From Tetragenococcus osmophilus (lineage in GTDB: Bacteria; Bacillota; Bacilli; Lactobacillales; Enterococcaceae), in NCBI RefSeq assembly GCF_003795125.1, contig NZ_CP027783.1:248001-312000 (forward strand): a DNA stretch of 64,000 nucleotides, read 5' to 3'. This document shows positions 1 to 64,000 of the stretch, piece after piece (positions within the stretch are counted from its first letter, which is position 1; every line of letters starts with the position of its first letter). Under the pieces are notes generated by a model, which saw only the letters and a list, made by a program, of their open reading frames with translations, searched no databases and was not told the origin of the DNA. The translations under genes were made by a program, and so were the position numbers.

Positions 1-1
1 T

Positions 2-430
2 AGCATGATTTATCTTAATAAATATTTGATGAACCGGGAAGTCGGATTTACCTTAAGAGTACTCGAAATTTTCAAAGACTTTGGTTTAAATTATGAACAT
101 ATGCCTTCAGGAATTGATGATATTTCTATTATCTTACGAGCAAATCAACTTACTCCGGAAATAGAAGAAGAATTATTACGCAAAATCGCTTATGTCATTG
201 ACCCAGATGAGCTACGAATTACACATAACCTTTCGATGGTTATGATCGTTGGCGAAGGGATGAAACAGCGAGTAGGAAGCATGGCTGAAAGCACAGCAGC
301 TTTGGCTAGGAAAAAAATTAATATCGAAATGATTAACCAAGGTGCTTCCGAGGTTAGTATTATGTTTGGTATTCATGAAGATCGCGAACAAGATGCTATC
401 CGGACTTTGTATTATACTTTTTTTGAATAA
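2..430 (+). CDS. Aspartate kinase, C-terminal part (gene cut by window edge)
   Basis: The reading frame is open from base 2, so the true start lies outside the window and only about 142 C-terminal residues are visible. The segment GFTLRVLEIFKDFGLNYEH followed by MPSGIDDISII, and later GMKQRVGSMAES with NIEMINQGASEVSIMFGI, are the two tandem ACT domains of aspartate kinases. These domains bind the allosteric amino acid (lysine or threonine), while the missing N-terminal part would phosphorylate aspartate, the first step to lysine, threonine, methionine and diaminopimelate. The gene converges on the oligopeptide-binding protein gene. Which isozyme it is cannot be decided from the ACT part alone. 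Confidence 0.88.
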   Translation, partial: SMIYLNKYLMNREVGFTLRVLEIFKDFGLNYEHMPSGIDDISIILRANQLTPEIEEELLRKIAYVIDPDELRITHNLSMVMIVGEGMKQRVGSMAESTAALARKKINIEMINQGASEVSIMFGIHEDREQDAIRTLYYTFFE

Positions 431-449
431 AATGAAGCTAAACTGAAAG

Positions 450-675
450 CTATGTCCTGAATTAATTTTTAGGACATAAGTCCATCTGATTTATGTCCTG
501 TAGAAAATTACAGGACATAGATCTACTCAACTTATGTCCTGTAATTGCCATCTACCCTTTTTATGAAGTGATTTTTTGCCAAATAGGACATAAGTACGCC
601 AAACTTATGTCCTGAATCAAATTTTAGCACATAACTTTTTAAAACCTATGTTCTTAAATTAAATTCAGGACATAG
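450..675. repeat. Hairpin array A (TATGTCCTG / CAGGACATA family)
   Basis: Five inverted-repeat units sit in the intergenic space between two convergent genes. They lie at 450-479, 492-519, 533-592 (long loop), 606-633 and 646-675. The best unit, 492-519, is TATGTCCTGTA, six loop bases, TACAGGACATA. No coding capacity is visible. Arrays of the same unit lie at 38309-38462, 48464-48659 and 51240-51435. Confidence 0.85.
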
Positions 676-710
676 ATATAATGATTTTTTTCTTAAATTT
701 GTTTTCTAAT

Positions 711-742
711 AAAAAAGACCGACTATATAGTCGATCTTTTTT
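711..742 (-). terminator. Rho-independent terminator of the OppA-like gene
   Basis: The inverted repeat GACCGACTATATAGTCGATC is flanked by A and T runs, so it can act on both strands. It lies directly behind the stop codon of the minus-strand lipoprotein gene. Confidence 0.8.
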
Positions 743-743
743 A

Positions 744-2390
744 TTATTCTTCTATGGACGCCCATTTGTAATCGTATTTCGCACCAGCTCCATGAGTCAC
801 AATTCCTTTAACATTGTCTGAAATCAGATGACCTTCAGCTTTTTGATAAACTGGAATGACACCCATTTCTTCATTTATGATACTTTCTGCGTCAAGTAAG
901 TCTTGGAAACGCTCTTCAGGTTCATTAGCGTGAGTTGTCGAAGCTTCTTCAACTAGCTGATCGTATTCCTCGTTACTCCATTGACCACGGTTATAAGAAT
1001 TACCGGTTTGGAATAAATCCGTAAAACTGCTCGGGTCCGCATAATCTGCTGCCCAGCCGCCAACTACTGCATCAAATTCTCCTGATTCAGAACGATCTAG
1101 ACGTACACTAAAAGGTACAGTCGAAGTCGTAACATCTAATCCTTCAAGATCTTTCCATGCGCCTTGAATATATTCAGCTGCCTTTTTAGAAGCATCTGTG
1201 TCTTCAGCTAACAGATCGAATTCAAGTGTATCAATGTCTAGATCTTCTTTAGCTTTTTCCCAATGTTCTTGGGCTTTTTCGGGATCATAAGTCAATGTAG
1301 AATCAGAAACTTCTGTAAAATCCTCATCTGTCTCAGGATCTTTCCCCGTTTCTTTAGGTAATAGGTTTGTCGAAGCTTCTGAGCCATCACCTAATACTTG
1401 CTCGACTAAAGAATCACGGTCCAAAGCATAAGAAAGAGCTAGCCGAAGATCTTTGTTATTAAACGGTGAATCTTCTTCTCTTTGATTTAATTCAATATAA
1501 GCAGTACGTGCTTCTTTTACGGATTGGTATTCTGGATCATTTGCGTTTTGTTGCGCTAACTCTCCTGTAAGAACAACATCATCCGTTTGTCCATCTTGGA
1601 ATAAGTTTAGCCCTGTAGAAGATTCTTTCACTACCGAAACGTTAATTTCATCTAAATCTACATTTTCATTATCCCAATACTCTTCATTGGCAGTATAACT
1701 CCATTCTGTATCTGAACCAGCGCCATCAAATTCCGTTAAAGCAAAAGGTCCGTTATAAATCGAATCATCACTAGTTTCAGCATAAGCATCCCCTTTTTCT
1801 TCCACTACTTCTTCTGGTTGAGGAAAGAAAGAAGGAAAGGCTAATAAGTTATCAAAAAAAGGTGTTGGAGTATCTAGTTTAACTTCTAATTCGTAATCAT
1901 TTACCGCTGTAATCCCTAATTCAGAAGGATCTTTATCTCCTTCAATAATATCATTTCCATTTTCAACATAGCCATAAAGATAAGCATATTCTGCCGCCGT
2001 TTCTGGATCTACGGTACGTTGCCATCCATAAACATAATCATCTGCAGTTACTGGATCTCCATTTGACCATTTGGCGTCTTCTCTAAGTTTTATATTATAA
2101 GTCAAACCATCTTCTGAAACTTCAGCCATTTCTGCAGCCCCAGCTGGTTGTGGTTCACTATTTTCATCTAGACGGTAAATTCCTTCATAGACATTGTTTA
2201 ACGCTGTAAAACTAATCGTGTCTGTTGCTAGTGATAAATCTGCAGAAGGCATTTCCTGAACAACTGATAAATTAAAAACTTGTTCATTTCCTCCGCCTTC
2301 GTTTCCACTATCTGCTGTATTTCCTGTAGTACAAGCAGTGAGTAGCAACGTACTCCCCGCCATAACCCCCAATAATTTTCCCTTTTTCAT
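744..2390 (-). CDS. Oligopeptide ABC transporter substrate-binding lipoprotein (OppA family)
   Basis: The 548-residue protein starts with a lipoprotein signal peptide whose lipobox is LLTAC (Cys20). It continues with the family-5 solute-binding fold, including LREDAKWSNGDPVTADDYVY and the GGWAADYADPSSFTDLF region typical of OppA. It would capture peptides outside the membrane for uptake. The mature part is very rich in Asp and Glu, which may reflect life in salt. A good ribosome site (AGGGAG) precedes the ATG. No permease or ATPase gene lies beside it, so it is an orphan receptor that must use an Opp system elsewhere. The exact ligand is unknown. Confidence 0.92.
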   Translation of the reverse strand: MKKGKLLGVMAGSTLLLTACTTGNTADSGNEGGGNEQVFNLSVVQEMPSADLSLATDTISFTALNNVYEGIYRLDENSEPQPAGAAEMAEVSEDGLTYNIKLREDAKWSNGDPVTADDYVYGWQRTVDPETAAEYAYLYGYVENGNDIIEGDKDPSELGITAVNDYELEVKLDTPTPFFDNLLAFPSFFPQPEEVVEEKGDAYAETSDDSIYNGPFALTEFDGAGSDTEWSYTANEEYWDNENVDLDEINVSVVKESSTGLNLFQDGQTDDVVLTGELAQQNANDPEYQSVKEARTAYIELNQREEDSPFNNKDLRLALSYALDRDSLVEQVLGDGSEASTNLLPKETGKDPETDEDFTEVSDSTLTYDPEKAQEHWEKAKEDLDIDTLEFDLLAEDTDASKKAAEYIQGAWKDLEGLDVTTSTVPFSVRLDRSESGEFDAVVGGWAADYADPSSFTDLFQTGNSYNRGQWSNEEYDQLVEEASTTHANEPEERFQDLLDAESIINEEMGVIPVYQKAEGHLISDNVKGIVTHGAGAKYDYKWASIEE

Positions 2391-2601
2391 TCTACATACT
2401 CCCTTTTATACAAGTACCACTTGTTTAATATGAGTAATATTGTACAAAAGCTCTCATCTTTTTGCAATCTTTTTTTCAGAAATTATTTAATTTTCTAATT
2501 TATCTAAATATTCAAATAAAAAATACGTTTTTTAAACCTATATTCTTTTAAAAAAATAAGAAACTCCGTTATACTTAAGGCAAAGAAAGGGAGGATGCTA
2601 A

Positions 2602-3051
2602 ATGGTATGGAATATGCAAGATTACCCATCAACAATGAAAAATTTAGACGAACTCGTCCGCAAAAAAGCAATTGATATGGCGAATGCTTTATTACAAGAT
2701 GGCTATCCAGAAGATCGGGCCATCCCTATTGCCACTAAGCAAGCACAAAGATGGTATGACAACGCAAGTCCAGAAGAAAAAGAGTCTTTTCGTCGCGAAG
2801 CCCCTCCTAAAAAAACCGATCAACACGATGGAGCAAAGCAAAACGAAAATCTCTTAGATACCAATGTACAAGTCAAATACCAAGACAAACAATGGCAAGT
2901 GATTTCAAAAGGCGCTAAAAAGCCTAGCGAAACTTATGATAGTAAGGACGAAGCGATTGAACGTGCAAAATATATCGCTCAAAACAAAGAAACAAAACTC
3001 GAAATTTATAAGCAAGATGGACAACTACAAGAGACACGAGACTATTCCTAA
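2602..3051 (+). CDS. DUF2188 domain protein
   Basis: This 149-residue soluble protein has two parts. Residues 1-70 (MVWNMQDYPSTMKNLDELVR..., with QAQRWYDNASPEEKE) are a helical segment often seen in small Firmicutes proteins. Residues from about 88 (VQVKYQDKQWQVISKGAKKP ... YDSKDEAIERAKYIA) match the DUF2188 pattern, a small beta-alpha unit of unknown function. AGGGAGG lies 8 bases before the ATG. It is a single gene closed by a terminator. The role is unknown; stress-related or nucleoid-related roles have been guessed for relatives but nothing here shows it. Confidence 0.75.
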   Translation: MVWNMQDYPSTMKNLDELVRKKAIDMANALLQDGYPEDRAIPIATKQAQRWYDNASPEEKESFRREAPPKKTDQHDGAKQNENLLDTNVQVKYQDKQWQVISKGAKKPSETYDSKDEAIERAKYIAQNKETKLEIYKQDGQLQETRDYS

Positions 3052-3057
3052 CAAAAA

Positions 3058-3096
3058 GATCTCCCTTTAAGCTTACACTCAAGGGAGACCTTTTTT
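3058..3096. terminator. Bidirectional rho-independent terminator
   Basis: TCTCCCTT and AAGGGAGA form a stem flanked by A and T runs. It separates the convergent DUF2188 gene and the HAD/NTP-pyrophosphatase operon. Confidence 0.85.
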
Positions 3097-3106
3097 ATTA
3101 TAATTA

Positions 3107-3616
3107 TTATTTATCAGTAGTTTTCATTTGACGCATTAATTCTTCTTTAATTTTTGCTTCCGGAGCGTACTCTTTTTCCCAATTTTCCGGTTTTAATACT
3201 TTATTGGTCTTGGGGTCATAATGTGGTTTTCCATCTGGAAAAATTTTGCCCATATTTGCTTGATGAACGATTTCCATTACTGGCTTTGGATCGACACCTA
3301 ATAATACAAATGAACCATAAGTAAAATACAACAAATCTGCTAAAGCATCCGTCTGTGCTACTAAAGGATCAAAGTCTGAAGATTGTTTTTGTAAAACTTT
3401 TTCTTTTGCTTGATCAACTGCATCATGTAATTGATTCACCATTTCTAAAAACTGTTCCTTATTCCCTCCACTTGTCGCATATAATAATTCCACAAGTTCT
3501 TCTACTTTAAAGCCTGCCCGATGCAGTGCTTTTGTTGAATTAAAAGCCGTCGGTTCAACTGGTTTTTCTGGATTAAATGTCTCATGAAATTCTTCTGCCA
3601 TCTTAAATGGTTGCAA
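3107..3616 (-). CDS. MazG-like / phosphoribosyl-ATP pyrophosphohydrolase-fold protein
   Basis: The 169-residue protein has the all-alpha NTP pyrophosphatase pattern: KVEELVELLYA near residue 36 and TDALADLLYFTYGSFVLLG near residue 90 supply the acidic metal ligands (E-x-x-E and D-x-x-D type). The C-terminus (MGKIFPDGKPHYDPKTNKV) resembles Lactobacillales proteins of this group. It probably hydrolyses a nucleotide to its monophosphate and pyrophosphate. The start is a TTG at 3616, chosen because AGGAAGG lies at the right distance from it; the internal ATG at 3601 is too far. It is the last gene of an operon with the HAD and DUF72 genes, 14 bases after the HAD stop. Confidence 0.78.
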   Translation of the reverse strand: MQPFKMAEEFHETFNPEKPVEPTAFNSTKALHRAGFKVEELVELLYATSGGNKEQFLEMVNQLHDAVDQAKEKVLQKQSSDFDPLVAQTDALADLLYFTYGSFVLLGVDPKPVMEIVHQANMGKIFPDGKPHYDPKTNKVLKPENWEKEYAPEAKIKEELMRQMKTTDK

Positions 3617-3630
3617 AACGATCTTCCTTC

Positions 3631-4485
3631 CTATTCATTTATCAATTGATAATATTGTAATGCAGTAAATATCCCTTCTTGATCATTACTATGTGTTACA
3701 TAATCTGCAATTTGTTTAGTTCTTGTTGAAGCATTTCCCATTGCAATACCTACTCCAGCACCTTGAATAATTTCAATATCATTCAAATGATCACCAAAAA
3801 CCATTATCTCCGCTAAATTTATACCTAAATGGGCACTTAAAAATCGCAGACCAGCTAATTTAGAACTACCCTTAGGGACTAAATCTACAGAATACGGATT
3901 AGAACGCTTAAGATCACAATTAGGTAAAGCCGCTGTAAGTTTTTCTGTTTCATATTCAGCACTGAGCATTACGCATTGATAAATCGGCTCTTGTAAAATA
4001 GCTAGATTCGCATAACGCTGTTTCCTACGATTGGGGCTATATTTTTGTAAAGCACGCTTTACTTTACGAATAGGAAACCAATAAGGGATAAAACGAGCTA
4101 AACGTAATAAAGCACCTGACTGGCTAAAACGCATCGTCCAACTACCTTCTGTATGGTCTTTGGCGCATAAAATCATTTGACGAGAATACTGATCTGCATA
4201 AGAGATAATTTCATCCAAAGCTTTTTGTTCAAAAGGCTTGGCATAAATCATTTGCTCTTTAGTATAAACGAGTTGTCCATTGCAAGCGATAAATAAATCA
4301 AAAGGTAAATCCTTTAAGATACGAGCAACACTTGTAGGAGTACGCGCCGTGGAAACCCCACAAATAATCCCTTTATTATGTAGCGTTTCTATCGCCTTTT
4401 TCGTACTTCTAGCAATTTTTCCTCGACTTGTTAAAAGCGTTCCATCTAGATCGAAAAAAACAGCTTTGATTTTTTGTTTTACCAA
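3631..4485 (-). CDS. Cof-type HAD family phosphatase
   Basis: The 284-residue protein shows the haloacid dehalogenase motifs in order: FFDLDGTLLTSRG (nucleophile Asp, near residue 11), GVSTARTPTSV (motif II Thr), KGSSKLAGL (motif III Lys), and VFGDHLNDIEII (motif IV). The large C2 cap between motifs II and III places it in the Cof/YidA group, which dephosphorylates sugar phosphates, nucleotides or flavin phosphates. The substrate cannot be told from sequence. It sits four bases behind the DUF72 gene and ahead of the NTP-pyrophosphatase gene, a tight operon that suggests housekeeping of metabolites. Confidence 0.9.
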   Translation of the reverse strand: MVKQKIKAVFFDLDGTLLTSRGKIARSTKKAIETLHNKGIICGVSTARTPTSVARILKDLPFDLFIACNGQLVYTKEQMIYAKPFEQKALDEIISYADQYSRQMILCAKDHTEGSWTMRFSQSGALLRLARFIPYWFPIRKVKRALQKYSPNRRKQRYANLAILQEPIYQCVMLSAEYETEKLTAALPNCDLKRSNPYSVDLVPKGSSKLAGLRFLSAHLGINLAEIMVFGDHLNDIEIIQGAGVGIAMGNASTRTKQIADYVTHSNDQEGIFTALQYYQLINE

Positions 4486-4489
4486 CTTT

Positions 4490-5320
4490 TTAAAACAACT
4501 CCATCTGATTGGGATTTAAATTGTCAAAATCCAATTGCAAAAGGTCCTTGAATTGCAGGGCGTTTTCCGCTGCATCGCCTCCTGCATTATTGTTAAAAAT
4601 TACCGCTATTTTCTTACTTTGCTTTTCAGCCTCAGCAACAACTTCTTTAAGACCTTCTAGCTCCTCTTTTTGATACCGATAATTGGTACGTAAACGTTTC
4701 GCATCCGGTCCAGTCGCGTTCCAACCAGCATCATTTCTTCCATGAAAGCGAAAGAAAGTAAATTCAGAATTAGTTACATAATCATCCAAAGGAATGGTGC
4801 TCGATAACTTTTTCGGTTCATCTACCATTACTAAAGAAAAATGTTGTTCTTTCATAAAAGCTCTTGTTTGTTCTAAAAAAGATGCACTGTACCAACTGTT
4901 ATTGCGTAATTCAACGGCTAACGGGACGCTAGGAAATATTTGCCGTATTTTTCTTAAATAATCCACATTTTCACGTGTACAAGAAAAAAATGGAGGAAAT
5001 TGAGCTAATAAACAAAATAACTGCCCCTGCTCAATCATAGGACGCAAACTCTCCAGAAATTCTTGTGCAAGTTCATCAAGTGAGCTACCTTCTGCAAGGT
5101 TTTCGTGTTTCGTAAAAACTTTTGGTAGCTTCATAATAAACTGAAAGTTTTCAGGAACTTGTTTGAGCCATTCTTTAACATAATCTTGTTTAGGGATTGC
5201 ATAAAAACTAGTGTCCATTTCTACCAGAGGGAAATGAGCAGCATATTCAAATAAACTACTTTCTTTTTTACCAGTTAAATAAGTATGTTCTTTAAAACTT
5301 GTGCAACCGATTTGAATCAT
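4490..5320 (-). CDS. DUF72 family protein (YecE/YunF-like)
   Basis: The 276-residue protein matches DUF72: it opens with IQIGCTSFKEH and contains FPLVEMDTSFYAIP, FQFIMKLPKVFTKH, PLAVELRNNSW, TFFRFHGRNDAGW and AVIFNNNAGGDAAENALQF, all hallmark blocks of this TIM-barrel family. Its function is unknown. It is the first gene of the three-gene operon that continues with a Cof-type phosphatase and a MazG-like protein. Confidence 0.9.
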   Translation of the reverse strand: MIQIGCTSFKEHTYLTGKKESSLFEYAAHFPLVEMDTSFYAIPKQDYVKEWLKQVPENFQFIMKLPKVFTKHENLAEGSSLDELAQEFLESLRPMIEQGQLFCLLAQFPPFFSCTRENVDYLRKIRQIFPSVPLAVELRNNSWYSASFLEQTRAFMKEQHFSLVMVDEPKKLSSTIPLDDYVTNSEFTFFRFHGRNDAGWNATGPDAKRLRTNYRYQKEELEGLKEVVAEAEKQSKKIAVIFNNNAGGDAAENALQFKDLLQLDFDNLNPNQMELF

Positions 5321-5420
5321 TTAATTTCCTTCTTTATTTTAAAGTTGCATCTATTATAAAGACAAAAAAACAGAAACGCAACAAAATGGAATTTGTCGTG
5401 TTTTTCAATATTTATATATA

Positions 5421-5468
5421 AAAACTCCGCTTGTTCATTGGAAATCCTCCAACAACCAAGCGAAGTTT
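5421..5468 (-). terminator. Terminator behind the acyl-ACP thioesterase gene
   Basis: On the minus strand AACTTCGCTTGGTTGTTGG folds on CAATGAACAAGCGGAGTT, followed by TTTTTA. It ends the thioesterase transcript. Confidence 0.8.
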
Positions 5469-5472
5469 CTAT

Positions 5473-6213
5473 TTATCTTTTTCGCCATAAAATTTGGGCT
5501 TCACAATAAGTTTCTCCTGCAATTTGGATCGCATGTCGTGTTTTCTTCTTGTCTTCTTGTTGATCGACAACTTCAAAAAGACTTTCAATTTGATTGCCGT
5601 ATTCTACTTCTTTATCAAAACGAATATTCATATATTCTGGCTCATAAGTCGTCAAAAAGTCATATCCTAACCCATCGATAAACCAGTTAAGATATACCGC
5701 ATTATTTACATGATGATTGCCATCAATATCGTAAAAACGAACACGATAAGGCACGCTGTCTGGTGCTTCTAAAGACTCAATTTTAGGAGGACGTTTAATC
5801 TTAGTTATCTTTTCGCTTTCAAATGGGGCAATAATTTTTTCACTCACACTGCTTATTTTGCGTGTATTATAATTCATCAAAGAAAAAATAGACTCAATAC
5901 GAACAAGCTCTTCCCCATCTTCTGTAGTAATCCAAAAATTCCGGTAGCAAAAGTATTTATTATATTCCATGGCTTGGGTGGTCACTTGTACTTTTTCGTT
6001 AGCTTCAGGTAAACGAGAAACAAAAATTTCATAATGTGTAATAATCCATGTAACCCCAAGCTGTTGAATATAATCATTCCCTCTGTTCAAAGCATCACTT
6101 TGCTCTTCAGAAACTTTAATCACAATAGCAATCATAGTAGATAACTTCATGGTGCGATTTACATCACATTCATAATAAGTAACCTCATGCGGAATTGTAT
6201 ATTTTGTTGCCAA
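5473..6213 (-). CDS. Acyl-ACP thioesterase
   Basis: The 246-residue protein has the double hotdog layout of FatA/FatB-type acyl-[acyl carrier protein] hydrolases: TYYECDVNRTMKLSTMIAIV in the first hotdog, GVTWIITHYEIFVSRLPEANE, and in the second hotdog the catalytic region YDIDGNHHVNNAVYLNWFID with the conserved Asn and His. It releases free fatty acids from acyl carrier protein in the cytoplasm, which can adjust membrane lipid composition. It is transcribed alone. The chain-length preference is not readable from sequence. Confidence 0.9.
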   Translation of the reverse strand: MATKYTIPHEVTYYECDVNRTMKLSTMIAIVIKVSEEQSDALNRGNDYIQQLGVTWIITHYEIFVSRLPEANEKVQVTTQAMEYNKYFCYRNFWITTEDGEELVRIESIFSLMNYNTRKISSVSEKIIAPFESEKITKIKRPPKIESLEAPDSVPYRVRFYDIDGNHHVNNAVYLNWFIDGLGYDFLTTYEPEYMNIRFDKEVEYGNQIESLFEVVDQQEDKKKTRHAIQIAGETYCEAQILWRKR

Positions 6214-6296
6214 GCTGTAACTCCTCCTTCAAAAGTACCAAAAACTTCATAGACTAGTATAACAAAAAAATTATAATAAATCTGGTCATTTTTGAT

Positions 6297-6327
6297 AAAA
6301 AAAAGAAGAGCACACGCACTCTTCTTT
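6297..6327 (-). terminator. Terminator behind the cystine transporter gene
   Basis: AAGAAGAG and CTCTTCTT form an 8-bp stem followed on the minus strand by eight T residues. Confidence 0.85.
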
Positions 6328-6344
6328 AAAGGAAACACTTTTCC

Positions 6345-7739
6345 TTACACTTCATTTTCGGTAACTACTTGGTTAGAATCATTTAACGTATCGCGATCCA
6401 AATCATGGAGCCTTGCGCTTGTTACAACACCAGCTACCATGCTATCACTTACGTTTACTAGCGTTCTAGCCATATCAATCAACGGTTCAACTGAAATAAC
6501 TAAACCTACGATAGCTAGTGGCAAGTTCATTGAACTCAATACGATCAGCGAAGCAAATGTTGCACCGCCACCAACGCCGGCTACGCCAAATGAACTAATC
6601 GTTACAACTAAGATTAACATGATAATAAAGCGCCAATCGAAAATATTCACGCCAGCCGTTGGTGCTACAATAGTAGCCAACATTGCTGGGTATAAACCAG
6701 CACATCCATTTTGACCAATAGAGATACCAAAGCTTCCTGCAAAGTTTGCCGTTGCATCTTCTACGCCTAAAGCTTTCGTTTGCGTTTCAAGGTTCATTGG
6801 TAATGCACCCGCACTTGAACGAGAAGTAAAGGCAAAACTCAATACTGGAAATGCTTTTTTGAAGTAAGTTATTGGGTTTACTCGAACAGATGCTAGTAAC
6901 AAACTGTGCATAAGTAAAACGATAATCAAACCTACATAAGAAGCAATAATAAATGTACCTAAATTAACAATTGCACCAAAATCACTTGTTGCTAATACGT
7001 TTGTCATCAAAGCAAATACACCAAAAGGCGTTAGACGTAAAACAAGCGTTACAATACGCATAACGATATTGTATAGACTTTCGATGATACGACTGAACGT
7101 TTCCGCTTGTTCTGGCGCTTTGCGTTTGACACCTAGGTAAGCTACTCCAACAAAAGCAGAAAAAATTACAACACCAATTGTACTTGTATCCCGACTACCA
7201 GCAAGGTCCGCAAACACATTTGTTGGAATAAAGGATAAGATTTGTTCAGGAATTGATAGATTTTGTACTTCTGATTGTTGTTGAGTAAGCTCAGCAATTC
7301 GACTTGTTTCTTCAGAGCCTTGAGTAAATTGGGCTCCATCCAAATTAAACAGCATTACCATTGTAATTCCGATCAAAGCAGCGACTGCCACAGTTCCTAA
7401 CAATGTCGCTAATACGGAAAAACTGATTTTTCCAATCTTTGAACTTTCCTTCATGCGCGTAAACGCACTTACAATGGAAACAAAAACCAATGGCATGATG
7501 AGCATTTGAAGTAAAGCAACATAGCCGTCACCAACAATGGACATCCAATCAAGTGACTGTTCCACAACTGGACTTTCTATACCAAAAATCAGTTGCAAAA
7601 GACCACCAAAAAGGATACCAGCAAACAAACCAATAAATACACGCGTTGAGAACTTCGCATGTATTTTTTGCATATGATAAAACACATATAAAACTGCAAC
7701 AAATAAAAGTAAAACAATTACAGTGAGCAGATTTGTCAT
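6345..7739 (-). CDS. tcyP: L-cystine symporter, dicarboxylate/amino acid:cation symporter family
   Basis: The 464-residue membrane protein belongs to the DAACS (glutamate-transporter fold) family. The N-terminal half has several hydrophobic helices; the substrate-binding HP1 and HP2 areas appear as FAFTSRSSAGALPMNLETQ and VGGGATFASLIVL, and FAGSFGISIGQNGCAGLYPA is the conserved TM7 region of the TcyP branch. It imports cystine using an ion gradient. A strong AAAGGAGG site precedes the ATG. A sigma-A promoter lies at 7868-7896, giving a leader of about 120 bases. Confidence 0.88.
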   Translation of the reverse strand: MTNLLTVIVLLLFVAVLYVFYHMQKIHAKFSTRVFIGLFAGILFGGLLQLIFGIESPVVEQSLDWMSIVGDGYVALLQMLIMPLVFVSIVSAFTRMKESSKIGKISFSVLATLLGTVAVAALIGITMVMLFNLDGAQFTQGSEETSRIAELTQQQSEVQNLSIPEQILSFIPTNVFADLAGSRDTSTIGVVIFSAFVGVAYLGVKRKAPEQAETFSRIIESLYNIVMRIVTLVLRLTPFGVFALMTNVLATSDFGAIVNLGTFIIASYVGLIIVLLMHSLLLASVRVNPITYFKKAFPVLSFAFTSRSSAGALPMNLETQTKALGVEDATANFAGSFGISIGQNGCAGLYPAMLATIVAPTAGVNIFDWRFIIMLILVVTISSFGVAGVGGGATFASLIVLSSMNLPLAIVGLVISVEPLIDMARTLVNVSDSMVAGVVTSARLHDLDRDTLNDSNQVVTENEV

Positions 7740-7867
7740 TTAGCTTCCTCCTTTAATTTCTACGTATAATGACAAGTCCGTCAAGGGAAGTAAAGGTTCC
7801 TAGTGACCATTCTTCAACAGTACACTCTAATGAAAATACGTGTGAAAGATTCATTAGTGACGGTTTC

Positions 7868-7896
7868 ATTATAAACGGACGTACCTCGGTTGTCTA
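7868..7896 (-). promoter_or_regulatory. Predicted sigma-A promoter of the cystine transporter gene
   Basis: On the minus strand TAGACA (-35) and TATAAT (-10) are separated by exactly 17 bases. The predicted leader downstream carries an inverted repeat CACTAATGA / TCATTAG (7827-7858) and a start-codon-initiated 33-codon ORF (7753-7854) that has no Shine-Dalgarno sequence. Confidence 0.6.
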
Positions 7897-7988
7897 ATAA
7901 TTACACTTGTATTTAGTAAGTTACTGTCTTTTAGCCCTTGAGAAGTTGTGCTATAGTAGATACGCATATAGTAAAGGAGGCTTTTTCC

Positions 7989-9167
7989 ATGGAAAAACAT
8001 TCCAATGGTTTAACAAAACAATTTGTGCTTTTATTGGCAATAACCTGTGGCGTTGTCGTTGCTAACATGTATTACGTCCAACCTATCGGGACTCAGGTCG
8101 CTGAAAGCTTTCATGTAAGTACCAGTGCGATTGGTAGTATTACGATGTTAACCCAAGTAGGATATGCTTTAGGTTTACTATTCATCGTACCGCTAGGAGA
8201 TGTTTTAAACAAACGGCGGCTTATAATCACTATGGCTGGACTGTCTTCAGTATCTTTATTAAGTGCTTTTGCAGCACCTAATTTCCAGGTATTTATTTTT
8301 TCAGCTTTTTTAATTGGTTTACTTTCTGTCGTTCCACAAATTATCATCCCTTATGGCGCTGTATTAGCAGGTCCCGAAAAACGCGGGCAAATCATGGGAA
8401 AACTTTTAAGTGGATTATTAGTAGGAATTCTATTATCTCGAACATTTTCTGGCATTATTGCTAGTTTTTTACCTTGGCGTTCTATTTATTTGATTGCTCC
8501 ATTGATGATTATTTTATTAACGGTCCTACTTGCAATTAAAATGCCAAAAGATTCTTCAAAAAATACGACACTTTCTTATGTAGCTACGTTAAAAAGTATA
8601 CCCTTACTGGTAAAAAAACAAAAAGTATTACGCGAAGCAGCTGTTTCTGGTTTCTTCATGTTTGGAACATTTTCAATTTTTTGGTCTACACTCATTTTTT
8701 ACATTAGTAGCCCTGTTTATAATTGGGGAACATTTGCAGCAGGAGTATTAGCTATTTTTGGCCTGTCTGGCGCTGTAGCCGCTCCTATTGTAGGCAAATT
8801 ATCCGATAAATATGCACAACGTACCATTGTATGGCTCGGGGTTCTCATGCAAACGAGTAGTTTTATTATCCTACACTTTTTTGCCGCACATATCGTACCA
8901 CTCGTTTTATCCATTATCTTATTAGACATCGGCAACCAATTTGGTCAAGTTGCCAACCAGACACGCGTACAAAATTTAGGAGAACAAGTGAGTAACCGCA
9001 ATAACACTGTTTTTATGTTTTCTTATTTTATTGGTGGAGCAGTTGGTTCATTTTTAGGAACTACGATGTGGGGAATCGCTAATTGGCCTGGCGTCACTTT
9101 GACGGCTCTAGCTTTTCAAGCCTGTGCTATTATTTTTCACCTTTTTGTTTTCCGAAAACAAAGCTAA
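7989..9167 (+). CDS. MFS transporter (drug:H+ antiporter-like)
   Basis: The 392-residue protein has twelve hydrophobic segments and the MFS motif A between helices 2 and 3 (PLGDVLNKRRL); helix 1 carries the NMYYVQPI pattern of the YgaY/YtbD-like branch. The start at 7989 is chosen because AAAGGAGG (7973-7980) is ideally spaced from it; an upstream in-frame extension to 7938 has no ribosome site. It probably exports a small compound across the membrane. Substrate unknown. It is divergent from the cystine transporter gene and closed by its own terminator. Confidence 0.85.
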   Translation: MEKHSNGLTKQFVLLLAITCGVVVANMYYVQPIGTQVAESFHVSTSAIGSITMLTQVGYALGLLFIVPLGDVLNKRRLIITMAGLSSVSLLSAFAAPNFQVFIFSAFLIGLLSVVPQIIIPYGAVLAGPEKRGQIMGKLLSGLLVGILLSRTFSGIIASFLPWRSIYLIAPLMIILLTVLLAIKMPKDSSKNTTLSYVATLKSIPLLVKKQKVLREAAVSGFFMFGTFSIFWSTLIFYISSPVYNWGTFAAGVLAIFGLSGAVAAPIVGKLSDKYAQRTIVWLGVLMQTSSFIILHFFAAHIVPLVLSIILLDIGNQFGQVANQTRVQNLGEQVSNRNNTVFMFSYFIGGAVGSFLGTTMWGIANWPGVTLTALAFQACAIIFHLFVFRKQS

Positions 9168-9240
9168 TTTTTTAAAGAAATAGCCCATTACTCTCTATTT
9201 TTTATGTGCTTTTAACTGCCCTCATCTAATATACGCAAAA

Positions 9241-9287
9241 AAAACTAAGCATTTCTTTTTTTGACAAAAGAAATGCTTAGTTTTTTT
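9241..9287. terminator. Strong bidirectional terminator
   Basis: AAACTAAGCATTTCTTTT pairs with AAAAGAAATGCTTAGTTT, followed by T residues on both strands. It separates the convergent MFS and pepC genes. Confidence 0.9.
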
Positions 9288-9307
9288 ATACCTATGAAAA
9301 TGTCTTA

Positions 9308-10636
9308 TTAAGCTAACGCGCCCATAGGATCCCATGGTGCTAGGACAGTCGGTTCTTTTTCATAAGCAGCTAATTGTTCTTCAGTCAAGAAATCTTTACG
9401 AACAACGATTTGATAAGTATATTCATCCATCCAATCATCGCTTGCAACAAAGAACCCTTTGTCACCGACTTTTTCTCCCCAACTGTTTTCAACTTTCCAT
9501 TTTGTAGATTTACCATCGACGATATCAACACCCGTCAATACCATTGCATGAGTCATCATACTTTCACCATAATCTAAACGTTGTGCTTTGCTTGTGGTAA
9601 AGTCGATATCAAACAATTCATTCATATCATAAGCATCAAGTGACATAATACCACCTTGACGAGTCGAAGATTGGCCTACATCACAGCCAAACCATACGGA
9701 CTCCCCTTGTTCTAATTGTTCTACCGCTAATTTTTTCAGAGTTTCCATATCGACATTCAAATAACGAACGGGTTTTCCGCCTACGACATTTCCTAACATT
9801 TCAACAGTATATGAGGAATTATAAGGCTTATCGTTTGTTGGTGCATTAATGACACTAACATAGTTATCCAAATCCACACCTACGTATTTGTCATAGAAAG
9901 TTTTAGGCGTTAAATCACGATCAATATGGTATTCTTGTTGCTCATCACGATATTCAAAATCAAACGTTGTTGGTGGTGTGCCTAAGGAAATCGCTAAAAG
10001 ATTAAAGACTTCTTGCAACATTTTTTCTCTTTTAGCTTGGATATCACTTTCAGAAGCTCCTTTGGCCACTAATTGGCGTAAAGTAGCTGCATCTTTACGT
10101 AACTTTTTATTTAAATAATTATTTAAATCACGTGAGTTGGTCGAATTACTACTTTCTGGCATAACTGCTTTAGGAACCACGCCGTATTTTTTGAAAAGAG
10201 AGACCATCATGTCCCACTGTCCACCGTCTTGTTGTGGCGTTTCTAATAAAAACGCTACTTTACGACTTGTCACTTCTTGATCTGCCGTAGCCAAAATATT
10301 TTCGTAAAAATAGTTAGCCTTTTCGTATTTGTCCCAAAAATTAGAGTAATTTTGGGATAGTTCAAAATCTTTAAGGTCAAATTGATCTAAAATTTTATGA
10401 CGAAATGTGTTAAGCGCCGCAAACATCCAGCAACGTCCAGATTGTTTTTGGTCCGAGACTTTTCCTGTCTTTAAATCAATAGAAAATACAGGCACATTTG
10501 TTGCTTGTGTACCTATATTTTCTGCTGAGTTACTGATGCCGTTTTTAGTTACAGCATTTTGCACCACTTGTTGTTTTTTATTTTTTTCAAATTCTTCAGC
10601 GAATTTTGTTGTCAATTCGTTTGTAATTTCAGGCAT
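9308..10636 (-). CDS. pepC: Aminopeptidase C (bleomycin hydrolase family)
   Basis: The 442-residue cytoplasmic cysteine peptidase of family C1B removes N-terminal residues from peptides, a key step of nitrogen supply in lactic acid bacteria. The catalytic Cys is in QSGRCWMFAALN (about residue 69), the His in MTHAMVLTGV, and the Asn in KVENSWGEK. The C-terminal extension APWDPMGALA, which occupies the active-site cleft in this family, is intact. The ATG at 10636 is preferred over one seven codons upstream because AAAGGAG lies at the correct distance from it. Confidence 0.95.
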   Translation of the reverse strand: MPEITNELTTKFAEEFEKNKKQQVVQNAVTKNGISNSAENIGTQATNVPVFSIDLKTGKVSDQKQSGRCWMFAALNTFRHKILDQFDLKDFELSQNYSNFWDKYEKANYFYENILATADQEVTSRKVAFLLETPQQDGGQWDMMVSLFKKYGVVPKAVMPESSNSTNSRDLNNYLNKKLRKDAATLRQLVAKGASESDIQAKREKMLQEVFNLLAISLGTPPTTFDFEYRDEQQEYHIDRDLTPKTFYDKYVGVDLDNYVSVINAPTNDKPYNSSYTVEMLGNVVGGKPVRYLNVDMETLKKLAVEQLEQGESVWFGCDVGQSSTRQGGIMSLDAYDMNELFDIDFTTSKAQRLDYGESMMTHAMVLTGVDIVDGKSTKWKVENSWGEKVGDKGFFVASDDWMDEYTYQIVVRKDFLTEEQLAAYEKEPTVLAPWDPMGALA

Positions 10637-10696
10637 TTGTCCATCTCCTTTTTCCATTTACTTAGCTATTTTACTCTTTGTTTTTAGCAAAAACAA

Positions 10697-11719
10697 CTAA
10701 AGGTTATTATAGGATGGGCTATCCTTCTTTCTATTCCCCAAGAAATACTGCTCAATTTTGCTATACGTCCTGCCTACAGGCTCACTTGCTAATACCGTCG
10801 TTAGTATAATACTAGCCAAAGCCAAAATTATAAATCCTGGAAAACCTAAATGTATATCTTCCAAGTTAAAAGCACGCATGCCTCGGATAAAGAAGCCGTG
10901 TAATAGATAAGCAATCAAGGTATATTTTCCTTCTTTAGTATAACTTGTCTCTCGAGTGGGAACTAACGAGAAGAAAGCCAACATGCCAATAATTGCCAGC
11001 ATAAACGTAACAATTCGTACTAAAAAGCCCCATTCAGGAAAATTCAAAAAGTCATCGTAAGGTTTCGAACCAAAGAACATATATTTATTAACCTCATTTA
11101 GATAATTCACTAAGGCATAAATGATGACAAAACCTAAAGCAAAGAACTGTTTATACTTTAAATTTTTGAAACGATCGGCAAAATTTTTAGGAAGATAATA
11201 TCCGATCACAAAAAATGGTAAGAAAACAGCTGTCCGTTGTAAAGTAAGCTCTCGACCAATAAATGGCGTATATCCCACTAGTAAACTAATCAATATACTA
11301 ATCGTAATACCTGCGGAAGGTCGTATTTTCCTGAAAAAATACAAAGAAATTTGCCAGAAAAAAGAACTGATTAAAAACCACAAGGACCAGTTAGGGACAT
11401 CAAGTTGGAAGGTAAAATGTTCTTCTGCACCTGAAAGCCGGTTAAAAAGAGAATATGTCCACTGAAAGAAAATATAAGGAACAATAAATTTTTGAAAACT
11501 TGTAGCTATTGGTGCTCTTTTTTGCGGATCAAATGATTTTGCAAAAAAACCTGAAATAAAAATAAAGGCCGGCATGTGAAATGAAAAGATCGTATAGTAT
11601 AAATCATGATTCCACTGTTCATTTTCGATAAAAGGCTGCATCATATGCCCAAAGACCACTAAAATCATTAATAAAAATTTGGCATTGTCAAAATAAGGGT
11701 CTCGCTTCTTATTTGCCAT
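10697..11719 (-). CDS. Membrane acyltransferase, OatA/family 3 type
   Basis: The 340-residue protein is a multi-pass membrane protein with about ten hydrophobic helices. The N-terminus RDPYFDNAKFLLMILVVFGH carries the conserved His of acyltransferase family 3, and SFHMPAFIFISGFFAKS is the second signature block. Such enzymes transfer acyl (often acetyl) groups to sugars on the outer face of the membrane, for example on cell-wall polymers. The acceptor is unknown. The ribosome site is weak. Confidence 0.83.
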   Translation of the reverse strand: MANKKRDPYFDNAKFLLMILVVFGHMMQPFIENEQWNHDLYYTIFSFHMPAFIFISGFFAKSFDPQKRAPIATSFQKFIVPYIFFQWTYSLFNRLSGAEEHFTFQLDVPNWSLWFLISSFFWQISLYFFRKIRPSAGITISILISLLVGYTPFIGRELTLQRTAVFLPFFVIGYYLPKNFADRFKNLKYKQFFALGFVIIYALVNYLNEVNKYMFFGSKPYDDFLNFPEWGFLVRIVTFMLAIIGMLAFFSLVPTRETSYTKEGKYTLIAYLLHGFFIRGMRAFNLEDIHLGFPGFIILALASIILTTVLASEPVGRTYSKIEQYFLGNRKKDSPSYNNL

Positions 11720-11856
11720 GGAGTTTATTCACCAACTTTTCTATTCTTCTTAATATCATACTTCTATTATAACTGAAAACCATTGCAATTTAGTTGCATT
11801 TTTATGAAAAAACATCAAAAATTTTATTTGTAAGGATTAAACAACGCCAAAAATAA

Positions 11857-11886
11857 AAACAACGCCCGGAAAATTGGACGCTGTTT
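11857..11886 (-). terminator. Terminator behind the APC permease gene
   Basis: On the minus strand AACAGCGTCC pairs with GGGCGTTGTT, followed by TTTATTTTT. Confidence 0.75.
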
Positions 11887-11892
11887 CTCAAA

Positions 11893-13368
11893 TTAAAGTT
11901 TTTTCCTATTTGTCTTAGTTTCAGTAAAAATGTCTTCTTTGCCTAAGATTAAATAGCTCATTTCCTTATCAGAAACTTTTTTATAATCCTTTCGTTTCAC
12001 TAGATAAAATATTATTCCCATTACTATCCAGATAACCAAAGCTATTCTAGATTGAACTTCTAAATATGCAGGAGAACCTGGCACAATAAGAAGACCTAAG
12101 AAGATAACACTAACAATGACTCCTAGTCCAGCAAGAGCCTTTCTCATCGGAGAAATAACATAGTATCCCTTATTATACTGTTGATCCTTTCTCCATTTAA
12201 ACAGAGAAAAAGCAGTATAGCACGTGTAAAAATAAGCGATTGTTACCCCTACTGAAGACATATCCACTACCCAGCCTAACACGTTTCTACCAAACCAAGG
12301 AGCTATCATCGCAATAAGTACAGTAAAGATAATGCTAATATAAGGAGTTTCATACTTCTTATGCAATTTCGAAAAAGCTTTAGGAATAAATTTTGCACGC
12401 GACATCGCAAATAATAAACGACTTGTCGAGATAATAAAGCCATTTAGCCCTGTAATAATTCCCATCGTTAATGCCACCATTACAATTAATAATCCCACAT
12501 TTCCGAGAAGCTCTTTTATTGCAAAGCCAGTTTCCCAAACATTATCAGCAGCTGTAAGATTTTGCCACGGAGTTGAAATTGCTACAGAAAAAATCATCAT
12601 GCCGTATAGTATCACTGCCGCTGCTATAGCAAAAATAATCAATCCGAACGCTTTTTTGGAAGAAAAATTAAATTCTTCTGCCGCTTGCGGTACATTATCG
12701 AAACCGACAAATGCCCACGGGGAAATAGCAATAATAGAGACAATCGCAGCTCCGGCGTTGGTCCCTGAAGGGAAACTCGGGCTAGCGTTTTCTAATCCAG
12801 TACTTGGCTGTGCACCGACTAATACTGAAATAAGTACAATCCCGATAATCATAATCACACAAAAAATAAATTGCGCTTTTCCCGAAAAAACACCGCCCCT
12901 TACATTAAGATAACCAAAGATGGCTAGCGCAACTGTCGCAACCATAATTTCCACACCGTAAACATCTCCACCAGCCACTTCATACATGTATAAGTTCTCT
13001 AGAAGCGAAGGAAAGACAAAACGCATCATTAGTGCAAGAGCTGAAGCATTGAGGGCAACAATACAAATATACCCTAAAGTTAAAAACCAACCACTAATAA
13101 AAGCGTGAGTCTTTCCAAGGCTGATGAACGCATAAGCAAATTCGCCGCCTGACACCGGAAAACTTCTAATAAGAAAACCGTAACTAACGGCAATAAGCAT
13201 CATTAATAAACCACCAATAGCAAGTCCAAGAGAAGCACCTAAAGGACCAGCTGTGGACATCCAGTCTGTCGGTTGTACGAAAGCTCCCCAACCGATAGAA
13301 GAACCTAAAGCTACCGCCCACACCCAATGGGGTTTAAGGCTTTTTTTTAACGTTGTTCGTTTTTCCAT
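11893..13368 (-). CDS. APC family amino acid permease
   Basis: The 491-residue membrane protein has about twelve helices. Helix 1 with GSSIGWGAFVQPTDWM matches the unwound GSxIGxG substrate-binding segment of the amino acid/polyamine/organocation superfamily, and SPWAFVGFDNVPQAAEEF is the conserved helix 6 region. It most likely imports an amino acid or amine by proton symport. The substrate is not identifiable. The N-terminal and C-terminal ends are basic and cytoplasmic. The ribosome-binding site is poor (GGGTG is 17 bases away). Confidence 0.87.
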   Translation of the reverse strand: MEKRTTLKKSLKPHWVWAVALGSSIGWGAFVQPTDWMSTAGPLGASLGLAIGGLLMMLIAVSYGFLIRSFPVSGGEFAYAFISLGKTHAFISGWFLTLGYICIVALNASALALMMRFVFPSLLENLYMYEVAGGDVYGVEIMVATVALAIFGYLNVRGGVFSGKAQFIFCVIMIIGIVLISVLVGAQPSTGLENASPSFPSGTNAGAAIVSIIAISPWAFVGFDNVPQAAEEFNFSSKKAFGLIIFAIAAAVILYGMMIFSVAISTPWQNLTAADNVWETGFAIKELLGNVGLLIVMVALTMGIITGLNGFIISTSRLLFAMSRAKFIPKAFSKLHKKYETPYISIIFTVLIAMIAPWFGRNVLGWVVDMSSVGVTIAYFYTCYTAFSLFKWRKDQQYNKGYYVISPMRKALAGLGVIVSVIFLGLLIVPGSPAYLEVQSRIALVIWIVMGIIFYLVKRKDYKKVSDKEMSYLILGKEDIFTETKTNRKKL

Positions 13369-13788
13369 AATAAACTAATGAAGCACCCTACTTCCAATTT
13401 AAATTTTCCCTCTACATTATAGTTTTACTTGACATCGGATACATTTAGTAGCTTTTTTTGTACTATTGTTAATAACCGTTATAGCAAGCTAACCCGTCTT
13501 AATTAGTCGATTCTATGCTTATATTATGCAGCCCAGGTTCTACATATTTTTTTATCCTACATATCTACGATAATCAAATCATTTTAAAAAGTCCTCTTTT
13601 CTTACAGAACCTTCAACTTTTACTAAGTTATTTTATAATGTAATTAAATTCTAAATCTTCCGTGTTTATGATGTCTAATATTTATACCTATAGGTCTCTA
13701 TTTTTGTTATTTTATAGTTACTATATCTCTCTTTGTAGCTACTTTAAGGTATTCTGATGTTAAGCTAACCTAGAATAGGTATAAAAAA
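13369..13788. other. AT-rich intergenic region without recognisable gene
   Basis: About 420 bases between the permease start and the 3' boundary of the group II intron. A TATAAT lies on the minus strand near 13420, which may be the permease -10 element, but its -35 is poor. I see no ORF of interest, repeat or RNA gene. Confidence 0.5.
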
Positions 13789-15680
13789 ATAGATAGGGTA
13801 GAGGGGAAATAAATTTCCGCCCCTCCCGTCGCACCGTACGTACGGTCCTCGTATACGGCGCTACATTTGTACTGTTTTCACGCTTTATTTAGATAGTAGG
13901 ATAAAGGATCAACCAATCCAGGTCGATCCTTTTTCTTTATGGCTAAAACTTTCGGACTTAACGTAAAGTTGACAACGTCCATCCCGCATTTCCTATACCA
14001 ACCTAATCTAGAATTAGCGACCTTATAAATGTCTTCTTTCTTGAAATGACAATTGAATAGTCGATTCAATTGTTGTAAATTCATATAGATTCGTCGCGGA
14101 AGTTTCCATTGCTTTATAATAATGACACGGACTTTATGTCGTAACCATTGACCAAACTTCGCTAGATAGGTTTTCATACTGCCGATACGGTAGTAATTGA
14201 TCCAGCCTCTTATAATCTGGTTCAGCTTTGTAAATGTCACAGCTAAAGGTCGCGACACGGCATGTTTCCTTTTAAGAACTTCTTTGGTTTTGTCATAGAG
14301 TTTTGTTTTACTGACTTTACTCGGTTTACACTGCCAACCTTTTTGGTTCTTCCAAAAGGTAAATCCTAAAAATTGACTTTGTGTCGGTCGTACGACCTTA
14401 GTTTTTGTGACATTGATTTGCAAGAATAGTTTTCTTTCAATCCAACCAGTAATAGATTTCATCACTCGATTGGCTGCCATCTCGCTTTTGACAAAAATAT
14501 CCGTATCATCCGCGTAACGAACGAAATGCAGCCCCCTTGCTTCTAATTCTTTATCCAGTTTATCCAGATAAATATTCGCTAAAACTGGGCTTAACGGACC
14601 TCCTTGCGGAACTCCGGTTTCGTTCGGGCTAACGAAGCCATTCTCCATAATACCTGCTTTTAAGAAAACACGTATTAAATGAAGGGTTTCTCTATCTTTG
14701 ACCCGTTCTCTAAGGGTCGAGATTAATTGATCATGATTAACTGTATCAAAATATTTCTCAATATCCATATCAATGAGCCATTCATAGCCTTCATTCAAGT
14801 AATCAAGGACTTTTTCAATCGCTTGATGAGCACTTCGACCCGGGCGGAAACCATAACTGGTTTCGCTGAAGTGGACATCGAAGATGCGACTTAATTGTTG
14901 CGCAGTTGCCTGTTGCACCACACGGTCCACCACACTTGGAATCCCTAAAGGTCTTTGCTTCCCATCAGATTTAGGGATATAAACTCTTTTAACCGCCTTT
15001 GGTCGGTAGGTCATCGACCGAATCTCCTGAACAAGGGTATGTCCATGTTGATAGAAATAATGGTCGAGTTCATCGACTGTCATCTCATCAACACCCGGAG
15101 CCCCTTTATTCTTTTTGACCTGTTCGATGGCTTGCGTGATATTTTGATGACTCGTAATCTTTTCAATGAATCTCATGCGCTGTTCCTCCTCTAGTCGTAG
15201 ATTTATCCAAGACCGCCCCCACTATCTTTCCCATCAATAGTTACGTTCTATTGTTCTAGGGTATCCTCGTTTTCGGACTCCTTGGACATTTTCTTCTAGC
15301 GATTCACACTATACAAACATTCGGCCCTTTACTACCTAAACAGTAGCTACTATGGCCTCAGCTGACTTCTTACGACAAACCTTTTTTGACCGTTCGTTCA
15401 CAAACGTCCGTAAGAGCTCCCAGGGTAAGACATTTATCTTTCTCTCCATAACCTCTTGATTTACTGTCTTGGTTTTACGTTTACCTTTTGGACTTCAGCT
15501 TGATATGCAGCCTTATCCACCATTTAGCCTCATCAAGTTCCTGTTCGTAGGCTTGAAAGATTTGCGACACCACTTCCTTCACCCCATCATCACTGATTTC
15601 AGCTTGTGGCTCGCTACGCTTGGCGGTAACTACCTGCGACTGGACTTTCACCAGCTAGATAAATGCCATGCCTGGCACAC
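13789..15680 (-). mobile_element. Complete group IIC intron
   Basis: The 5' end is the canonical GTGTGCCAGGCATGGCA at 15680 reading down. The 3' end lies near 13789-13793, just after a domain V/VI region where CCGTATACGAGG and CCGTACGTACGG with downstream GGGAGGGGCGG...CCCCTCTACC can be seen. Between them lie about 500 bases of ribozyme domains I-IV and a reverse transcriptase gene. The 5' exon is the hairpin and T-run of the tRNA-Asn terminator, the insertion preference known for bacterial class C introns. The 3' boundary is uncertain by a few bases. Confidence 0.88.
13878..15176 (-). CDS. ltrA: Group II intron reverse transcriptase/maturase
   Basis: The 432-residue protein carries RT blocks in order: KGAPGVDEMT, RPLGIPSVVDRVVQQA, SYGFRPGRSAHQAI, LIDMDIEKYFDTVNHD, TGVPQGGPLSPVLANI, and FVRYADDTDIFV with the catalytic YADD. 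The GIIM maturase domain follows (LNQIIRGWINYY). There is no C-terminal HNH endonuclease, as expected for class C. The frame is intact, so splicing and retrohoming may be active. It is encoded in domain IV of the intron at 13789-15680. Confidence 0.95.
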   Translation of the reverse strand: MRFIEKITSHQNITQAIEQVKKNKGAPGVDEMTVDELDHYFYQHGHTLVQEIRSMTYRPKAVKRVYIPKSDGKQRPLGIPSVVDRVVQQATAQQLSRIFDVHFSETSYGFRPGRSAHQAIEKVLDYLNEGYEWLIDMDIEKYFDTVNHDQLISTLRERVKDRETLHLIRVFLKAGIMENGFVSPNETGVPQGGPLSPVLANIYLDKLDKELEARGLHFVRYADDTDIFVKSEMAANRVMKSITGWIERKLFLQINVTKTKVVRPTQSQFLGFTFWKNQKGWQCKPSKVSKTKLYDKTKEVLKRKHAVSRPLAVTFTKLNQIIRGWINYYRIGSMKTYLAKFGQWLRHKVRVIIIKQWKLPRRIYMNLQQLNRLFNCHFKKEDIYKVANSRLGWYRKCGMDVVNFTLSPKVLAIKKKDRPGLVDPLSYYLNKA

Positions 15681-15682
15681 AT

Positions 15683-15716
15683 AAAAAAAGTAACGCCCAA
15701 TCTTGGACATTACTTT
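15683..15716 (-). terminator. Terminator of tRNA-Asn, target of the intron
   Basis: On the minus strand AAAGTAATGTCC pairs over 12 positions (two wobble) with GGGCGTTACTTT, followed by TTTTTTTAT. The next base is the first of the intron. Confidence 0.9.
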
Positions 15717-15724
15717 TCAAAAAG

Positions 15725-15798
15725 CTCCGGCAGTAGGACTCGAACCTACGACATCATGATTAACAGTCATGCGCTACTACCAACTGAGCTATGCCGGA
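15725..15798 (-). tRNA. tRNA-Asn (GTT)
   Basis: A 74-base cloverleaf with acceptor TCCGGCA/TGCCGGA, T-arm with GTTCGAGTC, and anticodon loop CTGTTAA (anticodon GTT). CCA is not encoded. The same sequence occurs behind the 5S rRNA at 54301-54374. Confidence 0.95.
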
Positions 15799-15838
15799 AT
15801 AATAAATATTTTCTTTTTCAAAAAACAAAGAAGCAAAA

Positions 15839-15920
15839 GAGCGCAGATATACACAAAAATAAATCATCTAGCCTACAAATCATGCAAGTAGACTATTTCT
15901 AAGATAAGCTCCCTGCGCTC
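15839..15920. other. 82-base inverted repeat with internal hairpin
   Basis: GAGCGCAG at 15839-15846 and CTGCGCTC at 15913-15920 can close a structure that also contains an inner stem (CTAGCCTAC with GTAGACTA). On the minus strand TTTTGC follows. It lies behind the DUF6275 stop and ahead of tRNA-Asn, so it may be that gene's terminator or a small RNA. Confidence 0.35.
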
Positions 15921-15948
15921 GTTTTCTAGCTTCTCTTTATAAGCAAAC

Positions 15949-16197
15949 TTAAACCTTATGGGTGATACTTTTAACTTTCTTATAAGCCTCTACGTAAATT
16001 TCGCCTTTATCTCCATCGTATGTGGATTGATAGTACATATCATCAGATAAAGTTGTATCCAACAAAGCCTTGTTATTTTGCAAGGTTTTAGCAGACCACA
16101 CGGTATAAATACGAAATTCTTCACTATTGTCTGAATTTTCAGCGATATAATCACGAATAACGCTCTTACTTGTTTTCAAAAAATCTTTTGGATCCAT
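15949..16197 (-). CDS. DUF6275 family protein, phage-type
   Basis: The 82-residue protein has the pattern of DUF6275, a small family found mostly in phages and prophages of lactic acid bacteria: VWSAKTLQNNKALLDTTL and YYQSTYDGDKGEIYVEAYKK are its conserved blocks. Function unknown. AAGGAAGG precedes the ATG. No other phage gene is nearby, but the gene lies between an intact tRNA-Asn and a decayed tRNA-like copy, which suggests a relic of an integrated element. Confidence 0.7.
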   Translation of the reverse strand: MDPKDFLKTSKSVIRDYIAENSDNSEEFRIYTVWSAKTLQNNKALLDTTLSDDMYYQSTYDGDKGEIYVEAYKKVKSITHKV

Positions 16198-16227
16198 TTT
16201 AATTCCTTCCTTCCATTTCTAATTAAC

Positions 16228-16301
16228 TCTGACAGTAGAACTCGAGCTTCTAGCAGATTCACTCAATATTATAAGCTACTACCAATTGAGTCATGCTGGA
16301 A
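16228..16301 (-). pseudogene. Degenerate tRNA-Asn copy
   Basis: The stretch aligns along its length with tRNA-Asn at 15725-15798: GACAGTAGAACTCGAG (T-arm), AAGCTACTACCAATTGAG (D-arm) and CATGCTGGAA (acceptor) are recognisable, but the anticodon arm is scrambled (CTCAATATTATAAG) and the acceptor ends no longer pair. It is a tRNA pseudogene or an attachment-site remnant about 430 bases from the intact copy. Confidence 0.7.
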
Positions 16302-16413
16302 AGTTTACATAATAAATATAACAAATTACTTTTAAATCAGCAAGCTATGGGCTTTTAATTTGGAAGGAAAATTAGTAGAATGAAGCAAAAATTATTATAA
16401 AAAGGAGCACACA

Positions 16414-16944
16414 TTGATTACTTTAAGAACAATTGAACCTTCTGATTACCAAACAGTCGAAAAATTAATCCGTGAAGCATTTACAAACACCCAAGAAGGT
16501 TACGAAAATGAAGCCGAACTTGTCGATAATTTGCGAAATGATCCTGCTTATCAAAGTTACTTTGAAATTATCGCATTAAAAAATGACACCATTGTAGGTC
16601 ATGGGCTTTTGAGTGAAGTTTCGGTTTATAAAGATGGTAAAATAATAAGTACTGGATTATGTTTAGCTCCATTAGCGGTACTGCCCCAAGAGCAAAATCA
16701 AGGGATTGGTGCGAAACTTTTAGCTGAACTTGAAGCTCGAGCTCAAGATAAGGGTTATCCTTTCATCAATATATTAGGACATCCTGATTATTACTCAAAA
16801 TTTGACTATAAACTCGCCAGCCATTATGGTATTTATGCTCCATTTCCAGTTCCTGATAACTCCTACTTTATTAAAGAACTTAAAACAGACAGTCTAACAA
16901 ATGTTCAAGGTACTATTTCCTATTTAGATGCGTTTAATAACTAA
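16414..16944 (+). CDS. GNAT family N-acetyltransferase (YhbS-like)
   Basis: The 176-residue protein has the GNAT fold: TLRTIEPSDYQTVEKLI at the start, then GLCLAPLAVLPQEQNQGIGAKLL with the acetyl-CoA-binding Q-x-x-G-x-G/A motif, and GHPDYYSKFDYKLASHYGI typical of the YhbS branch. It transfers acetyl from acetyl-CoA to an unknown amine. The start is a TTG at 16414 with AAAGGAG seven bases upstream. It forms an operon with a second GNAT gene 17 bases downstream. Confidence 0.85.
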   Translation: MITLRTIEPSDYQTVEKLIREAFTNTQEGYENEAELVDNLRNDPAYQSYFEIIALKNDTIVGHGLLSEVSVYKDGKIISTGLCLAPLAVLPQEQNQGIGAKLLAELEARAQDKGYPFINILGHPDYYSKFDYKLASHYGIYAPFPVPDNSYFIKELKTDSLTNVQGTISYLDAFNN

Positions 16945-16961
16945 ACTGGAGGCGAATAAAA

Positions 16962-17444
16962 GTGACAATTAAACTCATACCTGCCTACGAATATCCGTAT
17001 GAAGTGAAAAAATTATTTAGCGAATATACCCATATGTTGATAACACAAAATGAAGACATGAAAAACTACCTAACCATTCAAAATTACAACGAAGAAGTAG
17101 AAAATTTAAAAGAAATTTATGGCTTACCAGAAGGACGCTTATATTTAGCTTCCTATGATAGTAAACTAGCTGGTGGTGTTGGCCTAAAAAAGTTAGATAA
17201 TCACTACTGTGAAATGAAACGATTATATGTACGACCTGCTTTTAGAAGAAAACGCGTAGGCGCACATTTAATTGAAAAAGTTATTGAAGAAGCACGTCAA
17301 ATTGGCTATCATCACATTCTTTTAGATACCCTGCCTTCTTTAAAAGCAGCGATTGTTAATTATAAAAAGCATGGTTTTTATGAAATAAACAGCTATAATA
17401 ATAATCCTATCGAAAATTCGGTTTATATGCAGCTTGATTTATGA
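16962..17444 (+). CDS. GNAT family N-acetyltransferase
   Basis: The 160-residue protein contains CEMKRLYVRPAFRRKRVGAHLIEKVIEEA, the beta4-alpha3 block whose R-x-x-x-V-G-A part binds acetyl-CoA pyrophosphate, and ILLDTLPSLKAAIVNYKKHGF. Start GTG at 16962 follows TGGAGG. It is the second gene of a two-gene operon with another, unrelated GNAT enzyme. Substrate unknown. Confidence 0.85.
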   Translation: MTIKLIPAYEYPYEVKKLFSEYTHMLITQNEDMKNYLTIQNYNEEVENLKEIYGLPEGRLYLASYDSKLAGGVGLKKLDNHYCEMKRLYVRPAFRRKRVGAHLIEKVIEEARQIGYHHILLDTLPSLKAAIVNYKKHGFYEINSYNNNPIENSVYMQLDL

Positions 17445-17486
17445 AAAAAAGTAGCTAGACAAAATGAACTGTCTAGCTACTTTTCT
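17445..17486. terminator. Bidirectional terminator
   Basis: AAAAGTAGCTAGACA and TGTCTAGCTACTTTT form a 15-bp perfect stem between the convergent GNAT operon and cfa. Confidence 0.92.
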
Positions 17487-17505
17487 TATTTTTATAAGTC
17501 TTTAC

Positions 17506-18687
17506 TTACGAATTTTCATACATGTAACTTCTAGTCATTGGTAGATCATAACCACTGGTTCCATTAACCAATAGATATTGCATTACATCAATATTTCCTG
17601 CTTCAAATGAAGCAGCACAAGCTTGTAGGTAAAGAGACCACATACGTGAAAATGGTTTGCCATAACGTTCAACAACCGTATCGATATGTTGAGAATAGTT
17701 TTGGTACCAAGTTTCAAGTGTTTTTTGATAATGACGTCTTAATGGTTCAAGGTCTGTCAATTGCAAACCTGCATTCATGATATTGGTTAAGTTTTCGGCT
17801 ACGTTTGGAATATATCCTCCTGGGAAAATATATTTAGCAAGGAACGGGTCAGTACCTACACCTTCATGTTGCCCAGTAATCCCATGAATTAATGCCCGAC
17901 CATTAGGCACCAATAATTTTTGTACTTGTTCAAAGTATGTAGGTAAGTTTTCTTTTCCTACGTGTTCAAACATACCTATAGATGTCGCATAATCAAATTT
18001 TTCTTCAACTTCACGGTAATCTTCTAAGTAAACGTCAACTTGACCTTCTAAACCTCTTGTTTTGATTTCTTCTTTTACTTGATCGTATTGCTCTTGACTT
18101 AGCGTGATTCCAGTGGCTTTAAGATTAAATTCTTCAGCTGCCATGAAAAGTAAAGAACCCCAACCACAGCCGATATCTACTAATGTTTTATTAGGCTCTG
18201 GATTTAGTTTTGTTAAAACATGACGTACTTTATTTTCTTGAGCTTGTTCAAGTGTATCATCTTCATGTTTAAAGTAAGCACAAGAATAAGTCATCGTTTT
18301 ATCTAACCATAAGCGATAAAAGTCATTGCCGATGTCATAATGGCTTTGCACATCTTCTTTTGAGTTCTTTTCAGAATGAGAAATCTTAGGAAGATACTTC
18401 AAAAAGCCGCTATTGTCGGTAACAAAGCTATTTACACTACGGTAAGCAGAAGCAACAAGTTCTTGTAAGTCCCCATTGACTTCGATATCCCCATTCATGT
18501 AAGCTTCGCCCAAAGTTAAGGTAGGAAGCGAAGTCAAATCCTTAAGAGGGATGGCTTTTCTTAATTCAATTTCAGCCTGTGGCGTTCCTTCGCCATAAAC
18601 TTCGCTAGTCCCATCCCAATAATCTACTTTTACCGGAATATCAAAAGCATGACCTAAAAGTTTATCATATGTTTTCTTTTCTAACAT
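17506..18687 (-). CDS. cfa: Cyclopropane-fatty-acyl-phospholipid synthase
   Basis: The 393-residue S-adenosylmethionine-dependent enzyme adds a methylene bridge to unsaturated acyl chains in the membrane. Hallmarks are SHYDIGNDFYRLWLDKTMTYS, the AdoMet-binding motif LVDIGCGWGSLLF, EDYREVEEKFDYATSIGMFEHVG and FPGGYIPN. Full length for the Firmicutes form. Cyclopropane lipids stiffen membranes under acid, salt or ethanol. It is a single gene with its own terminator. Confidence 0.95.
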   Translation of the reverse strand: MLEKKTYDKLLGHAFDIPVKVDYWDGTSEVYGEGTPQAEIELRKAIPLKDLTSLPTLTLGEAYMNGDIEVNGDLQELVASAYRSVNSFVTDNSGFLKYLPKISHSEKNSKEDVQSHYDIGNDFYRLWLDKTMTYSCAYFKHEDDTLEQAQENKVRHVLTKLNPEPNKTLVDIGCGWGSLLFMAAEEFNLKATGITLSQEQYDQVKEEIKTRGLEGQVDVYLEDYREVEEKFDYATSIGMFEHVGKENLPTYFEQVQKLLVPNGRALIHGITGQHEGVGTDPFLAKYIFPGGYIPNVAENLTNIMNAGLQLTDLEPLRRHYQKTLETWYQNYSQHIDTVVERYGKPFSRMWSLYLQACAASFEAGNIDVMQYLLVNGTSGYDLPMTRSYMYENS

Positions 18688-18899
18688 TCAAAACACTCCA
18701 CCTTTATAATTATCTATCTTCTTCAAGTATTCTTTCTATGATCCGCCCTTGTTATCAAATATAATTTAAAAGTATCACAACGAAAGATATTTGAAATCAA
18801 TAAAACTAATATAACACTATGGATGACTATCGTAAATAAAAAAGTACTAGCTTAAAAAGCTTTGAGCCAAAACTTTATTTGCATATAAAATCGTTCCTT

Positions 18900-18928
18900 T
18901 TGACAATAAACAGGCGTTAACTTATATT
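18900..18928 (+). promoter_or_regulatory. Predicted sigma-A promoter of the AbgT gene
   Basis: TTGACA (18900-18905) and TATATT (18923-18928) are 17 bases apart. This is a near-consensus promoter. Confidence 0.75.
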
Positions 18929-18940
18929 CAGGATAAGTGT

Positions 18941-18954
18941 ATGATAATTATCAT
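18941..18954. promoter_or_regulatory. Palindromic operator candidate ATGATAATTATCAT
   Basis: A perfect 14-base palindrome sits a few bases after the predicted transcription start of the AbgT gene, where a repressor would block transcription. The half-site ATGATAAT resembles Fur-family boxes, but without the usual central base. Confidence 0.45.
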
Positions 18955-18975
18955 TTTTATAAAAGTGGTGAAATA

Positions 18976-20508
18976 ATGAAAACAGAGCAAAAGCAATTTC
19001 GATTCCTTAATTGGATTGAGCGAGCGGGCAATCGTTTACCAGACCCATCCTTTTTATTTATCTCTTTAACAATTCTAACCATTCTTGCTTCAGCAATCGC
19101 AGCCTATTTTAATTTAACAGTGACTTATGAAGGATTTAATGAAGAAACAGGTACAATAGAGACTATCTCAACTTCAGTCAATAATTTACTCTCGCTTGAT
19201 GGCTTCCATTATATGGTCACCAACATTATTGATAACTTTACTGGCTTTTTCCCTCTAGGAACGGTTTTTACTGTCATTATTGGGGTAAGTGTCACTGAAG
19301 GCACAGGCATGCTTTCAGTTCTTTTAAAACAAATTGTCTCTAAAACACCCAAAGCACTTATTTCGGGAATGGTTGTTTTCTTAGGTATCCTTTCAAATGT
19401 CGCCTCTTCGACAGGTTATATTGTTTTGCTTCCTCTGGGCGCTATTATCTTTTTAGCAAGTAAACGTCATCCTGTGGCTGGTTTAGCTGCTGCTTATGCC
19501 GGAGTATCTGGAGGTTGGACAGCCAATTTACTCATTGGTTCAAACGATCCTTTGTATGCCGGTGTTTCTACTCAAGCAGCCAATATTTTAGATCCGAATT
19601 ATGTCGTTCAACCAACAGGAAATTGGTTTTTTATGATGATCTCTACGGTCATGGTTACTTTGATTGGAACCTACATCACAGATAATATTGTAGAACCTAA
19701 GTTATCAACCTACTCATTTTCTTCTACCGATACGATTGAAACTATCACGGGTAATGAAAGAAAAGGATTAAGATGGGCTGGCATTACTTTTTTAATTTAT
19801 ATTCTTTTAATCGGAGTAATGATTGTGCCAGAAAGTGGAATTCTTAGAGATCCTGAGACAGGAAGCCTATTAGAATCTCCCTTTATGTCAGGTATTATTG
19901 TGTTTATTATGTTAATGTTTTTACTACCTGGAGTAGCTTATGGTATAGGCGAAGGTTCTATTAAAAATACTCATGATATTACAAAACTCATGTCTGATGG
20001 GATTTCTGGTATATCAAACTTTTTAGTTTTGATTTTTTGGGCAGCTCAATTTACAGCCTTTTTTGAATATTCGAAACTAGGTACAATTATTTCCGTTAAT
20101 GGGGCCCAGTTATTAACCAATATTGGATTCACTGGATTACCATTACTGCTCTTATTTGTTATCGTCGCCGCACTTATCAACATTATCATGCCTGTGGATA
20201 CAGCCAAATGGGCAATGATGGCTCCTATATTTATTCCAATGTTTTTACAAGTAGGTCTTTCACCAGAAGTTACCCAAGTAGCTTATCGGGTTGGTGATTC
20301 CGTTACGAACGTTATTACCCCATTGATGCCTTTTTTCCCAATGATTATTGCCTACTTCCAAAAATACGACAAAAAAGCTGGTATCGGTTCGGTTATTTCA
20401 ACCATGCTTCCTTATTCTATCGCCTTTCTTATCGGCTGGATTATACTTCTTAGCGGCTGGTATTTACTTGGTCTGCCTTTAGGCCCTGGTGCACCAGTAA
20501 CGACATAA
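18976..20508 (+). CDS. abgT: AbgT family transporter (p-aminobenzoyl-glutamate type)
   Basis: The 510-residue membrane protein begins with FLNWIERAGNRLPDPSFLF, a signature of the AbgT family, and contains AAYAGVSGGWTANLLIGSND, PGVAYGIGEGSIKN and MPVDTAKWAMMAPIFIPMFL, the re-entrant hairpin and TM blocks of the group. Members import p-aminobenzoyl-glutamate (a folate breakdown product) or export sulfonamide-like compounds. The ATG at 18976 is chosen because GTGGTGA precedes it; an upstream GTG at 18937 lies in the palindromic operator region. Single gene. Confidence 0.9.
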   Translation: MKTEQKQFRFLNWIERAGNRLPDPSFLFISLTILTILASAIAAYFNLTVTYEGFNEETGTIETISTSVNNLLSLDGFHYMVTNIIDNFTGFFPLGTVFTVIIGVSVTEGTGMLSVLLKQIVSKTPKALISGMVVFLGILSNVASSTGYIVLLPLGAIIFLASKRHPVAGLAAAYAGVSGGWTANLLIGSNDPLYAGVSTQAANILDPNYVVQPTGNWFFMMISTVMVTLIGTYITDNIVEPKLSTYSFSSTDTIETITGNERKGLRWAGITFLIYILLIGVMIVPESGILRDPETGSLLESPFMSGIIVFIMLMFLLPGVAYGIGEGSIKNTHDITKLMSDGISGISNFLVLIFWAAQFTAFFEYSKLGTIISVNGAQLLTNIGFTGLPLLLLFVIVAALINIIMPVDTAKWAMMAPIFIPMFLQVGLSPEVTQVAYRVGDSVTNVITPLMPFFPMIIAYFQKYDKKAGIGSVISTMLPYSIAFLIGWIILLSGWYLLGLPLGPGAPVTT

Positions 20509-20537
20509 AAAAGACGGATTTTTTCCGTCTTTTTTTA
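20507..20537. terminator. Terminator of the AbgT gene
   Basis: AAAAAAGACGGA and TCCGTCTTTTTTT form a stem overlapping the stop codon region. Confidence 0.88.
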
Positions 20538-20556
20538 TTTTCTAAACTTTGGGATT

Positions 20557-20660
20557 ATTTCTTTTCATAGAATAACATTTTTGCTTTTCTTTGTGCTATT
20601 TCTTCTCATACATCATTACTTTATCTTTCTTTTGTGCTATATATTCCACATAGAACATTA
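20557..20660. repeat. Imperfect 41-bp tandem repeat
   Basis: Units 20557-20597 and 20598-20638 have equal length (41 bases) and both run from ATTTCTT to TTGTGCT; a partial third unit follows to about 20660. Intergenic, convergent region. Confidence 0.55.
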
Positions 20661-20708
20661 ATTAACCAAACTTTTGAGTTATTTTGTAAAAAGTAATAGT
20701 TTTGATAA

Positions 20709-20743
20709 AAAACGATCGCCTTTCAAAAAGAAAAGCGATCTAA
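20709..20743 (-). terminator. Terminator behind the MFS gene
   Basis: On the minus strand AGATCGCTTTTC pairs with GAAAGGCGATCG, followed by TTTTTT. Confidence 0.85.
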
Positions 20744-20748
20744 TAAAA

Positions 20749-21939
20749 TTACGTTTCTACACTTTCAGTAAATTGCGCATTCTTATGATTTAACGCAAGC
20801 GTTAATACCAATGTAATTGCGGCAAGAACAGCACCGCCTGGACCAAGAGCTTGCATACCAACATTTTGCGCAATTTGACTTCCCACCGCAGAACCTATGG
20901 CAATGCCGATATTAGAAAAAATCGAATTAAAAGACGAAGCGAGTACCATAGATTGAGGGTAACTATTTTCTGCAATACCTATCATGTGTAATTGAATAGG
21001 TGAATTAAGTAGATACATCGTCAAGCCAATGAGCATTAGATCAAGAAATCCTACCCAACTAATATTTAAAAAGACAGGTAAAAGACCTAATAAGAAAATT
21101 TCGGCAATATAAACTTTAGGCATAGTTAAAAGCCCGCGCTTTTCCGCAATCTTACCACTCAACTGATTACTTAAAAGTGACATAAAACCATAAGCTGTAA
21201 ATGCTAAGGTAACCATAGAAGGCGCGATACCTAGTTCTGATGAAAAAATCGGACGTAAATAAGTGTAAACAGAATAAATACCTGCGATGCTAAACATAGC
21301 GACTAAAGCACTTAATTGAATGCGTCGATCTTTAAGTATCGCTAATTGATCGGTAAATCCTGTAGAATCTGAAGTTGTTTGGCGCAAATCTCCCGGTAAA
21401 CTCATTTTAATGAAAAACAATAAAATAAAGCTAAGTCCAGCGATTAAATAAAAAGCAGCACGCCAACCCAATTGTGTACTTAGAAAAGTACCCAATGGAA
21501 CACCAAAAACTGAAGCGATACTAAAGCCGGAGAATATCCAAGCAACGAGCCAAGCTCGTTTTTCAATCGGTGCTAAATAAGTCCCAAATGCCATAATAAC
21601 AGAAATACCTGCGCCAGAAACAACAGCTACTACAATGCGAGAAATAGTTAAAATAGCATAGGTTGGTGCCATTGCAGTAACAAAATTTCCGATTGTAAAT
21701 ATACTCATCAGAAATAACAAAACATTAAGCAGTCGCTTTTGTCCAATTAATGTAGTCACAAAAGGCGTGCTAATGGCATAAGCCAAAGCAAAAATGGTTA
21801 CTAAATAACCAGCTGTAGAAACATCTACAGGAAAAGAGGCAGCAATATCATCTAAAATACCTACAATAATAAATTCACTAAAGCCTAAAAGAAACGACGT
21901 TAAAATCAAAATGAAACTTTGCGTTTTAAACTTTTGCAT
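20749..21939 (-). CDS. MFS transporter, AraJ/sugar-efflux-like
   Basis: The 396-residue protein has twelve hydrophobic helices. LLGFSEFIIVGILDDIAASFPVD in helix 1 and the following loop place it with the AraJ/YdhP efflux branch of the major facilitator family; the motif A area reads TTLIGQKRLL and is reduced. The start at 21939 is preferred over an ATG five codons upstream because AGGTG lies seven bases before it. The ribosome-binding region pairs with a segment inside a 34-codon leader ORF 25 bases upstream, so expression is probably controlled at translation. Likely an efflux pump for an antibiotic or metabolite; substrate unknown. Confidence 0.85.
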   Translation of the reverse strand: MQKFKTQSFILILTSFLLGFSEFIIVGILDDIAASFPVDVSTAGYLVTIFALAYAISTPFVTTLIGQKRLLNVLLFLMSIFTIGNFVTAMAPTYAILTISRIVVAVVSGAGISVIMAFGTYLAPIEKRAWLVAWIFSGFSIASVFGVPLGTFLSTQLGWRAAFYLIAGLSFILLFFIKMSLPGDLRQTTSDSTGFTDQLAILKDRRIQLSALVAMFSIAGIYSVYTYLRPIFSSELGIAPSMVTLAFTAYGFMSLLSNQLSGKIAEKRGLLTMPKVYIAEIFLLGLLPVFLNISWVGFLDLMLIGLTMYLLNSPIQLHMIGIAENSYPQSMVLASSFNSIFSNIGIAIGSAVGSQIAQNVGMQALGPGGAVLAAITLVLTLALNHKNAQFTESVET

Positions 21940-22025
21940 GGGAAAACACCTCATTCTATTTTTTTAAAGGAAATCATAGCGGCTTGGTTTATAACCAGCC
22001 TGCATGTTTTTAAAGTGTTTTCCCA
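21939..22025 (-). promoter_or_regulatory. Leader RNA that can mask the MFS start (translational attenuator candidate)
   Basis: TGGGAAAACAC in the leader ORF (codons 15-18; 22025-22015) is perfectly complementary over 11 bases to GTGTTTTCCCA (21949-21939), which covers the end of the Shine-Dalgarno sequence, the spacer and the first start-codon base. A second hairpin (GGCTGGTT...AACCAAGCC, 22000-21981) lies in the loop. Confidence 0.65.
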
Positions 22026-22068
22026 GCTTTGGTTTACATTTTTCTCCCCAGTCTAAAATCCAAGCCAC
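21964..22068 (-). CDS. 34-codon leader ORF ahead of the MFS gene
   Basis: The ORF starts with GTG at 22068, six bases after GGAGGG, a strong ribosome site, and ends with TAA at 21964. The peptide begins MAWILDWGEKCKPK and ends PSRYDFL. A consensus promoter lies upstream, so it is almost certainly translated. No signal peptide or known domain is visible. Its position, 25 bases before the pump start, and the complementarity between its codons 15-18 and the pump ribosome site suggest a regulatory leader peptide like those of erm and cat genes, rather than a free-standing product. Confidence 0.65.
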   Translation of the reverse strand: MAWILDWGEKCKPKLGKHFKNMQAGYKPSRYDFL

Positions 22069-22123
22069 TATAATCCCTCCTTTACATCATTTTTTAGTTG
22101 TCTCTTCAAAAGACGACCGGAAT

Positions 22124-22152
22124 AGTATAGCAAGATCATTTTTTATAGTCAA
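22124..22152 (-). promoter_or_regulatory. Sigma-A promoter of the leader ORF and MFS gene
   Basis: On the minus strand TTGACT and TATACT are separated by 17 bases. The transcript would start about 50 bases before the leader ORF. Confidence 0.8.
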
Positions 22153-22210
22153 AGTGTTTGTTTGAAAGAAAAACTCATACTGACTTAAGTAAAGATATCT
22201 CAAAAAGGAC

Positions 22211-22243
22211 AATAAAAAAACCAGACCTATTTTAATGGTCCAG
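22211..22243 (-). terminator. Terminator behind a gene remnant
   Basis: On the minus strand CTGGACC and GGTCTGG can pair (with G-U pairs), followed by TTTTTTTATT. Confidence 0.6.
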
Positions 22244-22328
22244 CTCTTTTAATCTTTTCAGTTTCTGTTAAACCCCCGCTACGTACACTATTAAAGAAAT
22301 ATGTAAGAAGTTCTTCTAGTTCGCTGTT
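22227..22328 (-). pseudogene. 3' remnant of an unidentified gene
   Basis: An open stretch of 33 codons encodes NSELEELLTYFFNSVRSGG and then LTETEKIKRAGPLK before a stop and a terminator. It has no start codon and is preceded by a stop, so it looks like the C-terminal end of a deleted gene. Family not recognised. It lies between the MarR gene and the MFS leader. Confidence 0.4.
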
Positions 22329-22419
22329 TTATTTACTTAACGTTCAAACTATCCTAGCAAAGATTTAACAAAATAGGAAAAACAATAGCTAAAATCAAGC
22401 AATATGTGTATACAAACAG

Positions 22420-22833
22420 CTATTCAACAAGACTTTTAATATTTTGTATATCTTTTTGACTCATTTTTTTCTGTAAACTACTACTAATTACTGTTTGCAT
22501 TTTTTTAACAAGTTCTTCCCCACTTTTTGTAAGGAAAATGTAGACCGAACGTTTGTCAGTATCATCCGCTTGTCGCTCAATGAGTTTCCTTCCTTGATAT
22601 TGCTCTAATCTAGTAATTAACCGTGATAAAGCACTATGACTAAGGTTTACCTTAGGTACTAGTTCTGCTAATTTCATCTTTTTTTTCTCTGTTTGTTCCA
22701 AATAATACATTAGATAAAACTCTTTAGTTCCTAATTGAAATTGTTCCTGAAGGATATGATCTAAAGACTTAAATATTCGTTCATAGTATTTTGACAAGTT
22801 AATCCAAGCGGTAAATAAATCATTATCACTCAT
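22420..22833 (-). CDS. MarR family transcriptional regulator
   Basis: The 137-residue winged-helix protein has KLAELVPKVNLSHSALSRLITRLEQ as its recognition helix and RQADDTDKRSVYIFLTKSGEEL as the wing, the MarR hallmark. It would bind a palindromic operator as a dimer and release it on binding a small ligand. AGGAAGGGG precedes the ATG. It is divergent from the glyoxalase-fold pseudogene and FMN reductase genes; a TGCATG-CA-CATGCA palindrome between them is a candidate operator. Confidence 0.9.
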   Translation of the reverse strand: MSDNDLFTAWINLSKYYERIFKSLDHILQEQFQLGTKEFYLMYYLEQTEKKKMKLAELVPKVNLSHSALSRLITRLEQYQGRKLIERQADDTDKRSVYIFLTKSGEELVKKMQTVISSSLQKKMSQKDIQNIKSLVE

Positions 22834-22932
22834 AATAGGCCCCTTCCTAATTTATACGTGTTTGTTATTGTATCATATATACCAAAAAAGAACCTAACTT
22901 CATAAGCTAAGAGGATAAGCCTTTTTTATATT

Positions 22933-22946
22933 TGCATGCACATGCA
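22933..22946. promoter_or_regulatory. Palindrome TGCATGCACATGCA, operator candidate
   Basis: A perfect 6-2-6 palindrome lies in the divergent region between the MarR gene and the glyoxalase pseudogene. It overlaps the -35 region expected for the TATAAT at 22961-22966. Confidence 0.45.
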
Positions 22947-22993
22947 TATATTTGTTAAAGTATAATTATTAAAGCGAAAGGAGTTTTTACATT

Positions 22994-23514
22994 ATGGCAA
23001 ATATTACGCGGGGCATTGATCACGTAGGAGTTACAGTCCCTGACATTGAAGAAGCAACTGATTTTTTTAAAAAAGCGTTAGGCGCAAAAGTTGCCTACGA
23101 TAATAAAAAGTTAGGAGATGAACCTTTACAAGGAAAAGATACTGAAAAACATTAGGCCTAAAAGAAGGCGCAAAAGTGATCCATATGCGAATACTCTCCT
23201 TTGATCACAGCGCAAGTATTGAATTATTTAACTATCAAAACACAGAACAAGGGCAACCAGCAATTGCTTCTGATCTCGGGGTACAACATTTTGCTTTTTA
23301 CGTAGATGATATCCAACAAGCTGCACAAAATTTTACAGAAGCAGATGGTGAATTACTGACAGAACCGCAAGGGTTATTAGGCGATGTGGAAAACGGTGTA
23401 GGTGATTTTCTTTACTGTCGTACACCTTGGGGAATGCTACTTGAATTGTTAAGTTACGATCCAAACAAACTTGACTATCCTGAAGACGCAGAAGCCAAAA
23501 GGTATACTCCATAA
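22994..23514 (+). pseudogene. VOC (glyoxalase/bleomycin resistance fold) protein, frameshifted
   Basis: The first part reads ITRGIDHVGVTVPDIEEATD, the start of a vicinal-oxygen-chelate domain with its metal-binding His; the second part in another frame carries QHFAFYVDDIQQAAQNF and GDFLYCRTPWGMLLELL. The frames join after GAT ACT GAA near 23150 if one A is added to the run GAAAAAC. The intact product would be about 173 residues, with a good start and AAAGGAG site at 22994. A one-base loss in an A run could be a real mutation, phase variation or an assembly error. Confidence 0.8.
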
Positions 23515-23565
23515 GTTTTTAACTTATGTATATTTCAACTTTAATGATTAAGGAGCATATTAAAA

Positions 23566-24123
23566 ATGACAAAAATTGCAGTACTTGTAGGTTCTTTACG
23601 TAAGGAATCCTACACTCGTAAAGTAGCTAAAAATGTAATAGATTTATTCCCATCAGGGTATGATCCAGAGATTATTCCGATTGACGATTTGCCTTTGTAT
23701 AACCAAGATTTCGATGATGAAAATACCCTACCTGAGGAATGGACAACTTTTCGGGAAAAAATGAAACAATGTGACGCTGTTTTATTTGTCACACCAGAGT
23801 ACAATCGTTCAGTTCCTGGTATTTTGAAAAACGCTATTGATGTAGGCTCTCGACCTATGGCAGATAGCGTGTGGAAGAAAAAACCAGCGGGCATCATTAG
23901 CAATTCCCCTAAAAACCTAAGTGGGTTTGGCGCAAATCATCATTTACGACAATCTCTAGTATTTCTTGATATGCCAATTGTGCAACAACCAGAGGTTTAT
24001 CTAGCAAATATTACAACATTACTTGATGAAAATGGTAAAATTAATAACGAAAGTACTATTCAATTTCTACAAACTTTTGTTGATACCTTCATTGATTTAA
24101 TTGGTAGATATGAAAAAGCTTAG
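23566..24123 (+). CDS. NADPH-dependent FMN reductase
   Basis: The 185-residue flavodoxin-like enzyme starts with KIAVLVGSLRKESYTRKVAK, the FMN phosphate-binding loop, and has LFVTPEYNRSVPGILKNAID, the signature of the NADPH:FMN/azoreductase (ChrR/YieF-like) group. It reduces FMN or quinones with NADPH. AAGGAGC precedes the ATG. It follows the glyoxalase-fold pseudogene by 51 bases and probably belongs to the same MarR-controlled unit. Confidence 0.9.
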   Translation: MTKIAVLVGSLRKESYTRKVAKNVIDLFPSGYDPEIIPIDDLPLYNQDFDDENTLPEEWTTFREKMKQCDAVLFVTPEYNRSVPGILKNAIDVGSRPMADSVWKKKPAGIISNSPKNLSGFGANHHLRQSLVFLDMPIVQQPEVYLANITTLLDENGKINNESTIQFLQTFVDTFIDLIGRYEKA

Positions 24124-24129
24124 TCTCAT

Positions 24130-24167
24130 AAAAAGTACTACGTTACCAAAAAACGTAGTACTTTTTT
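24130..24167. terminator. Bidirectional terminator
   Basis: AAAAGTACTACGTT and AACGTAGTACTTTT form a perfect stem between convergent genes. Confidence 0.92.
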
Positions 24168-24522
24168 ACATTGTTAATTCATAGCTTTCAGCAACCAAAT
24201 CTTTGATCTGATTCATAGAGTTAACTTCACTTAAATTAATACTGACCCAGTTGGATTTATCCATGTGATAGGCTTGATAAATTCCTTTTTTCTGTCTCAA
24301 TGGTCCAATAAATTCTTTTCTTACTTTTAAATTCAATACATCGATTTTTTCATAGCCAGTTAATCCTAGTTTATCTTTAGTTATATCCATAATTAATCCA
24401 AACCATTTTTCATTGTTATTATGCCTCAATGCTGCATAATTTGAATAAGTTTTCCATGGGTAATCAGGCGTTACATTATAATTTTCCTCTACAAATGCAA
24501 AGACCTTTTCTCTCGTGACCAT
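24166..24522 (-). CDS. MmcQ/YjbR family protein
   Basis: The 118-residue protein has the YjbR pattern: PDYPWKTYSNYAALRHNNN, KWFGLIMDI, and at the C-terminus YHMDKSNWVSINL. The fold resembles DNA-binding CyaY-like proteins, but no biochemical role is established for the family. It lies 48 bases behind the HxlR regulator gene and may be cotranscribed with it. Confidence 0.85.
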   Translation of the reverse strand: MVTREKVFAFVEENYNVTPDYPWKTYSNYAALRHNNNEKWFGLIMDITKDKLGLTGYEKIDVLNLKVRKEFIGPLRQKKGIYQAYHMDKSNWVSINLSEVNSMNQIKDLVAESYELTM

Positions 24523-24570
24523 ACCTTCCTCCTACTTATTTATTCTCTTATCCTCATTTATAAAGGAAAC

Positions 24571-24942
24571 TTACATCTCCATAAAGCCCTCATAACCTCT
24601 TGAAATCGAAAGGTCTTCTCCACTTAGTTGCGCTTGCTCGATACGTTTTTCGCCCCATTCAGACATCGCTACTAAAATATCACGCAATGTTTTTCCTTCT
24701 TCAGTCAGCGAATAAACTACTTTAGGTGGTACTTGGTTATAAACTTCTCTAGCAATAATCTGATCATTTTCCAACTCTCTGAGTTGCTGTGTCAACATTT
24801 TTTGTGTGACATTCGGCAGATTTCTTTTCAATTCTCCTGTTCTCAAAGGTCCAAGCCCTAAATTACACAAAATAAGAGGTTTCCACTTACCACCAATCAC
24901 CTCTAGAGTAGCTTCAATCCCCATTTGATAAACTTTACTCAT
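24571..24942 (-). CDS. HxlR family transcriptional regulator
   Basis: The 123-residue winged-helix protein carries [32 protein letters not shown] and [19 protein letters not shown], the standard HxlR (DUF24) DNA-binding blocks. Many members sense electrophiles or oxidants. It is divergent from a YqjM-type ene-reductase gene, the usual target pairing, and the intervening region has repeated GGTACT/AGTACC half-sites. No early Cys of the HypR/YodB type is present, so the sensing mode is open. Confidence 0.9.
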
Positions 24943-24965
24943 ATCTCTCCTACTTTCTATACCAT

Positions 24966-25004
24966 AGGTACTTTTTAGTACCTACGTTACTTATAAGTAC
25001 CTAC
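24966..25004. promoter_or_regulatory. HxlR operator candidates
   Basis: A palindrome AGGTACTTTTTAGTACCT (24966-24983) is followed by a third half-site AAGTACCTAC (24995-25004), between the divergent HxlR and ene-reductase genes. Confidence 0.6.
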
Positions 25005-25074
25005 TTTCGTAAATCGATTTATGGCTATATAATAACATAGGTGGCATTGAATACAAACTCTTGGAGGAATTAGC

Positions 25075-26121
25075 TTGAAAACAATTAATACGCCTTACAA
25101 AATTAAAAATTTAGAATTGAAAAACAGAATTATTATGGCTCCTATGTGCCAATATTCTGTAGATAAAGAAGATGGCGCGCCTAACAACTGGCACTTTGTT
25201 CATTACGTTTCCCGAGCAGTCGGCGGTACAGGTCTGGTTATGATGGAAATGACCGATGTGGATCCTGATGGAAGAATAACTAACCAGGATTTAGGACTAT
25301 GGAGTGACGAACAAAAACCGGCTTATGAAAAGATTGTTTCGGAAGTTCATAAGCAAGGAGCCAAAATCGGCATACAAATTGCTCATGCAGGAAGGAAAGC
25401 AGAAGATGCTCTTCATCCAGTAGCTCCTTCTGCCATAGCAGGCAGTGCACTACCTGAAGAAACAAAACATGGTGATCTAAATTTACCTCATGCACTAACT
25501 GTTGAAGAAATTAAAACAATTATCGAACAGTTTAAACAAACGGCTAAAAGAGCCGTTGATATTGGCTTTGACACCATTGAAATACATGGCGCTCATGGTT
25601 ATTTATTACAACAATTTATGTCTCCAAGCAGTAATCAAAGAGATGACGAATATGGAAAAGATTTATCCAAATTCGGCGTGGAAGTTATTCGCGCGGTAAA
25701 ATCTGTCATCCCAAAGGATATGCCTCTATTTTTTAGAATCTCTGCGACTGAGTATGTAGATGACGGCTATGGTTTACAACATTCTCTAAAAATGGCCGAA
25801 TCATTTGAAAAAGCTGGCGTAGACGTTTTTCATGTTTCTTCTGGCGGAGAAGGTGTTCCTGGCTCATTAAAACCTGGAAATTATCCAGCCTATCAAGTCC
25901 CTCTTGCGCGAGCATTCAAAGAAAAATTTAATATCCCCGTGATTGCAGTAGGCATGTTAAATGATCCAAAAGTTGCTGAAGCTACATTATCTAATGAGGA
26001 TGCAGACTTGGTCGCTGTAGCTAGAGGAATGTTGAATGATCCGTATTGGAGCTTACATGCTATAAAAGAAATAACTCACGAAGTAGAACCTCCTGTTCAA
26101 TATCGTAGAGGGATTCGTTAG
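25075..26121 (+). CDS. namA: NADPH dehydrogenase / ene-reductase of the old yellow enzyme family (YqjM/NamA-like)
   Basis: The 348-residue TIM-barrel flavoenzyme shows LKNRIIMAPMCQYS with the Cys and Tyr typical of thermophilic-like OYEs, IQIAHAGRKAED, the catalytic IEIHGAHGYLLQQFMSP, and VAVARGMLNDPYW. It reduces activated C=C bonds of alpha,beta-unsaturated carbonyls with NADPH and thereby detoxifies electrophiles. The start is TTG at 25075, eight bases after TGGAGGA. The divergent HxlR gene is its probable regulator. Confidence 0.92.
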   Translation: MKTINTPYKIKNLELKNRIIMAPMCQYSVDKEDGAPNNWHFVHYVSRAVGGTGLVMMEMTDVDPDGRITNQDLGLWSDEQKPAYEKIVSEVHKQGAKIGIQIAHAGRKAEDALHPVAPSAIAGSALPEETKHGDLNLPHALTVEEIKTIIEQFKQTAKRAVDIGFDTIEIHGAHGYLLQQFMSPSSNQRDDEYGKDLSKFGVEVIRAVKSVIPKDMPLFFRISATEYVDDGYGLQHSLKMAESFEKAGVDVFHVSSGGEGVPGSLKPGNYPAYQVPLARAFKEKFNIPVIAVGMLNDPKVAEATLSNEDADLVAVARGMLNDPYWSLHAIKEITHEVEPPVQYRRGIR

Positions 26122-26158
26122 TAACTAGAAGACAGTTATTATAAAATTCCAAAAAATA

Positions 26159-26197
26159 GACCTTTTTCTAATAAATGTTAGAAAAAGGTCATTTTCT
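26159..26197 (+). terminator. Terminator of the ene-reductase gene
   Basis: GACCTTTTTCTAA and TTAGAAAAAGGTC form a perfect 13-bp stem followed by ATTTTCTT. Confidence 0.88.
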
Positions 26198-26238
26198 TAT
26201 GGGATTAAAAAGAATATTATATTAAAAGTATCTCAGTT

Positions 26239-27678
<1,440 letters not shown>

Positions 27679-27717
27679 TTAAGTTAAGTAAATGTTAATA
27701 ACCCTATCTATTTTTCT

Positions 27718-29595
27718 TTATACTTTTACTGTTAAAAGGTTCTCCCCTTCAGCTACAAAATGCTCATCCGTTACCAAAACATCCGTGTAATCTGCTGTAT
27801 TAGTTACTACAATAGGGATTACCGTTTGATAGCCGGCTTCTCGGATTTTATCTATATCAAATGTAACTAATGGATCCCCTACAGATACTTCTTGATTTTC
27901 CTGTACGTAACCTTCAAAATGTTGACCGTTCAACTGTACAGTATCTAGGCCAATATGAATTAATATTTCAACGCCCTTATCTGAACGTATACCAATAGCG
28001 TGATTAGTTTCAAAAACAGTTACTACCGTTCCGTTAACTGGTGAACTAACTAGTCCTTGCTCGGGTTCAATAGCTACACCCTTTCCCATCATCTCTTGAG
28101 AAAATACGGGATCAGATACCTCTTTTAGAGCAACTTTTTCTCCTTTCGTTGGACTATAGACTTCTTGTCCAGAAGATAGTTGGTTGGTGGCTTCTTCTGT
28201 TGTCACTACTGTTTCTTTTTCATCCTCACTATTGGCAGGTAAATCTTCAAACCCCCAGAACCAAAGAATAATAAAGGTTACAACGAAAGCGACAAGCATT
28301 GAAATACATGCATTAATTAAGTTAAACCAGCCTTCATCTCCTACAAAAGCTGGTAAGGCTAGTATTCCAGGTGAAATGAAAGCAAATGTAGATACACCGG
28401 TAATACCTGCATAAAAACCACCGACACCTCCACCAATCATAACAGCATATAAAGCTCGTTTAATTTTTAAAGTTACCCCAAAAAGTGCAGGTTCAGTAAT
28501 TCCTAAAAGAGCAGTAAAACCGGCTGAAAAACCCAATTGTTTTAATTTTTGGTTTTTCGTTTTTAAACCAACACAAAGAGCAGCCGCCCCTTGAGCAATA
28601 TTACTAGGTAAACTTCCAGGACCAGAAATGGTTTCGTAACCTGCACTAGCCAAAGATTGTAATTGAAAAGGAACCAATCCATAGTGCATTCCTGTAGTTA
28701 CCATTAGTGGGAAAATAAATCCTACAATTGCAGGAACTAACCAGCCTGCGTAATTTTCTATCATATTAAGAAAACTACTTACGCCAGCTCCAGCCACAAA
28801 ACCAATAGGCCCTAGAACAGCAAATGTTAAAGCAGCAACGAGCAAAATGCTTAGTACTGGTTTAAGAAAGAACTGTAACATTTTAGGAATAATTTTATTC
28901 AGTCCTCTATCAACATAATACAAAGCAAATACCATTAATATGGCCGGTATAACACTCGCATTATAGGAAGCTAATGTAATTGGAATACCTGCCACGTTTA
29001 CAAAGTCGACCGTAAACATATCCTCGATTAAAGCTGTATAACTAGGATGTATCATCGTCCCTGCGATCGCTACAGCTATAAATTGGTTAACCTCTAATTT
29101 TTTTGCTGTAGTAAACGCTAGCATAACCGGCAAAAAGTATAGCGGCGCATCGCCAATAAAGTCAATAAAATAGTAAATATTACTATCTGCACTCATGCCA
29201 AATAGAGTTGCTAATGATAGAAAAGACTTAATTAACCCAGCACCAATAATTGCAGGCAATATTGGCGTAAAAATAGCAGGAATAAAGTCAAAGACACGAT
29301 CAATAAATTTTTTATTTGTTTCTGATTCGTCTGATTTACTAGAAGGTTCATTATCTAAATGCTTATTGACCGCTTGATAGACATAAGAAACTTGGTTGCC
29401 AATAATAATTTGAAATTGTCCTCCACTTTGGGCAACTCCTAAAACACCTTCCGTATTGTTTAAAGCCTTTTCATTTGCCTTAGTATTATCTTTTAAAGTA
29501 AATCTCAAGCGAGTTGCACAGTGCGTTAGCGAAGAAACATTCTCTTTACCGCCTACATTTTCCAGGATTATATCTCCTAGTTTTTCATAATCCAT
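27718..29595 (-). CDS. bglP: PTS beta-glucoside transporter, EIIBCA fusion
   Basis: The 625-residue permease has domain order B-C-A. EIIB carries SLTHCATRLRF with the phosphorylated Cys26; EIIC spans about residues 105-455 with ten helices; EIIA at the C-terminus has the phosphorylated His in EILIHIGLDTVQLNG. It imports and phosphorylates aryl- or beta-glucosides, feeding the GH1 enzyme gene downstream. A catabolite-response-like box sits upstream. The RpiR-type regulator gene precedes it, with no BglG/LicT antiterminator. Confidence 0.93.
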   Translation of the reverse strand: MDYEKLGDIILENVGGKENVSSLTHCATRLRFTLKDNTKANEKALNNTEGVLGVAQSGGQFQIIIGNQVSYVYQAVNKHLDNEPSSKSDESETNKKFIDRVFDFIPAIFTPILPAIIGAGLIKSFLSLATLFGMSADSNIYYFIDFIGDAPLYFLPVMLAFTTAKKLEVNQFIAVAIAGTMIHPSYTALIEDMFTVDFVNVAGIPITLASYNASVIPAILMVFALYYVDRGLNKIIPKMLQFFLKPVLSILLVAALTFAVLGPIGFVAGAGVSSFLNMIENYAGWLVPAIVGFIFPLMVTTGMHYGLVPFQLQSLASAGYETISGPGSLPSNIAQGAAALCVGLKTKNQKLKQLGFSAGFTALLGITEPALFGVTLKIKRALYAVMIGGGVGGFYAGITGVSTFAFISPGILALPAFVGDEGWFNLINACISMLVAFVVTFIILWFWGFEDLPANSEDEKETVVTTEEATNQLSSGQEVYSPTKGEKVALKEVSDPVFSQEMMGKGVAIEPEQGLVSSPVNGTVVTVFETNHAIGIRSDKGVEILIHIGLDTVQLNGQHFEGYVQENQEVSVGDPLVTFDIDKIREAGYQTVIPIVVTNTADYTDVLVTDEHFVAEGENLLTVKV

Positions 29596-29651
29596 CGCTA
29601 TCTTCCTTTCCTAATTTCTTCTGGTTAATCTATTAGCACTATACAACCGTT

Positions 29652-29665
29652 TTAAATCGCTTTCA
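29652..29665 (-). promoter_or_regulatory. cre-like site ahead of the PTS gene
   Basis: The minus strand reads TGAAAGCGATTTAA, close to the CcpA box consensus TGWAARCGYTWNCW. Position about 60 bases before the PTS start would suit catabolite repression. Confidence 0.5.
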
Positions 29666-29731
29666 CTAAATAAAAAAGAAGTTGGAACTTTTATTCACAA
29701 CTCCTACTTTTTTTCGTATCCATTTTGATAC

Positions 29732-30589
29732 CTAAGTATCAAAATCAGATAGACTTTGATCCTTTTGCTTCATGACTTCTATAGAGTTTTTCGTATGATC
29801 ATCGTAATTATCAATAAGACTAGATATAAATAAAATATCTATAATATAATTTGTTGCAGTAATTGCCGTGATCATTTCCATGTTTAACAATAGTTTCTTC
29901 TGATAGATTTCTAAATACTCATCACAATATTCATAAAGAACACCTTGCCTTCTTTCACCTATCCCTATGATATAAGTTCCGTTTCTTTTTAAATACTTTG
30001 CAATAGAGATCAACTTACTATTCGTTCCTGTAAAAGATAATAATATAGCGATACGATTTTTTTTATGTCTAGTAGCTATTATATAATGTTCGTTAATACC
30101 AGCATGGGCTTCAGCTTCAATACCTATCGTAGAAAATTTAAACGCTGCAGACTGGGCAATCGTATTTGTGATCCCTAACCCATAAATATCTAATTTCGTA
30201 ACATGTTTTAGTCGGTTAAGTATTCTGGTGATTTGATTTTTATCCAAAGTTAATCTGGTTTGACTAATCGCTTTTTCATAAATAGAAGGCACAATAGTAA
30301 CAACTTCATTATAAGTTGTTTTTGAATTAATTGGTTCTTCATTTAGAAGTGTTGTCATTCTTTTTGTTTCTGAACTTTCCTGTAATAATACTTTTTGAAA
30401 TTCGACGTACCCTGCAAGTCCAAGTTTTTTACAAAATCGAATAATAGAAGCTTTACTAGTATAAGTCTGTTTAGCTAGTTCAGAAATTGTCATATTATTA
30501 ATCTCAACAATATGTTCTAGTGTAAATTCAGCCAAAACTTTATCAGTAGTTGTAAAATTTTTTTGCTGCTCTAATTGATCAATAAGCAT
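29732..30589 (-). CDS. MurR/RpiR family transcriptional regulator
   Basis: The 285-residue protein combines an N-terminal HTH_6 domain (ISELAKQTYTSKASIIRFCKKLGL) with a sugar-isomerase (SIS) domain from about residue 125 (VTKLDIYGLGITNTIAQSAAFKFS ... IAILLSFTGTNSKLISIAKY). The SIS domain senses a sugar phosphate. It stands directly upstream of the beta-glucoside PTS and GH1 genes on the same strand and most likely controls them. GGAGGAAAA precedes the ATG. Confidence 0.9.
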   Translation of the reverse strand: MLIDQLEQQKNFTTTDKVLAEFTLEHIVEINNMTISELAKQTYTSKASIIRFCKKLGLAGYVEFQKVLLQESSETKRMTTLLNEEPINSKTTYNEVVTIVPSIYEKAISQTRLTLDKNQITRILNRLKHVTKLDIYGLGITNTIAQSAAFKFSTIGIEAEAHAGINEHYIIATRHKKNRIAILLSFTGTNSKLISIAKYLKRNGTYIIGIGERRQGVLYEYCDEYLEIYQKKLLLNMEMITAITATNYIIDILFISSLIDNYDDHTKNSIEVMKQKDQSLSDFDT

Positions 30590-30616
30590 ATTTTTTCCTC
30601 CAATACTTATTTTATT

Positions 30617-30650
30617 AGAAAAATATAGAGCAGTTTCACAACTGCTCTAT
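30617..30650 (-). terminator. Terminator behind the arginase-family gene
   Basis: On the minus strand ATAGAGCAGTT pairs with AACTGCTCTAT, followed by ATTTTTCT. Confidence 0.85.
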
Positions 30651-30678
30651 AAATTATTCAAGTCATACTACCCGAAAA

Positions 30679-31533
30679 CTAATCGAAAATATCCAAATTA
30701 GCTAAAGCATTCTTCAAATAAATGGCATCCCATGGTAAGTATTCAGCAATAGTCAGACCTACCACCTCATTATTTTGAAAAATCCCTGTGAGAATATCTA
30801 CTAGTTTTTCAGGTGTCATTCTCTCATGCTCAGATGGAAATTCTGTCACACGTGGTTCAGCAAAATATAAAGAGCGAAAGATGGAAGGATCTAAAACATC
30901 CAAATCAAGATGGACAACAACTTTAGAAAAATTATTGTCTTTAATCCACTTTTGGATGTCTTCTGCATCTAAAACGCTATCCTCTTGAACTGTATAATTT
31001 AAATTCAAACGCTTCAATTCTTCTTTTTCTAAATCATTGGGTTCTTGCATCCCTACATATAAGAAAGAAGAAGGTTCAAACGGTGCTTGAACATCTTTTG
31101 ACAGTTCCGGATCTCCTGCACCTAATAAGTTCCCTAATACCATGGCGTGTTCATTATCATATATTTCAGGATTTGAAATGTCAGGATGCGCATCAATCCA
31201 GATAACCCCGAGATCGTCTCCATATTTCCCATGAAGATAATCAAATGGCGCTTGAGACACTAAGCAATTCCCGCCAAGGGTAATCACTTTATCTGGCTGT
31301 TCTTGTTTTAAAGCATCAGCAGACAAGGTCACATTACGTTTCACACTAGATTGCGCAACCACACCATTTTCTTTTTTCAGCGGATCGTCTCCTGGTTGCG
31401 TAACGTCTAGCTTGATTTCTTTTTGATTTGTATTATCTGGTGTTAACCAAGAAAGTAATGTTGAACCAAAAAAGTATTCTTGTTTGCCTCCAGCTTGCCA
31501 ATCAGGAGCGACAATTCTTATAGTTTTTGTCAT
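30679..31533 (-). CDS. Arginase family (ureohydrolase fold) protein
   Basis: The 284-residue protein has the ureohydrolase metal-binding motifs: LGGNCLVSQAP, VIWIDAHPDISN (D-x-H-x-D) and VVHLDLDVLDPSIF (D-x-D). These hold two manganese ions in arginase and agmatinase. The His usual in the first block (GGDHS) is replaced by Asn-Cys, so activity on arginine is uncertain; similar Lactobacillales proteins are annotated only as arginase family. The start at 31533 is chosen for its GGAGG site. It follows a MerR regulator gene by 49 bases. Confidence 0.82.
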   Translation of the reverse strand: MTKTIRIVAPDWQAGGKQEYFFGSTLLSWLTPDNTNQKEIKLDVTQPGDDPLKKENGVVAQSSVKRNVTLSADALKQEQPDKVITLGGNCLVSQAPFDYLHGKYGDDLGVIWIDAHPDISNPEIYDNEHAMVLGNLLGAGDPELSKDVQAPFEPSSFLYVGMQEPNDLEKEELKRLNLNYTVQEDSVLDAEDIQKWIKDNNFSKVVVHLDLDVLDPSIFRSLYFAEPRVTEFPSEHERMTPEKLVDILTGIFQNNEVVGLTIAEYLPWDAIYLKNALANLDIFD

Positions 31534-31582
31534 AAATATCAACCTCCATGACTAAACTATAAACCCTGTAGTAACACAAGAG

Positions 31583-32431
31583 TCAATTCTCTTCTTTCAT
31601 TTTAATTCTCAATTCTGTGATAAAATCATCTTCTTCATAAGAAAAGTAACGGTTAGGTAAAGAAAATTCAAAAACCATCCCCTCGGTAGAAATATGATGT
31701 TGTTTGATATAATCATATAACTTTTTGTAATAGGCTAAATAGCAAGCTTCAGACCATTTGAAACAAATACAAATATACTGTCCTTCTGGCATGTATTTTT
31801 TGCTAGTCTTTTTTGTAGGCTGTTCAGGTAGTGGAGTATCCTTTAATAACGAAGTATAAATGCTCGAATATATTATCTCTTCTGTGGCTTGATAATTTTT
31901 TAATTCATAAACGCAGCCGTAAAAATTATCTACCACACTTTCTTTTGTCTCTAGAAGCAAAGCCAAGTCGCGCATGTATACATCTGGATTGCCATAAGGG
32001 GTAAGATCATCAGTGAAGAGATGTAGTTGTTCCTCTCCTTCAACAAAACGACTGTAAACTTTTCCACGAGGTTGTTTTACTAACATATTTTGTTCTTTAA
32101 TTTGATTTTTACGATGATCAAGTATTTTTTGTGCATGTCGAAGCTGCGCGATTTCTTTATCAATTTTTTCTGTTTGTTCTTCAAAAAAAGGTAACATCTC
32201 AGCGACATCTTTTTTCATAATTTCCTTAATTTGATATAACGGGGTATCAATATACTTTAAATATTTTATGATATCTAGGTAAAAAAACTGCTTTTCATGA
32301 TAATATCTATAGTGCGTCGTAGGGTCTACCGAAGCAGGGGTAAATAAACCGATCCGGTCATAATATCTTAAGGTTTCAATGGAGACATTATTTAACTTAG
32401 CGACTTCTCCTATAGAATATAATTTACGCAT
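31583..32431 (-). CDS. MerR family regulator with effector domain
   Basis: The 282-residue protein begins with a MerR helix-turn-helix (YSIGEVAKLNNVSIETLRYYDRIGLFTP), a dimerisation coiled coil (residues about 75-125) and a C-terminal part of BmrR/GyrI size (about residues 130-282) likely to bind a ligand. It would activate transcription by untwisting a long-spacer promoter. It lies between the MBL-fold gene and the arginase-family gene on the same strand. Confidence 0.88.
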   Translation of the reverse strand: MRKLYSIGEVAKLNNVSIETLRYYDRIGLFTPASVDPTTHYRYYHEKQFFYLDIIKYLKYIDTPLYQIKEIMKKDVAEMLPFFEEQTEKIDKEIAQLRHAQKILDHRKNQIKEQNMLVKQPRGKVYSRFVEGEEQLHLFTDDLTPYGNPDVYMRDLALLLETKESVVDNFYGCVYELKNYQATEEIIYSSIYTSLLKDTPLPEQPTKKTSKKYMPEGQYICICFKWSEACYLAYYKKLYDYIKQHHISTEGMVFEFSLPNRYFSYEEDDFITELRIKMKEEN

Positions 32432-32480
32432 ATCGTTCTCTCCTCTAATTCATTGTGTCTTCCATTACTGTCGGACCTTT

Positions 32481-33308
32481 TTAGGTATCAAAAAGTTCGC
32501 CGCGCAATGCTTTGATATAACGCTCAGCAGATTTTTGAACAGAGTCGTCCGCATTCTCTTTTATAACTTTATCGAAGGCATTATACAGTCTATGAAATGA
32601 TAGTCTATTAGTATATTTAGCCATGCTTTGCACCTTTTCAGCCGGTAACGGAATCAAGTTAGGGTAACTATACATAAAACTCACCCACTGCTGGTCAACT
32701 ACAATCTGTATGATATCCCCCGTAAAAAGTATCCCACCATTGTTATTTTTCCAATGTAGGATAGTTCCACCTTTAAAATGCCCGCCTATACAATGTAAAG
32801 AAAGTTCTTCGGAAAGTTCTAGCGAATCTCCTGACCAAAATCTTATTTTATCACTCGGACGTGTGACCCACTTTCGGTCATTTTCATGAATGTAAATGGG
32901 AACATCAAAGACCTCGGCCCACTCCACTTGGGTAGAATAGTAATGAGGATGAGAAAGAGCGATGGCATCTAAGCCACCTTTTTCTTTGATGTTTTCAATC
33001 GTTATATCATCTAAGTAGGTAATACAATCCCACAAAATATTAAAGCCCTTGCTTTGAATGAGGTAGGCCGTTTGCCCAATCGCAAACTTAGGCTTCGTTG
33101 TTATCCCATAGACACCTTCTTCTTTATATTCGATTTCATTAGTAAACTTTTGGCATTGTTGCATTTCTTCCAATGTCGTCCACTTTTGTCCTGAAGCCGG
33201 TACGTATTGTCTTTGATCGTCACAAATTTTACAATTTTCTGGATAGCCATTAGATAGAAAATACTGAGCCCCGCAAGTAGCGCAAATATAGTGTGCCATT
33301 TTTTTCAT
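32481..33308 (-). CDS. MBL-fold hydrolase with N-terminal rubredoxin-like zinc ribbon
   Basis: About 275 residues. The N-terminus carries CATCGAQYF ... ENCKICDDQRQYVP, two CxxC knuckles as in rubredoxin-type metal sites. The rest matches metallo-beta-lactamase-fold proteins (IALSHPHYYSTQVEWAEVF, IGGHFKGGTILHW, LFTGDIIQIV), but the HxHxDH metal motif is changed to HPHYYS, so metal use may be atypical. The ATG at 33308 overlaps the stop of the upstream ROK gene (ATGA), indicating translational coupling; an ATG at 33299, nine bases behind AAAGG, is the alternative start. Confidence 0.8.
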   Translation of the reverse strand: MKKMAHYICATCGAQYFLSNGYPENCKICDDQRQYVPASGQKWTTLEEMQQCQKFTNEIEYKEEGVYGITTKPKFAIGQTAYLIQSKGFNILWDCITYLDDITIENIKEKGGLDAIALSHPHYYSTQVEWAEVFDVPIYIHENDRKWVTRPSDKIRFWSGDSLELSEELSLHCIGGHFKGGTILHWKNNNGGILFTGDIIQIVVDQQWVSFMYSYPNLIPLPAEKVQSMAKYTNRLSFHRLYNAFDKVIKENADDSVQKSAERYIKALRGELFDT

Positions 33309-34297
33309 CCTTTCGTTAAATCATAAGGTGTAAAGCGAAATAAAAGCCACTGTAAGCCGTATAAGATACTTTTTTCGAAATTTTTTACAAATTGTACTTC
33401 ACAATCGTTAGGATGAGAAGTAAATGAAAAACTGTTATTCAACTCTTCTAGAAGTTGTTTTTCAATAGAATTTGGTATAGACAAAATAAATGTGCTTGGT
33501 GCTAGTGCAACATTATAAAATGAAACTAATTCCACTGTTCGTTTCAGTAAAGCTATATCATCTTCAGGAACCCCATTATCAATAAAAGTAGGAAAATATT
33601 TTGCTTCACCAGCCAAGGAATGATTTCCTTCAATTAAAGTATTTTTCATAAAGATTGAAATACCCGGCATACTCTTAGGTGGAAAATAAATACCAACAAA
33701 AGGACCTTCAGAAGACAAATTTTCCAAAATACAGTGTCCAATCGTCAATAAATGGACATCATTTTGAACATCATAAGGAATATCGGTAACCGATTTTATC
33801 AATTCATCAATCGGCCATTGGTCAAAATTTTCATACCAGCTAGATTTTATAATCCCTTCATCAACTTTACCTGGTATAGAAATAGCAATTTTTTGTATAT
33901 TAGCTTCTTTAGCTAATTGCTTTGACAAAATTTGTTGAAATACTTCGGTTGTACATGGAAAAAAACGGTCACAAGTCTTCTGTTGTACATTTTGTTCTAA
34001 ATTAACAATATACGAATAGATAAATAAATCTCCATGACTTGCTACAATGGAAATTAGTAAAAATTTTAATCGGTCATAATTAAAATGATATTTTGTAGCA
34101 GGACGTCCAAATTCTCTTTGTACTTCATATTGCGCATAGACAAAGCGATTTTGTACGAGTTCTTTTAAAAGCGAATTAATCGTTACGATACTCAAATTGG
34201 TATAATCAACGAGATCAGAAGCAAAAAGGCTACGATTTTTAAAAAGAAGTTTTTTTATCATTGAAATATTTTTATCGCGAATAGGATTTTTACTCAA
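33305..34297 (-). CDS. ROK family transcriptional regulator
   Basis: The 330-residue protein has an N-terminal winged helix (RDKNISMIKKLLFKNRSLF ... TNLSIVTINSLLKELVQN) followed by a ROK/actin-like ATPase fold (LLISIVASHGDLFIYSYIVN, GIYFPPKSMPGISIF, LIEGNHSLAGEAKYFP). The zinc-binding CxCGxxGC motif of sugar-binding ROK proteins is absent, so it may have lost kinase-type ligand binding. First gene of a row that continues with MBL, MerR and arginase-family genes. Confidence 0.8.
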   Translation of the reverse strand: MSKNPIRDKNISMIKKLLFKNRSLFASDLVDYTNLSIVTINSLLKELVQNRFVYAQYEVQREFGRPATKYHFNYDRLKFLLISIVASHGDLFIYSYIVNLEQNVQQKTCDRFFPCTTEVFQQILSKQLAKEANIQKIAISIPGKVDEGIIKSSWYENFDQWPIDELIKSVTDIPYDVQNDVHLLTIGHCILENLSSEGPFVGIYFPPKSMPGISIFMKNTLIEGNHSLAGEAKYFPTFIDNGVPEDDIALLKRTVELVSFYNVALAPSTFILSIPNSIEKQLLEELNNSFSFTSHPNDCEVQFVKNFEKSILYGLQWLLFRFTPYDLTKG

Positions 34298-34378
34298 AGC
34301 TGTGCCTCCTCCCTTAAAAGCTATTGATAATAGTTATTGTATATTGAGCATAGCTGAAAGTAAATGATAGGAAAGCCG

Positions 34379-34407
34379 TTGACTTTACGATAACGGTTTG
34401 CTACTAT
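34379..34407 (+). promoter_or_regulatory. Predicted sigma-A promoter of the HAD gene
   Basis: TTGACT (34379-34384) and TACTAT (34402-34407) are 17 bases apart. The leader of about 140 bases contains an 11-bp inverted repeat GAGAATTAATT / AATTAATTCTC at 34481-34518. Confidence 0.55.
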
Positions 34408-34550
34408 CTAACTATACTTTATAAAGAGGGTTTAATAAATGGGTGAATAAAGTAATTAAAGCATATAGTAGTTTTTAAAAGAGAATTAATTATGAAGGCG
34501 ATTTCTTAATTAATTCTCCTTCGATTATATTATAAACAAGGAGGAAAATT

Positions 34551-35228
34551 ATGCCATCATTTATTTTTGACTTTAACGGAACACTAATTAGAGATTCACA
34601 TGTTATGGAACAATCTTGGCGTAAATTTATTCAAGATCTTATTGGCCGAGAAGTTACTTCTGAAGAATTTGACCAAATTCATGGACGGACAAATCACTTA
34701 GTTTTTGAATATTTTTTAGGAAAAAAATTAACAGAGGCAGAAGGAGAAAAGTTAACCCAGCAAAAAGAAGCCGTTTATCGTGATCTATTGCTAAAAAGTC
34801 AACAGGCCAAATTAATCGATGGTGTAGCTGACTATCTTGATTTTCTAAAAGAAAATAAACAACCGATAAACATCGCAACGGTTTCACCTAAGGTTAACGT
34901 TGATTTCTTTTTTGATTTATTTCATTTGGAGCAATGGTTTGATTATGACAAGGTGGTTTATAACGATGGCACTTTAAAAAGTAAACCCGAACCTGATTTT
35001 TATGTTCAAGCCGCTCTAAATCTCAACGCTTCTCCTGATCAAATGATCGTTTTTGAGGACTCTTCTCTTGGTCTGCAAGGAGCTCATAACGCACAAGCCG
35101 AACACATCATTGCAATGGCAACCGATGATAATCACGAAAAACTACTTCAAACAGGTTTAATTGACTTTGTTATCGACGATTTTACGGATCCTCGGATTAA
35201 AAACATTATAGATTTTTACGATGAATAA
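34551..35228 (+). CDS. HAD family hydrolase, beta-phosphoglucomutase-like
   Basis: The 225-residue protein has HAD motifs FIFDFNGTLIRDSH (nucleophile Asp7), NIATVSPKVN (motif II), LKSKPEPDFY (Lys) and MIVFEDSSLGLQGA (motif IV), with a small helical C1 cap, as in beta-phosphoglucomutase and related phosphatases. The FNGT variant replaces the usual LDGT. Substrate unknown. AAGGAGG precedes the ATG. Confidence 0.88.
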   Translation: MPSFIFDFNGTLIRDSHVMEQSWRKFIQDLIGREVTSEEFDQIHGRTNHLVFEYFLGKKLTEAEGEKLTQQKEAVYRDLLLKSQQAKLIDGVADYLDFLKENKQPINIATVSPKVNVDFFFDLFHLEQWFDYDKVVYNDGTLKSKPEPDFYVQAALNLNASPDQMIVFEDSSLGLQGAHNAQAEHIIAMATDDNHEKLLQTGLIDFVIDDFTDPRIKNIIDFYDE

Positions 35229-35233
35229 CTTTT

Positions 35234-35270
35234 AAAAAAGAGGCTAGTACCATTTGGGTATCAGCCTCTT
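35234..35270 (-). terminator. Terminator behind the baeRF-type gene
   Basis: AAGAGGCT and AGCCTCTT with an inner TACC/GGTA form a stem; the T-run is on the minus strand. Confidence 0.8.
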
Positions 35271-35288
35271 CATATGTTCTATCTTCTA

Positions 35289-36434
35289 TTAAAAGCGTAA
35301 TCTTGCGCTTAGTTTCACGCCTTCTGGCATTTTTTCTTCTGGTAAGATATAAACTTTACCGTCAGCATTTAGTACGAAATTGACTAATTGGTAAAGAAAA
35401 TCCGTACGATCGTTATCTTGATAAGCACCGTTACCATCAATAGATCCTGTTGGTTCGTAGTCTTCTTCAACAATCAGTTCTTCGATTTGTCCTTGCATTC
35501 CGCTTAATGCTAGGTCTTGTGGAATATCATCAATGCGATATTCTGGAGTTGTTTCTTCAAAACGCTCGACGAGGTCATCTTCTTGTTTTTGGATGATTTC
35601 TTCTTCTTTTTCTTTAACTCTTTCTTGAATTTGATCATCATGGAGTTGTGAAGCAGATTCGTCAATATTTTCATCAAATAAGTAATCATTTTCTGAAACT
35701 TCACGGAAAATGTTTTGATTTTCTTTTACACCAAATAAAATAAGTGGAAAACCTGTTTTATTTGAATAATTCCTTGCAATATAATGATCAACAGTACTGA
35801 AATAATGCTTCAAATCATATTGTTTATCGAAGATAATGTCATTATGCTCAGAATTAAAATCTCCAGTACCAGCTTCAGAAGTATCTTCAGAACCAAATTC
35901 AAGATCAGTACCTGTAGAATCAGCGCCTAATGCGTCATCTTGTGTAGCAGTAGCGTCTTCGTCATTTTTTTTCAAGTCAATTTCAAATAGCTGCCCGCCG
36001 CTTTTTTCAAGAAAACGTACGTCTTCTTGATTTAAAAGCAAGACATGATAATTTCTAGTGTATTGATAATTTTTGATTAATGGAAGTAAATTAGGACGTT
36101 GGTTAAAAGTAACGGCATTAACAGGTGGAACGTCTACATGATAGTAATAAGCATTATCTGTAGTAATATATAAAACTAGTCCACCATCTGAATCAACTAA
36201 TTCATCTTCGTATTCACGCATAGCTTCAACTTGGTCAATTAGTGTCAAAGATTCATCACGATCAAATACTTCTGCTTCTTTAAGGTTTTTAGAAGCTTCG
36301 TCCAAAAGGTTTCTTACTTGTATTGTATCTTTATCAGAAGTGACATCTGTTACATGTAGTGGCATAGTTAAGGTAATAACTGCTTTTCCATCAAGATTTA
36401 ATTTTTCGTTTGGAAAAGTGACTAATTTTTGCAT
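35289..36434 (-). CDS. eRF1-like (bacterial baeRF-type) protein, possible ribosome hibernation factor
   Basis: The 381-residue acidic protein has three parts: an N-terminal domain (ITLTMPLHVTDVTSDKDTIQ), a central domain with YHVLLLNQEDVRFLEKSGG that resembles the archaeo-eukaryotic release-factor fold, and a C-terminal L7Ae-like domain (DRTDFLYQLVNFVLNADGKV ... KMPEGVKLSARLRF). This order and the ending are typical of bacterial baeRF proteins, some of which (Balon) bind the ribosomal A site in dormant cells. A charged linker (about 155-195) is rich in Asp, Glu, Ser and Thr. Family placement is from pattern only; function in this organism is inferred. Confidence 0.6.
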   Translation of the reverse strand: MQKLVTFPNEKLNLDGKAVITLTMPLHVTDVTSDKDTIQVRNLLDEASKNLKEAEVFDRDESLTLIDQVEAMREYEDELVDSDGGLVLYITTDNAYYYHVDVPPVNAVTFNQRPNLLPLIKNYQYTRNYHVLLLNQEDVRFLEKSGGQLFEIDLKKNDEDATATQDDALGADSTGTDLEFGSEDTSEAGTGDFNSEHNDIIFDKQYDLKHYFSTVDHYIARNYSNKTGFPLILFGVKENQNIFREVSENDYLFDENIDESASQLHDDQIQERVKEKEEEIIQKQEDDLVERFEETTPEYRIDDIPQDLALSGMQGQIEELIVEEDYEPTGSIDGNGAYQDNDRTDFLYQLVNFVLNADGKVYILPEEKMPEGVKLSARLRF

Positions 36435-36673
36435 TCTTTTGGTTACCTTCTTTCAATTAAAGTTCTGTTATAAAAACAGTAAGTTAACTTTAGTAGTTCT
36501 TATTTTATTTGTAAAATAAAAACCATTGAAATAATCAAATGAATTTTCTCCTCTTTATTTACCAAGATTTTGAAAATTTCTGATAAAAATTACTATTTTA
36601 AGTTAGTCACTTAAAAACTATTTAATAATGGAAATTATAATAACATATAGGTTGCTTTTTATATTACAAACAG

Positions 36674-36710
36674 AAAAAAGCTCTAGAATGAAATCATCCT
36701 AGAGCTTTCG
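36674..36710 (-). terminator. Terminator of the aldo/keto reductase gene
   Basis: On the minus strand AAAGCTCTAGGATG pairs with CATTCTAGAGCTTT, followed by TTTCTG. Confidence 0.88.
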
Positions 36711-36739
36711 TCTTCTCCTGCTCTGAAAATAAACAATAA

Positions 36740-37591
36740 TTAATCATGAATTTTATTTTCATTTAAAAACTTGGCTGTTTCGGCAGCAAAATGATCAATT
36801 ATCTCACTTTGACCGGTATCCATTGTAGCGATCGCTTGCATGTCTTTTTCGCTTAATTCAAAATCCCAAATATCCATGTTTTCTTCAATACGATTTTTAT
36901 GAACAGATTTAGGAATAACGACTACGCCTCGTTGTACGTTCCAGCGAAGCATTACTTGAGCCGTCGTTTTATTATATTTGTCTGCTATACTTGCAAGAAT
37001 TCCGTTATTAAAGATATCATTTTGTCCTTCAGCAAATGGCCCCCAAGCTTCTGGTTGAACACCAAAATCTTGCATCGTTTGTATAGCATCTGCTCGTTGG
37101 AAGAAAGGATGACATTCGACTTGATCTATCGCTGGAACCACCTTGGCATTCATCGAAAGATCCACTAAACGATCAGGATAAAAGTTGCTGACACCAATAG
37201 CCCGAATTTTTCCTTCATTGTATAGTTCCTCCATTGCGCGCCAAGAACCATAGTAATCATTCATTGGTTGATGAATAAGGTACAAGTCAAGATAATCAAG
37301 TCCAAGTTTATTTAATGAGACATCAAATGCCTTTTTCGTATTTTCATATCCTGCGTCTTGAACCCACAATTTACTTGTGATAAATAAGTCTTCTCTTGGA
37401 ATTCCACTTTTTTCAATCGCTCTGCCTACAGCTTCTTCATTTAAATAAGCCGCAGCCGTGTCAATTAAACGATATCCAGCTGCTAGGGCATCCGTTACTG
37501 CTTGTTCGCATTCGTCTGCATCATCTACTTGAAAAACACCAAATCCTAATATTGGCATTTCAATTCCATTATTTAAAGTTACTGTTTCCAT
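36740..37591 (-). CDS. Aldo/keto reductase
   Basis: The 283-residue NADPH-dependent reductase of the AKR superfamily has the catalytic Asp/Tyr region [18 protein letters not shown], Lys in [23 protein letters not shown] and [15 protein letters not shown]. It is nearest to AKR5-type 2,5-diketo-gluconate or methylglyoxal reductases. A MerR regulator gene lies just upstream and a MerR-type promoter precedes this gene, so it is probably induced by a toxic carbonyl or electrophile. Confidence 0.93.
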
Positions 37592-37667
37592 CAGTATCCC
37601 TCCTATGGTTTTACTTCAAGTAACTTCCCTTTTTTAAATAGGGATGCTAACTACCTGAACTATAATA

Positions 37668-37698
37668 AGGATATCACCTTCGTGTGACACGAGGGCAA
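37668..37698 (-). promoter_or_regulatory. MerR-type promoter/operator of the aldo/keto reductase gene
   Basis: On the minus strand TTGCCC (-35) and TATCCT (-10) have a 19-base spacer instead of 17. The spacer carries the dyad TCGTGT-C-ACACGA, the layout that MerR activators need. Confidence 0.7.
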
Positions 37699-37717
37699 GC
37701 GATAAAATAATTAAATT

Positions 37718-38179
37718 TTAATTTCTTTCATAAGTAAGCTTACCAGAGGTGTTCTCATGCTGATGTGCTTTATCCTCAATTTGTTCACGATTCCAAGTGC
37801 TAGGATTCATTTCATCCTTATTTGTTTTTAACAAGTCATTATAATAAGCCACTTTATTTTCCATGTAGTCTACCGTTTTTTGAGCATCTTCTAACCTTTT
37901 TTGTGCTTGTTCATACTGTTGCACAATAATTTCATATCTTTCAAAAATCGTAGAGTCTCCTTCAAGACATAAGTCAACATATTCGCGGATTTGTTTAATG
38001 GACATCCCGCCTTCTTTGAGAAACACAACTCCCATTAACCATCCCAGCGATTCCTCATCAAAAAGTCGGTTATTATTCTTATCCCTTATAACGCCAGGGA
38101 TAAGATCTTGATCCGTATAATATCGCACAGTATGTATGGTTATATTTAATTTTTCAGCTACTTGCTTTACAGTATACAT
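37718..38179 (-). CDS. MerR family transcriptional regulator
   Basis: The 153-residue protein starts MYTVKQVAEKLNITIHTVRYYTD, a MerR helix-turn-helix and wing, followed by a coiled-coil dimerisation helix (about 85-120) and a short C-terminus, similar to AdhR/YfmP-like regulators. The start at 38179 is chosen for AGAGGTG six bases upstream; a longer reading frame upstream has no ribosome site. Its gene ends 20 bases before the promoter of the aldo/keto reductase gene, its likely target. Confidence 0.88.
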   Translation of the reverse strand: MYTVKQVAEKLNITIHTVRYYTDQDLIPGVIRDKNNNRLFDEESLGWLMGVVFLKEGGMSIKQIREYVDLCLEGDSTIFERYEIIVQQYEQAQKRLEDAQKTVDYMENKVAYYNDLLKTNKDEMNPSTWNREQIEDKAHQHENTSGKLTYERN

Positions 38180-38308
38180 TTTTTCACCTCTTGAATTTAA
38201 GCTATCTTCATTACAAATGATCACCTTTATTTTAAAGGCAAAAATTTGTATAAGTAAATGAAATTGCTTGCTTATTCTCAGCATAAAATAAATTTCGCAG
38301 AAGCGACT

Positions 38309-38462
38309 TATGTCCTGAAAAATAGCTCAGGACATAACTTTGGTCGATCTATGTCCTGAAACTTTCCTCAGTACATAAATCGCTGATAGTTATGTCCTGA
38401 ACTCGGTTTCAGGACATAACTTAACCCACTTTTAAGCTAGTTTTGAACTTTCAGGACATAAG
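38309..38462. repeat. Hairpin array B (TATGTCCTG / CAGGACATA family)
   Basis: Three hairpins at 38309-38336, 38350-38377 and 38391-38418, then about 30 bases without a left arm and a lone right arm TTCAGGACATAAG at 38450-38462. The array sits between the stop of the CBS-ACT gene and the start of the MerR gene. Confidence 0.85.
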
Positions 38463-38494
38463 TCTAATCATTTTATCCAAAATTAGGAGTCTAC

Positions 38495-39133
38495 TTATTC
38501 GTTAATGACGCTTGTTTTATAACCTTTTTCCACTAAAGCTTCTTTAGCTTTATCCCCTACTTTTTCGCTTATTTGGATTGTAATTTCAATACGATCTTCA
38601 ATCCGATTAACAAAAATATGAGAAATACTAATATTTTCGTAAGCTAAAATAGAAGTTATATTATCTAAAACACCTACCTTATCTTCATCAATCTCAATAA
38701 TCAAGCGATCTCCTCCACTTTGATAACCTGATAATTCAATCAATGCTCTAAAAATATCTTTATACGTTATAATGCCATTCACATTTTTGTCTTCATCTAT
38801 AATCGGTAAGACGGTTATATTTTTATCCACCATCAATATAGCGGCCTCTTCAATTTGTAAGTCTTGCAGAGCTGTCGGTGCCTCTTGTTCCATTATTTCT
38901 TTCACTGTGGTTTTATCTAATAAATAGTTTAATTCATAGATACTTAAACTGGTGGCTGCAGAAGATGTCTTATTTTTGATTAAATCTTCCGTTACCAATC
39001 CAACAAAAGAGTTATTTTTAACAACTGGAAGACTGTGAAAGTCATGTTTTTCCATTAAATCAACAGCTTCAGTCACTCTCGTATCGGGATTGATCGTTAC
39101 AACATTGGGTGTCATATAATGTTTAATATTCAA
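38495..39133 (-). CDS. CBS-ACT domain protein (AcuB-like)
   Basis: The 212-residue protein has two CBS domains (residues about 1-60, NIKHYMTPNVVTINPDTR, and 75-135, VKEIMEQEAPTALQDLQ) and a C-terminal ACT domain (about 145-210, LIIEIDEDKVGVLDNITSIL). CBS pairs bind adenine nucleotides and ACT domains bind amino acids, so this looks like a sensor. It is the last gene of the liv operon, starting three bases after livF, and may couple branched-chain amino acid status to transport or metabolism. No enzymatic domain is present. Confidence 0.85.
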   Translation of the reverse strand: MNIKHYMTPNVVTINPDTRVTEAVDLMEKHDFHSLPVVKNNSFVGLVTEDLIKNKTSSAATSLSIYELNYLLDKTTVKEIMEQEAPTALQDLQIEEAAILMVDKNITVLPIIDEDKNVNGIITYKDIFRALIELSGYQSGGDRLIIEIDEDKVGVLDNITSILAYENISISHIFVNRIEDRIEITIQISEKVGDKAKEALVEKGYKTSVINE

Positions 39134-39136
39134 AAA

Positions 39137-39850
39137 TTACCCTCCTAAATAAGCTTTTTGAACTTCATCGCTTTCCAATAGCTTTTCTCCTATTCCTGAA
39201 GTAACAATTTTTCCTGTCTCCAGAACATAACCACGGTTTGAAATTTCCAAAGCAACCTTGGCATTCTGTTCAACCAACAATACAGTTGTCCCGTTATTAT
39301 TAATATCTTCAACAATACTAAAAATTTCTCGAATAAATAATGGCGCAAGTCCCATAGAAGGCTCGTCAAGAAGTAATAATTCTGGCTGAGATACTAGGGC
39401 TCTGCCCATAGCAAGCATTTGTTGCTCTCCACCAGATAACGTGGCTGCGTCCTGGTTAATACGTTCTTTTAATACAGGAAAACGGTCAAATACTCGGTCC
39501 ATATCTTTTTTTATTCCTTCCTTATCTTTACGTAGAAAAGAACCCATCTCTAAGTTTTCTTTTACAGTCATACCACTAAACACGTGTCTTCCTTCCGGTA
39601 CATGAGAGATCCCATTTTTCACTATTTTTTTAGGTGTAGTTCCATGAATCTTTTTTCCCTTAAAAGTGATAGAACCATTCGTTGGTTTGTTCAAGCCAGA
39701 CAAAGTCTGCAAAATGGTCGTTTTCCCTGCCCCGTTTGCTCCAATCAACGAAACAATTTCTCCTTCATTCACTTCAAAGCTAACATCTCTTACTGCTTCA
39801 ATCACGCCATAATGGACAGATAAATTATTTACTTTTAACAACCTAGACAC
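39137..39850 (-). CDS. livF: Branched-chain amino acid ABC transporter ATPase LivF
   Basis: The 237-residue ATPase has Walker A GANGAGKTT, the signature LSGGEQQMLAMGRAL and Walker B LLLLDEPSMGLAP. The ending (ESDEVQKAYLGG) is typical of LivF. Its start overlaps the end of livG by eight bases. It powers import of leucine, isoleucine and valine with LivG. Confidence 0.95.
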   Translation of the reverse strand: MSRLLKVNNLSVHYGVIEAVRDVSFEVNEGEIVSLIGANGAGKTTILQTLSGLNKPTNGSITFKGKKIHGTTPKKIVKNGISHVPEGRHVFSGMTVKENLEMGSFLRKDKEGIKKDMDRVFDRFPVLKERINQDAATLSGGEQQMLAMGRALVSQPELLLLDEPSMGLAPLFIREIFSIVEDINNNGTTVLLVEQNAKVALEISNRGYVLETGKIVTSGIGEKLLESDEVQKAYLGG

Positions 39851-40616
39851 CTCCTAAATACGCATGAACGACTTTATCATTTTCGCGAATTTCTTGAGGC
39901 GTACCATGAGCAATCACTTTACCATATTCTAAAACATAAATTCTTTCACATACTTGCATAACAACCGACATATCATGTTCAATTAATACGATGGTTAAGT
40001 CAAAATCTTTTTGAATTTGATGAATCAACTTTGTTAATTTCGAACTTTCATTAGGGTTCATTCCAGCTGCCGGTTCATCTAAAAATAAAATACTAGGCTC
40101 TGTGGCAAGGGCTCGTACAATTTCTAAACGTCGCTGATTCCCATAGGACAGATTTTTAGCCCGTTCGCTGACGACATTTTCCAACGCAAAAATCTTCAAT
40201 AATTCCATCGCTTTATCTGTCACTTCTTTTTCAGCTTGGTAAAATTTTCTTGTTCGAAAGAAAGTGGGGAAAAAACCTGCGCCATATTTATTATGCATAG
40301 CTACCGCGACATTTTCTAACACGCTCATATCTTTTAACAGCCGTATATTTTGAAATGTCCTTGCAATCCCTAATTCTGCGATGTCACTTGTCTTTTTTCC
40401 ACCAATCGCAATAACTTTATTCGCCGTTTCAAAGTTGATTTCTCCTTGGGTTGGTCCATAAACGCCTGTTAATAAATTAAAGAGGGTCGTTTTTCCTGCA
40501 CCATTCGGACCAATCAATCCAATTAATTCATTTTTATGAAATTCTAAGTTAACATTTTGGATAGCAGTCAACCCTCCAAAATTTTTGGTCAAATTTTTTA
40601 TTTCCAGTAATGTCAC
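39843..40616 (-). CDS. livG: Branched-chain amino acid ABC transporter ATPase LivG
   Basis: The 257-residue ATPase has Walker A GPNGAGKTT, the LivG-specific signature NLSYGNQRRLEIVRAL and Walker B LFLDEPAAGMNP. It is the larger of the two ATPases of the complex. It starts two bases after livM. Confidence 0.95.
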   Translation of the reverse strand: MTLLEIKNLTKNFGGLTAIQNVNLEFHKNELIGLIGPNGAGKTTLFNLLTGVYGPTQGEINFETANKVIAIGGKKTSDIAELGIARTFQNIRLLKDMSVLENVAVAMHNKYGAGFFPTFFRTRKFYQAEKEVTDKAMELLKIFALENVVSERAKNLSYGNQRRLEIVRALATEPSILFLDEPAAGMNPNESSKLTKLIHQIQKDFDLTIVLIEHDMSVVMQVCERIYVLEYGKVIAHGTPQEIRENDKVVHAYLGGV

Positions 40617-40618
40617 GT

Positions 40619-41587
40619 CTACCCCTCTTTTCCTTCTGATATTGGTTTGGAGTTTTTATGAAAAATCTTCGCTAGACTAATTTCTTTTGTCCCAAACAAG
40701 CCTGTAGGTTTAAAAATCATAATCAAAATTAATACTAATGAATAAATGATCACGCGCAATGCGCCAAATGGTTGTAAATACATATTCAAAATACCTAAGG
40801 CAACAGCAGCTACCACGCTTCCTGTCAAACTTCCTATACCACCAAACACTACCATGATCAAAACATCAATAGATTTATCAAATGTAAATTGACTTGGATT
40901 AATCACGCCAAAATAAGAAGCATGGATGGAACCTGCCACAGAAGCTGTTACTGCGCCAATAATAAAAGCAATGAGCTTATAATAAAAAGTATTTACTCCA
41001 ACTGACTCTGCCGCTACTTCGTCTTCACGAATAGCAATCGTCGCACGACCGATACTACTACGAGTATAATTAGCAACTAAAATAATACAGATAAGTGCTA
41101 AAGCAAAAGCCGTTTGCCAATCCGCAAAAAATGGAATACCGCTCAGCCCTGCGGCGCCGTTTGTAAGTTCAGTCATATTAAGAATCAAGATACGAATAAT
41201 CTCAGAAAAGCCTAAGGTAGCTACAGCTAAGTAATCTCCTTTTAAACGTAAGGTAGGTATACCTACAATTAAAGCAACGATACCAGCAAATAAACTTCCT
41301 ACAACTAAACTGATTAAAAAGGCTCCCATGCTTTGATTTTCTATCGTTAAAATTCCGGTAGCGTAGGCGCCGATCGCCATAAATCCAGCATGACCTAACG
41401 ATAGTTGTCCAGAATAGCCTACAATCAAGTTCAATCCGATAGCTAAGATCATATTTATTAATATATTGACCAAGGTAATCTCATAATAAGGATCAATAAT
41501 GCCAAAATAAACAAGAGAATCAATCGCAAAAAATCCTAGTAAAGTGATAATAAGCCAGCTGATATTCAGTTTGCTAAATAATTTCAT
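40619..41587 (-). CDS. livM: Branched-chain amino acid ABC transporter permease LivM
   Basis: The 322-residue membrane protein contains GLNLIVGYSGQLSLGHAGFMAIGAY, the LivM signature, and the EAA-type loop AIREDEVAAESVGVN that contacts the ATPases. About ten helices. It forms the channel together with LivH, whose gene ends ten bases upstream. Confidence 0.95.
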   Translation of the reverse strand: MKLFSKLNISWLIITLLGFFAIDSLVYFGIIDPYYEITLVNILINMILAIGLNLIVGYSGQLSLGHAGFMAIGAYATGILTIENQSMGAFLISLVVGSLFAGIVALIVGIPTLRLKGDYLAVATLGFSEIIRILILNMTELTNGAAGLSGIPFFADWQTAFALALICIILVANYTRSSIGRATIAIREDEVAAESVGVNTFYYKLIAFIIGAVTASVAGSIHASYFGVINPSQFTFDKSIDVLIMVVFGGIGSLTGSVVAAVALGILNMYLQPFGALRVIIYSLVLILIMIFKPTGLFGTKEISLAKIFHKNSKPISEGKEG

Positions 41588-41597
41588 ACTTTTCCAC

Positions 41598-42476
41598 CTA
41601 CACTTTCTCTTTATTCGATTTACCCAAAAGCCCAGATGGACGAATAAGTAGAATTAAAATCAAAATAAGGTAAACAACCGCATCACGTATCATGGAGTTC
41701 CCGTAGGCAGAAATCATTACTTCAATAATACCAATAAGTAAACCTCCGACCATCGCTCCAGGAATAACACCAATTCCGCCAAAAACAGCAGCAACGAAAG
41801 CTTTTAGTCCTGGAGTTGCTCCCATCATTGGATCAATGGTATTGTAATACATTCCAACTAACAAACCGCCCGCTCCAGCTAAAGCAGAACCTAGTAAGAA
41901 AGTAAAACTAATAATTGTATTTGGATTAATGCCCATCAATTCGGCGGCTTTAGCGTCGATACTTACCGCACGCATGGCTTTTCCCATTTTCGTTTTTTGG
42001 ACAATTAACTGCAGCAAAACCATAAGAACAAGAGAAGTCCCTAATAGCCAGATCTCCATTTGGTTAATACTAATATTTCCCAAAGTATAGGTTTTGTTTT
42101 GAACAATTTGCGGAAAAGACCTTGCTTCTGGCCCCACAACATAGATCATAATATTTTGTAGTAAATAAGACATTGCAATCGCTGTAATAAGTGCGGTAAT
42201 ACGCGGTGAGTTTCTTAATGGCTTGTAAGCAACTTTTTCAATGACTACACCTAAAAACGCTGTAACAAACATCGTTAATGCTAGTGTCACAAATATGTTC
42301 AATTTTAAATTTAAAAACATAAAATAACTTACGAATGCCCCGATCATATAAATATCTCCGTGGGCAAAATTAATTAATTTTATGATCCCATAAACCATCG
42401 TGTACCCTAATGCAATCAAAGCATACACGCTGCCTACGGAAAGGCCATTGATTAATTGCTGGATAAAAGCTTCCAT
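41598..42476 (-). CDS. livH: Branched-chain amino acid ABC transporter permease LivH
   Basis: The 292-residue membrane protein has GLSVGSVYALIALGYTMVYG and KLINFAHGDIYMIGAF at the N-terminus and AVSIDAKAAELMGIN as coupling loop, all LivH hallmarks. AAGGAG lies seven bases before the ATG. This ribosome site is complementary to UCUCCUU in the 3' arm of a long stem upstream (42535-42546), so its translation may be regulated separately from livJ. Confidence 0.95.
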   Translation of the reverse strand: MEAFIQQLINGLSVGSVYALIALGYTMVYGIIKLINFAHGDIYMIGAFVSYFMFLNLKLNIFVTLALTMFVTAFLGVVIEKVAYKPLRNSPRITALITAIAMSYLLQNIMIYVVGPEARSFPQIVQNKTYTLGNISINQMEIWLLGTSLVLMVLLQLIVQKTKMGKAMRAVSIDAKAAELMGINPNTIISFTFLLGSALAGAGGLLVGMYYNTIDPMMGATPGLKAFVAAVFGGIGVIPGAMVGGLLIGIIEVMISAYGNSMIRDAVVYLILILILLIRPSGLLGKSNKEKV

Positions 42477-42480
42477 TTTG

Positions 42481-42692
42481 TTTCTCCTTCCAGTTTCGTA
42501 ATGATGTAAAAATACTATATATCTTGTTTAATTAAAGGAGAGCATTTATACAAAGAGTAGAAATAACAAAGAAATATAAACTGACTCTTCTGAATTTTCA
42601 GCTAATTTTGCATAAAATCATTCAGTAAACTGTTTATTTATTTACTATAAGTTACCCCTTCTCTTTTGTAACTTTAAAGGAATGCTCTCCTT
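42481..42692 (-). promoter_or_regulatory. Structured livJ-livH intercistronic RNA
   Basis: AAGGAGAGCATT (42692-42681 on the minus strand) pairs perfectly with AATGCTCTCCTT (42546-42535). Inside lie stems at 42649-42674 (7 bp), 42624-42646 (6 bp), 42590-42601 (4 bp) and 42553-42589 (6 bp). The 3' arm also matches the livH Shine-Dalgarno sequence AAGGAGA (42489-42483). Confidence 0.55.
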
Positions 42693-42722
42693 ACATACTA
42701 GAGAATAATAGCAAGTAACAAT

Positions 42723-43904
42723 TTACTCTATGTCCGGTTCAACTTCGCTAGTGCCTACTTCTTCCCCTTCTTGAACTTCTATGATACTAACTGTTTTAAT
42801 AGGGTCATGCATTTCATCAAAAGAAAAAGTTCCCGTAATACCAGCAAAATCTTCAATATTTTCAAGACCAGCATTGATATCAGCTGAATTCGTCGAACCT
42901 GTTTCTTCAATCGCTTGTTTCACTAGATAAACTGTGTCATAAGCCAGCCCTGCAAACATATCCGGATCCGTATCGAAGTTCTCACGGTAATTAGAAACAA
43001 AATCTTGCGTATCAGGATCATCACTAGTTAGGACAAAGTGTGACGTATGATAAATATTATCCATATTTTCTTCGGATGCTAGATCATAGATAACATCATT
43101 ACCGAAACCGTCTGGCCCTAAAATTGGTTCATCTATCCCCATTTCACGCGCTTGGTTAATAATAGGTCCACCTTCTTCATAGTAACCTGGAACAAAAATC
43201 ACATCGAAATCCGTTTGTTCAATATTTGTCAATTCTGCGTTAAAGTCATTTTGGCCTTCAGAAAAGTTCTCAACGGAAACAATTTCGCCATCAAAAGCTT
43301 CAGTAAATTCCTCTGTCAAACCAGTAGCATAATCACTTGAATTATCCCCCAGAATGACTGCTTTACTAGCATCCAAATCATCGTTAGCAAAAGTGGCTAG
43401 CGCGCCTCCTTGAAAAGAGTTGGTAAATCCTGTTCGATAAGCATAAGGATGCACACCACCATCTTCATCTGTTAATACATCATCATCAGTTGCACTTGGA
43501 GAAATAAGTGGTACTTGTGCTTCATCTGCGTTTGGAATAGCCGCTTGCATGGGCCCAGTCAAGGCTGGCCCAATCATTGCCACAGCGTTATCACGAGTAG
43601 ACAAACGTGTCGCAACACTAGAAGCTTCTGCTTCATCAGATTGTGTATCATATTCTTCGATATTGATTTCTTGCCCGTCAATTCCTCCATCTTCATTAAT
43701 TTCATCTGCAGCCATTTGAACTGCATTTGCTTGCGTGTTCCCATATGCTGAGGCTGAGCCAGTTAATTCAAACATCGAACCAATATTAATCGCCTCATCC
43801 TCTTCCGCGCTATTTCCTTCTTCTCCTCCACGTCCACTAGAACACGCTGTAATAAATAGTGTAGAAAAACTCATAACCCCAAAAAACCATTTTTTCATTT
43901 TCAT
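42723..43904 (-). CDS. livJ: Branched-chain amino acid-binding lipoprotein LivJ
   Basis: The 393-residue protein has a lipoprotein signal with lipobox FITAC and then the periplasmic-binding fold: INIGSMFELTGSASAYGN, AVQMAADEINEDGGIDG, AMIGPALTGPMQAAIPNADE and MFAGLAYDTVYLVKQAI. The mature protein is unusually acidic. The ATG at 43904 is chosen because GGGAGGAAAAGG lies before it; the frame is open further upstream but would remove the signal peptide. It is the first gene of the liv operon and follows a leucine-rich leader peptide and terminator. Confidence 0.93.
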   Translation of the reverse strand: MKMKKWFFGVMSFSTLFITACSSGRGGEEGNSAEEDEAINIGSMFELTGSASAYGNTQANAVQMAADEINEDGGIDGQEINIEEYDTQSDEAEASSVATRLSTRDNAVAMIGPALTGPMQAAIPNADEAQVPLISPSATDDDVLTDEDGGVHPYAYRTGFTNSFQGGALATFANDDLDASKAVILGDNSSDYATGLTEEFTEAFDGEIVSVENFSEGQNDFNAELTNIEQTDFDVIFVPGYYEEGGPIINQAREMGIDEPILGPDGFGNDVIYDLASEENMDNIYHTSHFVLTSDDPDTQDFVSNYRENFDTDPDMFAGLAYDTVYLVKQAIEETGSTNSADINAGLENIEDFAGITGTFSFDEMHDPIKTVSIIEVQEGEEVGTSEVEPDIE

Positions 43905-43971
43905 AACCTTTTCCTCCCGGATATATTTTATTAAACGATCAAAGATTAAAGTTATTAGTATAATTATAGCC

Positions 43972-44009
43972 AAAAAAAGGCGGCAACCCGTTTCATGGGC
44001 TGCCGCCTT
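43972..44009 (-). terminator. Attenuator terminator ahead of livJ
   Basis: On the minus strand AAGGCGGCAGCCC pairs with GGGTTGCCGCCTT, followed by TTTTT. It lies between the leader peptide and livJ on the same strand, not behind a full gene, so it is a conditional terminator. TGGGCT at 44021-44016 can instead pair with AGCCCA of its left arm. Confidence 0.85.
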
Positions 44010-44065
44010 AGTTAAGAGCCCAATCCACGAGAAATAGGACTCTACTAATATAGGTAGAATCCTGG

Positions 44066-44155
44066 CTACTTAACTAATAATAATAATTCTTGATGTGACA
44101 AAGGTGTAGAAACAACATGAGTGATATTATCTTGTTGAGTTATTGCATTTATCAT
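44066..44155 (-). CDS. Leucine-rich leader peptide of the liv operon
   Basis: A 29-codon ORF starts with ATG at 44155, eight bases after AAAGGTGG, and ends with LLLLVK and TAG. The four Leu codons are all TTA and are followed by GTT (Val), i.e. codons for amino acids carried by the transporter. A promoter with 17-base spacing lies just upstream and a terminator just downstream. Ribosome stalling at the Leu codons when leucyl-tRNA is scarce should prevent the pairing TTAGTTAAG:CTTAACTAA (44077-44069 with 44016-44008) and allow an antiterminator. This is a textbook layout for ribosome-mediated attenuation. Confidence 0.85.
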   Translation of the reverse strand: MINAITQQDNITHVVSTPLSHQELLLLVK

Positions 44156-44186
44156 TGTTTCTACCACCTTTCGTTTAATTGAAATT

Positions 44187-44215
44187 ATAATAACAAATTA
44201 AATAAATAACTTCAA
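44187..44215 (-). promoter_or_regulatory. Sigma-A promoter of the liv leader
   Basis: On the minus strand TTGAAG and TATTAT are 17 bases apart, about 30 bases before the leader peptide start. Confidence 0.7.
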
Positions 44216-44309
44216 TACTTATTTTCATTTAATTCAGACTATTTTCTATTTTCTAACAATATTCGTATTCCTATTAATAAAATTTAGTTATTGCGGTAGT
44301 TTTATTCTA

Positions 44310-44693
44310 TTAATCAATCGCTGTGACTCGGATTTCTACTCTCATTCTTGAATGACCTAACGCAGTCACGCCCACATTTGTCCAAACAGGTTTATGATGA
44401 GGCATATATTCTCTAAATAAGGCACCCATCGTTTCATTCATTTCGTCTTGATGCCCAGCAAGGCCTACATGATAAGAATTTACATGAACTACATGTTCCC
44501 AACTAGAATCCATTTCAGCTAGTACACTGGCTATATTTTCAAATGCTTGTCTAATTTCAGCTCTTAAGTCATCCGGGAAGTTAAAGTCGCTATCCCATCC
44601 ACCTTGACCCGCAATTTCTACACGATCATCCATACGTACTGCTTGGGCGTAATCATCCTCTGGTTGTTGGTTCGTAAATTTTACATCTGTCAT
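44310..44693 (-). CDS. RidA family protein
   Basis: The 127-residue protein has the YjgF/YER057c/UK114 fold: ADDRVEIAGQGG-like start, QAFENIASVLAEMDSSWEHVVHVNSY, and the C-terminal PVWTNVGVTALGHSRMRVEI. The catalytic Arg of true RidA deaminases (in a G-x-x-x-x-R-x-x-x-x motif) may be Arg at HSRMRVEI. Such proteins deaminate reactive enamines such as 2-aminoacrylate. AGGAGATT precedes the ATG. It is upstream of the liv operon but the liv leader has its own promoter. Confidence 0.82.
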   Translation of the reverse strand: MTDVKFTNQQPEDDYAQAVRMDDRVEIAGQGGWDSDFNFPDDLRAEIRQAFENIASVLAEMDSSWEHVVHVNSYHVGLAGHQDEMNETMGALFREYMPHHKPVWTNVGVTALGHSRMRVEIRVTAID

Positions 44694-44794
44694 TTTTTAC
44701 AATCTCCTTTCGCACTATAAAAATGAGAAAACGCAAACACGCCATTTCTTATATTTTAACATTGATACTAAATCCTACAAAGGAACTCTCTCAT

Positions 44795-46144
44795 CTACCC
44801 AATAATCACAGTTTCTTCTGGGTATTTAAATTTCGCTTCTCTTTGATTGGCACGTACAATAAGAGAGAAAAAGACTGTCATAACTCCTACTCTGCCTATA
44901 AACATCAACAATAAAATAATTACTTTTCCGATGAAAGTTAAATCTGGCGTCAGTCCCATCGTAAGCCCTACAGTTCCAATCGCTGAAATGACTTCAAATA
45001 CGATATATTCTAAACCTAGTCCATTAACATCTGGGACCACTTCAGTAACAGAAAGAATCATCGTACTTAAAATAACAGTAGACAAAAATAAGAAAAACAA
45101 GATAAAAGCACGAGTCACAGTCCCTTCTTTAATCATCCGGCCTCTAAATTCAGCCTGACTACGTCCTTTAAACGTACTATGAATTTTAATTAGCAGTACA
45201 CCAAAAGTTGTTGTCTTAAGTCCTCCAGCTGTTGAACCAGAAGTACCACCAATAAACATCAAGATCATGGTCATCATAAGACCGGCATGTGTCATTGAAA
45301 AGTAATCCGTTGAATAAAATCCAGCAGTACGCGGGGTAACAGCCATAAAAATCGTATTAAAAATGCGCTTATCAAAGGTACCTGTACTAAACTCAAGATT
45401 ATTATATTCTGTGATAAAAAAACTTAATGTTCCTATTATTAATAATGAAGCCGTCATCCATAAAGCAATTTTACTATGCAAACTCAAATGTTGCTTTCTT
45501 TTAAATCTTAATAACAGGAGATCACTCCAAACAAAAAATCCAAGTCCTCCGGCAATAATTAAACAACCGATGACCGTTAACACCCAAGGGTCATTTTGAA
45601 AACCTATAAGACTATTCCCAAACAAATCAAAACCGGCGTTACAGAAACTTGAAACAGCATGAAAGAGACTATACCATAGCCCCTTTTTCCAACCAAACAA
45701 AGGAACAAAACGTATAGCTAATAAAATAACTCCTAAGGTTTGTATGGCAGTTGCGATTTTTATTATATTTAGTATGGATCGTACTTCTCCTGACAAGCGA
45801 TCAGAATTTATTGACTCTTGCAAAACCATGCGCGTGCTTAAGCTAATTTTTCTTTTGGAAAGGACAAAAAAGAACACCGGAATCGACATAAAACCAAGCC
45901 CACCAATTTCAATTAACAATAAGATGACTGCTTGGCCAAAAAATGTCCAATGCTCACTAGTTGTTAGCGTTGTTAGACCAGTAACACAAACAGCTGAAGT
46001 CGCTGTAAAAAGTGAATCTATGAAAGGCGTAATTTCACCACCTCTAGACGAAATGGGGAGCATTAAAACTCCAGCTCCACTTAAAATCAAACTCGCAAAC
46101 CCTAAAGAAATTGTTTGAAAAATAGTTAGGTGAGTCTTTTTCAT
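44795..46144 (-). CDS. ktrB: KtrB-type potassium transporter
   Basis: The 449-residue membrane protein of the TrkH/KtrB family shows the first P-loop filter segment ATSAVCVTGLTT, others at SSFCNAGFDLFG, TPRTAGFYSTD, and SAIGTVGLTMG, plus IGGTSGSTAGGLKTTTF. Each P-loop contributes one filter Gly. It takes up potassium, important in salt stress, and normally works with the regulatory subunit KtrA, which is not encoded nearby. A promoter lies at 46181-46209. Confidence 0.93.
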   Translation of the reverse strand: MKKTHLTIFQTISLGFASLILSGAGVLMLPISSRGGEITPFIDSLFTATSAVCVTGLTTLTTSEHWTFFGQAVILLLIEIGGLGFMSIPVFFFVLSKRKISLSTRMVLQESINSDRLSGEVRSILNIIKIATAIQTLGVILLAIRFVPLFGWKKGLWYSLFHAVSSFCNAGFDLFGNSLIGFQNDPWVLTVIGCLIIAGGLGFFVWSDLLLLRFKRKQHLSLHSKIALWMTASLLIIGTLSFFITEYNNLEFSTGTFDKRIFNTIFMAVTPRTAGFYSTDYFSMTHAGLMMTMILMFIGGTSGSTAGGLKTTTFGVLLIKIHSTFKGRSQAEFRGRMIKEGTVTRAFILFFLFLSTVILSTMILSVTEVVPDVNGLGLEYIVFEVISAIGTVGLTMGLTPDLTFIGKVIILLLMFIGRVGVMTVFFSLIVRANQREAKFKYPEETVIIG

Positions 46145-46180
46145 TTTTCTTGTTCCTCTCTACCCCTATAAAATAAACTT

Positions 46181-46209
46181 ATTATAATGAATTACCTTCC
46201 AAGTTTCAA
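46181..46209 (-). promoter_or_regulatory. Sigma-A promoter of ktrB
   Basis: On the minus strand TTGAAA and TATAAT are 17 bases apart, about 40 bases before the start codon. No c-di-AMP riboswitch is visible in the short leader. Confidence 0.75.
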
Positions 46210-46275
46210 CTATTCTTTTTGAGAACTACTGTTGACCAATCGTATTTGTTATTTTTCCAAATTCAAAGTATCATT

Positions 46276-46318
46276 AAAAAAGGTAGAAACGTTTGTTAAT
46301 AACATTTCTACCTTTTTT
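46276..46318. terminator. Bidirectional terminator
   Basis: AAAAAAGGTAGAAA and TTTCTACCTTTTTT form a strong stem behind the small membrane protein gene. Confidence 0.88.
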
Positions 46319-46346
46319 GTTCTCATAATCTGTTACAAAGACCAAA

Positions 46347-46550
46347 TTATGGACATTTTTTATGTTTATAAATAGATTTACTCGTTTGGATGATTCCCCA
46401 AAAAAGCAGCAAAGGGAATACAACTAGAACCAAAAAATTGCCATCTTCTTCCCAATGAACAAAATATAAGCAAATACGAAAAACTATTAAAGTAGCAATG
46501 GCGAGAGTAAGTGAGTTAGTTAATAAACCTTTCAAAGATGTCGCCCCCAT
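46347..46550 (-). CDS. Small two-helix membrane protein
   Basis: The 67-residue protein has two hydrophobic segments (about 10-30, LTNSLTLAIATLIVFRICLY, and 38-56, FLVLVVFPLLLFWGIIQTS) with a short acidic loop between and a basic tail. No family is recognised. It is a single gene with a terminator; the ribosome site is moderate. Confidence 0.6.
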   Translation of the reverse strand: MGATSLKGLLTNSLTLAIATLIVFRICLYFVHWEEDGNFLVLVVFPLLLFWGIIQTSKSIYKHKKCP

Positions 46551-46602
46551 ATTGTTAACTAGTATAATGGATTATAACACTATGGTAAAGCACTTAAACA
46601 AT

Positions 46603-46646
46603 AAAAAAGTGCTAAACTAATTTATCAAAATTAATCCGCACTTTTT
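46603..46646 (-). terminator. Terminator behind the OsmC gene
   Basis: On the minus strand AAAAAGTGC and GCACTTTTTT close a stem that includes ATTAATTT/AAATTAGT. Confidence 0.75.
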
Positions 46647-46682
46647 AAAATAATCAATATATATCGGCAACGCATGTTAAAG

Positions 46683-47123
46683 TTATTTAGTAACAATTTC
46701 TGTTTCGAACGCTGGTGTATTTACAATCGTGTCATGAACTGGGCAGGTATGATTAACAAAATCGATGAAATCTTTAATCTCTTCTTCTGTATTATCAGCT
46801 TCAACGTAAAAAGTCGTCTTGATTTTTGAAAACCCCTTTTTAGCGTTCGGATTTTTCCCCATATAACCATCCGGATCTAGCTCACCTTCTAAATCAACTT
46901 TAAATGATTTCAGGTTGATCTTTTTAGCTCTTGCAAAAGTCTTTGCCACAATTGTTAAACATGCTCCTAAAGAATTTAACATTGCTTCTACTGGGTTCAT
47001 CCCTTCATTAGTACCGCCACTGGACTTAGGTTCATCTAAAGTGATTTCAAAACCTCTGGATTTACAGGATACTCTCACGCCGCTTTCCAACGTTACTTCT
47101 GCTTTTGTTGTTTCAATCGCCAT
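46683..47123 (-). CDS. OsmC family protein
   Basis: The 146-residue protein has the OsmC/Ohr fold with GTNEGMNPVEAMLNSLGACLTIV (first catalytic Cys) and VNHTCPVHDTI (second Cys). Such dimers reduce organic hydroperoxides with these thiols. The start at 47123 is preferred because GGAGGG lies seven bases before it. Single gene. Confidence 0.9.
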   Translation of the reverse strand: MAIETTKAEVTLESGVRVSCKSRGFEITLDEPKSSGGTNEGMNPVEAMLNSLGACLTIVAKTFARAKKINLKSFKVDLEGELDPDGYMGKNPNAKKGFSKIKTTFYVEADNTEEEIKDFIDFVNHTCPVHDTIVNTPAFETEIVTK

Positions 47124-47156
47124 TTTGTTTCCCTCCATATTTTTATTTTAATAAAA

Positions 47157-47462
47157 AAATATCGCTATGAATACGGTACCAATCTTTTTGCTTAAAGTAA
47201 ACAATTTTATAAGTTGCATTAGGTGCAGGCTGTTTTGGTGTTTGAGATAAATATTCTCCACTTAAAAATGATCGTTACTTTTCACTTTTTCATTTTTGCT
47301 CTTATAACTTTCGCTACGTGTGTTTTTAAATTTTCGAAATCATCTGTTTCACAAGTAGCTATAGTGATAACTAATTGAACCTTTTCCTCCAATTCCAATT
47401 GAATTTCATATTCATTGAAACATTTGTTTTAGATATATCTTCCACCGTTAAATAATATATGT
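47157..47462 (-). pseudogene. Decayed coding remnants of unknown family
   Basis: Two fragments in different frames can be read on the minus strand: one from about 47430 with YEIQLELEEKVQLVITIATC and FENLKTHVAKVIRAKMKK before a stop, and one ending at 47151 with LSQTPKQPAPNATYKIVYF and KQKDWYRIHSDIFLLK. Neither has a good start, and frames are broken. They look like remains of one or two genes. I cannot assign a family. Confidence 0.4.
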
Positions 47463-47705
47463 TCATTTCGTTACTAAAGACTTATATAGCTTATCATGCT
47501 TTTGCACAGATTTAGCCATAGCCATTTCTAATCCTTTTTGATGTTCATCTTTTTCTTCTTTCTTAACAATAATCTCTTTTAATTTATCTTCATCAACATA
47601 GACTGTATCAGTTTCCTTTACTCCAATACTTTCTAATAAATCTTTGGATAAAGCAACTACAACTGAATTTCCAACTTTTCTTAACTTTCTTTCTTGAATT
47701 ATCAT
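47463..47705 (-). CDS. AbrB/MazE-type DNA-binding antitoxin-like protein
   Basis: About 80 residues from the ATG at 47705, which has AAGGTGG upstream. QERKLRKVGNSVVVALSKDLL and SIGVKETDTVYVDEDKLKEI are the swapped-hairpin AbrB pattern of MazE-like antitoxins, followed by a flexible charged tail (KKEEKDEHQKGLEMAMAKS) that would wrap a toxin. No toxin gene follows; the downstream 300 bases are decayed coding sequence. So it may be an orphan antitoxin. Confidence 0.75.
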   Translation of the reverse strand: MIIQERKLRKVGNSVVVALSKDLLESIGVKETDTVYVDEDKLKEIIVKKEEKDEHQKGLEMAMAKSVQKHDKLYKSLVTK

Positions 47706-47743
47706 TTGCTGTACCACCTTTTGTATACCTTGATAGTCCCGAC

Positions 47744-48007
47744 TTATAGTTCCTGCCACTCGATATTATTGACATCAATAAATTCGCTAGGCCCTTGCTC
47801 TCGTTCCCGAATTTGATTTAAGACACCGGTTTCTTCTAAATACAAAGTTTCTTGGATCGAACGCCAATATTCTAAACTGACCAGGACAGCATTATTTTCA
47901 TTTTGTTCGTCTATAATTTCGACTGCTCTATGGTCCTCGTTAACTTCCTTTAATAAACGGTAAAAATTTTTACGCGCTAAGCTAGGATTCATTGATTTTT
48001 GCCCCAT
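47744..48007 (-). CDS. Phd/YefM family antitoxin-like protein
   Basis: The 87-residue protein has NPSLARKNFYRLLKEVNEDH and NNAVLVSLEYWRSIQETLYL, the YefM/Phd pattern of DNA-binding antitoxins. GGAGGTGG lies eight bases before the ATG. A YoeB/Txe toxin would normally follow at once; instead an AbrB-type ORF is found 38 bases later. Orphan or reshuffled antitoxin. Confidence 0.78.
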   Translation of the reverse strand: MGQKSMNPSLARKNFYRLLKEVNEDHRAVEIIDEQNENNAVLVSLEYWRSIQETLYLEETGVLNQIREREQGPSEFIDVNNIEWQEL

Positions 48008-48104
48008 GGGTAGCCACCTCCATTTTCTACTAATAAAAAGCTTTTGAACCTATAAATAATTATAAAACGCTTATTTACAAACTTTAGTGCTATTTAAATT
48101 TGTT

Positions 48105-48334
48105 TCAATAAAATCTAAAGTAATTAATGATAAATTCTTGAGCCAATCTATCTTCGTCATCAATAAATTCACCCTTTTTTACATCAGCAAAGTAATCCTC
48201 GACTTTAGGAATAAGTGAAATTGTTCCATCTTTTTCTTGCATGATATAAAATTCTTGTCCTTCAGACACATTAAATTTTTTTGCCAATGTGATCATGACG
48301 CCATTCCCTTGCTTTTTGGCTTCACTTTATCCAT
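48105..48334 (-). pseudogene. MazE/AbrB-type antitoxin gene, frameshifted
   Basis: The start at 48334 with GGGAGTG upstream gives MDKVKPK and then runs out of frame; the rest of the antitoxin (GNGVMITLAKKFNVSEGQEF ... ISLIPKVEDYFADVKKGEF) continues in another frame. Adding one A to the run CCAAAAAGC would restore a single frame. The C-terminus (EFIINYFRFY) also looks altered. No PemK/MazF toxin follows. Confidence 0.65.
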
Positions 48335-48463
48335 ATGCCACACTCCCAGTAATTAATATTATTAATAACTTTCACTGATTATTATGTGTCAAAATTCCCA
48401 AATTAGCAACCTAGGAGGATATTTCTTATGGAACGGAGAGAAAGCTTAGAAAACCATTTCGAC

Positions 48464-48659
48464 CTATGTCCTGAATTTATTTTCAGGACATAGATCGTTG
48501 GTAGCTATGTACTGAAATCAGTTTCAGGACATAGATCAGGCCTTTTTCAGGCTAAATTCAAGCTTTTAGAACATAGATTCGCTAAAGTTATGACCTGAAT
48601 TCGATTTCAGGACATAACTCTTGAGGACCTATGTTCTGAGTTTATTTTCAGGACATAGG
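48464..48659. repeat. Hairpin array C (TATGTCCTG / CAGGACATA family)
   Basis: Hairpins at 48464-48493, 48505-48534, 48588-48617 and 48628-48659, plus a lone right arm TTTTAGAACATAG near 48565-48576. The best unit is CTATGTCCTGAA, six bases, TTCAGGACATAG. The flanks on both sides resemble array D. The surrounding space 48335-49117 has no other gene I trust; a 21-codon ORF with AGGAGG starts at 48428 and runs into the first hairpin. Confidence 0.85.
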
Positions 48660-48904
48660 TCTAATAACTTTGGCATAAATTAAATGAATTTCTCCCCCTT
48701 CTTGCAGTAAGTTTATGAGCTTTAAAGTGCTTTTTACAATTATAATATGATATATAAAATCGGTAAAAAACTTATTCCAATTTTGTACCCAAAAAAAGAG
48801 AATAACTGCATACAATTTTATTTTAAGGAAAAGACAATTTTTATTCCTGGATATTTATATAAATATTTAGACTTACTAAAATTGACATATCTACTGTTTC
48901 CTTC

Positions 48905-48963
48905 AAAAAAAGCTGTCAGAATGCGCGACGTACGAAGTGAAAGTCACGTATTCTGACAGCTTT
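48905..48963 (-). terminator. Long terminator hairpin behind the bpsA-speD gene
   Basis: On the minus strand AAAGCTGTCAGAATACGTGAC pairs with GTCGCGCATTCTGACAGCTT (20 positions, two non-Watson-Crick) and is followed by TTTTTT. Confidence 0.88.
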
Positions 48964-49117
48964 GATTGGCGTAACGTAAACCGCGCTAATCATCTATCCA
49001 CTCCCTCTAACAGGGGTAGAAAAAGCACGGCATACTGAAAACAAGGAGATGTCAACTTTTTTCGAGCAGTTGGCATCCATTACAATTGAACGAAATGTGT
49101 TTTTACATATACAACAT

Positions 49118-50644
49118 TCAATAGGTTAATGAACCACGATTTACTTTTCTGTATTCAATTTCTCCTGCTTCAAAAAAGGTGGTCAATAGATCCATAAACT
49201 TATTCTCCGATGCTAAACGGCTACAGACAAATAGATCGATTGCTGCATAATTTTCTTCTGGCCAAGTGTGAACAGTAAAGTGTGATTCCGCAAGAACTAC
49301 AACGCCACTTACTCCTAAAGGTTTAAACTGATGAAAATCAGAACTGACTTTTGTCAATTGGCACTGTTCAACAATATTTAGCATTATTCTTTCTACAGTA
49401 GAAACGGATCCTATATTATTATTAAAACAATTTTTTAGTTCTACTAAATAATGACTTCCCAACACTTTTTCCTCAGTAGCTTCTAGATTATTGCGAGATA
49501 AATGTAAGAAAGTAGTATTTTCACAATTGGAGCAACCTATTTCTTTTAGCTCTTCAATCGTTTTGATCGTAAGAGAAGGACCAACCTTATGAGTTTCTCC
49601 ACAATTTTTACACTTATACACAGAATTTCTTGGGTTTAATTCTCCTGTGTATATTTGCTGTTTATATGAAGTACAGCTCGATATAATTGGATAGGTCGTT
49701 TGTAATGTCAAAAGTTCAAGCATATTGCTTCGTCCTCCCAAAATCGAGGCTCCTTCATAATGATTAAAATCATGTGATATTTCGTTTATAATAAGGTTTT
49801 GATCACATATCAATTTTTGAACTGCTAATTGTGTTTGAGGTTCTTTTTCTCCAAAAGATAAATAAATTCGACTAGCGCCTAAACGGCTACTAGAAATGGC
49901 TCTTGATAGAAAAAGTTTCAATCCTGTAATAGTATACGGAGGGTCGACAAATACATAATCATATTGGTGTTTAAAATATTCTTGACTTCCATATCTAAAA
50001 TCCAACTTTTGAATATCTATACCTATCTCTAAATTTTCTGCAGAGTCCTCAATACATGTAATTATATTTTCCGACATCTCATATACCATTAAATGAGAAG
50101 AACATTTCCCTTTAAGGCTAATTTTTTTAATAAGTAAACCAACTGCCAAAGACGTTAAATCATCATCTCCTAAAAATAGGATTTGATTATTGACTAATTG
50201 ATGCTCATCAAGAAGTAAGAAAGCTCGATCAATGCTTGTTTGCAGTGTGGCAAAAGCTTGATCGAATTTCACGTCTACTTTGGGACGATTCACTATTTTT
50301 AATGAAAGTTCATCAATCATTTCTTTTTTTAACCATTCTCGTTCACTATTTGAGTCAATTATTTTTAAATAATGATTTTTATTAATGGATGAAAAGCCAA
50401 GAGTGTTTTCTACGTAAAGACTACCTTTTGTTGTTAGGAAAACACCATTCGCCATTTTAACGATTCCTAACTTGGCCAATTCTTTTCTAATTGCTGAAAT
50501 CACTGGAATTGGTAGATTTGTTTTACTTGATAACGTCTTTGTAGATAATTGACCTCGCAAATATAATTCAATAAGGATTAAATCAACCACTTCTTCAGAT
50601 TCTTTCAAATGAGTACGTTCTTTGATTATTTTTGATATTTTCAT
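49118..50644 (-). CDS. BpsA-SpeD fusion: branched-chain polyamine synthase + AdoMet decarboxylase
   Basis: The 508-residue protein joins two polyamine enzymes. Residues about 1-75 form a winged helix; about 80-330 match N4-bis(aminopropyl)spermidine synthase (BpsA, DUF43 family), with the FLGDDDLTSLA motif at 158-168 and VFVDPPYTITGLKLF at 231-245. A zinc ribbon (CKNCG at 345-349, CSNC at 371-374) is the linker. Residues about 392-508 are a class 1B S-adenosylmethionine decarboxylase: Ser454 (AESHF, the self-cleavage site giving pyruvoyl), His459 and Cys474 keep the 5- and 20-residue spacing of bacterial SpeD. One chain could thus make decarboxylated AdoMet and attach its aminopropyl groups to a polyamine. 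A 12-residue upstream ORF overlaps its start. Confidence 0.85.
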   Translation of the reverse strand: MKISKIIKERTHLKESEEVVDLILIELYLRGQLSTKTLSSKTNLPIPVISAIRKELAKLGIVKMANGVFLTTKGSLYVENTLGFSSINKNHYLKIIDSNSEREWLKKEMIDELSLKIVNRPKVDVKFDQAFATLQTSIDRAFLLLDEHQLVNNQILFLGDDDLTSLAVGLLIKKISLKGKCSSHLMVYEMSENIITCIEDSAENLEIGIDIQKLDFRYGSQEYFKHQYDYVFVDPPYTITGLKLFLSRAISSSRLGASRIYLSFGEKEPQTQLAVQKLICDQNLIINEISHDFNHYEGASILGGRSNMLELLTLQTTYPIISSCTSYKQQIYTGELNPRNSVYKCKNCGETHKVGPSLTIKTIEELKEIGCSNCENTTFLHLSRNNLEATEEKVLGSHYLVELKNCFNNNIGSVSTVERIMLNIVEQCQLTKVSSDFHQFKPLGVSGVVVLAESHFTVHTWPEENYAAIDLFVCSRLASENKFMDLLTTFFEAGEIEYRKVNRGSLTY

Positions 50645-50679
50645 TTTTCCGGCTCAACAATATCTATGCAGTGAGCCAT
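50641..50679 (-). CDS. 12-residue upstream ORF (MAHCIDIVEPEK) coupled to bpsA-speD
   Basis: The ORF has a strong ribosome site (AGAGG) and its TGA overlaps the ATG of the fusion gene (ATGA). The fusion gene itself has only a weak site. A 12-bp stem (50674-50718) would cover the uORF start, and a competing 6-bp hairpin (50651-50677) would cover the region just before the main start. Confidence 0.6.
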   Translation of the reverse strand: MAHCIDIVEPEK

Positions 50680-50763
50680 TTCATCCTCTCTATCATTATT
50701 ATTGATGATGAAATGACTACCTAAATTAATTTAATCTACCATGTCTATACTTCAGTAGATAAT

Positions 50764-50788
50764 AAAAAAAGAACCAAGAAGGTTCTTA
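50764..50788 (-). terminator. Terminator upstream of bpsA-speD
   Basis: On the minus strand AAGAACC, TTCTT, GGTTCTT is followed by TTTTTTA. It either closes the decayed gene at 50842-50945 or acts in the leader of bpsA-speD. Confidence 0.7.
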
Positions 50789-50841
50789 GTTCTCCGGAAT
50801 TATCCAACTATCACTATTACAAATAAGTAAGTGCATTAGAA

Positions 50842-50945
50842 TTAAATTGAGAATGTAAGAATATCTATAGACATGCCAAATAAAGCAAGATTATTGGCTA
50901 TTAAATTAATCTAGATAGATATTGCTACAATTGCCAAAAAGACAG
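50842..50945 (-). pseudogene. Remnant of a membrane protein gene
   Basis: The minus strand reads VFLAIVAISI, a stop, then INLIANNLALFGMSIDILTF before the end. It looks like the hydrophobic C-terminus of a lost membrane protein, followed by a terminator. No family assigned. The space from here to the tRNA-Thr holds this, a GNAT-like fragment and hairpin array D. Confidence 0.35.
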
Positions 50946-51039
50946 CTCCCATTCATTATTTCACTTACTAAGCTCAAAGTAATTCATTAGTAGGATAGCA
51001 TCTTATTTCTAACATTGTCAAATGTCATTTTTCCTTTAA

Positions 51040-51159
51040 CAAACGAGGGCTAGAGAAATACAATATATTGAAAATAATGGGCAAAAAATCGTTGGTATAG
51101 CAGCTTTTATTAAAAAACAAGAAGCATTAGCTTTTTACACACATAAAACCAATTACTAA
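51040..51159 (+). pseudogene. C-terminal fragment of a GNAT-like acetyltransferase
   Basis: The frame reads IQYIENNGQKIVGIAAFIKK then QEALAFYTHKTNY and stops. ALAFYTHK resembles the last helix-strand of GNAT enzymes (A-x-x-F-Y-x-K-x-G-F). There is no start codon; the rest of the gene is missing. Confidence 0.4.
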
Positions 51160-51239
51160 TAGCTTATTCTAAATAATTTTCCTTATACAAGGAAGTTAAT
51201 TCATAATAACTGGAGAAAAACCTAAAAAACCGTTTCGAC

Positions 51240-51435
51240 CTATGTCCTGAATCTTTTTTCAGGGCATAGGTCGTTAATAGTTATGTCTTGAAACCGAACT
51301 CAGTACATAACCCAGGCCCATTTTAGGCTAAACTCAAGTTTTTAGAACATAAGTTTACTAAAGCTATGTTCTAAAGTTAAACTCAGGACATAAGTCTTCT
51401 CATCCTATGTCCTGAGTTTATTTTCAGAACATAGG
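51240..51435. repeat. Hairpin array D (TATGTCCTG / CAGGACATA family)
   Basis: Units at 51240-51269, 51281-51310, 51364-51392 and 51404-51435, plus a lone right arm TTTTAGAACATAAG near 51340-51353. Order and spacing are the same as in array C, and the flanks TTTCGACCTATGTCC and ATAGGTCTAATAACTTT are shared with it. Confidence 0.85.
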
Positions 51436-51591
51436 TCTAATAACTTTAGCTCTTTTTACAACAACTTCATAAGTATGAAAGTATTTTTTATAATTACAGT
51501 ATGGATTTTACAAGATTAAAAAACTCGTCTCAAAATCGTTATTATAAGAAAATTATCAAAATGACTGAGCTTTTGGCACATATTCGACACA

Positions 51592-51632
51592 AAAAAAGCG
51601 AAAAACATTGTTAAACCAACGTTTTACGCTTA
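51592..51632 (-). terminator. Terminator of tRNA-Thr
   Basis: On the minus strand AAGCGTAAAACGTTG pairs with CAATGTTTTTCGCTT, followed by TTTTT. Confidence 0.85.
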
Positions 51633-51640
51633 AATTATAA

Positions 51641-51713
51641 GCCGTCTGCCAGATTCGAACTGGCGACCCCCACCTTACCATGGTGGTGCTCTACCTGCTG
51701 AGCTAAGACGGCA
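51641..51713 (-). tRNA. tRNA-Thr (GGT)
   Basis: A 73-base cloverleaf with acceptor GCCGTCT/AGACGGC, T-arm GTTCGAATC, and anticodon loop ATGGTAA (anticodon GGT). CCA is not encoded. Confidence 0.95.
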
Positions 51714-51780
51714 ATTATTTCACACAAGATATAGCTTACCTAAAACAACAATGGTTGTCAACCATGTTAGATATTTTCTA

Positions 51781-52419
51781 TCAAAAAATATCTAACAACT
51801 CTGCAGGTTTCGCTATCGTCTTGCTAGCACCAGCTTTTTCTAACTCTTCTTTATCTCCAAAACCATATAAAACACCAATACTTTCAATTCCATTTTCTTT
51901 AGCGCCAATTATATCGTGCGCACGATCCCCAATCATAATCACTGAGGAAAGATCTTCTATTTTTTCGGCTTTTAAAACATCGTGAATAACCGCTTTTTTA
52001 TCTGAACGCACGCCTTTTAAATCTGCGCCGTAGATATCTTGGAAAAATTGATTAAAACCTAAATGACTTATAATTTTTATTGCAAAAAATTCCGGCTTTG
52101 ATGTCGCAACAAATAATTCGTATCTTTTCGTTAATTGCGTTAAAACTTCTTTAATGCCATCATATGACGTAACTTGGTACATCCCTTTTTCCTTATACAA
52201 TGTACGGTAATGATCGACTGCTTCTTTGGCTTCGTCTTCTGACATACCAATATTGATGAAAGAGTCCATTAAAGGAGGCCCAATAAAAGATTTTAATGTT
52301 TTTTGAGAAAGTGGCTTACGATTCATTTCTTTCATAGCATAATTAAGCGAAGCATAAATGCCTGCACTTGAATCAATTAGTGTTCCGTCTAAATCAAATA
52401 AAAGCTTACCTTTTTTCAA
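51781..52419 (-). CDS. HAD family phosphatase, phosphoglycolate phosphatase-like
   Basis: The 212-residue protein has LLFDLDGTLIDSSAGIYAS (nucleophile Asp), LFVATSKPEFFA (motif II), DKKAVIHDVL with the motif III Lys, and VIMIGDRAHDIIGAKENG (motif IV), with a helical cap. It belongs to the Gph/YfnB-like group that dephosphorylates small phosphoesters or nucleotides. Substrate unknown. The gene follows tRNA-Thr on the same strand in map order but is transcribed toward it. Confidence 0.9.
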   Translation of the reverse strand: MKKGKLLFDLDGTLIDSSAGIYASLNYAMKEMNRKPLSQKTLKSFIGPPLMDSFINIGMSEDEAKEAVDHYRTLYKEKGMYQVTSYDGIKEVLTQLTKRYELFVATSKPEFFAIKIISHLGFNQFFQDIYGADLKGVRSDKKAVIHDVLKAEKIEDLSSVIMIGDRAHDIIGAKENGIESIGVLYGFGDKEELEKAGASKTIAKPAELLDIF

Positions 52420-52504
52420 AAGAATCTCAACTCCTTTTTTACTCTAACCTATTTTAGCACACCATGGGATGTTTTCAACAAATGAAATATAGAGTTATTT
52501 TTAT

Positions 52505-52542
52505 AAAAAAATGCCCTATATAGTAAATTCTATACAGGACAT
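52505..52542 (-). terminator. Terminator behind the hydrolase gene
   Basis: On the minus strand ATGTCCTGTATAG pairs with CTATATAGGGCAT, followed by TTTTTT. The left arm resembles the hairpin-array unit. Confidence 0.75.
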
Positions 52543-52581
52543 TAAACTATTAAAAATGGCTAGTTTCCAATCTCCATCTAA

Positions 52582-53499
52582 TTATAACTTTTCTTGAAAA
52601 AATGGCACCAAATCTTCCATAATTTTATCCACCGTTTCTGGGTTATCATAGATATCATAATGTGTAGTTTTTGGTAAAACTTTAAGCTGCTTATCTGTAG
52701 TTAAAGCCTTGTCGTATAGTTCGTAAGCCGTACGATAAGCACCAAAAGTCCCAGGAATGTCACCTGCAAAAATAATTAATGGTTGATCTAATAGTTCATC
52801 CGCTAAATAAGTAGCATCCCAAGCTGCAACTTCTCCTATATCAGTTACATGATATTTATTAGCACGGTTTGGATGAGGGGCATGTTCTTCGTAATAATCC
52901 ACTGCTTGGATACTATCTATATCCTCAACTCCTGCTTGCTTACGTTCTGCATGAGAATTAGGTGAATATTGTGTAAATGCAGTTTCAGCACCTGTAGCTT
53001 CTGCTTGGCGTTGTTTTGCTACCATGTGTAAAGTATCAAGCGCTGACCCTGGCGACATGTCACCTTCTCGTGTCAACATTCCATAATTGGCTCCAGTTAA
53101 TGAAGCAACGGCTTTAATACGTTTTTCGGTTAAAGCAGCATTTACTGCATAGCCACCGCCTCCACATATACCAGCAATACCAATTCGTTCATTATCAACA
53201 TCCTCCAAAGTATTTAAAAAATCAATCGCCCATTTTACATCATTGACACGATAATAAGGAATTTCAATATATTCAGGTGCTTCATGTAATTCCCCTTGAT
53301 GACTAGCATCAAATACAAAAGTCGCAAAACCAGCGTCAGTTAACCGCTCAGCGTAAAGACTTGAAGTCTGTTCCTTTACACTGCTGATCGGATGCATAAC
53401 AACAATTGTTGGAAAAGGCCCTTTACTATCTTCAGGTAATCTTAATATGCCTGTTGTCATTACTTCTCTAATTGGAAAGGTAAATTTTTGCTCATTCAT
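52582..53499 (-). CDS. Alpha/beta hydrolase, dienelactone-hydrolase-like
   Basis: The 305-residue protein has the alpha/beta hydrolase fold: TIVVMHPISSVKEQTSSLYAE for the oxyanion loop, ATFVFDASHQGE, and the nucleophile elbow GIAGICGGGGYAV in which Cys stands in place of Ser, as in dienelactone hydrolase. The catalytic His is probably in TTHYDIYDNPETV. It likely cleaves an ester or lactone. The start at 53499 is chosen for the GTGAGG site. It is divergent from a TetR gene, its probable regulator. Confidence 0.85.
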   Translation of the reverse strand: MNEQKFTFPIREVMTTGILRLPEDSKGPFPTIVVMHPISSVKEQTSSLYAERLTDAGFATFVFDASHQGELHEAPEYIEIPYYRVNDVKWAIDFLNTLEDVDNERIGIAGICGGGGYAVNAALTEKRIKAVASLTGANYGMLTREGDMSPGSALDTLHMVAKQRQAEATGAETAFTQYSPNSHAERKQAGVEDIDSIQAVDYYEEHAPHPNRANKYHVTDIGEVAAWDATYLADELLDQPLIIFAGDIPGTFGAYRTAYELYDKALTTDKQLKVLPKTTHYDIYDNPETVDKIMEDLVPFFQEKL

Positions 53500-53665
53500 A
53501 TTCAGTAACCTCACTTTATTTTTAATTCACTCTGGAGTTTTATAACTCTTGCGTGTATAATTAAATATTAACAAATAGCTAATAATTTTCAATTCATACA
53601 TTAGCTTATATGGGCTTTATTACACAATTAGCAAAAAATGGGTTATAAGAAAGGTTCAATTAGTT

Positions 53666-54211
53666 ATGGAAAAAGAAGATTTGCGGGTAAAGAAAACGAA
53701 GCAGAATATTAATGAAAGCTTTTTAAAGCTATTTTATACCTATGATTTTGAACAAATTACTGTCAAGGATATTACTGAACAAGCAGAAATTGGTCGAAAA
53801 ACATTTTATCTACATTATTTAGACAAATACGATTTAGTAGATTCCATTGTAAAAAAAATGCTCAATGAATTAGAAGAAATTTGTGAGATGAAAAAAGGAA
53901 TAGGACTCAAAAAAGGGAGCGAAATTTGGTTTAATTACTTTGATGATCATCGTCTATTTTTTACACGTTTATTTCAGATGCCAAACTCAAATACATATAA
54001 AAACCAATTAAAGGAAATGATTATAGATCAGCTATCAGAAAATATAGATAAAAAGCTTATTGAAAAGCAAGGATTAGACTTTACTTTATTTTTACGTTTT
54101 TTTGCAAGTGGGATTATTGAATTAATAAATGTTTATCTTTCAAAAGAAACTTATACAAAAGAAGATATTATTAAGCAAATTGTCCCTTTACTTAAAGGGG
54201 TGTACAAATAA
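53666..54211 (+). CDS. TetR/AcrR family transcriptional regulator
   Basis: The 181-residue protein has a TetR helix-turn-helix (FEQITVKDITEQAEIGRKTFYLHYLDKYDLV) and a helical ligand-binding domain of the YcdC/TetR_C_33 kind. It is divergent from the dienelactone-hydrolase-like gene with 166 bases between, and probably represses it until a ligand binds. Confidence 0.9.
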   Translation: MEKEDLRVKKTKQNINESFLKLFYTYDFEQITVKDITEQAEIGRKTFYLHYLDKYDLVDSIVKKMLNELEEICEMKKGIGLKKGSEIWFNYFDDHRLFFTRLFQMPNSNTYKNQLKEMIIDQLSENIDKKLIEKQGLDFTLFLRFFASGIIELINVYLSKETYTKEDIIKQIVPLLKGVYK

Positions 54212-54239
54212 ATTTATTAAACAGAATAGGATTAATTAT

Positions 54240-54283
54240 AAAAAAAGTGACCAGAGAACAATTTTATTCTTTGATCACTTTTT
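54240..54283. terminator. Bidirectional terminator
   Basis: AAAAAGTGACCAGAGAACA pairs imperfectly with TTCTTTGATCACTTTTT. It ends both the TetR gene and the rRNA operon. Confidence 0.8.
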
Positions 54284-54300
54284 ACAACTGTTAATTAAAA

Positions 54301-54374
54301 CTCCGGCAGTAGGACTCGAACCTACGACATCATGATTAACAGTCATGCGCTACTACCAACTGAGCTATGCCGGA
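54301..54374 (-). tRNA. tRNA-Asn (GTT), end of rRNA operon
   Basis: Identical to the tRNA-Asn at 15725-15798 over all 74 bases. It starts six bases behind the 5S gene and is the last gene of the rRNA operon. Confidence 0.95.
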
Positions 54375-54380
54375 ATGTTC

Positions 54381-54497
54381 GGCGTGGCGATGTCCGACTC
54401 TCACAAGGGGAAGCCCCTCACTACAATTGGCGCTAAGAAGCTTAACGACTGTGTTCGGCATGGGAACAGGTGTCTCCTTCTTGCCATCATCACCACA
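54381..54497 (-). rRNA. rrf: 5S ribosomal RNA
   Basis: About 117 bases on the minus strand running from TGTGGTGATGATGGCAAGAA to CATCGCCACGCCG, the usual enterococcal 5S sequence. Ends are set by the terminal stem. Confidence 0.93.
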
Positions 54498-54555
54498 CAC
54501 GGGAATCTCACGTTCCCTCAAAACTGAATGAAAAAGAAACCCAGCCACCTTTTTT

Positions 54556-57470
<2,915 letters not shown>

Positions 57471-57682
57471 TGATTCGACCCAAAGGTCGAACCGTTCTCG
57501 CAACGTCTCTTTGAGCGATCAAAGGGTTGCGAGCTGATGTATGAAACCATCGAATGATGGTTCTTTTAACTCGGTTGGTGTGTTTCTTTTTCTATCCAGT
57601 TTTCAAGGAACGTGATGGGTTGAGAGTAGACCTCTCAAAACTGAACAAAGCATCCACGAACGTGTAGGGTTCCGTTAAATTT

Positions 57683-59244
<1,562 letters not shown>

Positions 59245-59414
59245 AAAGTTGATCGATCAACACACCGTTGATCGTTTAGCTCAATGAAATGCTTGCGTTT
59301 CTTTTGTGTTTGTCTCTTGAATTGAGACGCCCTACACATTGGTTCGTTTGGTTGCTTTGTTCAGTTTTCAAAGGTCTACGCTTTTCTTTTTTTCGTTGCC
59401 GTAGCAACTTTTAT

Positions 59415-59443
59415 ATCTTATCAAGAGAATCAATAATTGTCAA
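59415..59443 (-). promoter_or_regulatory. rRNA operon promoter P2
   Basis: On the minus strand TTGACA and TAAGAT are 17 bases apart, about 170 bases before 16S. Confidence 0.8.
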
Positions 59444-59507
59444 CATCTTTTTTTGATATTTTATTATTACGGCAAATCATCTAAACAGAAAAATTTGCGA
59501 CTTGAAC

Positions 59508-59536
59508 AGTCTATCATTTTATCAACATATCGTCAA
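59508..59536 (-). promoter_or_regulatory. rRNA operon promoter P1
   Basis: On the minus strand TTGACG and TAGACT are 17 bases apart, in a very AT-rich setting that can serve as an UP element. With P2 it gives the tandem arrangement usual for rrn operons. The remaining 59245-59670 holds no gene. Confidence 0.75.
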
Positions 59537-59670
59537 CATCTTTTTTATTTGTCATCAAAACGTTCAACGAACGATCGACCTCAATTAATTTATCATGAAA
59601 TTTATTAAGGATCAACAAAAAAATGAATCTTTTTTTGTTGAAAATAAAAGAAAACGTTTTTTAACACAAA

Positions 59671-60033
59671 TTAGAAAAACGGCATTCCTTCTATCTCCAT
59701 ATCTTGGATAATTTCCCGAAAAGTTTGAGCTTCAGCCCAATAATATTGTTCGGGTAATTCTGCCCATTGTTGGTTTTCTTGTGATTCAAAAACAAATAAA
59801 GGAACATTTGCCTCATGAATTTGACCATTGGTTAGTTCAACAAGACGGATATTTTCAATATCAAGGTCTACGTCCTCTTTTAACAGCTGCAAAATATTGG
59901 CTAAACCTGTTTGTTTTTCAGAAAAATTGGTAAAAGCCAAGGCAACACTATCATCAAACGTCCGAACTAAAAACCTTTTTGATCCATCTTCTAAATGGAG
60001 AATAACCGTTCCAGCAACTTTTTTATCACTCAA
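59671..60033 (-). CDS. Conserved hypothetical protein
   Basis: About 120 residues, acidic and soluble. It begins MSDKKVAGTVILHLEDGSKR and ends EIIQDMEIEGMPFF, with no motif I can name. The TTG at 60033 is preferred because GAGGTGA, an extended match to the 16S 3' end, lies just before it; the frame is open to a TTG at 60051. It lies between the rRNA operon and the S1-domain gene on the same strand and may be cotranscribed with the latter. Confidence 0.65.
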   Translation of the reverse strand: MSDKKVAGTVILHLEDGSKRFLVRTFDDSVALAFTNFSEKQTGLANILQLLKEDVDLDIENIRLVELTNGQIHEANVPLFVFESQENQQWAELPEQYYWAEAQTFREIIQDMEIEGMPFF

Positions 60034-60102
60034 TTGTTTCACCTCAAACAATCCTCTTAACTTCCTAGCGGCGTCTATTTTAACATGATGCTCTTAACTT
60101 TG

Positions 60103-60477
60103 TTAAGTCTTACTTTTTGAAAGCGTATCGATCGCTTCGTCCATCCATTTTGACAAGTTTTTTTCAATCGAGCGAAAACCAATTTGCTGATTTTTATCCG
60201 TGAAATAACGTTTTCTATGATAGGGCGAGCGTACAAACTGTTTTTCTAACGTACGTCTAGAAAGACTAATCTTTTGAGTATATTCATCAATATCTATAAT
60301 TTGAACTTGCACTCGCTCGCCTATTTGAACAACATCTTGAATATCTTTAGTAAAGCCTGATTGAATTTCTGATATATGGATAAGCCCTTGAGTTTGATTA
60401 TCTAATGATACAAATGCTCCATACGTTTGTATACCGGTAACGGTCCCTTCTAAAATATCTCCGATTTTATACGTCAT
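60103..60477 (-). CDS. cvfD: S1 RNA-binding domain protein (CvfD/YugI-like)
   Basis: The 124-residue protein has one S1 domain at residues 3-75 (GDILEGTVTGIQTYGAFVSL, QGLIHISEIQSGF, VQVQIIDIDEYTQKISLSRR) and a basic C-terminal tail. In streptococci and bacilli such proteins bind RNA and influence stress and virulence gene expression. AGAGGGAAAG precedes the ATG. Confidence 0.88.
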   Translation of the reverse strand: MTYKIGDILEGTVTGIQTYGAFVSLDNQTQGLIHISEIQSGFTKDIQDVVQIGERVQVQIIDIDEYTQKISLSRRTLEKQFVRSPYHRKRYFTDKNQQIGFRSIEKNLSKWMDEAIDTLSKSKT

Positions 60478-60565
60478 AGCTTTCCCTCTTTTCCAAAATT
60501 TATTATACTAGGAAATAGAAGAAAAATGAAGTCGAGAATCATCTACGATAAAAGGAGGAAGAAAT

Positions 60566-61729
60566 ATGAGTCAATTCGATCAAATCATTGACCGCAAAAA
60601 TACACAAAGCGTAAAGTGGGATACCTTAGAAGCTAGCTATCATAGAAATGATTTATTACCTATGTGGGTGGCAGATATGGATTTTCAAGCACCGGAAGCT
60701 GTTCAATCGGCATTCCAAAGTTACTTAAACCAAGGTGTCTTTGGCTATACGATCGTTCCAGATTCTTTCTATGATGCTGTTATTGCTTGGCAAAAAAAGC
60801 GACATAGCTTTACGGTAAAAAAAGACGAGATCTTATTAAGCAGTGGCGTTGTTCCTAGTATTGCTTTAAGTGTGCAAGCTTATACCCACCCAGGGGATGC
60901 AGTATTAATCCATGATCCTGTTTATCCACCTTTTGCACAAGTTGTCGAAGAAAACAATCGTAAACTTATTCGCAGTCAATTATATACTGATGATAAGTTC
61001 GTTATGGATTTTGCTGAAATGGAACGTTTGATTCAAGAAGAAGACGTGAAACTCTTTGTCTTATGTAATCCCCATAATCCAGGAGGTAGAGTATGGAGTC
61101 AAGCAGAACTTCAACGTATTGGAGATCTTTGTAAAAAATATCAGGTAACGGTCGTCAGTGACGAGATTCATCAAGATATTGTTTATCAACCGGAAACTTT
61201 TACAACTTTTCAAAATGCAGATCCTTCCTTTAAAGATTTCTCTATTATATTAACGGCCGCAACCAAAACATTTAACTTAGCGGGAATTAAAAATTCAATG
61301 GTATTTATTAAAAATCCAGACTTAAAACAAGCTTTTGAAAAAATTCAAAAACAAAATCATCAAGATGAGATAAACACTTTCGGTGTTATCGGCACTCAAG
61401 CGGCTTATGAAGGAGGAAGCCAGTGGCTGGATGAATTATTAGAGTATCTACAAGAAAATATTAACTATGCTTATAATTTTTTCCAAAACACACTCCCAAA
61501 CGTTAAAGTTAGTAAGCCAGAAGCTACTTATCTGATGTGGCTTGATTTTTCCGCTTATCATTTGAGCGATAACCAGTTAGAAGACAAGCTCGTTCAAGAA
61601 GCAAAAGTGGTGTTAAATCCTGGTATTTCCTATGGAGAAAAGGGAAGCCAACACATGCGAATCAACATTGCCTGTCCACGAGCTACACTAAAAGAAGGAC
61701 TCGAAAGAATCGCTAGCGCTTTTCGCTAG
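60566..61729 (+). CDS. patB: MalY/PatB-type C-S lyase (cystathionine beta-lyase)
   Basis: The 387-residue fold-type I PLP enzyme shows LPMWVADMDFQAPEAV, LSSGVVPSIALSVQA, LCNPHNPGGRVWSQAEL, SDEIHQDIVY and the PLP-binding Lys in TAATKTFNLAGIKNS. It cleaves cystathionine or cysteine conjugates to pyruvate, ammonia and a thiol, and can release flavour thiols. AAGGAGG precedes the ATG. Single gene with a terminator. Confidence 0.93.
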   Translation: MSQFDQIIDRKNTQSVKWDTLEASYHRNDLLPMWVADMDFQAPEAVQSAFQSYLNQGVFGYTIVPDSFYDAVIAWQKKRHSFTVKKDEILLSSGVVPSIALSVQAYTHPGDAVLIHDPVYPPFAQVVEENNRKLIRSQLYTDDKFVMDFAEMERLIQEEDVKLFVLCNPHNPGGRVWSQAELQRIGDLCKKYQVTVVSDEIHQDIVYQPETFTTFQNADPSFKDFSIILTAATKTFNLAGIKNSMVFIKNPDLKQAFEKIQKQNHQDEINTFGVIGTQAAYEGGSQWLDELLEYLQENINYAYNFFQNTLPNVKVSKPEATYLMWLDFSAYHLSDNQLEDKLVQEAKVVLNPGISYGEKGSQHMRINIACPRATLKEGLERIASAFR

Positions 61730-61739
61730 TAAAAATAAA

Positions 61740-61787
61740 AGACGTATAACATTAACTATCAAGTTTAATTGTTATACGTCTATTTTT
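61740..61787. terminator. Bidirectional terminator
   Basis: AGACGTATAACA and TGTTATACGTCT form a 12-bp perfect stem with A and T runs, between patB and the cyclophilin gene. Confidence 0.9.
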
Positions 61788-62374
61788 TATTTTTTTATTT
61801 CAATTGTATGAATGACAACTTCATTTATCGGTTGATCTTGAGATGTTGTTGAAACATTTCCAATTGTATCTACCACGTCTAGTCCGTCAATGACTTGCCC
61901 AAAAACAGTATGACGAAAATCAAGCCAAGGCGCGCCGCCATCTTTATACGCTGTAATAATTTCATCAGGATACCCTGCTTCTTGCATTTGTCCTTGCATA
62001 TTAGCTGATAATGTTTGATTTGTGGCAATAAAAAATTGGCTACCATTTGTATCAGGGCCAGCATTTGCCATCGACAAAGCTCCTCGTAAGTTAAATAATT
62101 TATCACTAAATTCGTCAGCAAAGCTATCTCCATAGATACTTTTACCACCGGCGCCCGTACTTGTTGGGTCCCCACCTTGTATCATAAAATCAGGAATCAC
62201 CCGATGAAAAATAACCCCATCATAATATTGTTGCTTAGCTAATTCGACAAAATTTTTCACCGTTCTTGGCGCTTTTTCGTCAAAAAGTTGTAAGACAATG
62301 TTTCCATAGTTGGTTTGGATTATTGCTTGTGGGCCATGTTCATTTTTTAAATTCAATTGTGGAAATTCAGACAA
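61787..62374 (-). CDS. Peptidyl-prolyl cis-trans isomerase, cyclophilin type
   Basis: The 195-residue cytoplasmic protein has the cyclophilin core: YYDGVIFHRVIPDFMIQGGD (catalytic Arg), LRGALSMANAGPDTNGSQFF and FGQVIDGLDVVDTIG. It speeds proline isomerisation during folding. There is no signal peptide. The start is TTG at 62374 with GGAGGGA upstream. Confidence 0.93.
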   Translation of the reverse strand: MSEFPQLNLKNEHGPQAIIQTNYGNIVLQLFDEKAPRTVKNFVELAKQQYYDGVIFHRVIPDFMIQGGDPTSTGAGGKSIYGDSFADEFSDKLFNLRGALSMANAGPDTNGSQFFIATNQTLSANMQGQMQEAGYPDEIITAYKDGGAPWLDFRHTVFGQVIDGLDVVDTIGNVSTTSQDQPINEVVIHTIEIKK

Positions 62375-62478
62375 AAAAAGTCCCTCCTTTAAGTTTTTCT
62401 TTCCTTTTTTATCATAGCAGATAATATTAAAAATGCCATACCTACATTTCTTTGGTATGTGTCAAGTTTATTGAGGTT

Positions 62479-64000
62479 GAATAAAAAAACCGTCTTTTGG
62501 GCAGACACGAAGTTATTTTTCAACCTCACTTTCGTTCGGTTCGCCCTCATCATCTCTAACAAAAACAAGTTTTTATTAGAGATAATTCGGGGTCATTATT
62601 AATTGATTTAGTCCTTTGGCGAATTGGCCTAAAGGTGCACTTTTCGCTTTTCCTTCGCCCATTTGCCCTTTAAACGCACCTTCATGAGCTTGAAAGTTAG
62701 TTTTTTTCTGTACCCAACGTTTCATAGCTTGCCAACGCTTTTCTTGAGCGACCACGTCGTCCGGAAGGGCTTCGTATTGATTCAACCATCCTTCAAATTC
62801 TTGATTCCGTAAACTATCAATGACACGAATCATGGCTTGGGCACCGGTTTTTGTCCATAAACGACCTTGGCGCTTCATGCGATAGGTGATTTTTCGATGG
62901 GTACTTTCGATCGTGCCAATACATGCTTGGGGATCTCTGATTTCTCGTGCTTTCAATGATTTTAAATAAGGCCAATTTCTTTGAAGATAGTGATGCAGTA
63001 AACGTAAATGTTCTGAAGCCTCGGCTTCCTTTTCTTCAATCAAGCTTTCCGAGGTATCTAAAACAAGCTGGACCTCTTGCCAATCATAATGTTCAATCGC
63101 TCGTATCATACGATGTTGGAGTTGGGGAACAAAAGGCATTCGTTCTTTGATTTTACGATGGACATGGTATCGATCACGGAAGTGTTCATGACGCAAACAA
63201 CCTAAAGCCAGTTCATCAAACACGGCTTTTTCATAGCCTGAACCGCCGTCACTATTGGAAATGACAACGGTATGACTTAAATCATAATAGGCTTGAAGAT
63301 AGGCCATCATTTCTTTGTATGCTTTTTGCCGATTCAGATGACTCACAAAGTGCGGGGCGATCATTTCCGAGCGATTCCCTACTTTCTGGCTGCCTTCACA
63401 TACTTGAAAACGATGGACTTCAAGAGATTGTTTCTTCTGTCCGCCAATCTTTGCGCCGTCTCCTTCCAAATATAAATAAGGCACTTTTTTCTTGATGATC
63501 ACGCCGTCATAACGACTTTCATGCGTGCTTCGTGTCTGGACCAGTTCACCGGTTTTAACCACCAACTGTTGCACATTTTGATGACTCATCTGCCAAGAAG
63601 TTAAACAGTCAATCGCTTGAGAAACATGACGATAAACCATGATACTGCCTAATTGAGAGACGTTTCGCAGGACTAGCGAACTATAACGAAGCCCTTTTCG
63701 AATCCCTAGAAATTCATCTAAGGGGTAACGAATGTCATTGGCTTGATTTTTCATTCGTCGACGAACATAGGTCACGGTCCCAAACAAAAAGGTGATGGTT
63801 CTCTCGCTTTTACGATCGACGCGAAAGCCTTCTTTCTTACATTGCGCACAAATTTCTTCATCAAGCGTTTGAAACGCTAGTTGGGTAATTGTCGTGATCA
63901 ATTGCGTAAAAAAGATCATCATAGCTCTTTCTCTTGCTAAAAAATTCGTTTCCTTCTTCATTACTTCCACTAAATCTGTTACAATAGATTCCATAAGAAA
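62479..64000 (-). mobile_element. ISLre2-type insertion sequence (right part beyond window)
   Basis: The element contains an intact transposase gene and, behind it, a segment with GAGGTTGAA (62479-62487) and TTCAACCTC (62519-62527) as an inverted pair that may mark or lie near its end. The other end lies beyond the window, so boundaries are uncertain. Confidence 0.65.
62576..63994 (-). CDS. ISLre2 family transposase
   Basis: The 472-residue protein matches the ISLre2/UPF0236 group: FGTVTYVRRRMKNQANDIRYPLDE at residue 71, YLYLEGDGAKIGGQKK, VVISNSDGGSGYEKAVFDEL, FRDRYHVHRKIKERM and GTIESTHRKITYRMKRQGR, with the acidic catalytic residues of a DDE enzyme. The frame is intact. It mobilises its own element by cut-and-paste. 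The start near 63994 is close to the window edge; a start slightly further upstream cannot be excluded. Confidence 0.92.
   Translation of the reverse strand: MESIVTDLVEVMKKETNFLARERAMMIFFTQLITTITQLAFQTLDEEICAQCKKEGFRVDRKSERTITFLFGTVTYVRRRMKNQANDIRYPLDEFLGIRKGLRYSSLVLRNVSQLGSIMVYRHVSQAIDCLTSWQMSHQNVQQLVVKTGELVQTRSTHESRYDGVIIKKKVPYLYLEGDGAKIGGQKKQSLEVHRFQVCEGSQKVGNRSEMIAPHFVSHLNRQKAYKEMMAYLQAYYDLSHTVVISNSDGGSGYEKAVFDELALGCLRHEHFRDRYHVHRKIKERMPFVPQLQHRMIRAIEHYDWQEVQLVLDTSESLIEEKEAEASEHLRLLHHYLQRNWPYLKSLKAREIRDPQACIGTIESTHRKITYRMKRQGRLWTKTGAQAMIRVIDSLRNQEFEGWLNQYEALPDDVVAQEKRWQAMKRWVQKKTNFQAHEGAFKGQMGEGKAKSAPLGQFAKGLNQLIMTPNYL

Follow-up and report, generated by a model that had tools for sequence, protein, structure and literature searches.

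What does Tetragenococcus osmophilus do with a gene that joins an aminopropyltransferase of the BpsA type to an S-adenosylmethionine (AdoMet) decarboxylase, and when would such a gene be expressed? Within the window (the whole stretch of 64,000 nt analyzed here), this bpsA-speD gene occupies positions 49118..50644 on the minus strand, as do all features described below, and forms a single open reading frame (ORF) of 508 amino acids (aa) without internal stop. A sequence-only reading had proposed a BpsA/DUF43 half, a CxxC...CxxC ribbon and a complete SpeD, and profile searches bore out all three parts. Pfam placed the BpsA_C Rossmann domain (PF01861) at aa 117–300 (49745..50296; E 3.8e-36, 125 bits against a cut-off of 27), with the expected GDDDL and FVDPPYT stretches at residues 159–163 and 232–238; the GDDD core (aa 159–162) maps to 50159-50170 and DPPY (aa 234–237) to 49934-49945. 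AdoMet_dc (PF02675) matched aa 398–504 (E 1e-31), and the C-terminal part also passed the equivalog cut-off of the NCBIfam model for adenosylmethionine decarboxylase (SpeD, TIGR03330; 116.7 vs. 75.65 bits). Alignment of aa 393–493 to residues 2–102 of Thermotoga maritima SpeD (1tlu) was free of gaps and put Ser454, His459 and Cys474 on chain positions 63, 68 and 83. Combining Pfam, NCBIfam and PDB alignment, we delimit a class 1b SpeD domain at aa 393–504 (49133..49468). Four conserved cysteines, paired at 345/348 and 371/374, make up the ribbon (aa 345–374, 49523..49612), which by its sequence is probably zinc-binding. The N-terminal region (aa 1–100, 50345..50644) looks winged-helix-like, with a weak match to HTH_24 under the Pfam cut-off (aa 23–63, E 0.04) and helices in an AlphaFold2 model.

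Structural comparison points the same way. The nearest PDB entries by sequence were BpsA-type structures (2qm3 and 5xnc, the latter at E 1.8e-20) and T. maritima SpeD. The AlphaFold2 model, built from 41 sequences, reached a mean pLDDT of 90.3 and a pTM of 0.72, with the linker 385–390 as the sole run below 50. In a Foldseek search of this model, BpsA entries ranked first (E ~1e-20) at an rmsd of ~18 and TM scores of 0.4–0.6, the high rmsd perhaps arising from a differing orientation of the parts in the model; T. maritima SpeD scored 0.85–0.89 when scaled to target length. At the level of sequence, it is thus confirmed that a single chain combines an aminopropyltransferase of the BpsA/DUF43 type with a full AdoMet decarboxylase, and since the fusion occurs in further genomes it is no assembly accident. 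With both domains on one chain, the earlier suggestion that decarboxylated AdoMet (dcAdoMet) is made and used within one molecule seems reasonable: the SpeD domain would self-cleave at Ser454, decarboxylate AdoMet and pass dcAdoMet to the fused BpsA-type domain, which in turn would aminopropylate an amine, probably one taken up from outside.

The residues on which this scheme would depend are largely conserved. In an alignment of fused proteins (29 rows, 25 distinct sequences; the interrupted copy of Vagococcus allomyrinae was left out), GDDD, DPPY, Tyr296 and the four ribbon cysteines were kept in every row, the cysteines being invariant also in all six sequences of a smaller alignment. Ser and His of the SpeD triad were likewise retained throughout. 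The triad Cys was lost in four of the 29 rows (three Xenorhabdus and one Enterobacteriaceae metagenome-assembled genome, MAG), as might be expected if the SpeD half had become purely structural, in the manner of the former AdoMetDC domain that serves dimerization in animal spermine synthase, a precedent given in the available text of PMC12803844. The T. osmophilus protein and three further copies (L038, L039 and L122) carry the full triad, however, and bpsA-speD is the sole match to the fusion protein in its genome, making a structural role very unlikely here. The SpeD half shares the full-length domain and the Ser-His-Cys triad with class 1b SpeD of T. maritima and Bacillus subtilis, but is the C-terminal domain of a larger chain. 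Decarboxylase and transferase also share one chain in bacterial AdoMetDC-SpeE-type fusions and in animal spermine synthase, going by the same portion of PMC12803844; in the AdoMetDC-SpeE fusions the transferase is SpeE-type and AdoMetDC is N-terminal, whereas here the transferase is BpsA-type and AdoMetDC is C-terminal.

With BpsA, the N4-bis(aminopropyl)spermidine synthase of Thermococcus kodakarensis (Tk; 5xnc) and Thermus thermophilus (Tt; 6j27), the fusion has in common the family, the GDDD Rossmann domain, the DPP Asp and a conserved Tyr. It differs in reading DPPYT where Tk BpsA has DPPET and Tt BpsA DPVEG, and in bearing the ribbon and SpeD instead of an acidic C-terminal carrier cluster. 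As a 2026 review describes in its accessible part (PMC12979288), Asp159 and Asp160 of Tk BpsA hold dcAdoMet, Asp225, Glu259, Tyr290 and Tyr316 activate spermidine, and acidic residues of the flexible C-terminus carry the aminopropyl group. Counted along the HMMER alignment, the first two correspond to the GDDD aspartates of the fusion, and Asp225, Glu259 and Tyr290 to D234, E268 and Y296, Tyr316 lying beyond the aligned part. Position 268 is acidic in Enterococcaceae rows only and is Lys, Ser or Pro in the other fused rows. For the carrier cluster no counterpart was evident, as the alignment to BpsA ends at residue 298 and the ribbon comes next; the linker after the ribbon (376–397) has three acidic residues here and one to four in relatives, and it is possible that E388, E391 and E392 take the carrier role. 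With the ribbon in place of an evident carrier cluster, the acceptor and the regiochemistry cannot be read off thermophile BpsA.

The genomic setting bears on what the acceptor might be. The T. osmophilus genome (completeness 99.99%) was searched for SpeE, OKR_DC, PF02784, agmatine deiminase and PotA. It held neither a Spermine_synth match indicative of SpeE nor an agmatine deiminase, and no OKR-type ornithine/arginine/lysine decarboxylase over the cut-off (one match at 22.6 vs. 27 bits, in an aminotransferase-like ORF). The single PF02784 match adjoins a dapF-like start and, because of this neighbor, is read as LysA. No PotA exceeded the cut-off: the best-matching ATPase was UgpC-type and one of the next to match the PotA model ProV-type (NCBIfam; two ATPases, L123 and L127, were scanned, while L124–L126 and L128 were read by eye). 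Given no synthesis route among those searched, the acceptor amine is probably imported, or else something other than a classical polyamine. One explanation is that the fusion is a housekeeping branched-chain polyamine synthase, which would turn imported spermidine into N4-aminopropylspermidine with SpeD fused for supply, its leader being incidental or growth-sensing. This would suit the BpsA_C family match, the BpsA identity of the closest solved structures, the conservation of GDDD, the DPP Asp and the Tyr (Tk positions 225 and 290) in all fused rows and, following the role assigned in the available part of PMC12979288, the acidic residue at the position of Tk Glu259 in Enterococcaceae. It sits less well with a genome in which neither SpeE nor PotA was found over the cut-off, with the ribbon standing where a carrier cluster would be expected, and with the absence of the gene from all eight other genomes of the genus; we therefore regard it as possible but doubtful.

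Clues to the time of expression came from the region upstream of the gene. Here, a promoter-like TTGACA-18-TATCCT (50992..51021, consensus scan only) is followed by a conserved leader RNA at 50818..50986, which scored 152 bits against a model, R1, that was itself built from this and five other sequences. The element contains a short ORF (50911..50937) with a TTG start, encoding MAIVAISI and a stop, with a Shine-Dalgarno-like GGGAG at 50946-50950. Between the element and the gene, a terminator scan returned a hairpin with a T run (50764..50795); the scan found four terminators vs. 2.1 in shuffles, which is weak evidence when taken alone. A second conserved segment (50645..50727; five sequences, 80% mean identity) reaches to the start codon and contains a GGCTC/GAGCC hairpin (50651-50677), backed weakly by one compensatory pair and a covariation term of +0.48. 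Four copies of the leader element were scanned against Rfam: no match overlapped those of the window, L040 and L135 at E ≤ 1, and that of L038 had a sub-threshold sRNA match over its 3′ end (30.5 bits, gathering threshold 50, E 0.91). Several candidates for this region were discarded. A 12-codon mini-ORF (50679-50641) ending in the main start codon, considered as an AdoMetDC-type upstream ORF, is not kept in relatives, where the region keeps the hairpin. An Fst-like toxin RNA and a metabolite riboswitch were both dropped in view of the conserved leader ORF and the downstream genes in relatives, the riboswitch also for want of an Rfam match.

The leader proved to be conserved beyond T. osmophilus. 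A plasmid DNA search with the gene region hit pCR1A of Enterococcus gilvus (81% over 134 bases), and the matching segment lies upstream of the bpsA-speD start, outside the gene. The same segment precedes bpsA-speD in Enterococcus larvae, Enterococcus sp. BWR-S5, V. allomyrinae and genome G873, so that all five Enterococcaceae/Vagococcus bpsA-speD genes found carry the element. None of 79 other bpsA loci searched did, a few of them with little upstream DNA. In five aligned relatives, a hairpin with a T run recurs at the same place in differing sequence (read by eye, with terminators viewed in the six aligned leaders only). The six-sequence alignment supports one long stem, in which eight of 50 pairs have changed on both sides. 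Extension to a core structure of 23 sequences (22 distinct) gave 96.1% paired cells, with weak or no support from two of five measures and a structure derived from the same alignment on which it was tested: cells with a double change numbered 30 vs. 10.7 in shuffles (none of 500 as high), pairs with a double change 5 vs. 3.3 (18 of 500 as high), which is weak, and further pair types 13 vs. 13.9 (498 of 500), which is not supportive.

Which genes share this leader? R1, whose six sequences comprise bpsA-speD copies and one other, and whose E-values, like those of a second model, R2, are rough, found 11 strong places (120–176 bits) in 10 of the 105 genomes of the family. Four of them precede bpsA-speD and seven a Mef-like MFS transporter, one of the latter in a genome of the same genus that lacks bpsA-speD. 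The scanned transporters scored 258–270 bits to MefA against an NCBIfam cut-off of 675 and are hence called Mef-like only; two copies (L140 and L155) are fragmented. Weaker R1 matches precede a MutS2-type protein (434–520 bits on partial ORFs, cut-off 400). With R2 (E ≤ 0.01), 86 places emerged, spread over 78 of the 395 Lactobacillales genomes, and 45 of these places were examined (L161, L163 and L165–L167, already seen with R1, were left out). Downstream of them stood MutS2-like genes in 39 cases, Mef-like genes and bpsA-speD in two cases each, an RsgA-like GTPase gene, whose product also has an RNHCP domain, in one, and a GNAT-like ORF in one, the last read by eye behind a weak element match (E 2.9e-4). 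Those MutS2-like genes that were obtained whole encode 630–652 aa, and the two proteins scanned against Pfam have MutS_V but no Smr domain. The T. osmophilus genome itself has a single copy of the element (one R2 match), and its MutS2 is long, with none of the short kind over the cut-off.

The leader ORF, starting with TTG, GTG or ATG, is a constant feature of the element. It occupies the same model position in all 45 examined R2 matches, begins MSV in 41 of them and follows a Shine-Dalgarno-like stretch in 43, the stretch being missing in two. As expected of a translated ORF, the Val of MSV is written with all four codons (GTA 27, GTC 6, GTT 5 and GTG 3 in the R2 matches examined). The peptides vary with the downstream gene: MAIVAISI in T. 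osmophilus and MSSVVVSI, MSSVTISI, MSSVTVSI or MSIVTVSI elsewhere before bpsA-speD; MSVTMSI, MSVTMSN or MSVIISN before Mef-like genes; and MSVAGI, MSVVGI, MSVTGI, MSVLGI and similar before mostly MutS2 genes. No arrest motif was recognised in these peptides, and the RLR motif given in the available text of PMC6310831 is absent from them. The ORF ends within the 5′ arm of the conserved stem, which a ribosome at this point would therefore block.

This arrangement suggests a leader-peptide attenuator that would keep bpsA-speD off, its short ORF overlapping a hairpin arm upstream of the terminator. Ribosome stalling in the leader would let transcription through, and the gene would be induced by stalled ribosomes, e.g. 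through ribosome-targeting compounds. When the leader ORF was barred from pairing in folding runs, the terminator still formed, and the antitermination step was not reproduced. In Listeria, it is stalling in a leader ORF that activates hflXr, as stated in the part of PMC6310831 at hand. Insofar as the partial texts on hflXr/rli80 (PMC6310831) and mef/mel (PMC4335068) describe them, these systems and the present one all have a short leader ORF, an RNA structure and a terminator before a gene that responds, or in the present case would respond, to ribosome inhibitors. The present element differs in its peptide (mostly MSVxGI), in having no Rfam family over threshold and in that induction here is a prediction; unlike the two known systems, as portrayed in those excerpts, its downstream genes are MutS2-like, Mef-like, RsgA-like or bpsA-speD.

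Might the leader peptide sense polyamines instead? A short ORF that senses polyamines is known from eukaryotic AdoMetDC, and bpsA-speD is a polyamine-type gene; an arrest peptide of this kind would give feedback on the polyamine level and have nothing to do with antibiotic stress. As the element mainly precedes MutS2-like genes (the 39 of 45 places noted above), which have no obvious link to polyamines, we consider this improbable. We judge it likely, with moderate confidence, that BpsA-SpeD is a bifunctional enzyme with its own donor supply behind a leader-peptide attenuator that responds to ribosome stalling; enzymatic activity, acceptor, inducer and antitermination are all predicted.

The company that the gene keeps gives this reading a physiological direction. 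The MutS2 family has recently been tied to the rescue of stalled ribosomes. According to the available portion of PMC10897456, MutS2 of B. subtilis splits stalled ribosomes, and strains without mutS2 are hypersensitive to chloramphenicol, tetracycline and erythromycin. By the precedents of MutS2 and hflXr, the gene set looks like an answer to a block in translation, and because bpsA-speD shares its element with MutS2-like, Mef-like and RsgA-like genes, it is most likely stall-induced. The gene may therefore help cells to react to blocked ribosomes and not belong to ordinary polyamine housekeeping, with the fusion most likely an inducible, self-supplied aminopropyltransferase that Enterococcaceae have drawn into a ribosome-stress regulon. 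In its most explicit form, which we put forward tentatively, the Enterococcaceae BpsA-SpeD would be a ribosome-stress effector that aminopropylates an inhibitor, rRNA or a ribosome-bound polyamine, within an undescribed MSVxGI-type attenuator regulon comprising a MutS2 paralogue, Mef-like pumps and an RsgA-like GTPase.

A narrower version holds that aminopropylation is protective, modifying either a ribosome-targeting compound or the ribosome itself. Since BpsA makes branched and even quaternary amines, an inhibitor that bears an amine could serve as acceptor; the ribbon, for its part, could bind RNA instead. The attenuator shared with MutS2-like, Mef-like and RsgA-like genes would fit, as would an enzyme that supplies its own donor where none of the polyamine synthesis routes searched for was found in the genome, and PKS/NRPS-type genes lie near several Xenorhabdus copies. 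Yet those PKS genes are convergent and, among the loci listed, not at every copy, and no such enzyme was described in the literature found (titles and abstract starts); we rate protective aminopropylation as rather unlikely. If the leader works as it looks, aminopropyl transfer would be a ribosome-stress response and polyamine chemistry would gain a new link to translation inhibitors, while the attenuator would define a conserved Lactobacillales regulon centred on a MutS2 paralogue. The connection to stress may be confined to the Enterococcaceae/Vagococcus lineage. In the open-licence literature, we found no paper describing a BpsA-SpeD fusion or this leader attenuator.

A scan of the BpsA part against 84,980 species returned 215 relatives. 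Of the best 80, 24 encode SpeD in the same ORF and 12 in an adjacent separate ORF, and 43 showed no SpeD in the locus DNA. Close BpsA matches in a sample of 398 Bacilli genomes are mostly stand-alone ORFs of ~390 aa. Other Enterococcaceae do have the same fusion, namely E. larvae (55% identity in the BpsA part) and Enterococcus sp. BWR-S5 (54%), and in V. allomyrinae (L040) two ORFs divide the SpeD part between them. Even so, bpsA-speD is present in just four of the 105 family genomes, a rarity that agrees with the sequence-only reading, which had called the fusion unexpected in such a host. Its companion view of BpsA as a trait of thermophiles did not hold up: the best 80 of 215 relatives belong mostly to genera that we take to be mesophiles, with a few presumed thermophiles among them. 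These mesophile relatives run against the statement, in the available text of PMC12175538, that bpsA is absent from mesophiles. Further fused hosts comprise Xenorhabdus, an Enterobacteriaceae MAG, Roseburia, Eubacteriaceae and Clostridia assemblies, a Dysgonamonadaceae MAG and Bacteroides/Phocaeicola, so that BpsA-type donor synthesis and transfer on one chain extend over three phyla (Bacillota, Bacteroidota and Pseudomonadota).

A BpsA tree of 79 of the best 80 loci (L086 was removed by overlap filtering) together with the window, L032 and L033 placed the 27 fused rows on one side of a single branch, with a support of 87 that is not decisive. The simplest reading of this tree would be one fusion event followed by transfer between phyla. 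In the SpeD tree, whose filter no stand-alone SpeD row passed, the fused state needs two changes; this tree is compatible with a single origin without showing it. Two proposals concerning the surroundings of the gene were rejected: a neighbor cluster (25 loci), its longest member resembling a polyketide synthase, as an operon partner, since such genes are convergent in five Xenorhabdus loci and missing at L043 (among the loci listed), and a defence system, since the PADLOC match was to mad2 alone (E 0.0066 over 87 residues). The Bacteroides form of the fusion was found on a phage-labelled faecal contig. In Halanaerobium salsuginis, the neighbor of the fused group in the BpsA tree (support 91), bpsA and speD lie directly end to end in the same frame, separated by a stop codon.

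In four fused BpsA–SpeD proteins of the alignment (L046, L047, L053 and L074; three from Xenorhabdus and one from an Enterobacteriaceae MAG), the catalytic Cys of the SpeD half is replaced by Tyr or Arg, and the BpsA motifs are intact. Loss of the Cys in these proteins may reflect decay of the decarboxylase half. Several organisms carrying fused copies (L038, L040, L041–L056, L082) bear names pointing to insects (larvae, allomyrinae, Xenorhabdus), and these organisms may therefore have an insect-host ecology.

Inspection of other genomes revealed a GNAT-type acetyltransferase gene immediately 3′ of bpsA(-speD) at three loci (L073:9649–10110, L004:995–1453 and L079:1724–2173), and an ORF resembling this type near bpsA(-speD) on the opposite strand at a fourth (L032:3992–4255); the assignment was made by domain scan for L073 and L004 only. 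These neighbors may encode polyamine acetyltransferases. At five Xenorhabdus loci (L041, L042, L055, L083, L089), polyketide-synthase-type genes are convergent with the fusion gene, with domain scans covering the polyketide-synthase-type gene of L041 and the NRPS-type gene of L042 only. A desaturase gene together with a saccharopine-dehydrogenase-like gene recurred at four of the five.

The leader element preceding bpsA-speD was also found upstream of an RsgA-type GTPase with an RNHCP domain (L211:1522–2865). In L208, L209, L210 and L212, the MSVxGI-type leader precedes a MutS2 paralogue of 630–652 aa, and a domain scan of the L208 and L209 proteins detected no Smr domain. In the window genome itself, a long MutS2 scores 976 bits, and a single MutS-type match falls below the cut-off.

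The bpsA-speD region of the window is flanked on each side by one copy of a complex palindromic repeat of 234 bases (48441–48674 and 51217–51450), in direct orientation, 2.8 kb apart and 79% identical; the repeat might be an interspersed element. Further along, a transposase gene (62576–63994), which we take to be ISLre2/UPF0236-like, shares 93% DNA identity with part of a Methanobacterium petrolearium plasmid. Elsewhere in this genome, several ABC transporters (loci L124–L128, matched by the PotA model) read as glycine-betaine-type, with L127 confirmed as ProV-type, which suggests a salt-tolerant, perhaps Tetragenococcus-like, member of the Enterococcaceae.
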